Positions 1 through 64,000 of a DNA stretch of 64,000 bases are shown here, piece after piece. The position numbers were made by a program, and so were the translations under genes. This DNA is from Mucor racemosus (Eukaryota > Mucoromycota > Mucoromycetes > Mucorales > Mucoraceae). Within the stretch, counting starts at the first letter, position 1, and every line of letters starts with the position of its first letter. Location of the stretch: positions 2,709,083 to 2,773,082 of the forward strand of contig JAPEHQ010000007.1 of NCBI GenBank assembly GCA_027405735.1. The letters run 5' to 3'. The notes under the pieces are model-generated. The model searched no databases. It was not told the origin of the DNA and saw nothing but the letters and a program-made list of their open reading frames with translations.

Positions 1-2052
1 ATATGAAATATTGTGCTTTGTTTTCATACTTTTATACCTGATTAATTAAATAAATCTTGCGTTTTAGTGTACAATAAAGAAATGAATTGCCATTATTATT
101 TATCACTTTTTGACCAAATACATGAATCAAAGTAGATTTATACAAGTATACTATACGATATTTATCGTCAGTAACCCATAATCTCCGTGGTTATCAGAAG
201 TATGGTATATTTAAATAATGGTTTAGGCGTTTTCACACGAATCTGAAGTCCCTTACCAACCAACATAATTAAAATCCACTTCTCGGCCCTTACGGATAAA
301 ATCATTATTTATACAATTCAAAATGGTGTAAATTTTACCATTTGGCATAAAACTGGAAGCTCTTGATTAGCTTTAGTCCTTTAGAGGAAATCAAAAAATG
401 ACCGAGAGTTTCCAAAATGGAGATATCTATTACTGGGCAGAAAAATTCGGCGGTTCAGTACGATTTTGCTGTGAAAATATGCATCCAGAGGTTTCAAGCA
501 AATCAAATAAAAGTAGGCTACCATCAGCTTTATGACGAAACCAAAAATACAAGAATAAACTATGTATAATAAAAGTTAATTTGATAAAGTCTAATGTCGA
601 TTAAAGCTATTCAAAACCAAAATAAAATACTTTAAAAGTTTTTATGCAATAACTGAGATTTGAAATTTGTAGTGATAGTAACGGTATCAAGGATAAAGCT
701 GTTTAATAACATTATCAACCCTCCTTTCTATCAAATAATCTCAATCGGCAATTAAGCTTTCTAAAGCCTATTCTTGATTATAGACAGATTTTTACAACAG
801 TTAATGTATTTGAAAAAACTTTACATGTTTTATCAGTATTTTTGTTGATTCTGATTTTTTTTCTCACATTGCACCAACGGCAGTGTACGAATAGTAAAAA
901 ATTATATGGATAGATACACATTAACGCGTTAGAAGTAAGTGTCAATGAATTATATACATGGTTAATGGCAAAGGACGATCATAGGGGAAAAAATGATGAA
1001 AAAATCCGCATTAACTATAAGCATCAATCTCAACTTGAGCTCATGATATCTACATGTCCGAATAGGATTAGGCGCCCACAAAGATCCTCCATCAAATAAC
1101 CAATCATCGTGATATAATATTCACAGTATAGGCACATTCTCTACTTAATAAGTGTATAGTGATATCTAGAAATTCTCACCCATAAGGCATATCAGAAATA
1201 GCACCGGCAGGATTTAAGAGAGGTATTATATGGCTTTCAATTGTACAAGATTATTGATCATGAATGGTATGAAAGGTTAAACGTAAAGCAAGTATCCGAT
1301 TAAAGTTTGAAATATAGTTGCATTGAACTCCTCGAGGGCAATTCGATTTCGCCATGCATTTCAAAGCTAGTAGTAAACTGATCTAGATTATGCTTCTTGC
1401 AAATCTCTCTCAACAGGTTTTAATTACTAATGTATCCCACGCATCTTTTTTTATTTCTCACGTTCAATACATACGCTACTTATTTCTTTTGATTATCAAC
1501 TTATAAAGGAAGCAATCATATATCTCATTGAGTCACTAAAGCGGCTCAAAGCAACCAGTAATGATTGCAAACAGATACACTCTTAAATATTCTGCAAAGA
1601 TAGCCGAAAGTGACGCAAAAAGAGACGTTGCCGTAAGGGTCAAAGTGCCACAGGCTCCGCTAAAGACTACATACACATATCGGATATTGTTTTTGACGTT
1701 TGTAGCTTCGTAGCAAGACTAAACTTATTCAAGAAGCTATATTATAGAAGCTATACAGATAGTATTCTAATGTCTAAATTAAATTAATTATGATCCAGCT
1801 TTCAAATCAACACACAGCTGAACAGGTCAGAGACATTTGCAATGTCATTTAAAGAAATTGGGGCAAATTTTAAATGAGAGGGGAATCTTATTGATTCGGG
1901 ACCCACCTGTAATTGGCTGAATCAAAGCGTCTCAAACCAACTTGTGTACCTTGCACAAAGAATTAAAGAGCACACATATATTTTGATGTCCACTATATTA
2001 GACTTGTTTCTTTTTATCTTTTCTTTTCTTCAATACTATTTTATATTATAAC
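1..2052. other. AT-rich intergenic, no gene seen
   Basis: About 2 kb upstream of the thiolase gene. I see no long ORF, tRNA-like box or clear transposon end. The last ~60 bases before the thiolase ATG are pyrimidine-rich (TTTCTTTTTATCTTTTCTTT type), as is common in fungal leaders. Nothing else can be supported. Confidence 0.5.
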
Positions 2053-3569
<1,517 letters not shown>

Positions 3570-4193
3570 AAAAGGAGAGAGAGAGAGAGAGAATGAAGAA
3601 ACAAAACAAAAAAATTTAAGCATTATTACACATACAAAATAATAAACCAAATGTCATTTACCATACTTTTCCAGTGATGCCATTATAATGTAATATATAT
3701 ATATATATTTCACGGTAAAGTATATAAAGTATAATTGCATATATTACTGTCAGTTGATAGATAGTTTCGAATGCCTCTCATCGACACCATTTGATGTAAC
3801 TTTAGATTGCTAAGGTGCTGTAGCTGGTTACCGCCACAAAAACACACTGCACTTGGAAACATGTATTCAACAAAAAGTGGCGATTTTTAAATGAATAATA
3901 CAAAACAAAAGAATACTTTTGAAAACATCTCTTTGAATCAAATACAACAATCTTCAAAGAAAAGACTAAAATCATCGAATGCTCCAACATAAATCAAAAC
4001 TTGTGGCTTTCTCACCGTATGTGTAATTTTAGCGTTAAAAGAAACTGTTATTCTTAGCAACAATTTTGTTCATTTGGGCTTGGCAAACTTAAGGCTTTAT
4101 TTGTTTACATACAAAACTTATTTTTATACAATAAAAAAAATATGTAAAATCTGTTTCTTCATCTTTTTGTTCTCTCCAACACATAAAAATATA
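3570..4193. other. Intergenic with simple repeats
   Basis: 3' region of the thiolase gene and leader of the next gene. It contains a (GA)n run just after the stop (about 3575-3592) and a (TA)n run near 3693-3708. No gene is seen. A minus-strand open stretch at 3802-3990 is low in complexity and has no recognisable domain. Confidence 0.5.
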
Positions 4194-5210
4194 ATGCCAG
4201 AGCAAGATATTTATGCCTGGCTAACTTTTAGTTTCTTATTTGGCTTAATTTCATTCATGTTATTTATTCAATCTATTCATCATTGGCATATATTACCGTT
4301 TGCTATTTATGCATTATTTATAATGATTGGACATATTTATATAGCTATAACACCATATTTTTCTCAACCCAGTATACCGTGGAAGGATCAAGAACCCATC
4401 ATTACTCAATTGCCTGCCATTTCCATACTTGCATTTGCAGGAATAGTTGATTGGCAAGTTGTTTATGTAAGATTTATTAATACAGCCTCCAAAAATTATA
4501 GACGGTGGGGTAGTTTGCATCCAGTCAACATCATTGACGAAAAATCAGATGAAGATTCAATGAGTGATACATCAACCATCATACTTCAGCATGCACCAGA
4601 GTATCATCACACAAATTATATTGAAGTAATCACTTCCAACTCATCTACACCATTTCTATTAAGCGCATTGACAAGTTGGATCTATATCTCGGTCATTATC
4701 ATCTATGGAATAACGACGCTAGCTTTTGTAGTGTGCAAAACCATGATAACTGATACTCAAGTATCAGCCCTGATCTCAGCCATATGTATGACAATTATGG
4801 CATGTTTTACATTATTTAATGCTATAGCAGTCGTATACACTGGGAGTAAATGCCATTCAAAAGAGATTGCATGGATTATGGGTCAAGATAGACAAGATGC
4901 CATTATTCTATTTTTGATGCCTCTTTTATTTATGGTAGCCATGATAAGTGCAACGGTTATTTCCTGGACAGCCTATAAACAAATCACAAATCCCACAATA
5001 AAGCCATTAGCTAAAATTCTTGACATTGGAGATCAGGATGTCACAAATTGGATCATTCTCAAATCGTTTGTTGTTTATTTACCCCTTATTATTCTACTTA
5101 TTTGCTGTTCACTAAAGCGTAAAAAGTCAAAATTAGCAGTAGATGAGCAGCAAAATATTCTCACAAATCAATCATCTTCGTTAATAAATAAATCTTATGT
5201 AAATCAATAA
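4194..5210 (+). CDS. Multi-pass membrane protein, unknown function
   Basis: A single-exon ORF of 338 residues from the first in-frame ATG (MPEQDIYAWLTF). The frame is open further upstream but only with non-ATG codons, so 4194 is chosen. I do not recognise the family. Hydrophobic segments are visible at about residues 8-25, 30-48, 72-90, 155-180, 190-215, 238-260 and 280-303, which suggests about seven membrane spans. A hydrophilic, acidic Ser/Thr-rich loop (about residues 105-150) and a short Lys-rich cytosolic-type tail (SLKRKKSK) follow that plan. A tRNase Z gene starts 95 bp downstream on the same strand. A receptor- or transporter-like role is possible, but no diagnostic motif was seen. 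Confidence 0.7.
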   Translation: MPEQDIYAWLTFSFLFGLISFMLFIQSIHHWHILPFAIYALFIMIGHIYIAITPYFSQPSIPWKDQEPIITQLPAISILAFAGIVDWQVVYVRFINTASKNYRRWGSLHPVNIIDEKSDEDSMSDTSTIILQHAPEYHHTNYIEVITSNSSTPFLLSALTSWIYISVIIIYGITTLAFVVCKTMITDTQVSALISAICMTIMACFTLFNAIAVVYTGSKCHSKEIAWIMGQDRQDAIILFLMPLLFMVAMISATVISWTAYKQITNPTIKPLAKILDIGDQDVTNWIILKSFVVYLPLIILLICCSLKRKKSKLAVDEQQNILTNQSSSLINKSYVNQ

Positions 5211-5305
5211 CAAATAACATTGCTTGTGTTCCACGTTTGTCGATAAAAAAAGTGAGTTTCAATTATTTTCATAAGAATTATACTCTTTTCTTCTTCTCTT
5301 CAATC

Positions 5306-6466
5306 ATGGTGGCACCTATGGATATAACGTTTTTGGGTACTGGCAGTGCTCAGCCAAGTGCAACAAGAAATCATCAAGCCATTGCATTGCGTGTGGATGG
5401 CGATATTTGGTTATTTGATTGTGGAGAAGCAACACAACATCAAATACAAAAGAGTAAACTTAAAATGGGTAAAATCACTCGCGTCTTTATTACGCATATG
5501 CACGGCGACCATTGCTTTGGTTTAGCACCTCTTTTATGTAGTATGACAGATAACTTGAATCCCGCCAATGGTATAACAATAGAAAATCAGCAAGAACAAG
5601 TTCCTATTGACATTTATGGTCCAACGCCTCTTCGCTCTTGGTTAAGAACAACACTCAAATCAACTTATTCCAACTTGGGAAAACCTTACCGGGTTCATGA
5701 ACTTTTAAATGAAAATGATCCTGTAGACTTAAATGAGAACCTTCACAATAATGAACTGCCTGGAAAGAATATAATGATTGAGAATAATGCGTTTAAACTT
5801 CCTTTATTTGCATCTGCTGATAAAGGTTACAGTGTACAAGCTGCGCCAATCGAGCATTCAATTCCATCCCTAGGATATGTGATACGTGAGCCGGATTGGC
5901 CGGGTAAAGTGAATGCATTGATTCCGTTAATCAAAAAGAATATGGTTGCATTGAAGAGTCAAGGTGTAAAAAACCCAATGAGTCTATTAGGGCAACTGCA
6001 ACGTACCAATCAACCTTACACCCTTCCAGATGGACAGCAATTGATTCCACCTCCCCTTCGCCTTGGTCGCCAGGTTGTTATTTTAGGCGACACCAAAGAT
6101 CCTACTCCAATTTTATCTATAGCAGATTCTCCAACTTTATTAGTACACGAAGCTACTAATGCATTAACACAATTAGACACTGCTAATGCCAAGGAAGATA
6201 CAATTCCCACATTTGAAGAGGTGGAACAGAGAACAAAAGATCACGGACATTCAACACCCCAAATGGCGGCTGCATTTGCTCTTAAAATTAAGTGTAAAAA
6301 GCTGATTTTGACACATTTTAGTGCTCGTTACCGAGGCGATGAAACACTAGAGGCACTAAATGTAATGGAAGAAATTAGGCAATTAGCAGTTGCTGTATTT
6401 GATCAGCGAGATCAAGATATTTATTGTGCTCGAGACCTTTGGTCTTATGATATCAAGATGGATTGA
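5306..6466 (+). CDS. tRNase Z, short form (ELAC1-like 3' tRNA endonuclease)
   Basis: Metallo-beta-lactamase-fold endonuclease that removes the 3' trailer from pre-tRNA so that CCA can be added. Single exon, 386 residues from ATG 5306 (MVAPMDITFLGTGSAQPS). Open frame upstream of this lacks an ATG; Met5 is a possible alternative start. Seen: the fold's first strand FLGTGSA, the LFDCGEATQHQ block, the metal-binding HMHGDH at residues 64-69, the GDT motif (VILGDTKDPTP) and, late in the protein, the LTHFSARY motif with its metal-ligand His. The length matches the short ELAC1/bacterial type rather than the roughly 800-residue long form. Start and stop lie in clean intergenic DNA, and the upstream membrane-protein stop is only 95 bp away. 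Confidence 0.95.
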   Translation: MVAPMDITFLGTGSAQPSATRNHQAIALRVDGDIWLFDCGEATQHQIQKSKLKMGKITRVFITHMHGDHCFGLAPLLCSMTDNLNPANGITIENQQEQVPIDIYGPTPLRSWLRTTLKSTYSNLGKPYRVHELLNENDPVDLNENLHNNELPGKNIMIENNAFKLPLFASADKGYSVQAAPIEHSIPSLGYVIREPDWPGKVNALIPLIKKNMVALKSQGVKNPMSLLGQLQRTNQPYTLPDGQQLIPPPLRLGRQVVILGDTKDPTPILSIADSPTLLVHEATNALTQLDTANAKEDTIPTFEEVEQRTKDHGHSTPQMAAAFALKIKCKKLILTHFSARYRGDETLEALNVMEEIRQLAVAVFDQRDQDIYCARDLWSYDIKMD

Positions 6467-9400
6467 TTATTAGAACACTATAATAAAATTTAGATTAATT
6501 CATTGTTTACAAGATATGTTTGCTAGTTAATATTTTCCCTCATACTTATTCTCCCTCATATATACCAATAATATTTCAATATTCACATTTAACCAATGCC
6601 TTTATCGTGAATTTCATAGATGTAGAAGGTATTATTAGACTTTACAAAGGTGCGTAATCTTGCGCTCTTTCATGCTGTTTGATAAATTTAATACTATATT
6701 GTCCGATATTATCGAGTGCTGGTTTTAGACTGTCGTGATTGAGATAAGTTAGCTTTACCCTTCTGACGATATAATAGTACGAGCAAACTAATAACAGTGA
6801 TTGATGTTAAAATACAAGAGGAACTCTTCATCCTGATAACTGGTATTTATGGCTGGTTAAAAAGCCAATGCTGCGAAGCTATATTTTGAATCCGTGATTT
6901 GTTTTGGAAAAGTCTCCTTCCAAAAGTTTGAGTTGATTTCGATAATTAATTGGAGATATTCGCCTGAGAGAATTAAATTTTCAAAAAACCAAGTTTCATA
7001 TCACAGTTTCTAGTATTTAAGATTGGAAGCCTGCTCCCTTTCTATAAGTAAACACTAAACAATTTTAAATTTTAGAGTGTATCTTGGACACTGCAATACG
7101 TATGAATTGGCCCCCATTATGTTGCCTGTTCCTAAATTCATTTTATATCTCAAGAAAGACTTGAAATGCCTAAAATTTACTGCTTTTTCCTAAAAACTGG
7201 GTCTCACTTTTTATCCCTACTCAACTCTTTTTTTTACTAAATAACACCAAGAAAAAATTATATGCCAATGTACCTGAGGTGCTCAGCTTTAATCCAAAAA
7301 CAAGTATCCAAAAATATTCTATGTTTTGCAGTTGGTATTAATTTTTCAGTGCTAATGTTTCAGATTTTTTACGCGTATTTCACTGCTAAAGGATTGAAAA
7401 CTTTGAGGCTTCATATCTCTAGAAAGAATTAAGCTATACTAACACTTTCTAATAATAAAACTTACTTGTTTTAAAGTGCTCTATAATATATTTTAATATA
7501 AAAAAATTCTGGGCACTTTTATTTTTTTTTCTTTTTTTTTTCGGCATTTCTATAGTAGGTTTCAAAATATTGATTAAATTGAGCAATATTTTTTTTGCAT
7601 TCATGTCATCAATCTCATTGAGCTTTCTCAGATCCAATTTAGTTTTTTTCAAAATATTGATTTTTCGTAGAGATATCCTCAAAAATGTGTACAAAAGAAT
7701 AGTCTCACTTCTAGCTTCAATTTTTCCCTTTATACCCTCATCCCAAATTCTGAATTTCAAAAAAAAAATCAACAAAAATCCTGTTTTCTCTACGAAAAAT
7801 GTAGCTATAAGGTTAAATAATAGCTAGGTCAATAGATAATTTTATTGTGCATTATCCCAGGTATTTATATTAAAAATATAGTTATAAAAAGTAATGCGTA
7901 TTTTCAAAAAACCTCCAAAATTTCAACCGAATTTTATGCAAAATTTAATATAAAGAACTTGCCTGAATTTTGCTTAGATGGATGCAGAATTCAAAACTCC
8001 ACAGAAACTATTTAATACGCTAGGTCTATTTATTTTGCAGTTCATAAACTATTAAACGAATTTGTTTGTTGAACCATTTTCTGGTTGATTTGAAGAATAA
8101 AATTTGAAACTCAACTACCATAATGTTGTAACTCAGTCTTTTATATATAATCTCAATTATAATAATATTAATAAAATCAGTCTCTTTTCCTCAAACATAA
8201 TATAGTCCATATTTAGATTATTACAATAAGATGTAAGCTGTAATGCGAACTATTATTTTGGTTATCTCGACAAAAAATCCATATTTTTTGATGAAACAAA
8301 AGATGCAGAGTATATGTCAGCTGGATAACCTTGTGAATACAAAATATAAATAACTTTATTATAAAGCGAAAATTTTACAATCGATTTTAGGTCACACTTA
8401 GAGTAATGTTAGGCCGATGTTAGGTTAATGCGCTATTCTAGTAATCTCTAGTTCTTTTGAATCTATGCAAAATTAATTGTGCAATATTCATCTTCGATAT
8501 TGTGTATTATAGCTTTGAAAATATATAACATCGAAAGAATTATCGATGATTAAAAAACAGAAATTTTTGTATTCTTTGAAATTATGCGACGTGGCAAAAA
8601 ACCCATTTCTTACGCGACAAGATGAATTAATGGTAATGCTTCCAGCTAGCTACCAATATTATTATATTATTTATTGCCTGCTAGCATACATATGCAAAGC
8701 TTTGCGCAATTTATACAAAAATTGACTATACACTTATTACTACCAGTATAAAAAAAAAGCAATATCAAACTACTACAAAATAAATAATCCACCGAGGTCA
8801 AATTTACGATGGGAGTTAAATTTAAATCTATGTAGCCTGGCAGTTATGTTCACATACCGTATATGTAATAGGGAATGGTGAGGATGACAGATATCTACTA
8901 ATGGACAATACTGCTCTGGTACATATGTATATACATGGTTAGGCTTGTCTCGAACCTGATTTTTCCTCCTTTTTTTTTTTTTTTTTGAATTATCCGTGCT
9001 TTATACAAATAGATAAAATTTTTTAGATATACCAACAAAGCAACTTTTTCTTTCAAATAGGGGAATTCAACTAATATGCTGTATGAACTCATGTTACTTA
9101 CGTGATGTGGAGTATGCATGATCTAGAAAAAAAAACAATGCAATTGGAGTGAAACAACAACAAACAAATTCAATATTTTTTTAATACGCATATCACCTCC
9201 TTGATTTTAGTTCAATAAAAAAGTAATAGTTTATTTTTACTTTTCCATAATTATTCAAAATTGGCCAATTTTACAAAAAGACGAAAATGGGCCAAACTAC
9301 TAGATTTCCCATTTTTTTTCTATAGATAAAGTTGATGATCTTTAAAACACACATATTTGCTACGCTTAATTTGTGGGATTCCGGTTTTATTTTACTTGGT

Positions 9401-10314
9401 AGCTTAAGGAGCAAGAAGGGTAACATGATTATTTTTGGTAATTCTCAAGATTGATTTCAGAGTAACAATAACAAATAATTAATAAGTTTGAAAAATGGCT
9501 TTATACATTACATGTAATCAACCTGTTGACCATTAAACGTATTATTAGAATATAATCAACCCAACATGTTGGCCAACAAGGATGAATAATAACGACATTG
9601 ATTGTATTTATTATGCATGTAATCGGAGGTGACACAAAAAGCAATAACTTCTCCTTAATTGTACAAAAGCGTAATCGTTGCGGAAAGGTGCAATATATTT
9701 AGTAGTTTTCGCCCATTTAAAATAATAAAAGAAAATGGCGAGGTCAATTATTTTAATGTTGTGTAATATGATACACAACATCAAATAATAATATTATTCA
9801 AATAAAATATTATTTATGTTTGCACTGTAAAGATGCATGTAGGCATTACTGTTTTCTTTATCAAAATGAAAGTATGAGCTTTGCTTTACCCCCTGATTTT
9901 TGTTTGAAAATATGTCAATTAATGCGCAAATAACTCTCATGTTTATTAGTCTTTTAAGCCAACAAAGCTTAAATACAATAACACCATATTGGATCAAGTA
10001 AACAATGATGTCGACTTTTTTTTCTCTTTATTCAATTGTTCTAGATGTATTATATGATATACATACATTTCATACAACAATACAATGATTACAATGTATA
10101 TACACGTTCTAGAAGATTCTATATCATCCAATTACATACAATAAATATAAAGAGTTTGCCATTCCATTTCTCGTTTATTATATGTAAATCTTCAAAACAG
10201 GAGTGAAAAAAAAGAATGTTTGTTACAACACCAAAACATAGAAAATGCAAATCAGATAAGCTTGTACTAAAGTAAAATGTGTTTGTATGTTTATTAAATT
10301 ATATAATGCACTAT
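6467..10314. other. AT-rich intergenic with decayed repeat
   Basis: Nearly 4 kb of low-complexity DNA between tRNase Z and the MedA-like gene. Small ORFs such as those at 7449-7775 and 7570-7827 (opposite strands, same DNA) are Lys/Ile/Phe-rich by composition and have no domain. The only structure is a repeat at about 7725-8460 that recurs near 56.2 kb. No transposon ends or RNA genes were recognised. Confidence 0.5.
7725..8460 (+). repeat. Dispersed repeat D, copy 1
   Basis: Shares blocks in the same order with 56159-56760. These are a TTATACCC...TCCCAAATTCTGA block, a TTTCTCTACGAAAAAT block, the shared AAAAAACCTCCAAAATTTCAA, GATGGATGCAGAATT, an AACTATTATTTTGGTTATCTC-like block and ACAATCGATTTTAGGTCA. 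Divergence is high and no coding capacity is visible. It may be the remnant of an old element or a captured spacer. Confidence 0.7.
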
Positions 10315-11281
10315 TTAAAACTTATTATTATTAACGTTACTAGTATGAAGATAAGATGCAGTAGATGAGGAAGTAGTAATTGAAGAAGACAAGGGTGTAT
10401 AAGCCATTGATGAAGCATTTTGCTGCAGCTGATGAATTGGCTCTAATGGTGTTGATGTAATATAAGAAGGAGTATATTTTCTTATAATCTTTCTTAATGC
10501 ATGAGGCAAGGTTTTCCAAGAAAATACTTTAACATCTTTTTCAATATTCCTAGGCTTTGGATGAGGAAATGACATAATTAATTTAAAGAAATCTGCACAT
10601 TCAGCCTTGCATTTTGAAACTGTAAGAGGTCGAAATCCTTCCAAGTTCCTTCGAATCCTGTTCTTTTCTTCAACAGTGAATTGTATTCCAATCAGGCTTT
10701 CAAGTAAATAAATGCAATCTACAGATGTAATAAAATAATCATTTCTTTCTCTCCAATATATACATGAAATAACAATGGGGGTGGTATTATTTCCACTGGA
10801 ACCACCATGTCGATTATTAATTGCAAGTGTATTACTCTTAATATTGATTCCAGTACTTGATGGTGGTGAATTATTAGATACAGCAGCAGCGGCAGCAGCA
10901 GCTGCAGCAACAGCGGCAACATTGTCTCTCATACGTTGTTGGTGGTACAGTTGTTGATCCATAGGCTCGAATCCGCATTCAACTAACGCCAAGTTTCCAT
11001 CTGTTCCGATAGTTGTACGACGCCAAAAATGGACAAGACGACGACCTGATTGCCATTCCGGTACAGACCAGTTAGTAATCATATCCATTAAGTCACCATT
11101 TAGTTTAAGATGTGCTTTATTTAATGCACAACTGTTACTATTTGTAGTTGTATAGGAGGTTGTTGTTGGCGCTGATGCTCTTCTAGGAACATTGGCAGAA
11201 TTTTTATAAGGTGTTGATAAACTTTGTTGTTGTTGCTGTTGTTGCTGTTGTTGCTGTTGTTGCTGTTGTTGCTGTTGTTGC

Positions 11282-11315
<34 letters not shown>

Positions 11316-12057
11316 GGATTCTTTGATACTGTTGTGCTTGTCTTTGATGTTCAGTCATATTATAAAGAACACTATTGCTATTGTAATTATAATTTGAATT
11401 GCTATTCATAGATTGAGTGTAATTATTCATTGCATGTGGCATAAAATTAGGTTGATTTGAATGATGTTGTTGCATCAAGTAAGGATTAGGTTGCTGTCTC
11501 TGTCGTTGTTGCATATCTGAATACATTCTGTACATGTCATGCTTTTGTGCCATTTCTATAGGATTACTAAGATGCACATGTTGCACATGTCGTTGCTGCT
11601 GCTGTTGTTGTTGTGATCTTTTACTATTGAGTAATCCTTGTTGAAGCATCATATGATTTACTGTCAATGGAAAAGGCGAACCTAACGATGTAGAATAGTT
11701 TGATTGCGTTGGTGCTTGAAGACTACTACCACCACTACTATCACTACTAGATGTAGGAGATAACCAGGAGTTAGTACGAGTAGCAGCAGCATCACCATTT
11801 GAAATGGATTCCCCGTAATTGACAGTCAATAGTGGATTGTATGGCGCAAGTAACTTTAAGAGCTGAGAGTTTACATCTTCTGAATTGTCTTGTTGTTCTT
11901 GTTCTGATTTAACATCATATGTATGCTTCTTTTGCGCGCCTTTATCTGGCTCACATGATAAAGCTCTCTTACGGTGATTGTTATTTGTATTAGTTTGTTC
12001 ATCTATATTAAGATAGAAAGGAAAATATATATAAGTATCCGATAACAAACATAAAGC

Positions 12058-12092
<35 letters not shown>

Positions 12093-12820
12093 TGTGTGTG
12101 TGTGTGTGTGTGTGGGGAGGGGTTGGAGAGAGAGAGAGAGAGAGAGAGAAGCAAATAGAGGTCGTTTTAAAATTACCTTCAATATATGTAAATTGACCTA
12201 TATCCCAAGTATCAATAGCAAGATCTGGATCATTACGATCAAATAAACAAACAGAAATATTAACTTGATTTGAGTCAGAACGAATATATTTCAATGGAGG
12301 AACAGAAGCCGCCAAAGTAATCCAAACAGAATTACCACCACCGCCATTATTGCTATTAGCTAAAATATGTTGCTGTTGAGCTGTTTCAACCGTCATTGTA
12401 CCAAATACAATTTTCATAGGAGCAGCTTCTTCATGATGCTGCAATATTATTGAAACAATACTAGAAGATTCATGTCCATCTTGAGGTCCCCACTGCATAA
12501 CTTTTGGGCGCTGTAATTCCACATGTTGTTGAGGAGATGCAGAAGCAGAAGAAGATAAGTTACTTATACTATTCATATCTTGATTTTCATGATTGAATAA
12601 GCCTTGAAACAGTTCATCATTTTCTTTATTGGAATTACTATTATCGTCAGTATCTTTCAAAAGCATGTCATAATCTAGCACATTTTGTTAAAATTAAATG
12701 GTACCAATGATAATATATAATGAAATTACCAAATAATGAATCTGGTAAGTCAATATTCATAGGCTTTTTATCATCCACCACTGAGGCTACTGAGATAATA
12801 TCTGTATCAACAATAGTCAT
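10315..12820 (-). CDS. MedA (Medusa)-like transcriptional regulator, DUF7082 domain
   Basis: Three exons read from the minus strand: 12820-12730, 12674-12177 and 12002-10315, giving 758 residues. The start MTIVDTDIISVASVV is joined to DYDMLLKDTDD by a 55-nt intron with a G|AT split codon. The conserved C-terminal block at about residues 502-709 has WSVPEWQSGRRLV, SCIYWRERNDYFITSVD, EEKNRIRRNLEGF and KPRNIEKDVKVFSWKTLP. I recognise this as the fungal MedA/Medusa-type domain; in ascomycetes such proteins regulate conidiation, adhesion and morphogenesis. The rest is Gln/Asn/Ser-rich, with 31 uninterrupted Gln (11224-11316) and a poly-Ala run inside the domain. Intron 2 (12003-12176) is full of microsatellites and has no stop codon. 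The family call rests on remembered conservation, and the exact biological role here is unknown. Confidence 0.8.
11224..11316 (-). repeat. Polyglutamine-coding trinucleotide tract
   Basis: Thirty-one consecutive CAA/CAG codons within the MedA-like gene. The upstream half is mostly CAA and the downstream half interleaves CAA and CAG. Length variation between strains is likely, because such tracts slip during replication. Confidence 0.95.
12003..12176 (-). other. Stop-free intron with stacked microsatellites
   Basis: Intron 2 of the MedA-like gene. Donor GAAG|GTAATT, acceptor TTAATATAG|AT. In transcript sense it carries (CT)n, (CA)n and about 29 U in succession. It is 174 nt long, divisible by three, and contains no in-frame stop, so retention would add about 58 residues without shifting frame. 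Confidence 0.8.
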
Positions 12821-13267
12821 TTTTTTTTGCTGTTGAAAAAAGTGATAAGAAAGAGGAAGAAAAAGAGGAATCGTTCAAGATGAGAAATGAGAAGAAAAAA
12901 AGTTAATTTAACAATGCCTCTGATCCCAAAAAACACCGCACTGTTTTTTTTTCATGATATTTACTATTAACAAACATTATTTCCCCTAGCTGTTAAAAAA
13001 AAGTAATATATTACATATAAATCATCTTTTTATCTCGTGCAGTGTCTTGTCTTGTCACTTGCAAACAAACAATGTCAATTATTTTTTAATTGACATTCAT
13101 ATATTAAAAATTCATTTAAAGCAAAAAAAAAAAAAGAAGACAAAAATATTTACACAATAAGAAGTTTTTCTCCTTGAGATTATATACATACATTAGAAGA
13201 TATGTGAAGCCTAAAACATGTTATTATAAATTCTAGATATCTAATATGTAGACTCCAATTTCTCCTT

Positions 13268-13304
<37 letters not shown>

Positions 13305-14655
13305 CGTCTTATAAATACAGTTGGTTTTAATGAAACTTGACCATTGAGAAAAAAAAAAAAAAGTCAATAACATTACGACATTTTACTATACTATAATGAC
13401 AATGTTCTATCATTCTTAATTGCATCTGTATCTACAGTAAATATATGAAAAAGTATCATGGCAACCAATTGTAGCTGGGTTTGATTACTTTTGGTTCCTG
13501 GTTGTTATGGCGCTGCATTTCAATTGTATCGTTGTTTTGTTTCATTTAATCAAGTTATGCAGGATTTGAAAAGGCAGAAGCAAACTATAAAACAGAAAAA
13601 GGTCTTAATGTTCTTTTAATAGTAAAACAAAGAGAGAAAGAGAGAAAATACGGGGTCAATGGTAATATAGTTTGAAACATTAAAGTTGGTTTGTTTAAAT
13701 GTTGGAATTCTTGTAAATTTATGCTAATGGATTAAATTATTAAATCTTGAGCAGGATCTCTTTTTTCGAATTTATTCTCTTGTATTTATATTTATAATAA
13801 GAAATACAGCATTTTCATCTCAAATATTTCTACATGGAAAATGTTATGATTAAGTATAGATGATAATGTATATGTTGAATATTCAAATAAAGTTTAGTGT
13901 CCATGAATAATGCATTCGGAATGGGGGAAAATTCAAGTGTCATGTCTGTTTTTTTTCATTTCTTAAAACTATTTAAAGAAACGATCCTCGTTTAATTATC
14001 TCATCCATAGCTATGGTAATGTTTCTCCTTAAACAGCAGCATAAATCATCATTTAGAATAGAAAAACGCGATTCCAATATCATGATATACGCACGATATA
14101 GCATTTATTTATAAATACGCATATGTGTACATATTGCATTACAATAAAAGAAGAGGGAGTTTTTAATCTAAAAGATACAAAGCACATAAATTAAATCATA
14201 CAGCTAATATCATAATATAAATTCAAAACATTTTGAAACTTTTAAATGTTGTAATAATAAACCTTTTTTTGATACATTGTGCACCTTAAGAATATTTTGT
14301 GATAATAATACCCACTTTAAATATTTAGATATTACCGTGCAACACATAAAAGCGTAACATTGAATACATTTTTATAAAGACAAATGTCATTTTTACAGAA
14401 TATTGGGTCTACACAATACATAACGTGGTTCCTTTTTTTAACATGCATTATGAATTGTTGTTATAATGATAACAAATATCACGGCGCCTTTTTTCCCTTT
14501 TTTTCTCAAATAAACTTTAAACTAGCATCGTTATGTTAGTAGAGCGGCGAAAAAATCCTAAAGGCCGTGTGAGAGACGTTTAACAAAGTCAATGTTTTAC
14601 ACATTATTAAAAGGATGGAGGGCTTTTATACGTAAAGTTTCTTTTTATATATATA
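12821..14655. other. Upstream region of MedA-like gene, homopolymer-rich
   Basis: Long 5' region of the minus-strand MedA-like gene, ending at the left terminus of the mobile element. It holds a run of about 35 T at 13270-13304 and several shorter A/T runs. No coding gene is seen. A long promoter would suit a developmental regulator, but no specific sites can be claimed. Confidence 0.5.
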
Positions 14656-14657
14656 TA

Positions 14658-15196
14658 CAGTGCATCCATTCTCAAATGGAACATTTTTTGAACTTCATGG
14701 CACATTTTTCGAAAATAAAATGGAACATTCAACCAATTAAATTCAAACAAAATTTGAACTCAATTTGGAACACACTGTGAACCTCAATCTAAATACTTTT
14801 TGAAATTAAGATTGCTCGCATGTGTGAGGTTAAATTGCCCAAAAAAAGAGAGGCTTGATTGACCAAATGTATGAAGCTAATTTACCCAGCTTTCCAAAAA
14901 ATAAATCAACCACTTTTTGCAAATAAGTTTACCAATTTCTGGGCTGGGGGGAGGACATGTCTGAGGGAGGAGAGAAAAAATAGTACTCCAAATATGGTAA
15001 TTTTAAAAAAAGTTCAGCATTTCACCTGGCTTCGTTTCAGCATTTCATCTGGCCTCGTTTCAGCATTTCATCTGGCTTTTTTCTTAAAAAAATTATGGTT
15101 GTTATTTCTCGCGAAGAGGCAGTATGTTTATTTTATGCTGTACCATACAATCAGGAGAATGCAAATAAGTATACCAAGGTCATCGATGAAATGGAA
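14658..15196 (+). repeat. Left terminal inverted repeat
   Basis: Inverted partner of 16705-17245. Only scattered differences are visible, for example TACCATACAATCAGG against TGCCATACAATCAGG. It ends in the coding sequence KVIDEME shared by both internal ORFs. Confidence 0.88.
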
Positions 15197-15337
15197 GGTA
15201 TAACCATTTGCTACTGTGAAAATCCTAAGCACACATTTCTTTGCTCGCTAAAATCAATGGATCTTAATCGATCAGAATATAAACAATATCCTGCAATTTT
15301 GCAAGCAATCAAACAACCTTTTGAAGCGATAAAATAA
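15095..15337 (+). CDS. Short ORF starting inside left TIR, paralogue of exon 1 of the opposite gene
   Basis: Eighty residues from ATG 15095. The first 34 residues (MVVISREEAVCLFYAVPYNQ and onward) come from the inverted repeat and are therefore the same as the minus-strand gene's N-terminus. The sequence then leaves the repeat. The remaining 46 residues still resemble the other protein's next stretch (EGITICYCENPKHTFLC against EDVEICFTRNSKKPRLLC). This suggests a diverged duplicate of the first exon that now ends in its own stop. It may be a short stand-alone version, a decayed second gene or a by-product of repeat conversion. No known domain was recognised. Confidence 0.45.
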   Translation: MVVISREEAVCLFYAVPYNQENANKYTKVIDEMEGITICYCENPKHTFLCSLKSMDLNRSEYKQYPAILQAIKQPFEAIK

Positions 15338-15385
15338 TGCAAGATTTAATAAATAAAAAAATCTTTTAAATGTAGAACAAATTAA

Positions 15386-16808
15386 CTAAATCAGATTGGG
15401 AGTGGGAGGGGGCAACATCTTCGAGCGATAGAACAAATTTTCTCTGCCATCGAATTTAAACAAAGATTTTTTTTCAATGATTTCGTCCTCGCATTCTAAT
15501 ATATGTACTTGATTATCATGCACTATTGTATCTATGATAATTTTTTTTAAATTGGAGTGCTCACTAAAACCAAAGTTAGCTAATTGTTTTGCTTAGAAAG
15601 TAATATGTCACATACCGAATAAAAAATTCCAAATCGTTCATGTTTGTAGTCAAACCCGCAGAATCAATAATCGCTAAACACGCTTTATCCACCTTTGCTA
15701 AGTCCTTTATTAAGTCTACAAACAAAAAGTCAGTATTAAATGCAAAATTGTACTCTATAGTATTTTATATAAGATATTGAATACCTTGAGCGTCACCAGC
15801 CACGTCTGATAATTCATTCATTATATTACCCTTCTTCAAATCTCTTCTGTGCATGGGAGTCTTAGAGTTACAGCTGACTGTAACGTAAACATTTTCTACC
15901 AAAGACCTTTTTTGTAATCCAACTATCATTGATTGAAGCGATTCGACTACATTAGCATTACCCCCCGTCGTTTTCGACTTGCGGCAATAACCTAATATAC
16001 GGTATCCTTCTTGTTTTAAGTTCGTGATATATTGTTGGTATCTTTCAGGTAATTTGATAATATCTTCCAATAAAACATCTACAATGCAATAATTATTAAT
16101 ACTGTAATAGTGATAATAATAAACACATTAATTGCCTTTATAGCTATCCTTTAATACGTATACGCCTCGCAGTGATGACCTTGTCGCTGAATTTTCATGT
16201 TTTCTCTTCACCTTTGCTTCCAAAAACTTCAACTTCTGTGAGGAACACCATGTAACAAATTTGCTGAAAGATTGGCCTTGAAAAATCAAACAGTAACGCT
16301 GCATCTCTGACATAATACTATTGCTTGATAAAAATCTATATTCATATGATATGGATTTAGGGTCAATTGGTAGATACGCAATATTTATAAACTGTTTTAG
16401 TTGCTGTGAAGATTCTATGAAAATGATAAGGTCAGTTATTGGAAGTGAAAAAATATTTTACTGTGAACAAGTACCAAGCATTATATTATAATCTGCATTA
16501 ATAACTTCATTTACTTCTATATCCGCTTCTTCATTATTATTATCTGTATTAACAACTTCATCTACTTCTCTATCCGCTTCTTCGTTATTTTCAATTGTTC
16601 CGTTTGAAGATGAATATAAGTGAATGTCGAACCAATTTGCGTAAATAATTCTTGTACATAAAAGCCTTGGTTTTTTAGAATTCCTTGTAAAACATATTTC
16701 TACATCTTCCATTTCATCGATGACCTTGGTATACTTATTTACATTCTCCTGATTGTATGGCACAGCATAAAATAAACATACTGCCTCTTCGCGAGAAATA
16801 ACAACCAT
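15386..16808 (-). CDS. Serine-recombinase-like protein of a mobile element
   Basis: Five exons: 16808-16475, 16414-16136, 16078-15785, 15715-15616 and 15563-15386. The phases agree throughout and give 394 residues. Introns are 52-69 nt. The second uses a GC donor (AAAG|GCAATT) and the first a weak GTACTT donor. The N-terminal ~110 residues, partly from the TIR, are of unknown type and end in an acidic Glu/Asp/Val repeat. Residues 230-380 resemble a resolvase catalytic domain: GYCRKS (Tyr235, Arg237, Ser239) matches the Y-x-R-x-S active site, SCNSKTPMHRRDL matches the SG...R..L segment, and LAIIDSAGL aligns with the usual LDRLGR but lacks those arginines. Function is inferred: a recombinase, a domesticated derivative or an inactive relative. 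No C-terminal helix-turn-helix was seen. Confidence 0.68.
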
Positions 16809-17245
16809 AATTTTTTTAAGAAAAAAGCCAGATGAAATGCTGAAACGAGGCCAGATGAAATGCTGAAACGAAGCCAGGTGAAATGCTGAACTTTTTTTAA
16901 AATTACCATATTTGGAGTACTATTTTTTCTCTCCTCCCTCAGACATGTCCTCCCCCCAGCCCAGAAATTGGTAAACTTATTTGCAAAAAGTGGTTGATTT
17001 ATTTTTTGGAAAGCTGGGTAAATTAGCTTCATACATTTGGTCAATCAAGCCTCTCTTTTTTTGGGCAATTTAACCTCACACATGCGAGCAATCTTAATTT
17101 CAAAAAGTATTTAGATTGAGGTTCACAGTGTGTTCCAAATTGAGTTCAAATTTTGTTTGAATTTAATTGGTTGAATGTTCCATTTTATTTTCGAAAAATG
17201 TGCCATGAAGTTCAAAAAATGTTCCATTTGAGAATGGATGCACTG
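16705..17245 (-). repeat. Right terminal inverted repeat
   Basis: Inverted copy of the left repeat. It holds the promoter, the start codon and the first ~34 codons of the serine-recombinase-like gene, and its outer end is GGATGCACTG|TA. Confidence 0.88.
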
Positions 17246-17389
17246 TATTTTATAATAAAAATCAAATAGATTTTGTATGAAGCTTAATTTTGTGTGTGTG
17301 AGAGAGTGCGTATGTGTATAAAAAAGGGAATTTATAAACGGTATCATAAAGAAAAAAGAAGACATAAAATATACGGTTGGTTTACAAGC

Positions 17390-19793
17390 TTACATAAAAT
17401 TATTGAAATTAATGTGACCCATCAAGTCTATTTTGGTGTTGCTGTGGAGGTTATTGGTATCATGATTATCACTGTTATCGTTATTATTGTTATTGCTATT
17501 AGTATTGCTATGCACAATCAATGGTGTATTAGATGAAGATGTTGATGAGGGTAACGCTGACTTTAATTTTGTACTGTCTGTTGCTGTGGTTGTGGTTGAT
17601 TGATTTGTGTTACTGCCGGCAGTAACCATCCCATTATTACTATTGCTATTAGATGGTTCTATGCCAGTTGATAATGAATCACGATGATGTGTTTGATATG
17701 GTAACCAATTATTAGAAGATGTTGATGGTGTTGATGGTGAAGATAAAATTTCACTTTTAATTACAATCATCTTATTATTATTAGAATTATCTATATTATT
17801 GTTGTTGTTTGTATTGCCCGTTGATGGGGAAGAAGAAGTAGAGTTTTCATGGAAGTAAAAATTGTTTGGCCTTGGTGTTGTCAATATTGCACAATTATTG
17901 GTATTGGGTTTGTTGATGTTTTGCATTTGATACATTGAACGATGATTGGCTGTTACAAGACGAGGTGTATTTACTGGCGAATTTTGATTTATTTGTCGTT
18001 GCTGCTGTTGGATGTTATAGTTTGCATTATTGAATGGCGAAGGCGAGGTTGAAGACGAGTTGGGTATAGTTGTACACACCGTGCTCATGTAACCACCTGC
18101 CGCTGGTTGTTGGATTGTACCATGTTTCACAGAGTACTTCGTAATACCAAGTGCACCTTCTAATTGTTGAATACGTATTTGTTGTTCATCGATTTGAATC
18201 TGAGCAGTGCTTAACTGTTCTTTAAAATAAGCATGCATCTTTTCATAGTGTTGTTTCATGTGATATAACTGTAATCGGAGTTCCTGATCGCGCATCAAGG
18301 GTTGATGGAGCTGCTGTTGGTGTTGTTGCTGCTCAAAATGATGATGATGTTGCTGCTGATGCTGCATATCAACAACTAAGCCATTATCTATTATTTTGTC
18401 ATCGGCATTATCCGATGGAAGATCATCTTGCTGCAAAAGAGTAGCAGTGTTATTATTATTGTGTGCCAATGGCGGAGTGGCCATGGAATGATAATCATTG
18501 GCTGTTGCCATGCTAATATTTGTATCTACTACCAAAGGCATTGTATGATTTACTAATCTAGGTGAATTTATCGATATTGCAGTTGTCGTTGTTGTTGTCA
18601 TGGTAACCGGCTCTGAAAAATCCAGTTGTAATTGAGATGATGTTGGATTATAATCGATAGGTTGCATGGATTGAGTTACGGACGAGGCCGAAGAAGAACG
18701 ACGACCATCACGTTGATCGTTATTTACTAATAAAATCATATTTTCTTGATTTTCTTCATCAATTTCAGATTCATCAGCTGAACCCAAGTTCAAAATAGTT
18801 TTAGGATCTTCATCACTGGAAGGTTTAGTTTTCCTTTTCCTTGAATAACGAGTTGCTTTTCTTCGAATTAAATGAAATAAATCACGACGACCTGGCCTAA
18901 AGCATGGGTGATACCACCGACAAGATTCCTTATCTTTTGTATCTTTAGACTTTCTTGCATCTGTATCTCTTTGGAAACCATAGATCTTTTTTATATGAAT
19001 AAAGTGTTAAATTGTTTATAAGTTTAATTGCTTCAAAAGCTTACATTAAGTTGGCGTACAAAGGATGGAAATTTACAATGCTTGAAAAGACGCGGCAAAA
19101 CAAATTCGGTGAATTCTAAAACATTGTTAAACACTGCTTTCTTTCTAGTTTTATTTTAACATGTATAAATTACCTGGTATACAATCTATAATAAACATAT
19201 CTTTTCCATCATGTTGGCACCATCTTGCATATTTTTGATTGCTATCTGCAGACTGAAGACATCTAAGATCGAATAGGTTAAAAATCAAATCATAATATTA
19301 TGAAAAAAAAAATAAAAAAAAAAGGGGAGATGAAAGAAAAAAAGGGGTAAAAAATTAAAAAAAAAAAAAAGAATTGTACATACTGATAAAGCTTCGACAC
19401 AAAACCAGCAATACCACGTTCTGAATGAGGTGTTTGTTGTTGTATTTGATGGTGTTGAATAGGTTGATTTTGCTGATAATCACTGTTTGAAAGAGAGGAA
19501 TGGTGATGATGACGGTGATGATGAAGTTGAGGCTGATTCCATGGGTCATGAATTGAGTGAGGTGGGCGAGTACTCAACAAAATCATGGAAGAACGTGAAT
19601 CGTCTTCTTCTGCATTTGAGGAATTACCATCAAACATGATTGAAGAAATATCAGATCTTTCATTAAACATTGGATACGTTCTATAATTGGTATTTTGATT
19701 AGCTACATTAGAAGATTGATCCTGCTGTTGTGGATGATGTCTAAAATGATTTGTGGAGTCTGTATATTGGGATTGATGTAGTGGATAATCCAT
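17390..19793 (-). CDS. HSF-type DNA-binding transcription factor
   Basis: Four exons: 19793-19384, 19262-19174, 19115-19045 and 18985-17390, giving 721 residues with phase-consistent introns. The HSF-type winged-helix domain spans about residues 124-233 across all four exons: GIAGFVSKLYQCLQ, then RWCQHDGKDMFII, then FTEFVLPRLFKHCKFPSFVR, then QLNIYGFQRD and RWYHPCFRPGRRDLFHLIRR. A heptad-rich segment (about 419-467, LMRDQELRLQLYHMKQHYEK onward) probably forms the oligomerising coiled coil. Flanks are Asn/Gln/Ser/His-rich. Basic residues after the domain (RYSRKRKTK) may be a nuclear signal. It could be Hsf1-, Skn7- or Sfl1-like; no receiver domain is present, which argues against Skn7. Intron 1 and the leader carry A- and GA-rich low-complexity tracts. 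Confidence 0.93.
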
Positions 19794-19879
19794 TATTATT
19801 TGTTATACACACACACACAAAGAAGGGGGGGGGAGTCAAAGGGTTGGGGGATTAGAAAGATTAAATCGAGAAAAAAAAA

Positions 19880-19918
<39 letters not shown>

Positions 19919-22236
19919 ATCGCTCAACATATTCCTTTTTACCATAGTTTCAATCCAAACGAAAACACAAGGTGACGTGCGTTTATTGTAATAATACTAA
20001 CAAACGATATATTTTTCCCACTCATTTTCATCCCTTTTTGCGTTACATTGCAAATCAATTAAGTTTCTTGCAAAAATAAGAGCATGCCTTTGATTACTCT
20101 TTTATATATAGTGGTTTGAACTTGATGTTAGTACGACATGGTAGGTGCGCACATTATAATTTATACATTGTCGTTGAGAAAAAATAGGGGGTTGCAATGA
20201 TTTTGTTGCCTTTTTTCGTCCGTCTTTTGCCCAAATGTGCGCTATAATGCCTTTTTTGGGAATTGAACATTCAAATCTTTCAGGGCAAAATTGACATTTT
20301 CATTATACAATTTACAAATAAGCTATACAGAATTTTATTTGTTTATTTAGATCTTGATTTACAAAGAATGTAAAGAATTAAAGTATATGTATATCTTTTT
20401 TTATACCGATACGGCATATAAATCATTGTGCGCGCTAATATACTAAATCCCGTTATTGCATGCAAATAATCAGAAACATCTTTTTTTTTTGTTTTTTACC
20501 ATCAAACAATTAAATTGAAATAACAATGCACATCATAAAACTGAAGAATTCAGAAGGTTTTAATTCCTCTAAAAGCGTGCAATACGATGTACGTCCCTTG
20601 TAAAAACTCGAAAAAAGAAAAGTTGCATGATGTACCACACGCATAATAATTCCCCTCGATTATCAAGGAATTCTTAGTAAAGAATGGATCATGATTTCTG
20701 CAATAAATTTACATGTGCCAATTTAAAAAAACTAGATTCTGCATATTCAGGAAATAAAATGATTTAAATATAATTGCATTGATTTAACTAAAAGTAATCT
20801 CAAATGGCATCATTTGCCCATTCACAAAAAAAAAAATATTGCCTTTCAGGTGTATAAACAAATATCTAAAGAAGCTTCTAACCTTAAAATAGCCTTTATT
20901 TCTTTGAAGAGAATATTATATACTACCCACAATACTATAATTACTACATCATTACCAAAATATGCACCCTTTCTTCATATTTGACAGAATTAGACACTCA
21001 AAAACAGGACAAATTAATTTTAAATCCCGACTTCTGGCAAAGCATTCTGAAAATCAAAAAATGTCAAATTTGAATTTTTCAATCAAATTTCTCTATATTT
21101 CTCAAAATATTTCATACAAAGTATGTAAAGCATATTAATTAATATGGTCATTAATTTTTCTTGCGGTTTTATTGATGTAAATTACAAAAATATTTTGCAC
21201 TAAATATTTTGAGAAATCATCAGAAATTCAAAAATACGTTTTTCGAACAAAAGTCTGTTTTCTCAATAACTAATTTGCAATTAAACAATTTCAAAGTATG
21301 CCAGTATTTGATATAAACATTTTCGACTTATAAATACCATAGTAAAAAATCCCGTTTTTGGGGAGAAAATTCGCATTGAATGATTTTCATCGATTTGGAC
21401 GCATGATTGTAAGGGTTGATGGTCGATTTTCATCATGTTTTTCATGTCCAAGAAAATCCAAACCAATACACTGGGAAGTAAGTATGGGATGTGAAAAATG
21501 GTTTGAGGGTGTTCTGAGCTTGTGAAACAGCCAAAAATCGTTAAAATTTGCCCATACAAATTTGCTGATCCTGAGTGATTTAAGCAATAAATCTTTGGTT
21601 TGCGGTAGCATACTTGTATGAAATGAATGAAGTAATTGCTTGCTACTGATTGCCGAAGCCAATATATATATATCTATGTTGTATTTGCATTTGTAGTTGA
21701 CTTTGAATTGGTTACTAATGAGCCAATGGTATCTGCTACCAAAGTAAAGAATAGTATAATTTCAAGTTTTAAGGTATTCTTTAGCCACATAACTTGAATA
21801 TAAGACAAGGTTAACGATGTTTGAGATTACTCTTGTAAATTTATACTTGCTTCAGGAATTTTTTGTAGAGAGAAAAAAGTGATAATAATTTACGTATTTT
21901 CAGTTCTAAATGTTTTTAAAATGAGACGTTTTTATCAGATTATGTGGTATAAATGGGCTTCCATGCACCATTACTTTATTGTTTTCTATTGCAATACATT
22001 AATTTTTGGTTTCTTATGTTGAATTCAACTTTTACATATTGTGGTTTTCTATTTCTGGCAGCATTTTCATTGATTTATCAATAAACCGATGACCATCTTG
22101 ATATTTTCATGAATCTTATTACCCAATTGGATGTGAGCAACAAATTTATTGAGTGCAAAACAAATTGCAGCAGAGGAAAAATATTTTCTTTTCTCTTCTA
22201 CTACCTTCTACTGTTGAATAGAAATTATATAACAAT
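19794..22236. other. Intergenic upstream of HSF-type gene and SRP54
   Basis: Divergent promoter region of about 2.4 kb. The HSF side carries (CA)n, G-rich and (GA)n tracts (about 19804-19917), which would lie in its leader. A stretch at about 21280-21660 is open in two minus frames but without any recognisable domain, and looks like decayed repeat DNA. No RNA gene was recognised. Confidence 0.5.
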
Positions 22237-24086
<1,850 letters not shown>

Positions 24087-24188
24087 CAATAATCAAAAAA
24101 ATTTACAAATATATAATAAACATCTTTTCTGTATAAATTTTCTTTTAAACATGTAATATTGTATTTTTTATTATTTCTAAGTTTACTG

Positions 24189-25526
24189 TTAAAGATCGCC
24201 AATGTATCTCCATGAATGATCATCAAAAGTATTGACAAATTTGTTGTTACTATAAATTGTGATAAAATTCTTTAAATCACCAAATAATTCTGCAGAGGAT
24301 AATTTTTCAAAATATTTAGGTGTCCAAGTTTCTTCATCGCCACGCTCTTTACGAATAGCCCTTTGTTCATTCTCAATCTTAATTTTTTCAGTAGATGCTG
24401 TAGCATAATCTCCAGCTTTAATTGCTTCAGAGACTTTTTGCCAAATCTTTTGTGATTCCAAACCGGTTTGTTCAGAAATTGGCTTAACAAGAACAGGAGG
24501 TCTGGTATTTTCTTTAACATCGAGAAAAGCCTCAGCAGTTTGCGCATCTTTTTTGATTGTCGATTTACCTGACCATTGACCTTCAATAATAGTTGGCGTC
24601 TTCAATTGTGATATATGGCGAACACTTGCTTTAAAACGATGAACTTTTCCATAAATCCAACCTTTTGTTGTATATTCAATTGCAGCATGAAACCCCGTGG
24701 AAGATTGAATATAGGATGTACCAAATAATTCAACATAAGGAGCTATCAAATTGTATTAATTTTTGCCTTTTATATAATGATCTTATTGTAAATCCCTATA
24801 AAACTTACCAGCATACCAAATACCCTGTACTGAAATAGAAGGCAGTGAAAAAAGATATTTTTCGCCATGCTGCCTCATTTCAAGCATACAATAACCAATT
24901 TGATCTACTAGCATTCGTGTACCAGAAAATCGAGTCTTTTGCGCATCATTGACAGTAATAGATACACCTGAGATCTTATTTTCAATTATAAAAGCAGATA
25001 CAGGAGGATGATGAGAGACCTGTTCGCAAATGGCTCGGGTACCATTCTCCCAACTACAGAAAAATTGCTCTCCGAGAATTGGGTTGAATGGTTTCTTTTC
25101 CCATTCACCTGCAGGTATACGACTAGCAAAAGAGCCATTCAAAGCGGTAATAAACCATTTTATAACATTATAAAAGCGTTCCTCTTCAGTTGTACCTTTA
25201 CCAGCTTCAGCCAACTAAATATTCTATTACTCAACTGTATCATTAGATTATTGTTTGATATGAAACACTTACATAATCAGGTTGATCAGCCCAATACGAA
25301 CTGTGATATATCAGGTAAAAAGAAAGAATTTAATGTGATTTGATTGCTGCCATTTACATTAATCATTCACTTACGAGTATTCTAATAAACTTTCTGGAGC
25401 CAAAAAGAAACTTGGACATGTCAACTGTGATAAATCGCCAGTAAATGAAGATAATGTCTTTAGAAAAGAGTTGAAATTTGATTTTTGATCAGCTGGAATA
25501 GATTCAAGTCTGTTGGTTTCTGCCAT
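24189..25526 (-). CDS. Oxysterol-binding protein, Osh4/Kes1-type
   Basis: Lipid-transfer protein that exchanges sterol and PI4P between membranes. Four exons: 25526-25375, 25300-25273, 25214-24809 and 24742-24189, giving 379 residues; exon 2 is only 28 nt (SYWADQPDY region). Seen: a lid-like N-terminus, YWADQP followed by an AEAGKG linker, NPILGEQF, and the family signature EQVSHHPP at residues 124-131. The KGWIYGKVHRFKA region and the late ERGDEETWTPKYFEK block follow. No PH domain, ankyrin repeats or FFAT motif are present, so it is the short soluble type. The length is slightly below yeast Kes1. The late H-rich and W/K residues that line the lipid tunnel in the family appear intact. Confidence 0.95.
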
Positions 25527-27726
25527 GATGACACAGTTGAAAGAAAAGAGGGAAGAGGTGTATTAGAAATTGGCATTTCGAAGATGTTGATACAATTCAT
25601 CGGATGTCAAATATTCCAACACATTTGTTCAACAAAAATTATCAGCTCTTTAAACCAACTCCTGTATCTTTTTATATTTCAAAAGAACCGATACATTATC
25701 CTAATAAGTTTTCAGTTATCATCTTTAGAACCATTTACATGCATCGGTAGCTTAAGTAACCAGAGATAATACCTCAATATCGTATTGAAGATATCTTTAC
25801 TTAAATATTTTTCAATGCGTGAAACGTGGCACACACCTGAAAATAACATTTTGAACATCCGAGTTACAGCTGTCAATGGGCCCGCTCATGTTGTAGAAAT
25901 CAGTTCATATGTGTACATGAGCAATGACTGAGAAGCACTTTTCATTACTACCATCAACTCACATTTACTATAGCAAAAAAACTACTTCCATTGTTTATTT
26001 TTGTAGACAGTTGTTGTGATCCCTGCTTGGCGATTGTGGCAACTTAAAGTATATCATTTCAAAGGCGATATGTTTTAACACATGTCAAGAGGTGAAGCGT
26101 ATTAAATATAAACAGAGCCAGCTGCATGATGTTTAATGACTTTTTGTTTTAACAGATATGGAGCTAAAACATCAAACTGAAAGAAATTCAGGTATATAAT
26201 ATATATCAATAAATGTGAATTCAAGATTCATCTAGATCACAACTAAATTCTAAATGACATATGCGGACTTTATCTATTATGTTTTGAGACGAATGTCAAA
26301 AATCATGATGGATTTCTTACTTCCTTGATGTGATAACAGTTAAAAAGATGCCAAACTATTTCAATCGTATTTGTTAAGTGTGATACTCGGATACAGTATT
26401 ACTGTTGACCATTTAATAAAAACAACTTGTTTAGCAAAACAAAAGGTTTACGATTTCGTGTTTTTTTTCTATTACATATATATAACGTTTAAGGCATATA
26501 CGATTTCCGAAATCAATATTGGATATGCAAAGTTTTCGTAAACATAGATGGAAAATACACTGTGCTGTAATTTGATTATACACAAAGAGTGTTTATATAT
26601 ATACTTAAAGATAGCCAGCTAAAATACAATTTGAACTAGATATATTTATTTAAGTATTTTTATAAGGAAAAAAGGATGAAGATGTCAAACTATGAGTATA
26701 AAGATCAGGTATTTATATGCTTTAGGAGCGTGGATATAAGATATAACATTCCATAGTTAAATCTTGATTCCATAAGTTGGAAGACCAGTTGTAGGAGGTT
26801 TTGATGGGAATAGATTGACCAGAACCAGTTCCGACAAAGAGGAAGTAAAGTTAAGTAGATGGAATATTCTTTGATGATTGATTAGACAAGATAATATTCT
26901 TTATAACGGAACGAGCCAATGTGAATCTCAGGTACAGATTTACATTGAAACAACTTAAATAATACCACATCATCTTAGACTAAATATAATATATAATATA
27001 ATCACTTTATCTTGTTCCATAAATGAAATAAGTTTATAGGCATCATTCCTCAATGTTTATAGCTCTAATGGTTATGTATAGATAATCTATTAAGAACTTA
27101 TGATAAACAATGCCTTTTGTGCTCATTATTAACATTATATAATCAAGCTCCATATTTAGTCAGTATCCTAAACAAAGAAGATATCTGCTTACTTAATTCG
27201 GTAATTGTCATGCTCATATATGATGTTTTCGCTGATTTAGCTCTATTTCTAATTTTAAAATGGTTTGCCGAGCCATAGAAACCACTAGGGAAAACTGAGC
27301 GCTCGATTCTTATGATTTAATCAGCAAATCAACAGAATACTAAAATTATATCTCTGGATACTGTTACAGCTGTAATGTATATTTTAGAACTTGCAACCCA
27401 TTTGGATCAATATTAATTTATTTTAAGCATTTTTCCAGTTACAAATTCCTTTCAAGCCGAAGAAAAGACGTTTTTCCTCAAAAACGGGTCCAAAAATCCT
27501 TCAAAAACAGCTGTTAGCTAATGAAATTAAAATATGCTCTTCATAAATCTACTATGCATTAAATTAAACTTTAAATTTAATTTTGAGCCATTATTTGGAT
27601 CTATAAAATTTTTTAAAGAATATCTGAAACAATCCATTATATGAAATAGTTTAAACAAGTACGAGTTTTCATTTCTTCATTTCCACAGCAAATTGAGGAG
27701 GTTAAATCTTTTGCAATAATTATGTG
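25527..27726. other. AT-rich intergenic, no gene seen
   Basis: The minus-strand Osh-like gene starts here and its promoter must lie in the first few hundred bases. A plus-strand open stretch at 25485-25769 crosses that gene's first exon and has no domain. The remainder has no long ORF or recognisable element until repeat copy A begins near 27727. Confidence 0.5.
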
Positions 27727-29310
27727 GATCAACACTAGAAGTACCTGCCATTGCACCGGGAGGACTTCTGGATCCATATTCATTGAGAACTGGTGAGCTT
27801 ACTGACCTTAGTAGGCATAAATGAAATTTCAAAAGGGTCTATATGCTGCAGATAATCCTGTCAAAATGTTGCACTTTTATTAACAATATATCCTTAGATG
27901 TATTTATATTCTTTAATTGTAACTACTACTAGGGCTTTATTATCTAAGAATATGATGTAAATCAATAGTCTGCATTGATTTACTATAGCACCAATTATAG
28001 ACTGAGATCTTGGATATGAGACTAAAACCCTGCTAAATTGCACATTTCAGCCAATGTAAAAGCAGCTTTGCAGCGCCTGAACTATAAACTAAGCAAAATA
28101 GGCAATATATTTTACTATAATAGAAACATAAAATTTTCAACTAGAAAAACCGTCTGTCATATCATACATTCATTAAAAAATTGCAAAAGCGAGTCGGCAG
28201 AGCAACGCCGTAATTGAGCATAGCAAGATAGAACGGCTAAGTCTCTTATGCTATGGTATATCTAAGTTTTAAATAAAAATGCGTTTTTTTTTTTTACTTT
28301 TCTTATATTTAATCATGTACGGTTTGAAAATTCAGATTTTGTAGCGGACATTTTCGGGACTCATTTTATCCTTACTAACACTCATGATTTAGATCAAAAA
28401 ACAGAAAAATTAAATTTTGATACCAAAATCAACGTTTAAATATACTACAATGTGAGAGAAAGTTGTAGCCATAACTAATACACATTTTATAAAAGCTTAA
28501 TATTAAATGTTAAGTAATGAAACTTTGTACTTTTGCCCCAAAAACGGTTTTTTGGTTAAAGGATTTTCATATAATATTCTGAAATAGAAAGGTTTAATAT
28601 TTTTTATTGAGCAAATAGAGCGCTAAATTCTGCATATGTGTATATTTTTTGTTTTTATAATTGGTAGTATAATTAATTCTAGATTTGCAAAACCAAAAAA
28701 AAAAATTAAAAAATGTCAAAATTGATGATCTGGACAAGAATAATTTTTAAAATTAATATTCCGCTTATAAGCTCTGTAAGTCTTAAAAATAAGAGATTTT
28801 ATAATACTTGAGAACTTTTTCAAGAATTTACAATGCTGTACCCACTGGATTCAAGCTTATTACTGTAAACCTTTATACATGTTAATATTGTGTGGTAGTT
28901 TATTCGATGATAATATAGTCTTACTTTATAGTTATTGCGCTAGACGTGATTTACATTTAGTTTTATTCTTACATTTCCAATATTATAAACATAAACATAG
29001 CCATCACTGGAACCTATTGCCACCTTTTTATCCTTTTTGTCCCAAACCAATTTATTCAATGCTTTACCAGAACAAACTTACTTTTGACATATAAAAATTG
29101 ATTTATTAGTAAAATAAATTATTAATAACAAGCTAATAAGTAATACTGTACTTATGGTGTACCTTTGAGAGTTGGTAGTGGTATACAAGTCAACATCTCT
29201 CTCGTTTTCATCTCCTTGGCTGTTGTTGGCCACTAAATAGAAACAAATATTTTTTAGAAACTAAATAGATTAACATAAGTTTATTCATTCATTCAAATCA
29301 AATGAAAACT
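27727..29310 (+). repeat. Dispersed repeat, copy A
   Basis: Colinear with copies B (31940-36775) and C (49737-52930). Shared blocks include GCTTACTGACCTTAGTAGGC, AAACTAAGCAAAATAGGCAA, GAGCATAGCAAGAT, GTAGCGGACATTTTCGG, TGAGCAAATAGAGCGCTAAA and AACACTCATGATTTAGATCA. This copy has no later insertions in the central part and so shows the uninterrupted arrangement. It carries, on the minus strand near 28970-29077, a WD40-like coding remnant. Confidence 0.85.
28970..29077 (-). pseudogene. WD40 exon remnant resembling dynein intermediate chain (copy A)
   Basis: The minus strand reads CSGKALNKLVWDKKDKK followed by VAIGSSDGYVYVYNIG, then a GTAAGAA donor-like site. This resembles the last WD40 blade of cytoplasmic dynein intermediate chains (ALN..W...G..IAVG...G...IYDVG). 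No rest of such a gene is present, so it is a captured exon. The parallel blades in copies B and C differ by several residues. Confidence 0.6.
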
Positions 29311-31939
29311 ATACATACTTTTATAATCACCAATTTTTCAGCAGTGTCGTATATTTTCAGGATTGATAAATAATACTTAAAGAAAAATACAATTAAAAAA
29401 GAATGAGTAATGAATCAGTTCTTCAACTGTATAATAAAAACAGTATATCGTTTACTTAGATATAAAAGTATGGCCTTTTATATTGATTTGACATTAAATT
29501 CCTGAGGTGTGAGTTAATAAGGCACTATTGAACCAATATTAGATTTGTTTGATAGTAATCTATGAATTGAAATGGACCAATCATAATTTAACCATTCTTA
29601 AAGGGCTTGTGAGTTCTATTGTTTCGATGCTGTGCTAAATGTGCTTGGATGTTGATGTTGCAGTGAAATTACATACTAAAAACGCTTGATAAAAATAAAA
29701 CAACCTAAATTCCAAGTGTCGCTCATAAGATATGATGCCACTTGAAATGTGAACAACAATAATAAACAAACGCTTCAATTGAACACAATAACAAACGCAT
29801 GCTAAAAATATGAAATGCCTTTTTGAACCATACATGTCGCGTAGATGATTACACCCTTGATCACGGTGCAATCAATTACACAAATGACATATATATCAAA
29901 ACAGGATTCTATCCAAATCAATAATAATAATAAACAAAGATATCAATTTAGTCAACTACTCATCTATATCGAAGTTGCACTATCAATATAAATAAGATTC
30001 AAGCATATAAAAACTACCCCTTAAAAATCAAGGTTACATAAAATAGATATAACAGAAATAAACAAAACAACCATTTCCCAAAAGGTCGATATTGTCACAC
30101 TTGACATACAATCCCTTATGGTCAATGCTCTACACAATTTACTCCTTAAAATATCAAATCAATAACAATGTACTCAAAACTGGAAGATTACTAAATATAC
30201 ATCCATTCAAGTCTGATGGTATCTAAGTTCTCCAAATCACTATAAATACCCTCATACTTTTCAATTATTTTAACTCTTCAGAAATCTTTTGTAATAAAAA
30301 CTTTAGCTGATTATAATTGTATTTCTACTGCTTTTATTTTTATATTTTTTTTATTTTAGTAAATAACATCGTCATTTACTGCAGATTTAATAGCTACTTG
30401 ATTGGTTGACCGCTGGGATGAAATAATATGGTGTCATAATTGAGATCCAAGCGTTCTTGGTAATTACTGGGTTAAACTTAGTACGTTAGGAGTTTGTTAT
30501 ATCCGATATTAAAACTTTGCGCTTCAATACATGTCGTAGTCAATAGATTGTAATAAGATATATTGATACTGTAGAAGGTGATAACATATAGTACTTGGTG
30601 GCAGCTGCAATGAAATGACACCTTTTATAGACCAAAGTCGCCATTGTCGTTTCAGAAAAATAACTGATCTCGATTCGTACATGAATCTCGCTCCATAAGG
30701 ACTGAGTTCCAATAACATCCCAATAAGCATAACGAGGAAACTCTATATTGCTGGTGCCTGTAAAAGGAAGTATTCCTGATCAAAATACAACCTTCTACAA
30801 CACGACACCTATGATATAAAGCTGTACTGATTTTGCATTAATAATATATTCCAAAACTCCTGCTCATAAAATCGCAGTTGCAGTAATTCTAGATAAGAAA
30901 TCATATCCCATAAAAATAAGCTCAGTTGCATTTTAAATTATAATTGGAATGTTGAAAGATCAACATCCATCTAATGATATTCTATCGTATCAAACAAAGT
31001 ATCAACATCTCAACCAAGTATCTTATAAAAGAATGTCAACAAAAGACATTATGATTGAACACATGTAAAATAGGCATCAACACACAAACATCGACTATTT
31101 TACAATTCTTATAAATATAGCATACTTTATGAAGATATCATTCTTTTTTTCTTCAGATTTCTTTTAATCACAATAAAACCGTGGAAAGACTATAACTGTA
31201 TTTATCAACGCTTTTATTTTTTTATTTTATTTTTCGTTTTTATAAAATTACTTCAATTTTATTGCAGCAGCATACAACATAGTATATGATTCATATTTTT
31301 GCCAATGGTCACTATTCCGAAAAAAAAAGCCGAGCAATCTCCGGAAGCGGCCATTTAATGATATTTAGAAGCTTTAAACCTCTAGAAAAAATCACCGGAC
31401 AGCCCGGACGAGGTTGTTTAAATATTCCAAGCAGGTATAAAGATGCAGGTATCGAAATTTCATACGAAAATTAAGGTTCGACTGTATTGCTATTAATTAT
31501 TCAAAGGCTTATTTTAAGTAATAAAGTATAAATACACCCTACAACATTATTAGCATGCTAATAACGGATTTATCTTGAAAAGTATAAGATGATACAACTA
31601 GATTCAAAAAAACCCCATAAAATCACAAATTTAAAGGATTTATATATAAAAGCACTACGGCCGACCTGTGCTGCACAAGATGATTTTTTTGTGCTTAGGT
31701 GGGCTGTACACTATAGCCTTATGAGTTGTTGCACCACTGAATAATGGCTAAAAAGATAACAAGATGCACATGGGCATAACAAAAGAAACTGCACACACGA
31801 GCATAACGAAACGCCTGTACTGTATGTGCAGAATTATATATTCTGTACGTGCGCATAACGTTAATCCCATGTGTGCATAATAATAAAATTTGACCATGAG
31901 CATAATGAGCTAATTGTTTGGGCACAAATTGGCTTGTAC
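29311..31939. other. Intergenic, low-complexity, one pogo-like terminus
   Basis: No supported gene. Two loosely similar blocks (about 30240-30420 and 31140-31280) may be an old duplication. At 31287-31486 a sequence ends in GGTTCGACTGTA, which is the inverted form of a pogo/Tc1-type start (TACAGTCGAACC). No partner end is found, so it is at best a one-sided fragment. Several GCATAA-containing phrases recur between 31765 and 31910. Confidence 0.45.
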
Positions 31940-32017
31940 CTGAGCATCGTACTGTTCTCAAAATTCCATTGCATTTTTTGTTGGAATATGTTTTTAAATT
32001 ATATTTACTTTTATTAA

Positions 32018-34562
32018 CAAGTAGAGATTACCCCGATCAGCCCATTTGGGCCGACCATTTAAAAATAAATTTTTCTCCACAAAGACTATATATCAAATAA
32101 TGATTAAGTCTGCCATGAGAAGACAGTGTTTCTCTATACGATCTTTTTTGTTTTTTTCAAAAAAAGTGATAAATGAGCCATTAATCGTCCATCTTGTGAA
32201 GGCTGTTTTTCAAAAATTGAGTACGCCCATTTGGGCCGACTTTTTAGACAGTTGGTATTCTTGAAAGTTAGGACAATTTTATTTAAAAAAATTAATAGAA
32301 ATATACTTGCAGTTACAAAGAATTATTTACATGTTGTTGGCGAGCCCAAACGTCCTGTAAATGTGCAGTATAGCACGATTTACACATAGGTGTATGTGGG
32401 TCGCAGCTACACGATTTTTCCACTCTTGTACCACATAAGCCAGAACGATAGCAACTGGCACATCCTAATCTGATGCGTTTTTTACCATCCTCTCCTTTCA
32501 TGGTGACATATGAATGCGTTCCACAACTTCTAAGTACTCTTTGGTCATTGGAAATCGACTCAGTGGCATCAGGGCCACGAGCCAACTCCTCACAATGCGA
32601 AAGAAGGGTCCAAGCCAAAGTATCCTTGAAGGAACTATGGGATATTTCCCCATCTTTTGCGAATACTCGAAAAGAGCTAAACGCATTAGCTTCACAGATA
32701 CCCAAAAAGAAGCCGAAGAAACGCATCTCCCACCTTTCAGTGGAAATGATATCGTGGTAAGAAGTCATATTATCACGAAGATTGTTGGCAGCATCAACGG
32801 AACCTAGTATTGCGATCATCAGTATATGCTTTTAATGTACGCAAAATATCTACTCACTCTTATGAGTCTCATACTCATCTACTACAGCAGGTCGTCTGAT
32901 AGTTACTTGTTGACCATCACAGCCTACAAATGTTTTTTGACCTGACATAATTGTAGTACCACACGACGATACAAAGGCCTTAACCTTCTTATCGCGATAG
33001 GCACATACAAAGATTCTACCATTACTAAGGTCGTTTTTCATCATCGTGTAATGACTACCATGAGCCTCTTCCACTTGCTCTACGATATCAGTAGTAGGCA
33101 TACCTCGGGGCCAGTAACGACGCTTTGTTACCTGCATGATGGAATATAATCCAAGATTAGATAACATTGTTGTCATCTCTGGTGACCCAAACCAAGAATC
33201 CGCAATCACGGTGCGACCACTACCAAACCAAGGTTTTACCAGGCGTTTGACAGTTGCTGTCAGCTTACGCATACCAGCATCATTATCATACTCCTTAGGT
33301 TTAGGATCGCCTACAGTATCCATACGTACAATGCAGAAAGTGTGGTGGTCAGCCAATGTTTTGAATTCTTGACCGATGGGGTGAGGCTTTCTTGGGACCT
33401 TTTTCAAGTTGGGCATTCCAACACCTAGCCATTGATTCATTGACTCATCAATTACCAAATACTTACCAGGTTCTAAACAAGCTGCCATGTGACTGTTGAA
33501 TGCATCAATGGTTGAGCGAATCTGATACAAAGGATCAAGCTGTTGTTTTTCAGCAGAGTGGACTTCAAAACAATGCATGCGCATAATATCATTAAATCGT
33601 TTGAACGACATATATCTCGAGAAGTTGATGCTCATCATAAAATGACTTGATCCTTGTCTCCAATATGCCTTACGGTCTGAATGTTTAAGTACTGTCATGA
33701 CAGTGAGGAGCGCAATCCACATCAAATACTCATTGAAAGTAAGATCAGACCAAGAATTGTTAACATTTCTTGCATGAATGTTGATGTTACCAATGATGCG
33801 ATGAAAGTGGGCCAATGGTAAAAAAAACAAGAAATATTCCAAGGGAGTGGCATATTTTGCATTGGATAACATTAGTTTTGCTTTCTCATTTTGATAACTT
33901 ACATTACAAAGCCTGTTATCAATAAAAACTTCTCCAGCACTCCATCCTTCAGCAGGAGTCAAGTCAATCTCAACATCTTCCTCTTCTTCTTCCTGAATAG
34001 CGTCTTCCAGAAGGTCCTCGCTCGCGATGGGTACATTAACAACCTCTGGAGCTACTGTACTTTCGGAAACAGGGACTTCAACAGGACCAAGATACTTGAT
34101 ACAACCTTGCTTAATGGTCAATGTAATACCTGGTACCTCGTTCAAGACAACATCATACAGAACTCTGTTGTTGACCTCTGAACGGCCAGTTGTCACTCCC
34201 TTGAAGCTCAAAAGGGGTGTATTCCAATCGTACTTATCGCGTAAGATGCTTTCAGCCTCTACGTTGTTGATGAAACGTTTGCTTATTGATACAAGTACGT
34301 TAATAGCGAGTTTACTGTTAGCGGGAGGCATGACTTTCAGATTTTTGAATATAAATTAGGGAAACTTTAAAAGCAAAATTTAATAAATAGTAAATAATGA
34401 AAATAATTTCAAACAAAAAAAAAATATCAATGTATGCCCTGAACTTCTGAAGCCAAATACGAGATTTTAAAAAATCAAATTCCCTTCCATTCAAAAACGT
34501 TGATTTATTGTCGGCCCATTTGGGCTGAATCGGCCCAAATGGGCTGACCTAATTCCAACTTG
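32018..34562. mobile_element. piggyBac transposon, apparently complete
   Basis: 2545 bp bounded by TTAA on both sides (32014-32017 and 34563-34566), the target duplication specific to piggyBac. Ends are CAAGTAGAGATTACC and, read inward from the right, CAAGTTGGAATTAGG; both are followed by GCCCATTTGGGC palindromic subterminal repeats. It encodes a full transposase on the minus strand. Homologous copy C has a single TTAA at the matching place, so the insertion is clean. The close match of ends and the open frame suggest recent activity. Confidence 0.93.
32313..34331 (-). CDS. piggyBac transposase (DDE_Tnp_1_7)
   Basis: Two exons, 34331-32858 and 32803-32313, joined across a 54-nt GTGAGT...TACTAG intron to give 654 residues. 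The DDD catalytic triad is visible: Asp295 in YLVIDESMNQW, Asp378 in RTVIADSWFG, and Asp495 in SVDAANNLRDN just after the splice. The spacing (83 and 117) is close to that of the insect piggyBac enzyme. An acidic segment (about residues 105-125) precedes the DNA-binding/dimerisation part. The C-terminus has a Cys-rich zinc domain (CASCYRSGLCG, CSCDPHTPMCKSCY), which in the family binds the terminal repeats. There are no frameshifts or stops, so the enzyme may be active. Confidence 0.95.
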
Positions 34563-35091
34563 TTAATAATATAGATTATAGACAACATAATTCAATAGGT
34601 TGTTGATGTAGAGCAATACATGCAAGAGCCAATATATTTACGATTATCATCATTTGTAAATATGTTTGTAGCTGTAATGTTTACAGCAACAATGGTTTTT
34701 GCTCGGGCATAAACTTAAATAGCACACTTACTGCTTAAAATTATACCGCAAGACAAATCTAAGATTATAAATGTTACTTTATTACACATGAAATTAAACA
34801 AATTAACCTACTTTAAACTTACTACTTTAGTTTAGGATTGCCAGCTATAAAAAGATTTGTTCTCAAGTACAGTATATCTACAATAAAAACTATGGTAATT
34901 AAGCAAGACATTAGATTGTTCTTTTTTTTTGTGTTTTTATATCATTTGAAATTTCATCACTTTTCTGGAACATTTCGTGGGTTTGTAACCAGTTCTAGCT
35001 TTGTATTGTGTAGATACAGTATAAATATTATTGCCTTCGATTTGATCTGGTAATCACTAAGTAAAAATACGTCCAAAAATATAGCAGTGAA

Positions 35092-35241
35092 CACTATGAA
35101 GAAAAAATCCCTTAATTCTCTTAATTATGCCACATTAAGGAAAATAAGACAAAATTTTAAAAAAAAATAAGCAGTGAAAATTTTCTTATTTTCCTTAATG
35201 TGGCACAATTAAGAGAATTAAGAGATTTTTTCTTCATAGTG
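35092..35241. mobile_element. 150-bp hairpin MITE
   Basis: A near-perfect inverted repeat: CACTATGAAGAAAAAATC at one end and its complement at the other, with arms of about 65 bp and a short A-rich loop. The flanks share GAA (35089-35091 and 35242-35244). Copy C of the surrounding repeat lacks the sequence, so it is an insertion. No superfamily can be assigned with confidence. Confidence 0.75.
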
Positions 35242-36445
35242 GAATAGTGATATTTGACCTTAGAATGCAGCTAAATGAAAATATCAGTCTTCAATATAAC
35301 GACTGAAACCTATATTAAAAACGTTAGTCTCTTATGTTAGCATGCGTATTCAGATAAAGAAAAGAATACCAGCTTGATAGTCTGATATGCCTTATCAAAT
35401 GGTGAATAATATCCTTGCAATATGAAAACAAAAAGAGAGAAACAACACACGTAGAAACGGATTTTCAAGGCTTTACATTATTTAGCGCGCAGCTAAAACC
35501 TTGCTAAATTGCTTATTTCAACCGATGTAAAAGCAGCATTACAGCACCTGAATTATAAACTAAGCAAAATAGGCAATATCTGTTACTATAATAGAAACAT
35601 GAAATTTTCTACCAGAAAACCTAGCTGTCATATCATAGATTCATCAAAAAATTGCAAAAGCGAGCCCGTAGAGCAACGCCGTAATTGAGCATAGCAAGAT
35701 CGAACGGCTAAGTCTTATATTATGGTATATACAGTATCTAAGTTTTAAATAAAAATGCGTTTTTTTTAACTTTTCTTATATTTAATCATGTACGGTTTGA
35801 AAATTCAGTTTTTGTAGCGGACATTTTCGGGGCTCATTTTATCCTTACCAACACTCATGATTTAGATCAAAAAACAGAAAAATCAAATTTTGATATCAAA
35901 ATCAACGTTTAAATATACTACAATGTGAGAGAAAGTTGTGGCCATAACTAATACGCATTTTATAAAAACTTAATATTAAATACTAAGTAATGAAACTTTG
36001 TACTTTTGCCCCAAAAACGGGTTTTTGATTAAAGGATTTTCATGTAATATTTTGCAATAAAAATGTTTACTATTTTTTATTGAGCAAATAGAGCGCTAAA
36101 TTCTGCATATGTGTATATTTTTTGTTTTTATAATTGGTAGTATAATTAATTCTAGATTTGCAAAACCAAAAAAAAAAAATAAAAAATGTCAAAATTGGTG
36201 ATCTGGACAAGAATAATTTTTAAAATTAATATTCCGCTTATAAGCTTTGTAAGTCTTAAAAATAAGAGATTTTATAATACTTGAGAACTTTTTCAAGAAT
36301 TTACAATGCTGTACCCACTGGATTCAAGCTTATTACTGTAAACCTTTATACATGTTAATATTGTATGGTAGTTTATTTGATGATAATATAGTCTTACTTT
36401 ATAATTATTGCGCTAGAGATAACGTACATTGAGTTTTATTCTTAC

Positions 36446-36549
36446 CTCTCCAATATCATAAATATGAACATGGCCATCACTGAAACCTATTGCCGTCTTT
36501 TTATCCTCTTTGTCCCAAACCAATTTATTCAATGCTTTACCAGAACAAA
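36446..36549 (-). pseudogene. WD40 exon remnant resembling dynein intermediate chain (copy B)
   Basis: The minus strand reads GKALNKLVWDKEDKK then TAIGFSDGHVHIYDIGE, ending at a good GAG|GTAAGA donor. An AG acceptor-like site lies just upstream. It is the best-preserved exon boundary among the three copies. A further upstream open piece (VANNSQGEANERDADVYTTT) is shared by A and B but is not recognised. Confidence 0.6.
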
Positions 36550-36775
36550 CTTACTTTTGACCTATAAAAATTGATTTATTGGTAAAATAAATTATTAATA
36601 ACAAGCTAATAAGTAATACTTATGGTGTACCTTTGAGAGTTGGTAGTGGTATACACGTCAGCATCTCTCTCGTTTGCCTCTCCTTGGCTGTTGTTGGCCA
36701 CTAAATAGAAACAAATATTTTTTAGAAACTAAATAGATTAACATAAGTTTATTCATTCAGTCAAATCAAGTGAAT

Positions 36776-37128
36776 ACTACTTATAAAAATCTACTATTAT
36801 TTAGAATAATTCACTTTTTTATCACATATGTAGTGCTTAATTGAGCTTCATAAGGCAAACACAACCAAATAAAAATATACTACATTGCGAAAGTAAAAAT
36901 GTTCGTTAGTGAATACTGCAACAAATATTGCGGACCTTCAAGAAGAATCGCTATAAAACGTATTCATTCAAACAAAGCTTATATTTATTCCAGATGATAA
37001 TGAGAACACTTCCTATAAGTGATGGAATAATGTCTGATAATTTAATATATATTTTAAACAATGAATTTATTAGTTTTTATATTTGACATCGAAAAAGAAC
37101 GGGGGGGGGGGAATAAATAAAAGATGAT
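36776..37128. other. Spacer with poly-G run
   Basis: No gene. A run of 11 G at 37101-37111 lies just downstream, in the sense of the next gene, of that gene's stop codon. It is odd in such AT-rich DNA and may be a sequencing or slippage site. Confidence 0.5.
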
Positions 37129-38337
37129 TTAATTGCACTGAATGAAATGATCAACATCAAATGTGTGATCACTATAAGGAATGGAAGAGAAATCAAGATC
37201 ATTTGATAAATCAGAACCTTGATCAAGACTTTCAGAATCATATTCAAATTCTATCATAAAAAATTAGTACTTACAAGTCGGTTATTTTGTATGGTGTTCT
37301 ATTTACCTAGAGCCTCATCATTGATAGGATAAATCATGTTTTGTTTTAATACATCCGGATCTTGATATAAACTAAATTCTTCTTTAAGTTTACTCAAACG
37401 AATATATTCATACGCATCGATATCAGCATACGATGTAAAGTTGGAATTATCGATAATACAACTTTCATCAGGTTTGTAAGGGATTTCTATTATCCATTGA
37501 GATTAGAACCATTAAACAGATATTAACGTAATACAATATAGCATTCTTACCTTGTTCTTTAGGGGGACAGTATTCAACGGTGGATGTGTCATGCTCGATT
37601 TCAGGTTGCTCTACGTCTACCTTGGTATCAATTGATGCCTTTGTAGTGAATTGTCTCTCAATTACAGGGAAAGATTCAACATTTATATCATCTTCAAGTG
37701 ATTGTTCTTTAACATGGTAACTGGATTCCTGTACTATATCATCGAATGCACTGAAATCAAGATCAAATCCTTGGGGTGCCCACTCTTGTTCTATTGTATT
37801 ACGCTTTTCAATCAGTAATTGTATTTAATTCCGTATTGGTTAAACTACCTTCTTCTTTATGACGATAAGTACGATCTACTCGAATATCCTGCTTCTTGCT
37901 CTGAGAGTGTTGAATTTGACCTATAATTATATGAAAAAACTCATAAATATACATTCTATTCCAACGCGTTTTACAAGATGTCGTACCAATTGCCGATTCT
38001 GATCTTTTGAGTGGAATATTTGAACTAGCATTTGATTTAGTTGATTTTTCGTTGAGAATTTGTGATTCTAAATAAACTCGAGTGAGTAATTATCAAAACC
38101 ATTAAATCAATGCTTTATTTTACTTTGATTTTCGTTTGTATTTTTGTTGAATTGTTCATTTTTCTGGTTATTTGACTTGAGCTTGAGGGCAGAAGAAGAG
38201 TCTTTGTTATTTCGAATAAAGGATTTGTTGGCTGCGGAAGGGCCAAATTGTTTGTTGCCTTTTAAAGTAGAGGCCTCTTCGGCAGCATTCTCATTTCCTT
38301 TCGATCGTTTTGATGTTTCTAAATTCCTCCTAAACAT
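37129..38337 (-). CDS. Acidic protein of unknown function, six exons
   Basis: Exons 38337-38124, 38067-37987, 37920-37849, 37790-37551, 37486-37307 and 37250-37129 give 302 residues. All five introns are GT-AG, 48-64 nt, and in phase 1. The N-terminal ~70 residues are basic and Lys/Asn/Ser-rich (MFRRNLETSKRSKGNENAAE), followed by a short basic stretch (PLKRSESAIGQIQHSQSKKQ). From about residue 125 the protein is acidic, with EWAPQGFDLDFSAFDDI, EYCPPKEQEIPYKPDE and an Asp/Ser-rich tail. I do not recognise the family. The basic head and acidic tail would suit a nuclear or cell-cycle regulator, but this is only a guess. Consistent splice phases and codon structure support a real gene. Confidence 0.75.
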
Positions 38338-38986
38338 ATTTAATTAAAGAATAGGTTTGAAGAATACCAACAAACTATTATTTTTTGAAGCAAAGAGGTT
38401 ATGGCGGATGGGTATCAATCTCAAGCTTCGTGACCATTTTTCATTAGGTTATTGCAATGCAAATAGCTCAAAATAGCTCAGAAGCTAATGCTTGTTCGTA
38501 GTAGAGTACCTAATTCAACTTGAATTGGTACAATTTCAAGGCAAAATATACTTTTATTAGTCATAAAATTATTTAGAAAGCCATAGATCCGTAACTATGG
38601 CAACGAATTAGCTACAAAATGTTTGACTTTTTTGCATACCAACTTTCGATGTTTGTTTGTTGATGCTATACGCACGATTGAGGCAAGTTTTTCATGATTT
38701 CTATAGGTAGCGAGTAAATTTAATTTATGAAAATTGATTTCAATGAATTACACGATATAAGTCCATGCTAAATACCAATTGTTCAAAGCATTTTATATCA
38801 AATCTGTATAAAAAATCAAGGTTTCTTTTGCATTAAATCTTTTGGAACAATAACAAATCAAAACAAAAAATTCAAATAAATTTCCATGTTTATTCCTTCA
38901 CATTTTTCATTTATAAATGTCAAATTTTTTCCATTCATTCCATTTTATGAAATCGTCGATTTTTTTATATTTTGTGTTTTGATCCT
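38338..38986. other. Divergent promoter region
   Basis: About 650 bp between the six-exon minus-strand gene and the Kre9-like plus-strand gene. AT-rich, with a duplicated AAATAGCTCA at 38462-38480. No gene is seen. Confidence 0.5.
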
Positions 38987-39704
38987 ATGAAGATACTTTT
39001 TTTACTCGCCTTGCTGGCAACTGTATCAAATGCATTGGTAAACAGCCTTTTAGGAGATTGCACAGGTAAATTAAATTAACATTGATTTATAGTGATATCT
39101 ATTAATCCAAAAGAAAAAAAGTAATAAACCCTATTGGTAATACTATTGTAACAGCCGGAGAAAAAATGAAGATTATGTGGTAATGAAAACTATGATTTGA
39201 TTGATTAGATAATAAAAATTAAAGATAACATTATCTATATGTGTATTATATAATAAACAATAATAGGGCTAATTCTCATGAAACTGTGTTCCCAAGTATA
39301 TATTTGGTTCAATCAGATGGCAATAATACTCCTACAATACTTGCAACAAATGTATCAACTTCACTAGGTTATATTGTAGTTGAATTACCCAGAACACTTG
39401 TTCCTTCAAATGCATATTACATGACATTAGGTAAAGCACCTCAATCTTGTCAGTCTGGTAATCTAAGAATTTTAGGAGCATCGTCAAGTAAGTTCATTTT
39501 ATAAATGTGAGCGTAAAGTCTATATTAACATGTGTTGTTAAAATAGTCGTTCCTGATCCAAAGACACCTGGAACTTTTGGTGATCAAATTTCTTCGGGTA
39601 GATTTCCCAAAGGGGTTACGAATGAAGCAGCACCATCACTGCCTCTTTTCCATATTACAATTACTACTATTGCCATTGTTTTAAGCTTTATTTTAATAGT
39701 TTAA
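38987..39704 (+). CDS. Secreted Kre9/KNH-like cell-wall protein with C-terminal membrane anchor
   Basis: Four exons: 38987-39065, 39155-39179, 39267-39487 and 39547-39704, giving 160 residues; exon 2 is only 25 nt. Signal peptide MKILFLLALLATVSNA is followed by a beta-sandwich-like domain (AGEKMKIMWANSHE, IYLVQSDG, VVELPRTLVPSNAYYMTLG). That pattern recalls the Kre9/KNH N-terminal domain of fungal Ser/Thr-rich GPI-anchored wall proteins. After a short Pro/Gly linker comes a terminal hydrophobic helix (LFHITITTIAIVLSFILIV) with no residues after it, which fits a GPI-anchor signal. Role is inferred: wall or secretory-pathway glycoprotein. Its stop codon overlaps the stop of the convergent carboxypeptidase-like gene by 4 nt. 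Confidence 0.78.
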
Positions 39705-41610
39705 TAAGTCAATGATATATTCAACATCCATCTCGAATACAAATCAATCATGTTTGCTGGTTGATCATAAATAGCCTAATACAATACTATGAATATTAAT
39801 AATAATAAATACATTTAATAATAAAAGAAAAATTCTTACAAATTGTCCCGCTTCAAATACTTTTACAAATGCAATGTTTCTGTAACTCTTTACTGTGCCC
39901 GCTTTTGTACCAGACACATAACTTATCCAATCCTTATCGCTTGCTTTATTGAATTCAACTTGACCAATCCAATCAAGCATTGATAACCATTTTTTCTGAC
40001 CACGCCAATTATACTTGTAATTCATATCACCAACATACACCAATATTCTCACTGGGGTTGCCAGTATCTTTTCAATATCAATCATGGCCATTTTGTATCT
40101 ACAAAAAAAGTTACTATATATGCAAATATAACTAGTACTATCTACATGTTATACTTTGAATCCTTGTCGTTGAAATCGAAATGCCGTTCTTGTTGACGAT
40201 GTGCGTTGCAATATCTGTATTGACCCGCTTTTGAATCTACGCCATATTCGGTTTTAATTCCCTGTTGATTCGCATGATTTTCAATAGAAGCTATATCCGG
40301 ATAACAATATCTTGCAATGGCATTAGGCTGTTCAAACTGATAAGTACATTTCTTGCGAATATCGTAAGGGTTTAAACCAGTTTTAGTAAATGGGTCTAAT
40401 TGAGTTTTTCGACAAAAAGCAGAAACAGGTACACATGATGCTGATGGTCGCATCATTGTTTTGCAATGTTCAAGTAAATATTCACATTTTCTACGATCAT
40501 TCAGCATTTTTTGACAAGTGATTTTGTTATAAATTGGCTTATCTATTGTGTTATTTAGTAGAATGCACATAAACATGAGTTTCGTCATTAGTCTAATGCC
40601 GTGATGCTATTTCTATATATTTACATTGTTCATTATCGTTATCACAGGCATAATCAGCATATGATAAATCTTGGACACGAGAGTTGATTAAGCCATTACC
40701 AATAATAATTGAATTTAATTGAATGGGTATCTTGTTGTTAACTTGAGCATATCTATTTTCGCGGATTATACGAGTTGTTAGTGATGGTATGTATTGTGCA
40801 TCTATTTTAAGAAATTGGGTTAGTATCAGCATAATTTCACGAAGTAAAATTTACCATAAGCACTGCCAGATATATGAAATTCATTCTGTGCAAATTCTTT
40901 AAATTCTGTGAAAAAGAATTGCAAAAACTGATAAATGCTTTCTACCACATGTTTAATTTCATTTGTTGATTTTCCACTTGATTTATAGCTAAAACCAACA
41001 TTGCTTGGCTTGATAAATTACATTAAGTTTGTACTATCAATAAACTATAATTATATTTTACCAGATCAATGTACAATAGATTGCCAATATGATTAAAACT
41101 AAAGGGATTTGTCTCGATGCCGGATTTCTTTTTTACCAAGCAAAGTCTAAAAGGAATATAAATATCCTTATTTAGTAATTACATCCTGTTCTTGCAATTT
41201 TTAGTCCAAATTTACCCCGTTTGAAACCAAGAATCCAATACGGAAGAGCAATCAAATTCACCATGCATCATTAAAATGACAGGATCAGTTTTAGGAGAGA
41301 ATCTAGACGATAAAAACAGAAAAAATACGTGCTCATTTGTTTCTAGATTGTCGATATATCCAGAAAACTATCATGGTCAACAAATCAGCTTATTTTTTTT
41401 ACAATGTTCAGTGGTGTATAATTGTCATACTTGAGTAGTTTTTTCGCACGATGATATTGGCTGTTTCACGCGGATGCGATAGTTATTTTTAATTAGCGAC
41501 GTGCTTCTTGTCAAAGCATATTGTTGCTGTAGATCAATACACTGTATCCTAGCAACCAAATGAATACACCAAATTGCCAGCAAATAAAAGAAGCTAAAAG
41601 TATTGTACAT
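39701..41610 (-). CDS. Serine carboxypeptidase-like (S10) protein, catalytic triad lost
   Basis: Eight exons: 41610-41431, 41367-41216, 41146-41062, 41008-40855, 40801-40625, 40542-40155, 40098-39840 and 39775-39701. Phases all agree and give 489 residues, a normal S10 length. A signal peptide (MYNTFSFFYLLAIWCIHLVA) predicts secretion or vacuolar sorting. The family scaffold is clear: FSGYIDNLETNEHVFF, CSSVLDSWFQTG, LPSNVGFSY, FHISGSAYDAQYIP, CVPVSAFC, NPYDIRKKC, VYVGDMNYKYNWRG and IYDQPANM. However, the GESYAG nucleophile motif is GSAYDA (Ala189 for Ser), GD-x-D is GDMN (Asn405) and AGHMVP is AGQFAI (Gln464 for His). The NGGPG oxyanion motif is HGEFD. It should not hydrolyse peptides; a binding or chaperone-like role is inferred. 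Confidence 0.85.
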
Positions 41611-41984
41611 GTTTATTCAAAAGAAAATAAAGCCTTCGAAACACTTTGCAAGAACAATAACAATAAACATGGTAAATAGATAAGCGTATATTTCCAAATA
41701 GTCACACGCCTTGAAACAAAGGATATATACTAGTTACACAATCCTTTATCAGAAATTGCTTTGTGGGGAAGAGTTCGGATAAAAAGCCAAATTTATTAGC
41801 TAAACACATTAGTTAATTGATAAACCCCTTGAATCGTCAATATCTTATCAATAAATGGGCTATCTTTTATACATTATTAAGAGAAAAACAAATAGAATCG
41901 TATCTAGCGCTGGACTATAGCATATAAATAGCATGGAATTTATCATTTTTCTTTCTCTTTTATCTTTTTACCTTTTTCTTATAT
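41611..41984. promoter_or_regulatory. Divergent promoter with five WGATAR motifs
   Basis: 374 bp shared between the carboxypeptidase-like gene (minus) and the GATA factor (plus). WGATAR matches lie at 41678-41683, 41746-41751 (minus), 41818-41823, 41845-41850 (minus) and 41860-41865 (minus). The cluster fits binding by GATA factors, perhaps the neighbouring gene's own product. This is motif evidence only, and AT-rich DNA gives one or two matches by chance. Confidence 0.45.
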
Positions 41985-43298
41985 ATGCTTTCCACTGTTA
42001 CACCTCATACCAAGACAACTAAATTATTGAATTCAATGGACGAACAACAATTAGTATCAAATAATCATCATTCAAGAGAAGATTGTCAAGGATGTCGTCA
42101 ATGTTGGCAACGTAGCAGCATTCGTTGGACTCCTCCAATCATTAAATGTTATAATTGTGAAACTACTACAACACCTTTATGGCGAAGAGATGAAACTGGA
42201 AATACAATCTGCAACGCTTGTGGTTTATACTACAAGTTGCATAATATCCAAAGACCAATTACAATGAAAAGAAATGTTATCAAAAGACGCAAAAGATTCA
42301 ATAGCCTTCCTCAACAATTGGTGGTGATAGAGAATTTACCTCCATTATCTCCTGCGTTATCTGATATTAGCTCAGATACAACTCTGGAACAAAAGCAATC
42401 AGAACAGCAACATAATAATCATCATTTACATCATCAGCATCAACATCATCATCATACAAGTAATTATCATCAACAGTCTAATTATCAACAAGGGTCAAAA
42501 AGAAAGCATAGTAGTTTATCATTACCCGACGAAAACAATGCCACTAATTACAGTGAAACAAAGATGCCCAATGCCAATGAAAAGACAAAAGATGTCAATG
42601 CAAATAATGAACATATAATTCTTAATACAATTCGATCATTGATTAGTTTGGGAGCAAGTACAGCAACACCAGGAAATAATGATGGTATGCCCTTATTTTC
42701 CTCTGCTTCTTCTTCGTCTTCTTCTCAAGTGCCTTCCGTTGCTTCCATTTTATCTGATTTAATACTAGAACCAGCCTCATTTCAAAAAAACTTGGAAGCT
42801 CGTAGAGATAAACTCGAAAAGGAACTCGAACATATTAGTCATTTACTTTCACAAACAACGGAAATATTAAAAACTGTGGAATCTGTTATGGCTATTATGA
42901 ATTTACAAAAACAAAGTAATACTGATTCGAATAGTAATAACACTAGCTCTGAAAAAAACTTATTAACATCATTAATAATGCTGGGAATTGCTGCAAATAC
43001 TGATCAAAAAAATAAAGATACTACATTACCAGCAACAGCATCGTCATCGAGTAGAAATATTCCATCATTATTTGAAGCTATACCCTCTCTATATTCAAAA
43101 ATAGACCCAACAACAGCAGCAGCAACAACAACAACAACAAGATCTACTCCACCATCGCCATCAATTTCAATTAATTCTTCATCTTCAAATAATGATATTT
43201 CATCCTCTTCACTACCACCACATTCTACTTCATCATCAGCTGCTTACTTATCAAGGTTCCAATTACAGCATACTACCGCTTCTTCCACACAATCATAA
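41985..43298 (+). CDS. GATA-type zinc-finger transcription factor
   Basis: Single exon, 437 residues from ATG 41985. One class-IV GATA finger is present at Cys55, Cys58, Cys76 and Cys79 (CYNC, then 17 residues, then CNAC), with [19 protein letters not shown], and is followed by the basic tail [12 protein letters not shown] small Cys cluster (Cys34, Cys37, Cys40 in [10 protein letters not shown]) sits just before the finger. A His/Gln-rich stretch (about 138-165) and many Ser/Thr/Asn runs follow. A heptad-like segment (about 265-310, [19 protein letters not shown]) may form a coiled coil, as in fungal siderophore-type GATA repressors. Single-finger GATA proteins also control nitrogen use and light or sexual development, so the regulated pathway cannot be fixed. 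It binds GATA sites in the nucleus. Confidence 0.93.
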
Positions 43299-45227
43299 AA
43301 ATATGTATAACATTGATAGTAATGATAAATAACGCAAGAAAAAATTTGTACATATAGATAACATTTGTTTTTTACTGTATATGGGTTGAAATATAGATAA
43401 GCTTTTTTAAATAAACGTTTTGTGTTATTTGAACTTTTTCCTTATCTGTTGTGTTTTAAACTTGCGATTCATGCAGCTCTAGTCTAATTATAATTAGAAA
43501 TGTGGTGATTTGCATTATATTATTTGTTGTTGTTTGAAACTACTTGCTCTATGTAGCAGAAAGCACAACATTATTTACAACTAATAATGCGAATATTTGA
43601 CTCGATTGATTTAATTATTCATAGTATCTTTTGTATTTACTCAGAACTGATAAAAAAAAATTGGACTCTTGAAGGCTGAACGACGTGCATAGTACACTGG
43701 CTTAGCATAGCCAAACACTATATAGAAAATTTTACATTTTGCATCGAATGGCTTCCCAATATATATATATATATATAATCTACTACAAAACGCAAATGGA
43801 ATTCTGAAGGCGTTTCAGATTTTTAATGTGAATTTACGCATTTTTCAAGACAAACCCTTATAGAATAATCGCTCGCAAAATTATCTACAGATTGAGGTAT
43901 TGCATGCAACTTTAGCTTTATTTTTCGTGGAGAAATCAAAAAAATTGCGTATTTTTTTTTGGAACCCGGTCCAAAATTGTGTTAAATGAGTCGATCAAAA
44001 AAATTTTACACCTTTTTTTTATTTTCTCCATCAAAAATTGGGTTATTTCAGAAAACTAAACTGCTATGAGTAGATATAATTTAGCACTATAACTTGAGGA
44101 TATGAAACACGATAGTTGATATACTAGAAATTCCATAAATCACATTATATTATATAAAAACACGCAAAAAAAAAAAAGCCCAAGGATCTGTTTAATACTC
44201 AAATATGTTAAAGCCTATCTCAAAAAAGCAATCCCTACTAAAATTCAGCCTTATATCTTTATTTTTCGTTGAGATATACTGCAACATGCTTTTGATTTGA
44301 AGCAGTAAAAAAGTAAACACAGATATTTGAAGAATATTTCCTAAAGGAAGAAGTATGATAAATCTAAAATAGTAAAAACAAAATTTAGCTATAGGATCTC
44401 AGGTACAACATTACATTTTTTTATTTCTTAGTTTCTTTAGTAATCTTCATTTAATATAACTGCTAGGAGAGATACCATTTTTTTTTTTCAACGATGATTT
44501 TTATTTCAAGTAGCACATTAAAATGAGTGACGAAGAGCAATAATAAAGTGATTGTTCATTGCTTTCCAAACTAAATAAAAGTAAAATACCTCCAAATCAA
44601 CAGGTTTCAAAGGTAATAAAATCAGGAAAGCGCACGATGTTTCAGTCGGATTTTTGGCGGGATTTACGTTATTTTGGATACGACAGAAAATCAGCATATT
44701 TGTATAAGATTCAAAGAGTTTTTGAGAAATAAAAAATGCCAATTATAACTGGTAGTACACAAAATAATAACCAGCAATGCCTATGCATTTGCACTCATCA
44801 TAGCTGCTAAAACAATTGTTTGAAATACAATAAAGTTGACCTGACTTCCAACTCGATGATAAGCTATTGCTTTATCGTATTGGTTTCTGAAAATGCGGTT
44901 TAGATATATGCAATCATGCTGATATTACCTCATTTAAGAACTGGTAATCGAATTGCTTCAATAACAAATATAAAAAAAGAAAAATAATAATAAAGTATAT
45001 ATTTTATTTCTCGGCGAAAATAATATATTGGAAAATTATGATATATAATATTTTCAGGATGCATACATATATAATTAAATACGATGCACATATTGATGCT
45101 TTATTATGCTTAAATTACTCTTGTGACACTGATTACCTGTGTAAACTAATATTGTATACTATAAACAGAATATAAAACTACATCATTTGTTACATTATTT
45201 TAGATATCAAGTGATAGGTTATGTCTA
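43299..45227. other. AT-rich intergenic, no gene seen
   Basis: About 1.9 kb between convergent GATA and kinase genes. It includes a (TA)n run near 43759-43777 and A/T-rich stretches. The minus-strand open stretch 44518-44742 has no domain. Nothing else is supported. Confidence 0.5.
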
Positions 45228-46411
45228 TTATTTGTTAGTGGTTAAATGATCAAATCCTTGCTGTGCTACTTTTTGCGTTGCCAAGTGGCACGCAAACTTC
45301 AACGCATCTGCAATTTGCAAAGCATGTTGTGACAGGTACCAAATGACTCCAGCATTAAAAGTGTCTCCAGCACCTACTGTATCTATAACTTTTTTAATCG
45401 ATGGAGGTGTAGCCTGAAATACTTGTTTTGTTTGGTTATAGAGTGCAGAAGCGCCTTTAGATCCGTCTGTACAGAATGCAATTGCACTTGAAGGAGAATA
45501 AATGAAACATTCTATATTATGTTTGCATTGAAAATTTACCTCGGCTTTAGCTTTTGCTGTAATAATGGTGATTCAGTTAAAAATGAATGAGCGTCGGTGA
45601 ATTGATGATGCTGAGCATATACTTTGGAAAAAAAGACAACATCTCCCTATAGAATTACATATAATGAGCACAAAAGCAGCTGCTGCATGTCATTATGCAT
45701 TTCATTCATACCCTCTCAATGAGTAAATCAATATTTTCTCTTTCCGGTTTCTCTATTTCAACCGAGATGATCAAATTATGTCTCCAATGTTCCTCCGATG
45801 CTTTCTCGTTTAACCAGTCAATTTGTTCAAGAGCTTGATCGATATTACGACCTTCGAAATGAACCCACCATCGATTGTTTTTATTAATTTTAGTAAACAC
45901 TTGCACAAATTCCTCACAGGACAAATCTGTTAGGCTTTTTATAGTAATTAATATAAACAAATAATTTATCAACTTAAGATTACAGTACTCATTGTTTGAT
46001 ATGATGGTTCTTGAACCTGATTCTTCATTGTGAATAATAATAGAAGAGGGAAGCATTTTACCTTTTCTGTATAATATGGTATCATTGGTTTCAATATTTT
46101 GTAATGTTTCTATAATATGACTACAACATTTGTAAGTCCATAATAATAATGATGATAGTGATGTATCAGTTCCATTATTTTATTTACCTGGATGTTTCAC
46201 GGGATCCGGCAGCAGACATGTAACACACATTGATATCATTAAATTGAGCCAGTACTTTTGCTGTATTCCATGTATTGCCTCCTGTTCTTTGTTCAGCATT
46301 ATTTGCTCTCATTTTCGTATCTTCTTCTGGAAATTTATGAACATGTAGTATAGTATCTTGATAAATCTGCCCAACTAACAGGACGTTATTTTGATTGATA
46401 TAATGCGACAT
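45228..46411 (-). CDS. pfkB-family carbohydrate kinase, ketohexokinase-like
   Basis: Five exons: 46411-46188, 46120-45984, 45926-45712, 45646-45540 and 45486-45228, giving 313 residues. Phases are consistent; the second donor is GTAATC after TACT. It resembles ketohexokinase, which phosphorylates fructose at C1. Seen: LLVGQIYQDTILHVHKFPEED, the sugar-binding RTGGNTWNTAKVLAQ (di-Gly pfkB signature), EESGSRTII, WVHFEGRN, GDVVFFSKVYAQHH, AFCTDGSKGASAL and the ATP/anion-hole signature DTVGAGDTFNAG with catalytic Asp269. The length matches the animal enzyme (about 298). Substrate could also be another ketose or a nucleoside-type sugar, since the family is hard to tell apart by sequence alone. Expected to be cytosolic. 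Confidence 0.92.
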
Positions 46412-46644
46412 GATCTATTTTTATATCATACGAAAGACGTAATAAAAAAGAAAGGAGGTCAAGATAAGAGAGTATGGAAGACCCATTTGTTCACATACTG
46501 ACACACGTGTAAAGTCACAAGGTTTTCAGTCTTTGAAATCTCGCTCGTTTAATAAATGTGCTTCCCTTCCTTCTTGCCTTCCTTTCTTTGATACAAGGTC
46601 TTGCAGTTCTTTTTTCTTTTTTTCAACATTTCAAATTTAAGAAA
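46412..46644. promoter_or_regulatory. Divergent promoter with possible uORF
   Basis: 233 bp between the kinase gene and the Tcp11 gene. A short upstream ORF (ATG 46556, 11 codons plus stop, ending 46591) precedes the Tcp11 ATG. If transcribed, it could reduce translation of the main frame. No other element is clear. Confidence 0.35.
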
Positions 46645-49518
46645 ATGGAAAAAAATTCATATGAAAGCAGGAATGGCTTCTATACAGTCGATGCTGTTCC
46701 TCTCCATCAATCATCAAAGAAACCATTTCATTTGGAGAAGAGGTTTAAGCGGGATTTGAACATTTCCAATGATGATGCTTCCAATACAAATAGTAATAAC
46801 AAGAAGAATCAAGTAGAAATCAAAAGAGAAGCTATTTTAGAAGAGAGAAGAAATAGGTTAAATCAGAACTTCCTTAAAGTTAAGCGAATTGCTAAAGAAG
46901 CAAAAGATCGACAACAAGATAAAATCAATTTATTGTTTAAATCAATGCAAGTAGCTGAGACCAATCGAAATCTTTATATTGAACAGCGAAGAGCCAATTC
47001 AAAAAAGACAGTTGAAAGAGCTAAATGCATTGCGCTCCAAAATCAGCTTAGATCAGAACAGGAACAAGGTAATTTAAAAGAAAGACGTAGAAGATGAAAG
47101 AATTTTAATTTGTCATTTTACTGCAGAAAGACGAAGAGCTGAACTCGAAAGCAGATTACAAAAGACAGAAGCAAGACGATTGGCTCATTTAGGCAGATAT
47201 AAAGCACAAAAAAAACAAAAGAAATCCTCCTGTTCTTCTTCTTCTGTATCAACTTCATCTATAGTAAAAATAACTATGCCAAGCACTTCTACTATAACTA
47301 AAACACCTCCTTTGTCTCCAGCATTGCAAGCTCCCAAAAAGAAACCTTCTTCATGGTCAATTATCTTGAGAGCTTTCAGAGATTTGAGTTTGCCATCACC
47401 ATCTCAACCTGATACTTGGCTTGAATTTAATTCGCTCGGCAAATTGCTTCATCAAGCAAAAGTCATTGTCGTAACTACCAAGGTATTGAACACAGCACTC
47501 AAATTGACTGATGAAGATAGCAGACATCGTGCACGTGTTCTTTTGACCTCTTACATGACTCTCATGTGTCCCAAAGAAGTATTGCAGAATGTAAATGGAG
47601 CTGAAGAAAAGGTAAACAGGTTTACAATAATGTAATTTATCCGACTAATCATTGCATTACAGAGATTACATGCTGCAGCTAAGAACATGCTGCAACTTTT
47701 TGAGATCTGGCTTCGTGCTCATGGTCGTCCTGGCGCTACAGCTGCTCGACTTGCTTTCGTAGATGCATGGAATGATTACAATTTATTATTCGAGACTTGG
47801 AAATCCACAGATTGCGATCAACTTGTAAGAAACATGATCAATTACTATGTAGAGCTTTCAACATTGCGACAAACTGTCATTGCTCAACAAAATGGAGATG
47901 AATCTGTTGGAGAACAATTAATGCAACAATTGGAACAAGTCAAGACCAAGCTTGAAAAATTGGGAGGATCGGATGCCATTGAAAAATTGCAGCGAGCATT
48001 AGAAGCAACAGCTTCATCCACTTCCACAGGTAGAAGAAAGCAACAGCAAAAGAATACACCTCGCTCTCCTGAAATGGATGATGAATATGAAACTCAGCAA
48101 AATGCATGCAACAACAATGCAAATCCAGAGCAATTAAGCCATCTTTTAAACGGATATGCGCCTTCATCAGGTTTAACAAATGAACAATTGGCACATGAAT
48201 TAATTATGGATCCTGAATTCAAGTTGCAAAGATATGAACCAAGCAATGATTTGGAAAAACGTGTTCGCATGATGGCTGAGAAGGCATTTTTCGATAAAAT
48301 TGCAGAGGATATTGAGCAAGGTACAGCACAAGCCTCATTGTCTGCATTGATTAAAGATGTTAAAAATGTAAGCAAATAATCAATAAGCAATTTTATGAAT
48401 AATCAATTGATTTCTTTGTGTTTCTATAGCGCCTGTTATCATTGGTTCGTCCTGGTACCACTATGCACAATAGTATTAATGATGCCATTGATTTGACAAT
48501 CATTGAACAACAATTGAATCAAAATGCATTCAGCATCCAATCCATGATTCATTATGTTTTGGATACAATGGCAAGCATGTGTGCTCCTGTTCGTGATGAA
48601 GAAATTCAAAGAGTTCGTACATCTAATGAAAGCATGACTGAGCAAATCAAACAAGTGATTGCAATTTTAGAAAATATGAGTTTAGATCTTGCCAATTTCA
48701 GATTGAGATCGTTACGTCCACACCTCATGTCTATGGCAGTTGAATACGAAAGAGAAAAATTTGCAAGCATGTTGAATGATGGTACTATTCAACTTGTTCG
48801 CTCAAAATCTTGGCTTTCGCAATCTGCAAACAAATTATGTCAAGTAGCAGCCCAACGTAATCCTGAAGGTGTTCAGCCTCAAAAGAATAACAAGCCATCG
48901 CACGATGCAATTTTTGAAGATGCATTTGTCTCTTTACTTTGTCAACCTCAACCTATTACTGAACTCGAACATGTACCTGAAACATTGTCTCTGGATGCCA
49001 GACGTATGGCTGATTTCCAAAACGAAGTTCAAGCGACAACCATGGTAGCTGCTTTAATCATGTTAGCTAGAAACTTTGGTTCTGCAAGTCCACAAACATT
49101 ATCTGATTTAGCTATAAAATTGTTTAGCATGTTGGAAGATGGATCAACAACCATCGATAACTTGGCTTCAGAAATAGAACGATCGGTGAATGTAAAACCT
49201 GAACGCAGAGAAATGGTGAGAACTATGGTTGACAAGACTGTATCCCATAATGACACTGTTTATTCATTACTCTCACGGCGAGTAGCATCTGTAATCAAAA
49301 GTACTGTGCAAAATAACAGATTTGTTACCGATGCTGTTTTATCTAGTAATGGTTTGGAACATGTCAGAAGTAACTTACAATCTATCTCGTTAAAGATACA
49401 AAGATTGGCTCACCATCATCGAAAGGTTTATGCTTCTTGGTATGATGAAATCATAACTGAAGCATTGAATGAAAACATCATAGTTGCTACTCCTACTACG
49501 AGTAAAACATTACAATAA
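46645..49518 (+). CDS. Tcp11/Sok1-family protein
   Basis: Four exons: 46645-47068, 47127-47611, 47663-48367 and 48430-49518, giving 900 residues. The N-terminal half is highly charged and probably coiled coil (EIKREAILEERRNRLNQNFL through RRAELESRLQKTEARRL), followed by a Ser-rich linker. The C-terminal half carries the Tcp11 domain: LVRPGTTMHNSINDAIDLTI, FSIQSMIHYVLDTMASMCAP, VRDEEI, FRLRSLRPHLMSMAVEYERE and KFASML. In yeast the homologue Sok1 suppresses loss of cAMP-dependent kinase, and in mammals TCP11 acts in sperm cAMP signalling. A link to PKA signalling is therefore family knowledge, not seen here. The start at 46645 is the first in-frame ATG; the open frame before it uses only GTG. 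Confidence 0.92.
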
Positions 49519-50949
49519 ATCTTACTAAAGCCATTTGTGCTTAGAGATACTTATAAATTCGTTTCATTCTTACTTTTTTAATAAATCGTATACAAATTAA
49601 CAAATTGAAATATAAGATAATGAGCGCCTTTCATGGTAAAACTACTAATCCAATAAATCATAGGTTTATGAAGGTTTGAATTTTTTTAGTATGATACAGT
49701 TGCCGGGAAGGCTGAAACTTTTGCTACTCTGTGAATGAACCCTAGAAAATACTACCATTGCAACGGGAACTTATTTGGATCCATTTCGTCAAAAGCTGAT
49801 GTGCTTACTGACCTTAGTAGGCGCAAACAGCAGGTAACCAACTTGCTGTTCAAACTTACCTAATGTACAATGACCCATAGATGCTGATATCTGAAATATT
49901 TGTAGTATGTATTCCTACTTATATATGTCCATGTGGAATGTGGAGTGGCAGCTTATTTGAATCAGTATTCATAAAGGTCATGTTTTTAATTGTTTTCTAT
50001 AAAAGCGCACTGTAAGCTGTAGGTGTACTTTAGTAATGATTTTCTCAATACACAGTAGGCTGTAAACATTGCCCTTTAAGATCATCGTGTCAAGGATGTG
50101 TACATGACCATCGTACCGTTCTCAAAACTTCATTGCATTTTTTACTGGAATGGGGTTTTAAGTTAAATTTGATTTCATTAATATACTGTAGATTATAGAC
50201 AATATAATTCAATACGTTGTTGATATATACTAGTATATGCAAGACCCAATATATTTACAATTATTATCACTTGTAAATCTGTTTATAGCTATAATGTTTA
50301 CAGCAACAATGGTTTTTGCTTGAGCAAAAATTAAATAACACTTACTGCTTAAATTTATATGCAAGCCAAATCTAAGATTATCAATGCTACTTTATCACAG
50401 ATAAAATTTAAACAAATTAACCTTATTTAAACTTACTATTTTAGTTTACGATTCTCAGCTGTGAAAAGGTTTGTTTTCAAGTATACAGTAGCTACAATCA
50501 AAACTATGGTTATTAGGCAAGACATTATATTCTTTTGGTGTTTCTGTATCACTTGAAATTTTGTCACTTTTCTGGAACATTTCGTAGGTCTGTAGCCAGC
50601 TCAAGCTTTGGATTGAGTAGATATGAATATCATTGCCTTCGATTTGATCTGGTAATCAAGAAATACGTCCAACAATACAGTAATAAATAATGATGTTTGA
50701 TCCTAGAATGCGATTAAATAAAAATATCAGTCTCTAATATAACGACTGTTATCTACATTAAAAATATCAATCCCTTATGTTAGCATGCGCATTCAGATAA
50801 ACGAAAAGAATACCAGCTCGATAGTCTGATATGCCTTATCAAATGGTGAATATATCCTTGCAATATGAAAACAAAAAGAGAGATACAGCACACGTAGAAA
50901 AGGATTTTCAAGGTTTTACATCATTTAGGGCATTTAGAGCCCTGCGAAA

Positions 50950-51163
50950 TTGCTCATTTTAGCCAATGTAAAAGCATTATTACAGCGCCTGAACTATAAA
51001 CTAAGCAAAATAGGCAATACCTTTCACTATAATAGAAACATAAAATTTTCTACTAGAAAAACCGTCTGTCATATCATACATTCATTAAAAATTGTAAACG
51101 CGAGCCCGCAGAGCAATGCCGTAATTGAGCATAGCAAGATTGAACAGCTAAGTCTCTTATACT
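50950..51163 (+). pseudogene. Open coding remnant shared by the dispersed repeats
   Basis: Reads ANVKALLQRLNYKLSKIG, then NTFHYNRNIKFSTRKTVCHI, then IEHSKIEQLSL. The same protein can be traced in copies A and B but with stops and shifts. The frame then runs by chance into the MITE. The origin of the protein is not recognised, and it may be one exon of a captured gene. Confidence 0.4.
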
Positions 51164-51581
51164 TAGTGATATTAAACGAGCCGAGCCTTTTTTATGCAGC
51201 CGAGCTTTTCTCAAGGCTCGTTAAAGTTAGACGAGCTTACAAAAAAGCTCGTTTACCCCAAACGAGCTTTTTTATGCAGCGACTAAAACTCATCATCTCA
51301 ATGCGAGCTTTATTTTACCTTTCCAGTGACAAATATCTAAAGTAAAGCAAACTTATGAATGTCAATTGACAATTATCTAAAGTAATAATGTCATAGCATT
51401 TACTAATTATTATTTAAATTTGAACTTTTTGAAAAGAAGTCAAAAGCTCGTCTTTCTCAAACGAGCTTTTTAAAAAAAAGTCAAAAACTCGTCTTTGTCA
51501 AACGAGCTTTTATTAAAGCTCGGCTCGTTGTGGCGAGCTTTGGTCAAGCTCGTCCTAGGCTCGGCTCGTCTTTTATACTTA
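51164..51581. mobile_element. hAT-like MITE, 8-bp target duplication
   Basis: 418 bp flanked by CTTATACT on both sides (51156-51163 and 51582-51589). Ends are TAGTGATATTAAACGAGCC and, inverted, TAAGTATAAAAGACGAGCC; both lead into CGAGCCGAGCC. Inside are many AAACGAGCTTTT / AAAAGCTCGT units in both orientations. No transposase is present. TSD length and the TAGNG-like start point to hAT. Confidence 0.8.
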
Positions 51582-51972
51582 CTTATACTATGGTATATAT
51601 CTAAGTTTTAAATAAAAATGCATTTTTTTTAACTTTTCTTATATTTAACCACGTGCGGTCTGAAAATTCAGTTTTTGTAGCGGACATTTTCGGGGCTCAT
51701 TTTATCCTTACTACCACTCATGATTTAGATCAAAAAACAGAAAAATCAAATTTTGATACCAAAATCAACGTTTAAATATACTGCATTGTGAGAGAAAATT
51801 GTAGCTGTAGCTAATACGCATTTTATAAAAGCTTAATATTAAATATTAAGTAATGAAACTTTGTACTTTTGCCCCAAAAACAGAATTTTGGTTAAAGGAT
51901 TTTCATGCAATATTTTGCAGTAAAAACGTTTATTATTTTTTATTGAGCAAATAGAGCGCTAAATGTTGTATA

Positions 51973-52468
51973 CAGTCGTGATTCGATTTAGTGGACTCAT
52001 AAATAACGGATTTTCGATTTAATGGACAGTTTGAAATCTCCCGTTTTTTTTTTAATAATTTTACTGCCTAAATCCACTGAATCGATTCAGTGGATAGTGG
52101 ACAATTTCGTTTCTACCAGTCCACTATATTAGTAAAATATAAATACTATTGGATAAAACTGTATTTAGCCGGCAATAGCTTGATCTGGTAGCCATGAAAT
52201 TAGAAGAAATATGGAGAGTAACTAAATCACGTGCCTAATTTACCTCAGTCTTTTATTAAATTTCTTGTTATCCACTGTTCAATTCAGTTGCTCGAATATG
52301 AAAAGCTTTTATTAAAAATATTGTTTAATACTATAAACTAGTAACGCCTTTTTATTCTCATTTTTTGATCCAGTATTACGGAAAATGATTTATTTGATTT
52401 AGTGGAAAATTCGATTTAGTGGACACTTTTCTCCCTCCCAACGATTCCACTAAATCGAATCACGACTG
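51973..52468. mobile_element. Tc1/pogo-like MITE, TA target duplication
   Basis: 496 bp with perfect ends CAGTCGTGATTCGATTTAGT (and inverted copy), flanked by TA. The phrase GATTTAGTGGA and its complement recur inside. Copies A and B read TCTGCATATGTGTATATT at the matching site, so the TA was duplicated exactly. No coding capacity is present; it would depend on a transposase elsewhere. Confidence 0.88.
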
Positions 52469-52809
52469 TATGTGTATATTTTCTGTTTTTATAATTGGTA
52501 TTATAATTAACTCTAAATTTGCAAAATCAGAAGAAAAAAAAATAAAAAATGTCAAAATTGGTGATCTGGACAAGAATAATTTTTAAAATTAATATTCCGC
52601 TTATAAGCTTTGTGAATCTTAAAAATAAGAGATTTTATAATACTTGAAAACTTTTTCAAGAATTTATAATGCTGTACCCAATTAATTCAAGCTTATTGCT
52701 GTGAATATTTATATACGTTAATATTGTGTAGTAGTTTATTCGATGATAATATAGTCTTACTTTATAATTATTGCGTTAGAGATAACGTACATTGAGCTTT
52801 AATCTTACG

Positions 52810-52915
52810 TTCCGATATCATAAACATAAATATGGCCATCACTGAAACCTATTGCCGTCTTTTTATCCTCTTTGTCACAAGCCAATTTATTCAGTGCTTT
52901 ACTAGAACCAACTTA
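52810..52915 (-). pseudogene. WD40 exon remnant resembling dynein intermediate chain (copy C)
   Basis: The minus strand reads SSKALNKLACDKEDKK then TAIGFSDGHIYVYDIGT. The donor has decayed compared with copy B. It carries the same captured exon as the other copies. Confidence 0.55.
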
Positions 52916-52930
52916 ACCACTTACAAATGG

Positions 52931-53738
52931 TTCCTTGGTATTTTCATTCTAATCCCATAAATTAAATTTACTGATTCTATCTACAGTAGTATCAAACGTA
53001 TCATTAGCCCGGCTTATGATAATTGTCAATCTAAAATCAGAAACATCCCATTGCCATTATTATAAGCTATGAAAAGTTTGATTTTTAATAACACAGTAAT
53101 TAAATAAAAGACAAAATGATACTAATCGCATATGGCGAGACTTTGCCAACCACCACCATGTATCCACTATACAGTTTTAACGTATTAACCTTAAAGTGCC
53201 TGTGAACTTCCTATATATCTTGGTTTCAACCACAGAATGCAGTTTAAATCATTAAATCTAAGCACGTACCAATAATAAATTGATATATCTACTTTACACT
53301 GGGAGATCAAGGAATTGACGGCTAGTTTAATTTGATCCAACAGCTATAATAGGGCTTGCATCTACCCCTAAAAACTGAATTTCTGCCTGAAACTACAGCC
53401 GTATTATTTCTTGAATATCATGTAAGCTACTTACGCGTTGTAATTGATACTTAATGCGCTCTCGCTTTGTCAAATGTTAATTTACATCTTTCATTGTGTT
53501 TACCAATCCCATAAAACATATAATACTCAATAGACATTAGCTGACGCTCCCTGACGTTTTATATACTACATACTTTGTTTTAATTACATATATAATAGTA
53601 CATAATACATAGAATTGGTCGGCTTTTCTGGGTTGTGATACTGCGGTCTTACTTTCTCATTGACGCCAACATATTCTGTACTAGCCATTGCGTTGCTTTT
53701 CCATTTCAAATTAACAACAACCAACCCAATTCTTTTCA
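52931..53738. other. Intergenic, no gene seen
   Basis: About 0.8 kb of AT-rich DNA between repeat copy C and the ORF remnant at 53739. No terminal repeats or coding signals were recognised. Confidence 0.45.
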
Positions 53739-53978
53739 TTACAAAGCCGATTGAAGTGTTTCATCAAAGCTAGCAATAACTACAATTGGATAAATATTAT
53801 TTGATACATGCATTATATTTGGCCCTAGAGTCTTGGATAATGTTTGTAACTGTCTTGTAAATAGTTCTATTATTGATATTTGCAATGCTACGATAATGCT
53901 ATGATGAGCTTTTTCCTCAATATGATGAGCATTTTTTTTACAAGAGAAGCCAAATTGGTTAACTTTAACAATAACCAA
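53739..53978 (-). pseudogene. C-terminal fragment of an unknown, probably repeat-borne, gene
   Basis: The minus frame reads AEPNLVIVKVNQFGFSCKKN, then AHHIEEKAHHSIIVALQISI, and ends ASFDETLQSAL. It continues upstream into the left inverted arm, where a frameshift separates it from a segment reading MEHTASSYISKWNN. Not recognised. It may be the 3' end of a transposon or multi-copy host gene. Confidence 0.4.
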
Positions 53979-56158
53979 ATTAGGCTCTGCTACTGATTTA
54001 GATTTGTTGGTACGTTATTCCATTTGCTAATATATGATGATGCTGTATGTTCCATTCTTGAATTTTTGGCTCTTTTATCTTTAATTATTGGCATGGTCAA
54101 TCGTTTTATTATCAATAAAATATTTGTCTTACTTGGCCCTGCTGCTCTTCAAAGATATTTAAAAAATTGCCCTTGTTATCGCTTTTATGTTGCCTGGTAA
54201 TGAACATTTTACATAGAATTACAAAAATGGCAGCGATGCTCATCTTTTCCAACGACAGCAGCATCTAATTAAAAATGCAACAAAACCGAGAAATTGTAGA
54301 TTAAAATCGATTATCTGCGACTTGTTTGGTTTGATTCATGCATACTGTACTATATCTAACATATGAGATACTGTCTGTATCATCTTAATACGTTGGAGCG
54401 TTTTGGAATATACATCCTACATTCTCCTGTTGTAGAGATCTCATAAAAAAAACAAACTGGTTTGTATTTCAAAGAATACATTTATTCAACCAATTTCAAA
54501 AAACCAGTGTCATATCGGCAGCTAAATTCAAATCACAAATCATACAGTATCTCATTATTATAAAACTGTAGATATAAAACAACGCCAGTCATCACCCAAA
54601 AGCACGCTTCGCATATTGGATCCTTTAATCCACAGGCTTAATATGCCCATTAGGGGTTTTTTTTCACTAAAAACCCTCAATTATTCAAGTACATTCCAGT
54701 AAAAAAAGCAAAATAACATTACGAGTCAAATAAATTGAGATCATGTAACAGATATTGCTTTGAATTTAGTGCAAATTGCTTTCTAAATATGTATTCATTG
54801 TTACTTAACTCTTAAATCCATAAATATAAGCATTGGTTTATTTGTAGACATATAATAAGGTACATTATTATGGGAGAAACAAACAGATTTTTATTGGAGC
54901 AATGAATACATTTTCATTAAAAAAAACATTGAGAAACGGGATAATAGCATGATTTGTTTTGATACCATATTCTAAAGTAACGCGACGTATGTAGTATATA
55001 TAGTGAATTAGAGCCAAAACCAATTGGGAATTTATAATATAATACAAGCGATAATATAGTACAAGAATAAAATATATAGTATTTATCAATGTTATATACT
55101 GCTTTTTATGCGGTATTTTATCTCTTGCATACATAAAGATACAAAAATGAGGCTTGTTTTTGCGTTCCTGCCAAAAAAACAAGTCTTGGTGCCCAAAAAA
55201 ACTATAAATAAAGGTCCATTTTGCCCTGGAACTAGTTTCTTTTCTTTTCTTTTTTCTTTTCCTCAATTCGCGTTTTCTGATGGAAACTCTAGGCTTTCAA
55301 CTTGAATGTTAGAACCGATGAAAACTTTGGGCTGCCTGATCAAATGTGGTATGGCATTGTGTTCACATCTTGTTCCAGTTCACTGTTTGAGGGGATCATT
55401 CTTGCAAAGTCAGATTGCATAGCTGAGAAATTTCACATTGAGAGCTTTGGTCCTGTCTAATCTGTATATGGTTACGATTTGGTATCAAGTTAGTGGGTTT
55501 TGAAGTTGTGTAATTATCATGCTTGGTTTATGAGGAATCAAGTAGGAACTCGCGTAACCCCCTTGGTAGTGTAGGGTTTGTAGAGAATACCCTTCACCAT
55601 GACCTTGGTTTCATGCTTTTGCTTTGCAAAAGCTCCCTTATACAAATAAAAATGAAAAATATTATAAAAATCAATAAAATGGTGCAAGATCTGAATGAAA
55701 GCATTGTTTAATCAATGTAGATGAATATCATTCAAATGACGACTATGAAATTATTTCATATGTTAGATATAGTACAGTATGCATGAATCAAACCAAACAA
55801 GTCGCAGATAATCGATTTTAATCTACAATTTCTCGGTTTTGTTGCATTTTTAATTAGATGCTGCTGTCGTTGGAAAAGATGAGCATCGCTGCCATTTTTG
55901 TAATTCTATGTAAAATGTTCATTACCAGGCAACATAAAAGCGATAACAAGGGCAATTTTTTAAATATCTTGAAGAGCAGCAGGGCCAAGTAAGACAAATA
56001 TTTTATTGATAATAAAACGATTGACCATGCCAATAATTAAAGATAAAAGAGCCAAAAATTCAAGAATGGAACATACAGCATCATCATATATTAGCAAATG
56101 GAATAACGTACCAACAAATCTAAATCAGTAGCAGAGCCTAATTTGGTTATTGTTAAAG
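53963..56158. mobile_element. Long inverted-repeat structure (404-bp arms, 1.4-kb core)
   Basis: Arms 53963-54367 and 55755-56158 are nearly identical in inverted orientation (outer end CTTTAACAATAACC, inner end near CATATGA). The core (54368-55754) is AT-rich with no recognised gene. No clear target duplication is seen: the left flank reads GGTTAA and the right ATTATA. It may be a foldback element or an inverted duplication of a gene fragment, since the minus-strand ORF at 53739-53978 continues into the left arm. Confidence 0.7.
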
Positions 56159-56760
56159 ATTATACCCTTCTCCCAAATTCTGATCTGAAAAAAATTTGAC
56201 AAAAATCTTGGTTTCTCTACGAAAAATCAGCTAGAAAATTGTACAATAGCTTGATCGATAATATGTTTTTTCCGCATCCTCTCAATTAGTTATATTTTAA
56301 ATATTTTTATAAAAGTGATGCGTATACTCAAAAAACCTCCAAAATTTCAATTGCATTTTACGCAAAATTTAATGTGAAATATTTATTTGAATTTTATTTA
56401 GATGGATGCAGAATTTAAAAATGTACAAAAGCTATTTAGTATACTAGGTCGACTTACTTTGCAGTTCATGATCATTAAACAATTTTGTTTTTTTCATCAT
56501 TTTTCGTTCATTTTTAAATAAATTTTGGAACCCAGTTATCATAAGCTGTAAGCTGTGATACCGACTATTATTTTGATTATCTCGATGAAAATCAATATTT
56601 TTGGCTGAAACAAAAACGACAGTATAGCTTGCAGCTGGATCTATCTTGTGCATATAAGAAAGTACATTTCAGTTTAGACACGAATTTTCTACAATCGATT
56701 TTAGGTCAATTTTGAGCAATGTTTGGTCAGTGCACTTATTCCTGGCATTAACTCTTGTAT
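56159..56760 (+). repeat. Dispersed repeat D, copy 2
   Basis: Colinear with 7725-8460. It begins exactly where the right inverted arm ends, so the arm has truncated this repeat or was joined to it during the rearrangement. Confidence 0.7.
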
Positions 56761-58111
56761 TTTCTGGTGGGTATCGATGGCCCATAAAGGAAAAGTACAT
56801 ATTCTTTGAAGATTTTATGTAATTTGACTCAATATTGGATGAAAACATTCGATAACAATTTAATAACCATCTGAAACAGTCTACTTTCTACAACTGTAAA
56901 AAATCGACAACAAAAAATATATCTCGGTAAATTTCGATCCTATTAGCTTTTAACTTTACATGAGAATAGGTACACATCTCTGAAACGCTGATCTTAAAGG
57001 AAACTTTCATAGATCGCTGTGTGTCGAATAGATCGTCGCCAAAATGCACCTATAGTTTCTCGGTTGGTGCACACTTTTACTGAAAATAATTAAAAATACG
57101 ATCTTTATGAATACTGATCCAAGTAAGTTGTCACTTTACATGAACATAGTTATGAATATATACACAAGTATTCAGATATCGGCTTCCATGGATCATTGTA
57201 TTTGGTAAGTTTGAGCAACAAGTTGATTATCTGCTATATATAATATTTCTTTGGAAATTTTTATAAATTCAAATAATGGTTCGAAATTGGATTTGAAGTT
57301 ACACTTAATGCGCGGTAGATGTATGAATAGCATAGCTTGATTTCATTAGCAAACAGCTGTTTTTGAGGAGTAGAGCACAGGTTTCTAAATGAAACCCTCT
57401 TCCCTGCTTAAAAAAAAAATAAAACAACTGGAAAAATGCTCGGTATAATAGATCAGATGGTTGTCAATTGGATATACAGTATAATATGGATGTTATAAGA
57501 TCAACTTTGATTCTATGATTTCAAAAAGGTCGGTGTTACTGATTGTAATTGCTATTACTAGTATATGATTAATACTTACGATTGGTTAGATTGAATTATT
57601 ATATATAACAGTAGTAACAATAAATAATATATAATAAGGCGTATTAAGATGTATTTATTGGAGGTTAAGGTTATAAATATAAATGGAAGAAAGAAACAGA
57701 TAATTTCATGATGTTCATTAATCTGCACTGATTATTGGTATTTTATGAATTAGGAATATTATGCAATATTTGATCTTGAGATGAAAGGAATGCAATGAAT
57801 CAAATCATTACACTCGGAATCAATGAACAATATTTAGCAAACAGTTAGTAGACTTTTGAATATTATATGTTACAAATTATTTTTAAATCATGTATATAGT
57901 TTTTTATTTGTACATTCGTATGCATTTCTCTGTAAATCGTTATCAAAACTATAGGTGTACTTTCCTTTTTCTATGACCTGAATCAAAGCTGAGTATAAAC
58001 ACAGCAGACTTCTCGAAACATCGCGTACAGCAGCTCACGCGTTCATTAAAAAAAAAAGAGGTTAAATGAGACTTAAAAGTTATGTGGAACAAATAAATTT
58101 GCAACTTGATC
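56761..58111. other. AT-rich intergenic upstream of RAD5-like gene
   Basis: About 1.35 kb without a gene. No transposon ends were seen. The last ~100 bases before 58112 include an A-run and should hold the promoter of the helicase gene. Confidence 0.45.
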
Positions 58112-61100
58112 ATGTCCAAACGTCCTAGAGACCAGGCTTCTATTGCCTCCCTAAAGCAATTTTAGGTGATATACCTACAATAACTATAGAAAACCTTTTG
58201 CATCGGTCCAACAATAATGTAGAGTTTGCTGTAAATATGTATTTCACCGAGCCGCAACAGCCATTATCAGCAACAACAAAGCCCGCAGTAGTAATGAAAA
58301 CAGCAACCTCTTCAACAATTGATAGCTCCAAGTTAAGATACTATATTGGAGACCTCGTTATTACTGGTAAGGATACTTTTTTCAATATAAAAGCATCTTC
58401 ATCATGCCTAATATTATATATATCTATATAGGTTGGTCGCTGGTCAAGGGAAAAAGTCCAGTAGACGAAGGGGATACAATTACAATAGTAAGAGATAAAG
58501 TAGTAGGATCAGGATCGAACTCCAACAGAATGTCCGATTTGCAAGAAATGGAAGAGAAGTTGGACGATTGCCTAGAGATGTAGCTAGCTATATTTCAATT
58601 TTGCTGGATCAAATATATGCCAATTCGAGGGGAATATTGTATGGTGCCCGTCTACTTTAAAGATTGGAGAGGATATGATCTTGATGATCAAATGTTACAT
58701 TACACTTGCCGGTATGCATAGTGCCTCATTTATTTCAGAAGATATACAGCAAGCGAAAAGAAAAGACAAATCAACGCAACATGAGATTCCAGTGCAACGA
58801 AAAATGGCATTGTTACAAATGTTTAGGAATTTGGGAATGAAGCCTGTAAGATCAGCAATTCAAAAGATGGGTGTGGCAGATGGATCTGGGAATATGATAA
58901 TTGGGATACCCTATTACAATCTGTAGCAGCTGCTGATGTTAATGAAGGTGATAAAGAATATTCTTCGCAACAACAAGAGGTTGAAGGCGATGATGGGGAA
59001 GAGAAGAAAGTAATTACTGATGATCAGTTGGATACTATTTATGAAAAAGCTCAAATGTTTGACTCTCAAATCAAACCTTTAGATACACCAATTACATGGC
59101 ACTCGAATTAAAAGAATATCAAAATATGCATGTACTTTCTGCATTTGATAAAAGTGAAGCTAATTGATTACTATAGGCACTTGCGTGGATGTGTAATAAG
59201 GAATCATACGAGCTTGATGATGGGGATTTAGATATGCGTGCCATGCACCCATTATGGAAGAATACACTCTTCCCGGAGACTTTGCTGATGAACATAGATT
59301 CTTTTATTTCAGTCCATACAGTGGTAGGTTTTTTTTGTATAAGTACATGTCGATTATTATTAACTTTTTAATAAATAGGTGAGCTAAGTTTAGAGTTTCC
59401 CGAGTCTAATAAGCAAGAAAGAGGTGGTATTTGGCTGATGTTAGTTTATTAAGTAGTACCCGCACCGTTTGAATCCTAATTTTACTTTTACGATGTAGAA
59501 TGGGCCTTGGTAAAACTATTGAAATGCTTAGTTTGATCCATTCAAACAGATATAAACCCGATAAATCACAGATTACCTTTATTCGGCAAAAAATCACAAA
59601 CATCACCTACAACATTATTATTTGTCCTGTATCGCTTTAGCTCAATGGAGGGATGAAATTATACGAGGATCAATCCAAACACGATCACAGTTGAAATATT
59701 TTATGGAGATGTACGTATAATACATCCACTTCAAGGCTTTGTAATTGGGACGGCAGTGCACCTGATGTATTGATTACAACATATGGTACAGTTGTGTCGG
59801 AATGGAACAAATTACAGGAAAAGAATCGTATGATGCAGTGCTATTTGGTGTAGAATACTATCGAGTTGTTCTTGATGAAGCTCATCAAATAAGAATAAGC
59901 TACCAGAACATCACCGGCATGTCGTGATATCAAAGCTAAACGACGATGGCACTCACAGTACACCTATTCAAAACAAGCTAGATGATTTATTCGCTCTTGT
60001 CCGTTATTTACATTATGAACCATGGTCCAACAGTACATTTGGAAGACATTTATTACTATCCCATTCGAAAAACAAGACCCTCGTGCGCTATCAGCTGTAC
60101 AACAGTACTGGAACCTATCGTTCTACGTCGTACTAAAGCAATGCGTGACCAAAAAGGTCAGCCTATGGTCCCTTTACCTCCCAAAACAATCAATATCGAG
60201 TATCTGTCATTTTCTACGCACGAACAAGATATTTATGATGCCATCTATAACGATTCGCAAATCAAGTTCTCTTATTTGCGAAGCCGGTCGAGTGGGTAAT
60301 AATTATGCTTCTATTTTCAATTGTTGACAAGGTTACGACAAACCTGCTGTCATCCATATCTTGCACTTCAAAGCAAAGAAGCGGTGCAGGAGGGTATCAG
60401 AGCATCACAAGAAGGTGGTAAATATCTTTGGAAAAGTTATCGAAAGTAAAAGTAGCAGTGATAGTTTAAGCCAGATGTCAGATCAAGGAGGAAATAGCAA
60501 ATACGGATTAAATTTTTTACAAAATATGTTGGCTATGGAACGAAAATCAAGTTCACATCAAATGATGATTCACCTATAGTCGATACACCGGGTGAAGATA
60601 CAACAATGTCAGATGAATGTCAGATTTGCTTTGAAACTGTGGATTCCATGATTGGTTTACCCTGTATGCATTTTGCTTGTACCTTGTGTAATGGACTATT
60701 TTCAGGTAAGTTGTCTCATGGACATTGCAAATGCAAATTGTTTAAAAATATTCTATAATAGAAAAAAGAAGATGAAGGGCTACCAGGTGAATGTCCTGTA
60801 TGCAGACATGGTCCTATCCTTCAAAGTCAGTTATTAGAATTTGCCCAACAAAAGACACCTACTCTAGAAGACCAACAACAAGAACAACAACAAGATGCTC
60901 TTGTGTCTAAGAGCACCGTTAATATGAAATACAAAAAGCAGTAGGTGGATTTAAATCTTCCACCAAGATGGGCGCTTTAATTCGACATTTACGACAAAAT
61001 AAGAAGGATATTTGAAAACTGTTGTATTCTCACAATTTACCATTTTTTTGGATCTGATAGGAGAATCATTGAATCGAGAAATTATAAACTTTACACGATT

Positions 61101-61484
61101 AGATGGATCTATGCCGCAAGCTAAAAGAGAAAAAGTTCTTTCAGATTTCTCAAAAGAAGATGGTGGAGTTGGTGTTTTACTCATTAGTTTGAGGGCTGGT
61201 GGTGTAGGATTGAATCTTACATGCGCTATCGAGTCATTATGATGGATCCTTGGTGGAATTTCGCAATTGAAGCACAAGCCATTGATCGTGTTCATCGTCT
61301 TGGACAATCAAAAGAAGTTGTAGTAACAAGATTTGTTATGCAAGATAGTGTGGAAGAAAGGATTTTGGAGATTCAAAATCGAAAACATGTCTTGGTTAAT
61401 GAATTATACATGTCAAGAGATCAAAGTAGGAACAGAAAACTTGATGATCTGCAAATATTGTTTAGAAAAAGTGGTAAATTGTAA
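58112..61484 (+). CDS. RAD5: Rad5/HLTF-type SNF2 helicase and RING ubiquitin ligase, frame broken by indels
   Basis: Homologue of the post-replication repair protein that polyubiquitinates PCNA and reverses stalled forks. Ordered family features are all present but lie in shifting frames. The start is MSKRPRDQASIASL, then a UBA-like LGDIPTITIENLL (58160-58260), a HIRAN-like region (GREVGRLPRDVASYI, about 58340-58740), helicase motif I MGLGKTIEMLSL (about 59500) and DEAHQ (59869-59889). Next come GTPIQNKLDDLF, a RING finger (CQICFETVDSMIGLPCMHFA then CPVCRHG, about 60610-60820), then VVFSQFTIFLDL, SLRAGGVGLNL and DRVHRLGQSKEVV. At least eight one- or two-base shifts separate these blocks, besides a few likely introns. 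Because protein similarity is retained in each frame, sequence error or very recent decay is likelier than an old pseudogene. Confidence 0.9.
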
Positions 61485-63762
61485 ATATTATTATTGAAAG
61501 TTTTAATAAATTATATAAAGCTTTAATTTGAGATAAAGGTGATTGTTCATCATTATCGTCATCTTCATTTAAAATGATACTTTCTACTTGATATTTTGAT
61601 TCATTCAATTCATCTGTTGAAGAATATTCTAGAAAACTTTCGTCTCTCGATGATAACAAATATGAATCGTCTGCTGTTGTACTAATCGATGCTTCCAAAA
61701 AAGACGTAGAGCTGCTTTCACTGTTTCTTTGATCAATATTTGTATCGCTGTTAGTACGACTGACTTCTACGCTGCTAGCATTGCTGCTATGACTACTGCT
61801 GCTAGCACTTGAAGTGGTGCTACTATTGCCATCAATACCAAGCTCTGGTGCATGCAAATTAATGAATGCAGTGATATCTCTAGACAAATCTTTTCTCATG
61901 GAACGGATAATCTCTCCCGCTTCAGGGTTACGAATAGCCAAGAATAATGGCTTGATAGATCTAAATGATTTTTCGTAAATTGTAATGCGGTTGCTACGAT
62001 AGAAATCAGACTTACTTGTATATATCTAAACCTGTATCTCCCAGTCGCATCAATAAATAATGCAAGATGGGTTGAATTGCCCATACAAGACCAGCTCTTG
62101 TTAATTTAACTTTCAAAGGTAAGGTTGTTTTACGCTTCATCAAGTAAAACAAGATAAAACAAAGAATAAATACCATATAAAGCAGGTGCAGCAGCATGCA
62201 GCTACAATGACTTTCCATGTTGCTAGACATCTTTACCGGCAATTTTCACAGAAGAACCAGCTAATGCTTCTATAATTCACTTGCAATGTCAATTTTTGTT
62301 TGCATATTATAATACTGTATTGCACCTACGTTTTTGCTTCTTTCTGCTGATATAGCTGGTAATCCAATCAAAGGTAAGTTTGATATTAAACTTTTGTAAC
62401 CATATTAGAGAGTGCAATGTACATTTTTTTTTCCATTTTATACTTTACGCAGGAGCTCCTAATCCAGCCATAGCGACTAATTTTGTAATCTTTTGACTAT
62501 TGATATGCAGCTTTGACAGCGTAATATTCAGTTTATCCACTTGATAGTCTCTGATACCAAAGAAAGTCAACATGTCATTGTAACTTTAACTTTCTTTACA
62601 ATTACTTGAAGACTAGGGATCTTTCAATTTAGCCCATAAAGAGACAAAATGCCTATTTAGCTTAACAACTTGTTCAATAGATGGTTTCAAGTTTGATTTA
62701 GGAACATAGAGACGTCTTGCTGCTTGAACAACCATTAATGTGTCGTAATCTGTTGCATTACTGTTACAGTTTTGAATGCTTCATCACTTGATCCAACAGT
62801 TTTGTTTACTGCCTCACGCTTATCTTTTCCTCCCATTTATATTCTCTACATCAGCTTTATCAATAGTCATTGTTGTCCCAATGAAACGACAGCACGAGAT
62901 CTAAATCGATCAGGATGGAAATAATTAAGACCTAAAGAGTGATTTTTAAAAGTGATTTCGAAAGACATGTTCTACAGCCTTACCAACAGGTACAATTTAA
63001 TATCTAATGCAGGGTTAGCAGCAGCAGCTCCAAGAGCCATTACAGCAAAACCTTATATGAATTATTAGCACATCTTTTACACATGTCAATTGAACACTCA
63101 ACTAACCTTTAATGGCAACATTTCTGATCTGTCGTGGCTCCCACCTTCAGGAAATATGGTAACACATTCATTTCTATTGAGATAATTATACACTTCATCA
63201 TAAACAGCTGTTTGGTCCACATGAGGTGCAATTTTAAATGGCAAATATTCATCATCATCCTAACCGCGCATTTTGATCTACTTGAATTGAATGTGTAATT
63301 TCCAACAAAGTGTCTGATATAACTCTTGATACATGTACTTTATAATTTCTACCAAATAATATAAAATCGCGAGTTCCAATCTCTTCAATAAATTTTGTAT
63401 CTTGACCTTGTAACTGAAATGGCTGATTTATTGAATCATATCTAACTTTGCCTGTACCCAAATTAACATATCTTGAGGTCTAACCACCGGAATAGCATTC
63501 AATATCTTGCCAACATGCCCAATCAATGGTTTATCATAAGAAACAGCAGCCATCAAAGCATATGAAGGACGGGGATTTACACTCATATACACAACACCGT
63601 CAACGAATTGATTTGCATGAGGACCTACGATGAATATACATGGGCCTGAAGAAGGAACGTTTTGTACATCGGTTGTTTTTATTTCACGAAAGAAATATGT
63701 GAAATTACTTTGAATACACCTTGAAATGTAAGATATGTTATTGAAGTAGATTGTTCAGACAT
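61462..63762 (-). CDS. Glycerol-3-phosphate acyltransferase, Sct1/Gpt2-type, frame broken by indels
   Basis: ER enzyme that acylates glycerol-3-phosphate or dihydroxyacetone phosphate in the first step of glycerolipid synthesis. It starts MSEQSTSITYLTFQG at 63762. Family blocks appear in order on the minus strand: GPHANQFVDGVVYMSVNPRP (near 63630), IGHVGKILNAIPVVRPQD, the middle block DTLLEITHSIQVDQNA, DEYLPFKIAPHV, FPEGGSHDR (about 63130-63161), MALGAAAANPALDIKIVPVG and NYFHPDRFRSRA. Then come a membrane segment (about 62170-62230) and TLPLKVKLTRAGLVWAI. The tail is acidic and Ser-rich (SSTTSSASSSSHSSN). Frames shift near 63670, 63455 and 63262 and at several later points. The last frame ends at 61462, overlapping the helicase stop by about 23 nt. 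As for its neighbour, error or recent decay is likely. Confidence 0.88.
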
Positions 63763-64000
63763 TTATATAACCAAGAATGGAGAAGAAAAAAAAAAAAAGA
63801 GGAAAAAAGATTCCAGCACATATATTTTGTATACGCATATTCTCACATGAAAAAGCACATGGTGGCTTGATTTTGTTGTGTAAATCAAAATTATACTCTT
63901 TTTGATCAAATTCTTTTAAGGTTAATGCCAATACAGAATGTTTCGCTTTACTTGAATTTTATTGAATCCAAGCATGCAGGGTTCATAAAATCTAACTCGG
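63763..64000. other. Upstream region of the acyltransferase gene, window edge
   Basis: 238 bp, with an A-rich run near 63785-63800 that would lie in the minus-strand leader as T-rich DNA. No gene was recognised before the window ends. Confidence 0.45.

Follow-up and report, generated by a model that had tools for sequence, protein, structure and literature searches.

A probable non-autonomous Tc1/mariner-type transposon of Mucor racemosus carrying a gene pair for a predicted serine-recombinase-fold protein with an altered active site and a small partner

The window, by which we mean the whole 64,000-nucleotide stretch of Mucor racemosus DNA analysed here, contains a TA-flanked element of 2,588 bp (14658-17245) bounded by long terminal inverted repeats, from each of which a protein-coding gene reads inward (Table 1). 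The left end reads CAGTGCATCC from 14658, and the reverse complement of this sequence closes the element at 17245. Counting an outer AT run, the inverted repeat measures 561 nt; the element itself accounts for 545 nt of this (14658-15202 and 17245-16701). The arms differ at four positions (15142, 15162, 15198 and 15200), every one in the coding part, and the 437 non-coding bases are identical between them. This length and identity are far beyond chance. A sequence-only reading of the same DNA had noticed TA-flanked ends and inverted repeats of about 540 bp, and both observations were confirmed, with the repeat length now set as above.

Table 1. Positions of the element's genes, repeats and flanks in the window
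Feature	Position	Strand	Remark
Left TA flank (target-site duplication)	14656..14657	.	TA seen beside element end
Left terminal inverted repeat, 545 nt	14658..15202	+	Inner part: leader and first 36 codons of small gene
Three 23-bp tandem repeats directly 5' of left start codon	15013..15081	+	Mirror at 16827-16895
Small gene, single exon, 80 codons/aa, front-end domain only	15095..15337	+	Close homologues in other Mucorales
Large gene, 394 aa, five exons (16808-16475, 16414-16136, 16078-15785, 15715-15616, 15563-15386)	15386..16808	-	
Large-gene intron 2	16079..16135	-	GC-AG in window copy (donor GCAATT)
Right terminal inverted repeat, 545 nt	16701..17245	-	Leader and first 36 codons of large gene
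Right TA flank (target-site duplication)	17246..17247	.	TA seen beside element end

The start codons within the repeats (15095 on the forward and 16808 on the reverse strand) begin two different genes, the left an 80-codon gene and the right the large gene, and these are convergent, with stop codons 48 bases apart (15337 and 15386). As the sequence-only reading had proposed, the right-hand ATG opens a five-exon gene whose frame closes at 394 residues; this open frame depends on the GC-AG intron 2. The intron 2 donor at the related locus C16 also appeared by eye to be GC (GCAAGT), and in C7 and C17 the intron was modelled as GT by a script permitting GT donors only. The complete left gene (15095-15337) had been overlooked; beyond the repeat it continues into a second half whose conservation extends to other Mucorales. 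The earlier suggestion that each end would drive any coding DNA placed inside therefore gave way to start exons that open two specific, conserved and convergent genes. The ATG and some 34 codons described as identical in both repeats do share their start codons, and residues 1-34 of the small and large proteins are equal at 33 positions and diverge afterwards; 'identical' was a slight overstatement, because residue 23 is A in the left-hand copy but V in the right-hand one.

A profile of six small proteins retrieved 66 short homologues, a few of which are first exons of large-type genes. The hosts named for these hits were exclusively Pilobolus and Spinellus, both Mucorales, together with Gilbertella, Parasitella, Absidia, Circinella, Rhizopus, Benjaminiella, Phycomyces, Backusella and Mucor, which we take to be Mucorales as well. 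For a comparison of lineages we used eight close small proteins (the window's own and seven of the 66 hits, picked for closeness to it) and six large ones (the window's included), two of the latter, P0058 and P0070, being short first-exon pieces put in the large class by sequence. Over residues 35-66, small proteins were 74% alike, large proteins 84% and members of different classes 27%, as against 74%, 84% and 70%, respectively, over residues 1-34 of the same proteins; for the window element's own pair the corresponding figures are 97% (residues 1-34) and 22% (residues 35-66). Each gene thus holds its own second half, whereas the stretch encoded in the repeats, residues 1-34, stays alike. The signal for two lineages is weak among six more distant elements: the residues after the split were 44% alike among small proteins, 32% among large proteins and 34% between small and large proteins of other elements, and the two members of the same pair were 25-54% alike (50% in C17 and C23).

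The small genes of C7 and C17 differ with dN 0.22 and dS 1.19 (68 codons). For the window copy against the degenerate C16 copy the values were dN 0.08 and dS 0.29, and in the second half dN 0.10 and dS 0.15, a weak sign of selection on that half. The large genes of C7 and C17 gave dN 0.32 and dS 2.5 over 61 codons of the recombinase part, with dS near saturation. Purifying selection at the tested loci suggests that the element probably benefits from the pair. As for the shared start exons, the long arms would stay alike through gene conversion reaching into the first exons, so that arm-to-arm conversion would give both proteins their roughly 34 common residues and leave the remainder of each to its own lineage. 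The arm mismatches cluster near the inner edge (15142-15200), matching the expectation for the end of a conversion tract.

The large protein consists of a front-end domain, a middle region and a C-terminal half with a predicted serine-recombinase fold. When this half was compared structurally, 21 of the best 22 matches were titled recombinase, integrase, resolvase or invertase; the earlier description of a serine-recombinase-like protein was thus borne out by the predicted fold, and the unrelated fold that would have spoken against it did not appear. The predicted structure of the whole protein had a pLDDT of 58.9, and its best viral fold match was a COG2452 integrase-resolvase with a low TM-score. 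Support at the level of sequence for membership of the serine recombinase family is weak, with a Tn3 resolvase match at E 0.29, Pfam Resolvase at E 0.11 in one of ten sequences, and an hhalign result of E 0.0016 with a probability of 16%. No Pfam model reached the cut-off in the large protein, the small protein or their relatives, and hence no TnpB/Fanzor protein was found among them. In Rhizopus delemar, a piece of a large-protein homologue (P0008, G6F43_006259) is fused to a reverse transcriptase domain (PF00078), probably through a retroelement insertion or a gene-model fusion.

Ser239 lies in GYCRKS, as had been noted, and the window protein has Tyr235, Arg237 and Ser239 of the Y-x-R-x-S motif. 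This motif is intact in 16 of the 19 locus models where the stretch was recovered, the exceptions being the degenerate-looking copies C16 (His for Arg), L057 (Ala for Ser) and L058 (stop at Tyr). In an alignment (A3) of ten relatives chosen by hand, which left out the window's own protein and the degenerate C16, L057 and L058, the Y, R and S of this motif and the Asp are present in all ten sequences and the R-D motif is mostly kept, and the two arginines of D-R-L-x-R are present in none. At the latter position the window protein reads D320-S-A-G-L324, with both catalytic arginines absent, as opposed to the bacterial and phage rows of a further alignment (A4), nine of nine of which keep both.

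We found the full window repeat once in the genome, and a search for its exact end (≤3 mismatches over 24 bases) returned no second place genome-wide. Six other places (L003 and L005-L009) are similar to the outer part of the repeat (around repeat positions 126-285), and just beyond the matching stretch at four of these (L003, L007, L008 and L009) stands an end of TAC(A/T)GTGCTTCCA type, with 1-3 mismatches. The C7 and C16 ends read TACTGTGCTTCCA(G/C)TCTCAAT and agree with the window end at 18-19 of 23 positions. A genome search with this C7/C16-type end (≤3 mismatches, a cut-off beyond which the window's own end lies) gave 49 places, compared to one for a backwards control. The absence of any other copy with the same ends, named earlier as a reason to doubt the element, therefore held for the exact ends and not for the type. 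Counted with 79 of 125 DDE places (a number back-calculated from the expectation) and five pair loci, six of the 49 ends have a DDE match within 2.5 kb inward (0.22 expected), and for four, from three loci, either the pair or its small member lies inward. Facing ends 625 and 90 bp apart have a MITE-like look. Copies with related ends but different cargo, which the sequence-only reading had looked to for a check, thus do occur in the host genome, enclosing DDE-transposase sequence, nothing recognisable, or the pair; the relatives with a transposase or free of cargo lie elsewhere in the genome and had been overlooked.

Related ends with DDE transposase sequence inside were found at C16, C5:1949 kb and others, and the order on one side of C16 is TA-end, DDE transposase (partly degenerate), small gene, large gene. 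These relatives support the earlier alternative of a DDE-type element with recombinase-like cargo. TA flanks, as insertion at TA with a TA duplication would leave, were seen at both ends of the window element, at the inner and outer ends of C7 and at one C16 end, and the 545-bp repeat with its CAGTGCATCC ends starts in the CAGTG-like manner of Tc1/mariner repeats; CAGTG-type ends together with a TA duplication are typical of DDE Tc1 elements. The spacing from the second D to the E is 34 residues in C7, C16, C2a and L003. The DDE sequences linked to window-type ends are partly degenerate (C16 and L003), and the C7 DDE gene, which matches the DDE_3 profile at E 3.6e-27, has other ends. Transposases located beside the pairs of C7, C16, C2a and C23:807 kb show 28-38% identity to each other. 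At C2a, a 412-codon transposase frame belongs to its own complete Tc1 element (26-bp repeats), which abuts the pair and does not enclose it. In L041 and L054 we found weak DDE matches only, and the 4-5.5 kb of L044, L045, L050, L052, L053 and L055-L059 contained neither a DDE gene nor an end of the window type. Within the window itself, a tblastn search with one query and a five-sequence HMM run against 1,510 open frames, up to E 10, detected no DDE transposase, neither in the element's core, where a hidden one had been considered, nor in the rest of the window, so that the internal DDE (DD34E/D) transposase of Tc1/mariner elements was not found in this copy. Since relatives have DDE sequence, we class the window copy as a non-autonomous derivative.

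The locus C7:656512-662675 (L063+L042+L064) is a near-palindrome of 6,164 bp in which an inner window-like element of 3,050 bp, with the pair and window-type ends, lies between inverted arms. These outer arms hold the different DDE gene with its own TA-CAG ends, TACAGCTTTTGCC, and both transposase frames share one in-frame stop. A minisatellite adjoins both genes of the C7 pair.

As no DDE gene was detected in the window copy and its principal intact gene is the large one, one might suppose that the recombinase-like protein is itself the transposase, representing a new serine transposase class on TA-CAGTG ends in which other residues of the fold substitute for the arginines. Its retained Y-x-R-x-S, Asp and, mostly, R-D motif would fit, as would purifying selection on the gene. 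However, the D-R-L-x-R arginines are missing in all ten aligned sequences, ends of the window type are found with DDE sequence where the pair is absent, we saw no such ends at the majority of other pair loci, and the TA duplication and CAGTG-type ends bear the hallmark of DDE Tc1 elements, so that we consider a serine transposase decidedly unlikely. On account of the arginines lost from the aligned relatives and of the Tc1-like ends, we do not favour the earlier alternative in which the recombinase-like protein was adopted by TA-inserting ends and runs them.

A protein search of the 53.2-Mb host genome gave 61 matches. Among 21 loci (the window and 20 that were fetched), both genes were recognised at 11, convergent at six (the window, C16, C17, C7, C2a and C2b) and divergent at five near-identical ones; at the other ten, one or both genes were unrecognised, and many are degenerate. 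At C16 the first exon of the large gene is absent; at C23:11 kb (L024) we found the small gene together with what looks by eye like the last part of a large gene convergent with it. The five near-identical copies (L046, L047, L048, L049 and L051, near contig ends of C1, C23, C42, C4 and C29), with their genes divergent and a DDE gene adjoining the small one, are perhaps subtelomeric. Counting these five once, four of 24 pair places lie within 3 kb of a DDE place, C2a being one of them, compared to 1.2% of the genome (binomial 1.7e-4; the 61 matches were collapsed by hand to 28 places, and 105 of 125 DDE places were used).

The pair also occurs in the window without a transposase, it lies outside the ends of the Tc1 element at C2a, and its tight convergent arrangement at six loci and the front-end domain common to both proteins would suit a selfish passenger, that is, a killer/antidote or meiotic drive system in which the small protein neutralises the large one and Tc1 elements are mere carriers. 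Yet the sequence carries no sign of toxicity, the recombinase fold suggests DNA as the target, and the database yielded 66 small-type hits against 17 large ones, a count inflated by first exons called as genes. We judge such a passenger unlikely.

Start exons lie within inverted repeats at four loci: 545 nt in the window, 293 nt (97%) in C2a, 228 nt (96%) in L059 and 191 nt (72%) in C17. In L059 (C2:1974500-1979000), front-end frames at 1638-1865 and 2646-2419 face each other in the 228-bp inverted repeat, and we recognised no large gene in the interval. The C7 arms, 2,245 bp long and 99.6% identical, flank the pair and stop short of the start codons. At C3b (C3:1065500-1074000; L065+L050+L066), a large gene is centred in inverted arms of 2,527 bp (99.6%) that carry a piece of a Thi4-like gene, of which a fuller match lies at C23:532015; the large gene was the only one of the pair found between the arms, and the arrangement may stem from an inverted duplication or be an artefact of assembly. 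That pairs or large genes sit in inverted duplications with foreign DNA at C7 and C3b, the latter with its Thi4-like fragment, could be taken to mean that long arms with common start exons are a by-product of inverted duplication or of assembly, the left frame being a truncated copy of exon 1. We consider this very unlikely: the left frame has a second half of its own that close homologues from other fungi conserve (74% over residues 35-66), small-gene dN is well under dS between C7 and C17, and start exons recur in repeats of differing length at the four loci.

Taken together, these results indicate that the window element is probably a non-autonomous Tc1/mariner-type transposon with an accessory pair, consisting of a serine-recombinase-fold protein of changed chemistry and its small partner, a diverged front-end domain standing alone. 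Its transposase gene would have been lost, or never have been present, and the accessory pair retained between the ends. Since no transposase could be detected in the window copy, movement is expected to occur in trans, presumably by cut-and-paste at TA with a DDE transposase given by relatives. The large protein would bind DNA through its recombinase fold, probably at the element's own ends or in the synaptic complex, and, because two catalytic arginines are missing, would not carry out standard serine-recombinase strand exchange. The small protein may pair with, titrate or regulate the large one via the common domain.

Serine recombinases are rare in eukaryotic nuclei. Transposons of the Tn3 family combine a DDE transposase with a serine resolvase and so likewise couple a DDE element to a serine-recombinase-type protein; unlike the window protein, however, the Tn3 resolvase has retained its complete active site and, acting at a res site, resolves cointegrates. 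With Tc1/mariner (IS630-Tc1-mariner) elements and their non-autonomous derivatives, the window element shares the TA target, CAGTG-type ends, DDE-bearing relatives and MITE-like short copies. It differs in its convergent pair of a serine-recombinase-fold protein and a lone-domain partner, in ends of 545 bp that extend into both first exons, and in having no transposase found in the window copy.

Mariner elements with Fanzor1 (PMC3627910) encode an accessory protein akin to a bacterial IS protein, and some copies encode the accessory protein only, between mariner ends with TA duplications. They resemble the window element in joining a Tc1/mariner element to an accessory protein and differ in that theirs is of TnpB type, as opposed to a serine-recombinase fold accompanied by a small gene. 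Saccharomyces kluyveri has six serine recombinase genes of IS607 type which, according to PMC2715888, keep the catalytic motifs with stated exceptions, the serine being lost in two. The IS607 family (PMC2715888 and PMC6188088) resembles our case in placing a serine-recombinase fold in a eukaryotic genome, with the catalytic half C-terminal. IS607 elements have no terminal inverted repeats and no target duplication, whereas the window element has long repeats and TA flanks, and it further departs from IS607-type genes in its Tc1-like ends and a protein that lacks both D-R-L-x-R arginines. KolobokP elements are described in PMC9587614 as composite-like transposons of animals with a DDD/E transposase and a homing endonuclease; these too are eukaryotic DDE elements with an accessory DNA-acting protein and long terminal repeats, but with direct long repeats and a His-Me finger nuclease there, and inverted repeats in a fungus here. 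Searches of open-licence PMC papers brought up no account of a Tc1 element that contains a serine-recombinase-type protein, nor of the pairing of such a protein with a lone-domain partner. We regard the window element as a variant of the known Tc1 type, distinguished by an accessory pair in which the larger protein combines a predicted serine-recombinase fold with an altered active site.

A broader proposal, which we regard as rather unlikely, is that the pair forms a Mucorales-wide accessory module in which a recombinase fold, turned to some new reaction or to regulation on DNA, works with a lone-domain partner. Its activity at the ends would promote copying between arms and recurrently build long inverted repeats (arms of 545, 293, 228, 2,245 and 2,527 bp, some with foreign DNA), with the start exons kept alike and the small protein tracking the large one.

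Start exons held alike by transposon arms offer a testable case of inverted repeats coupling two genes. If the large protein acts on DNA without the two standard arginines, this would be a new chemistry of the serine-recombinase fold; if not, it would be a pseudo-recombinase maintained by transposons, perhaps as a regulator.
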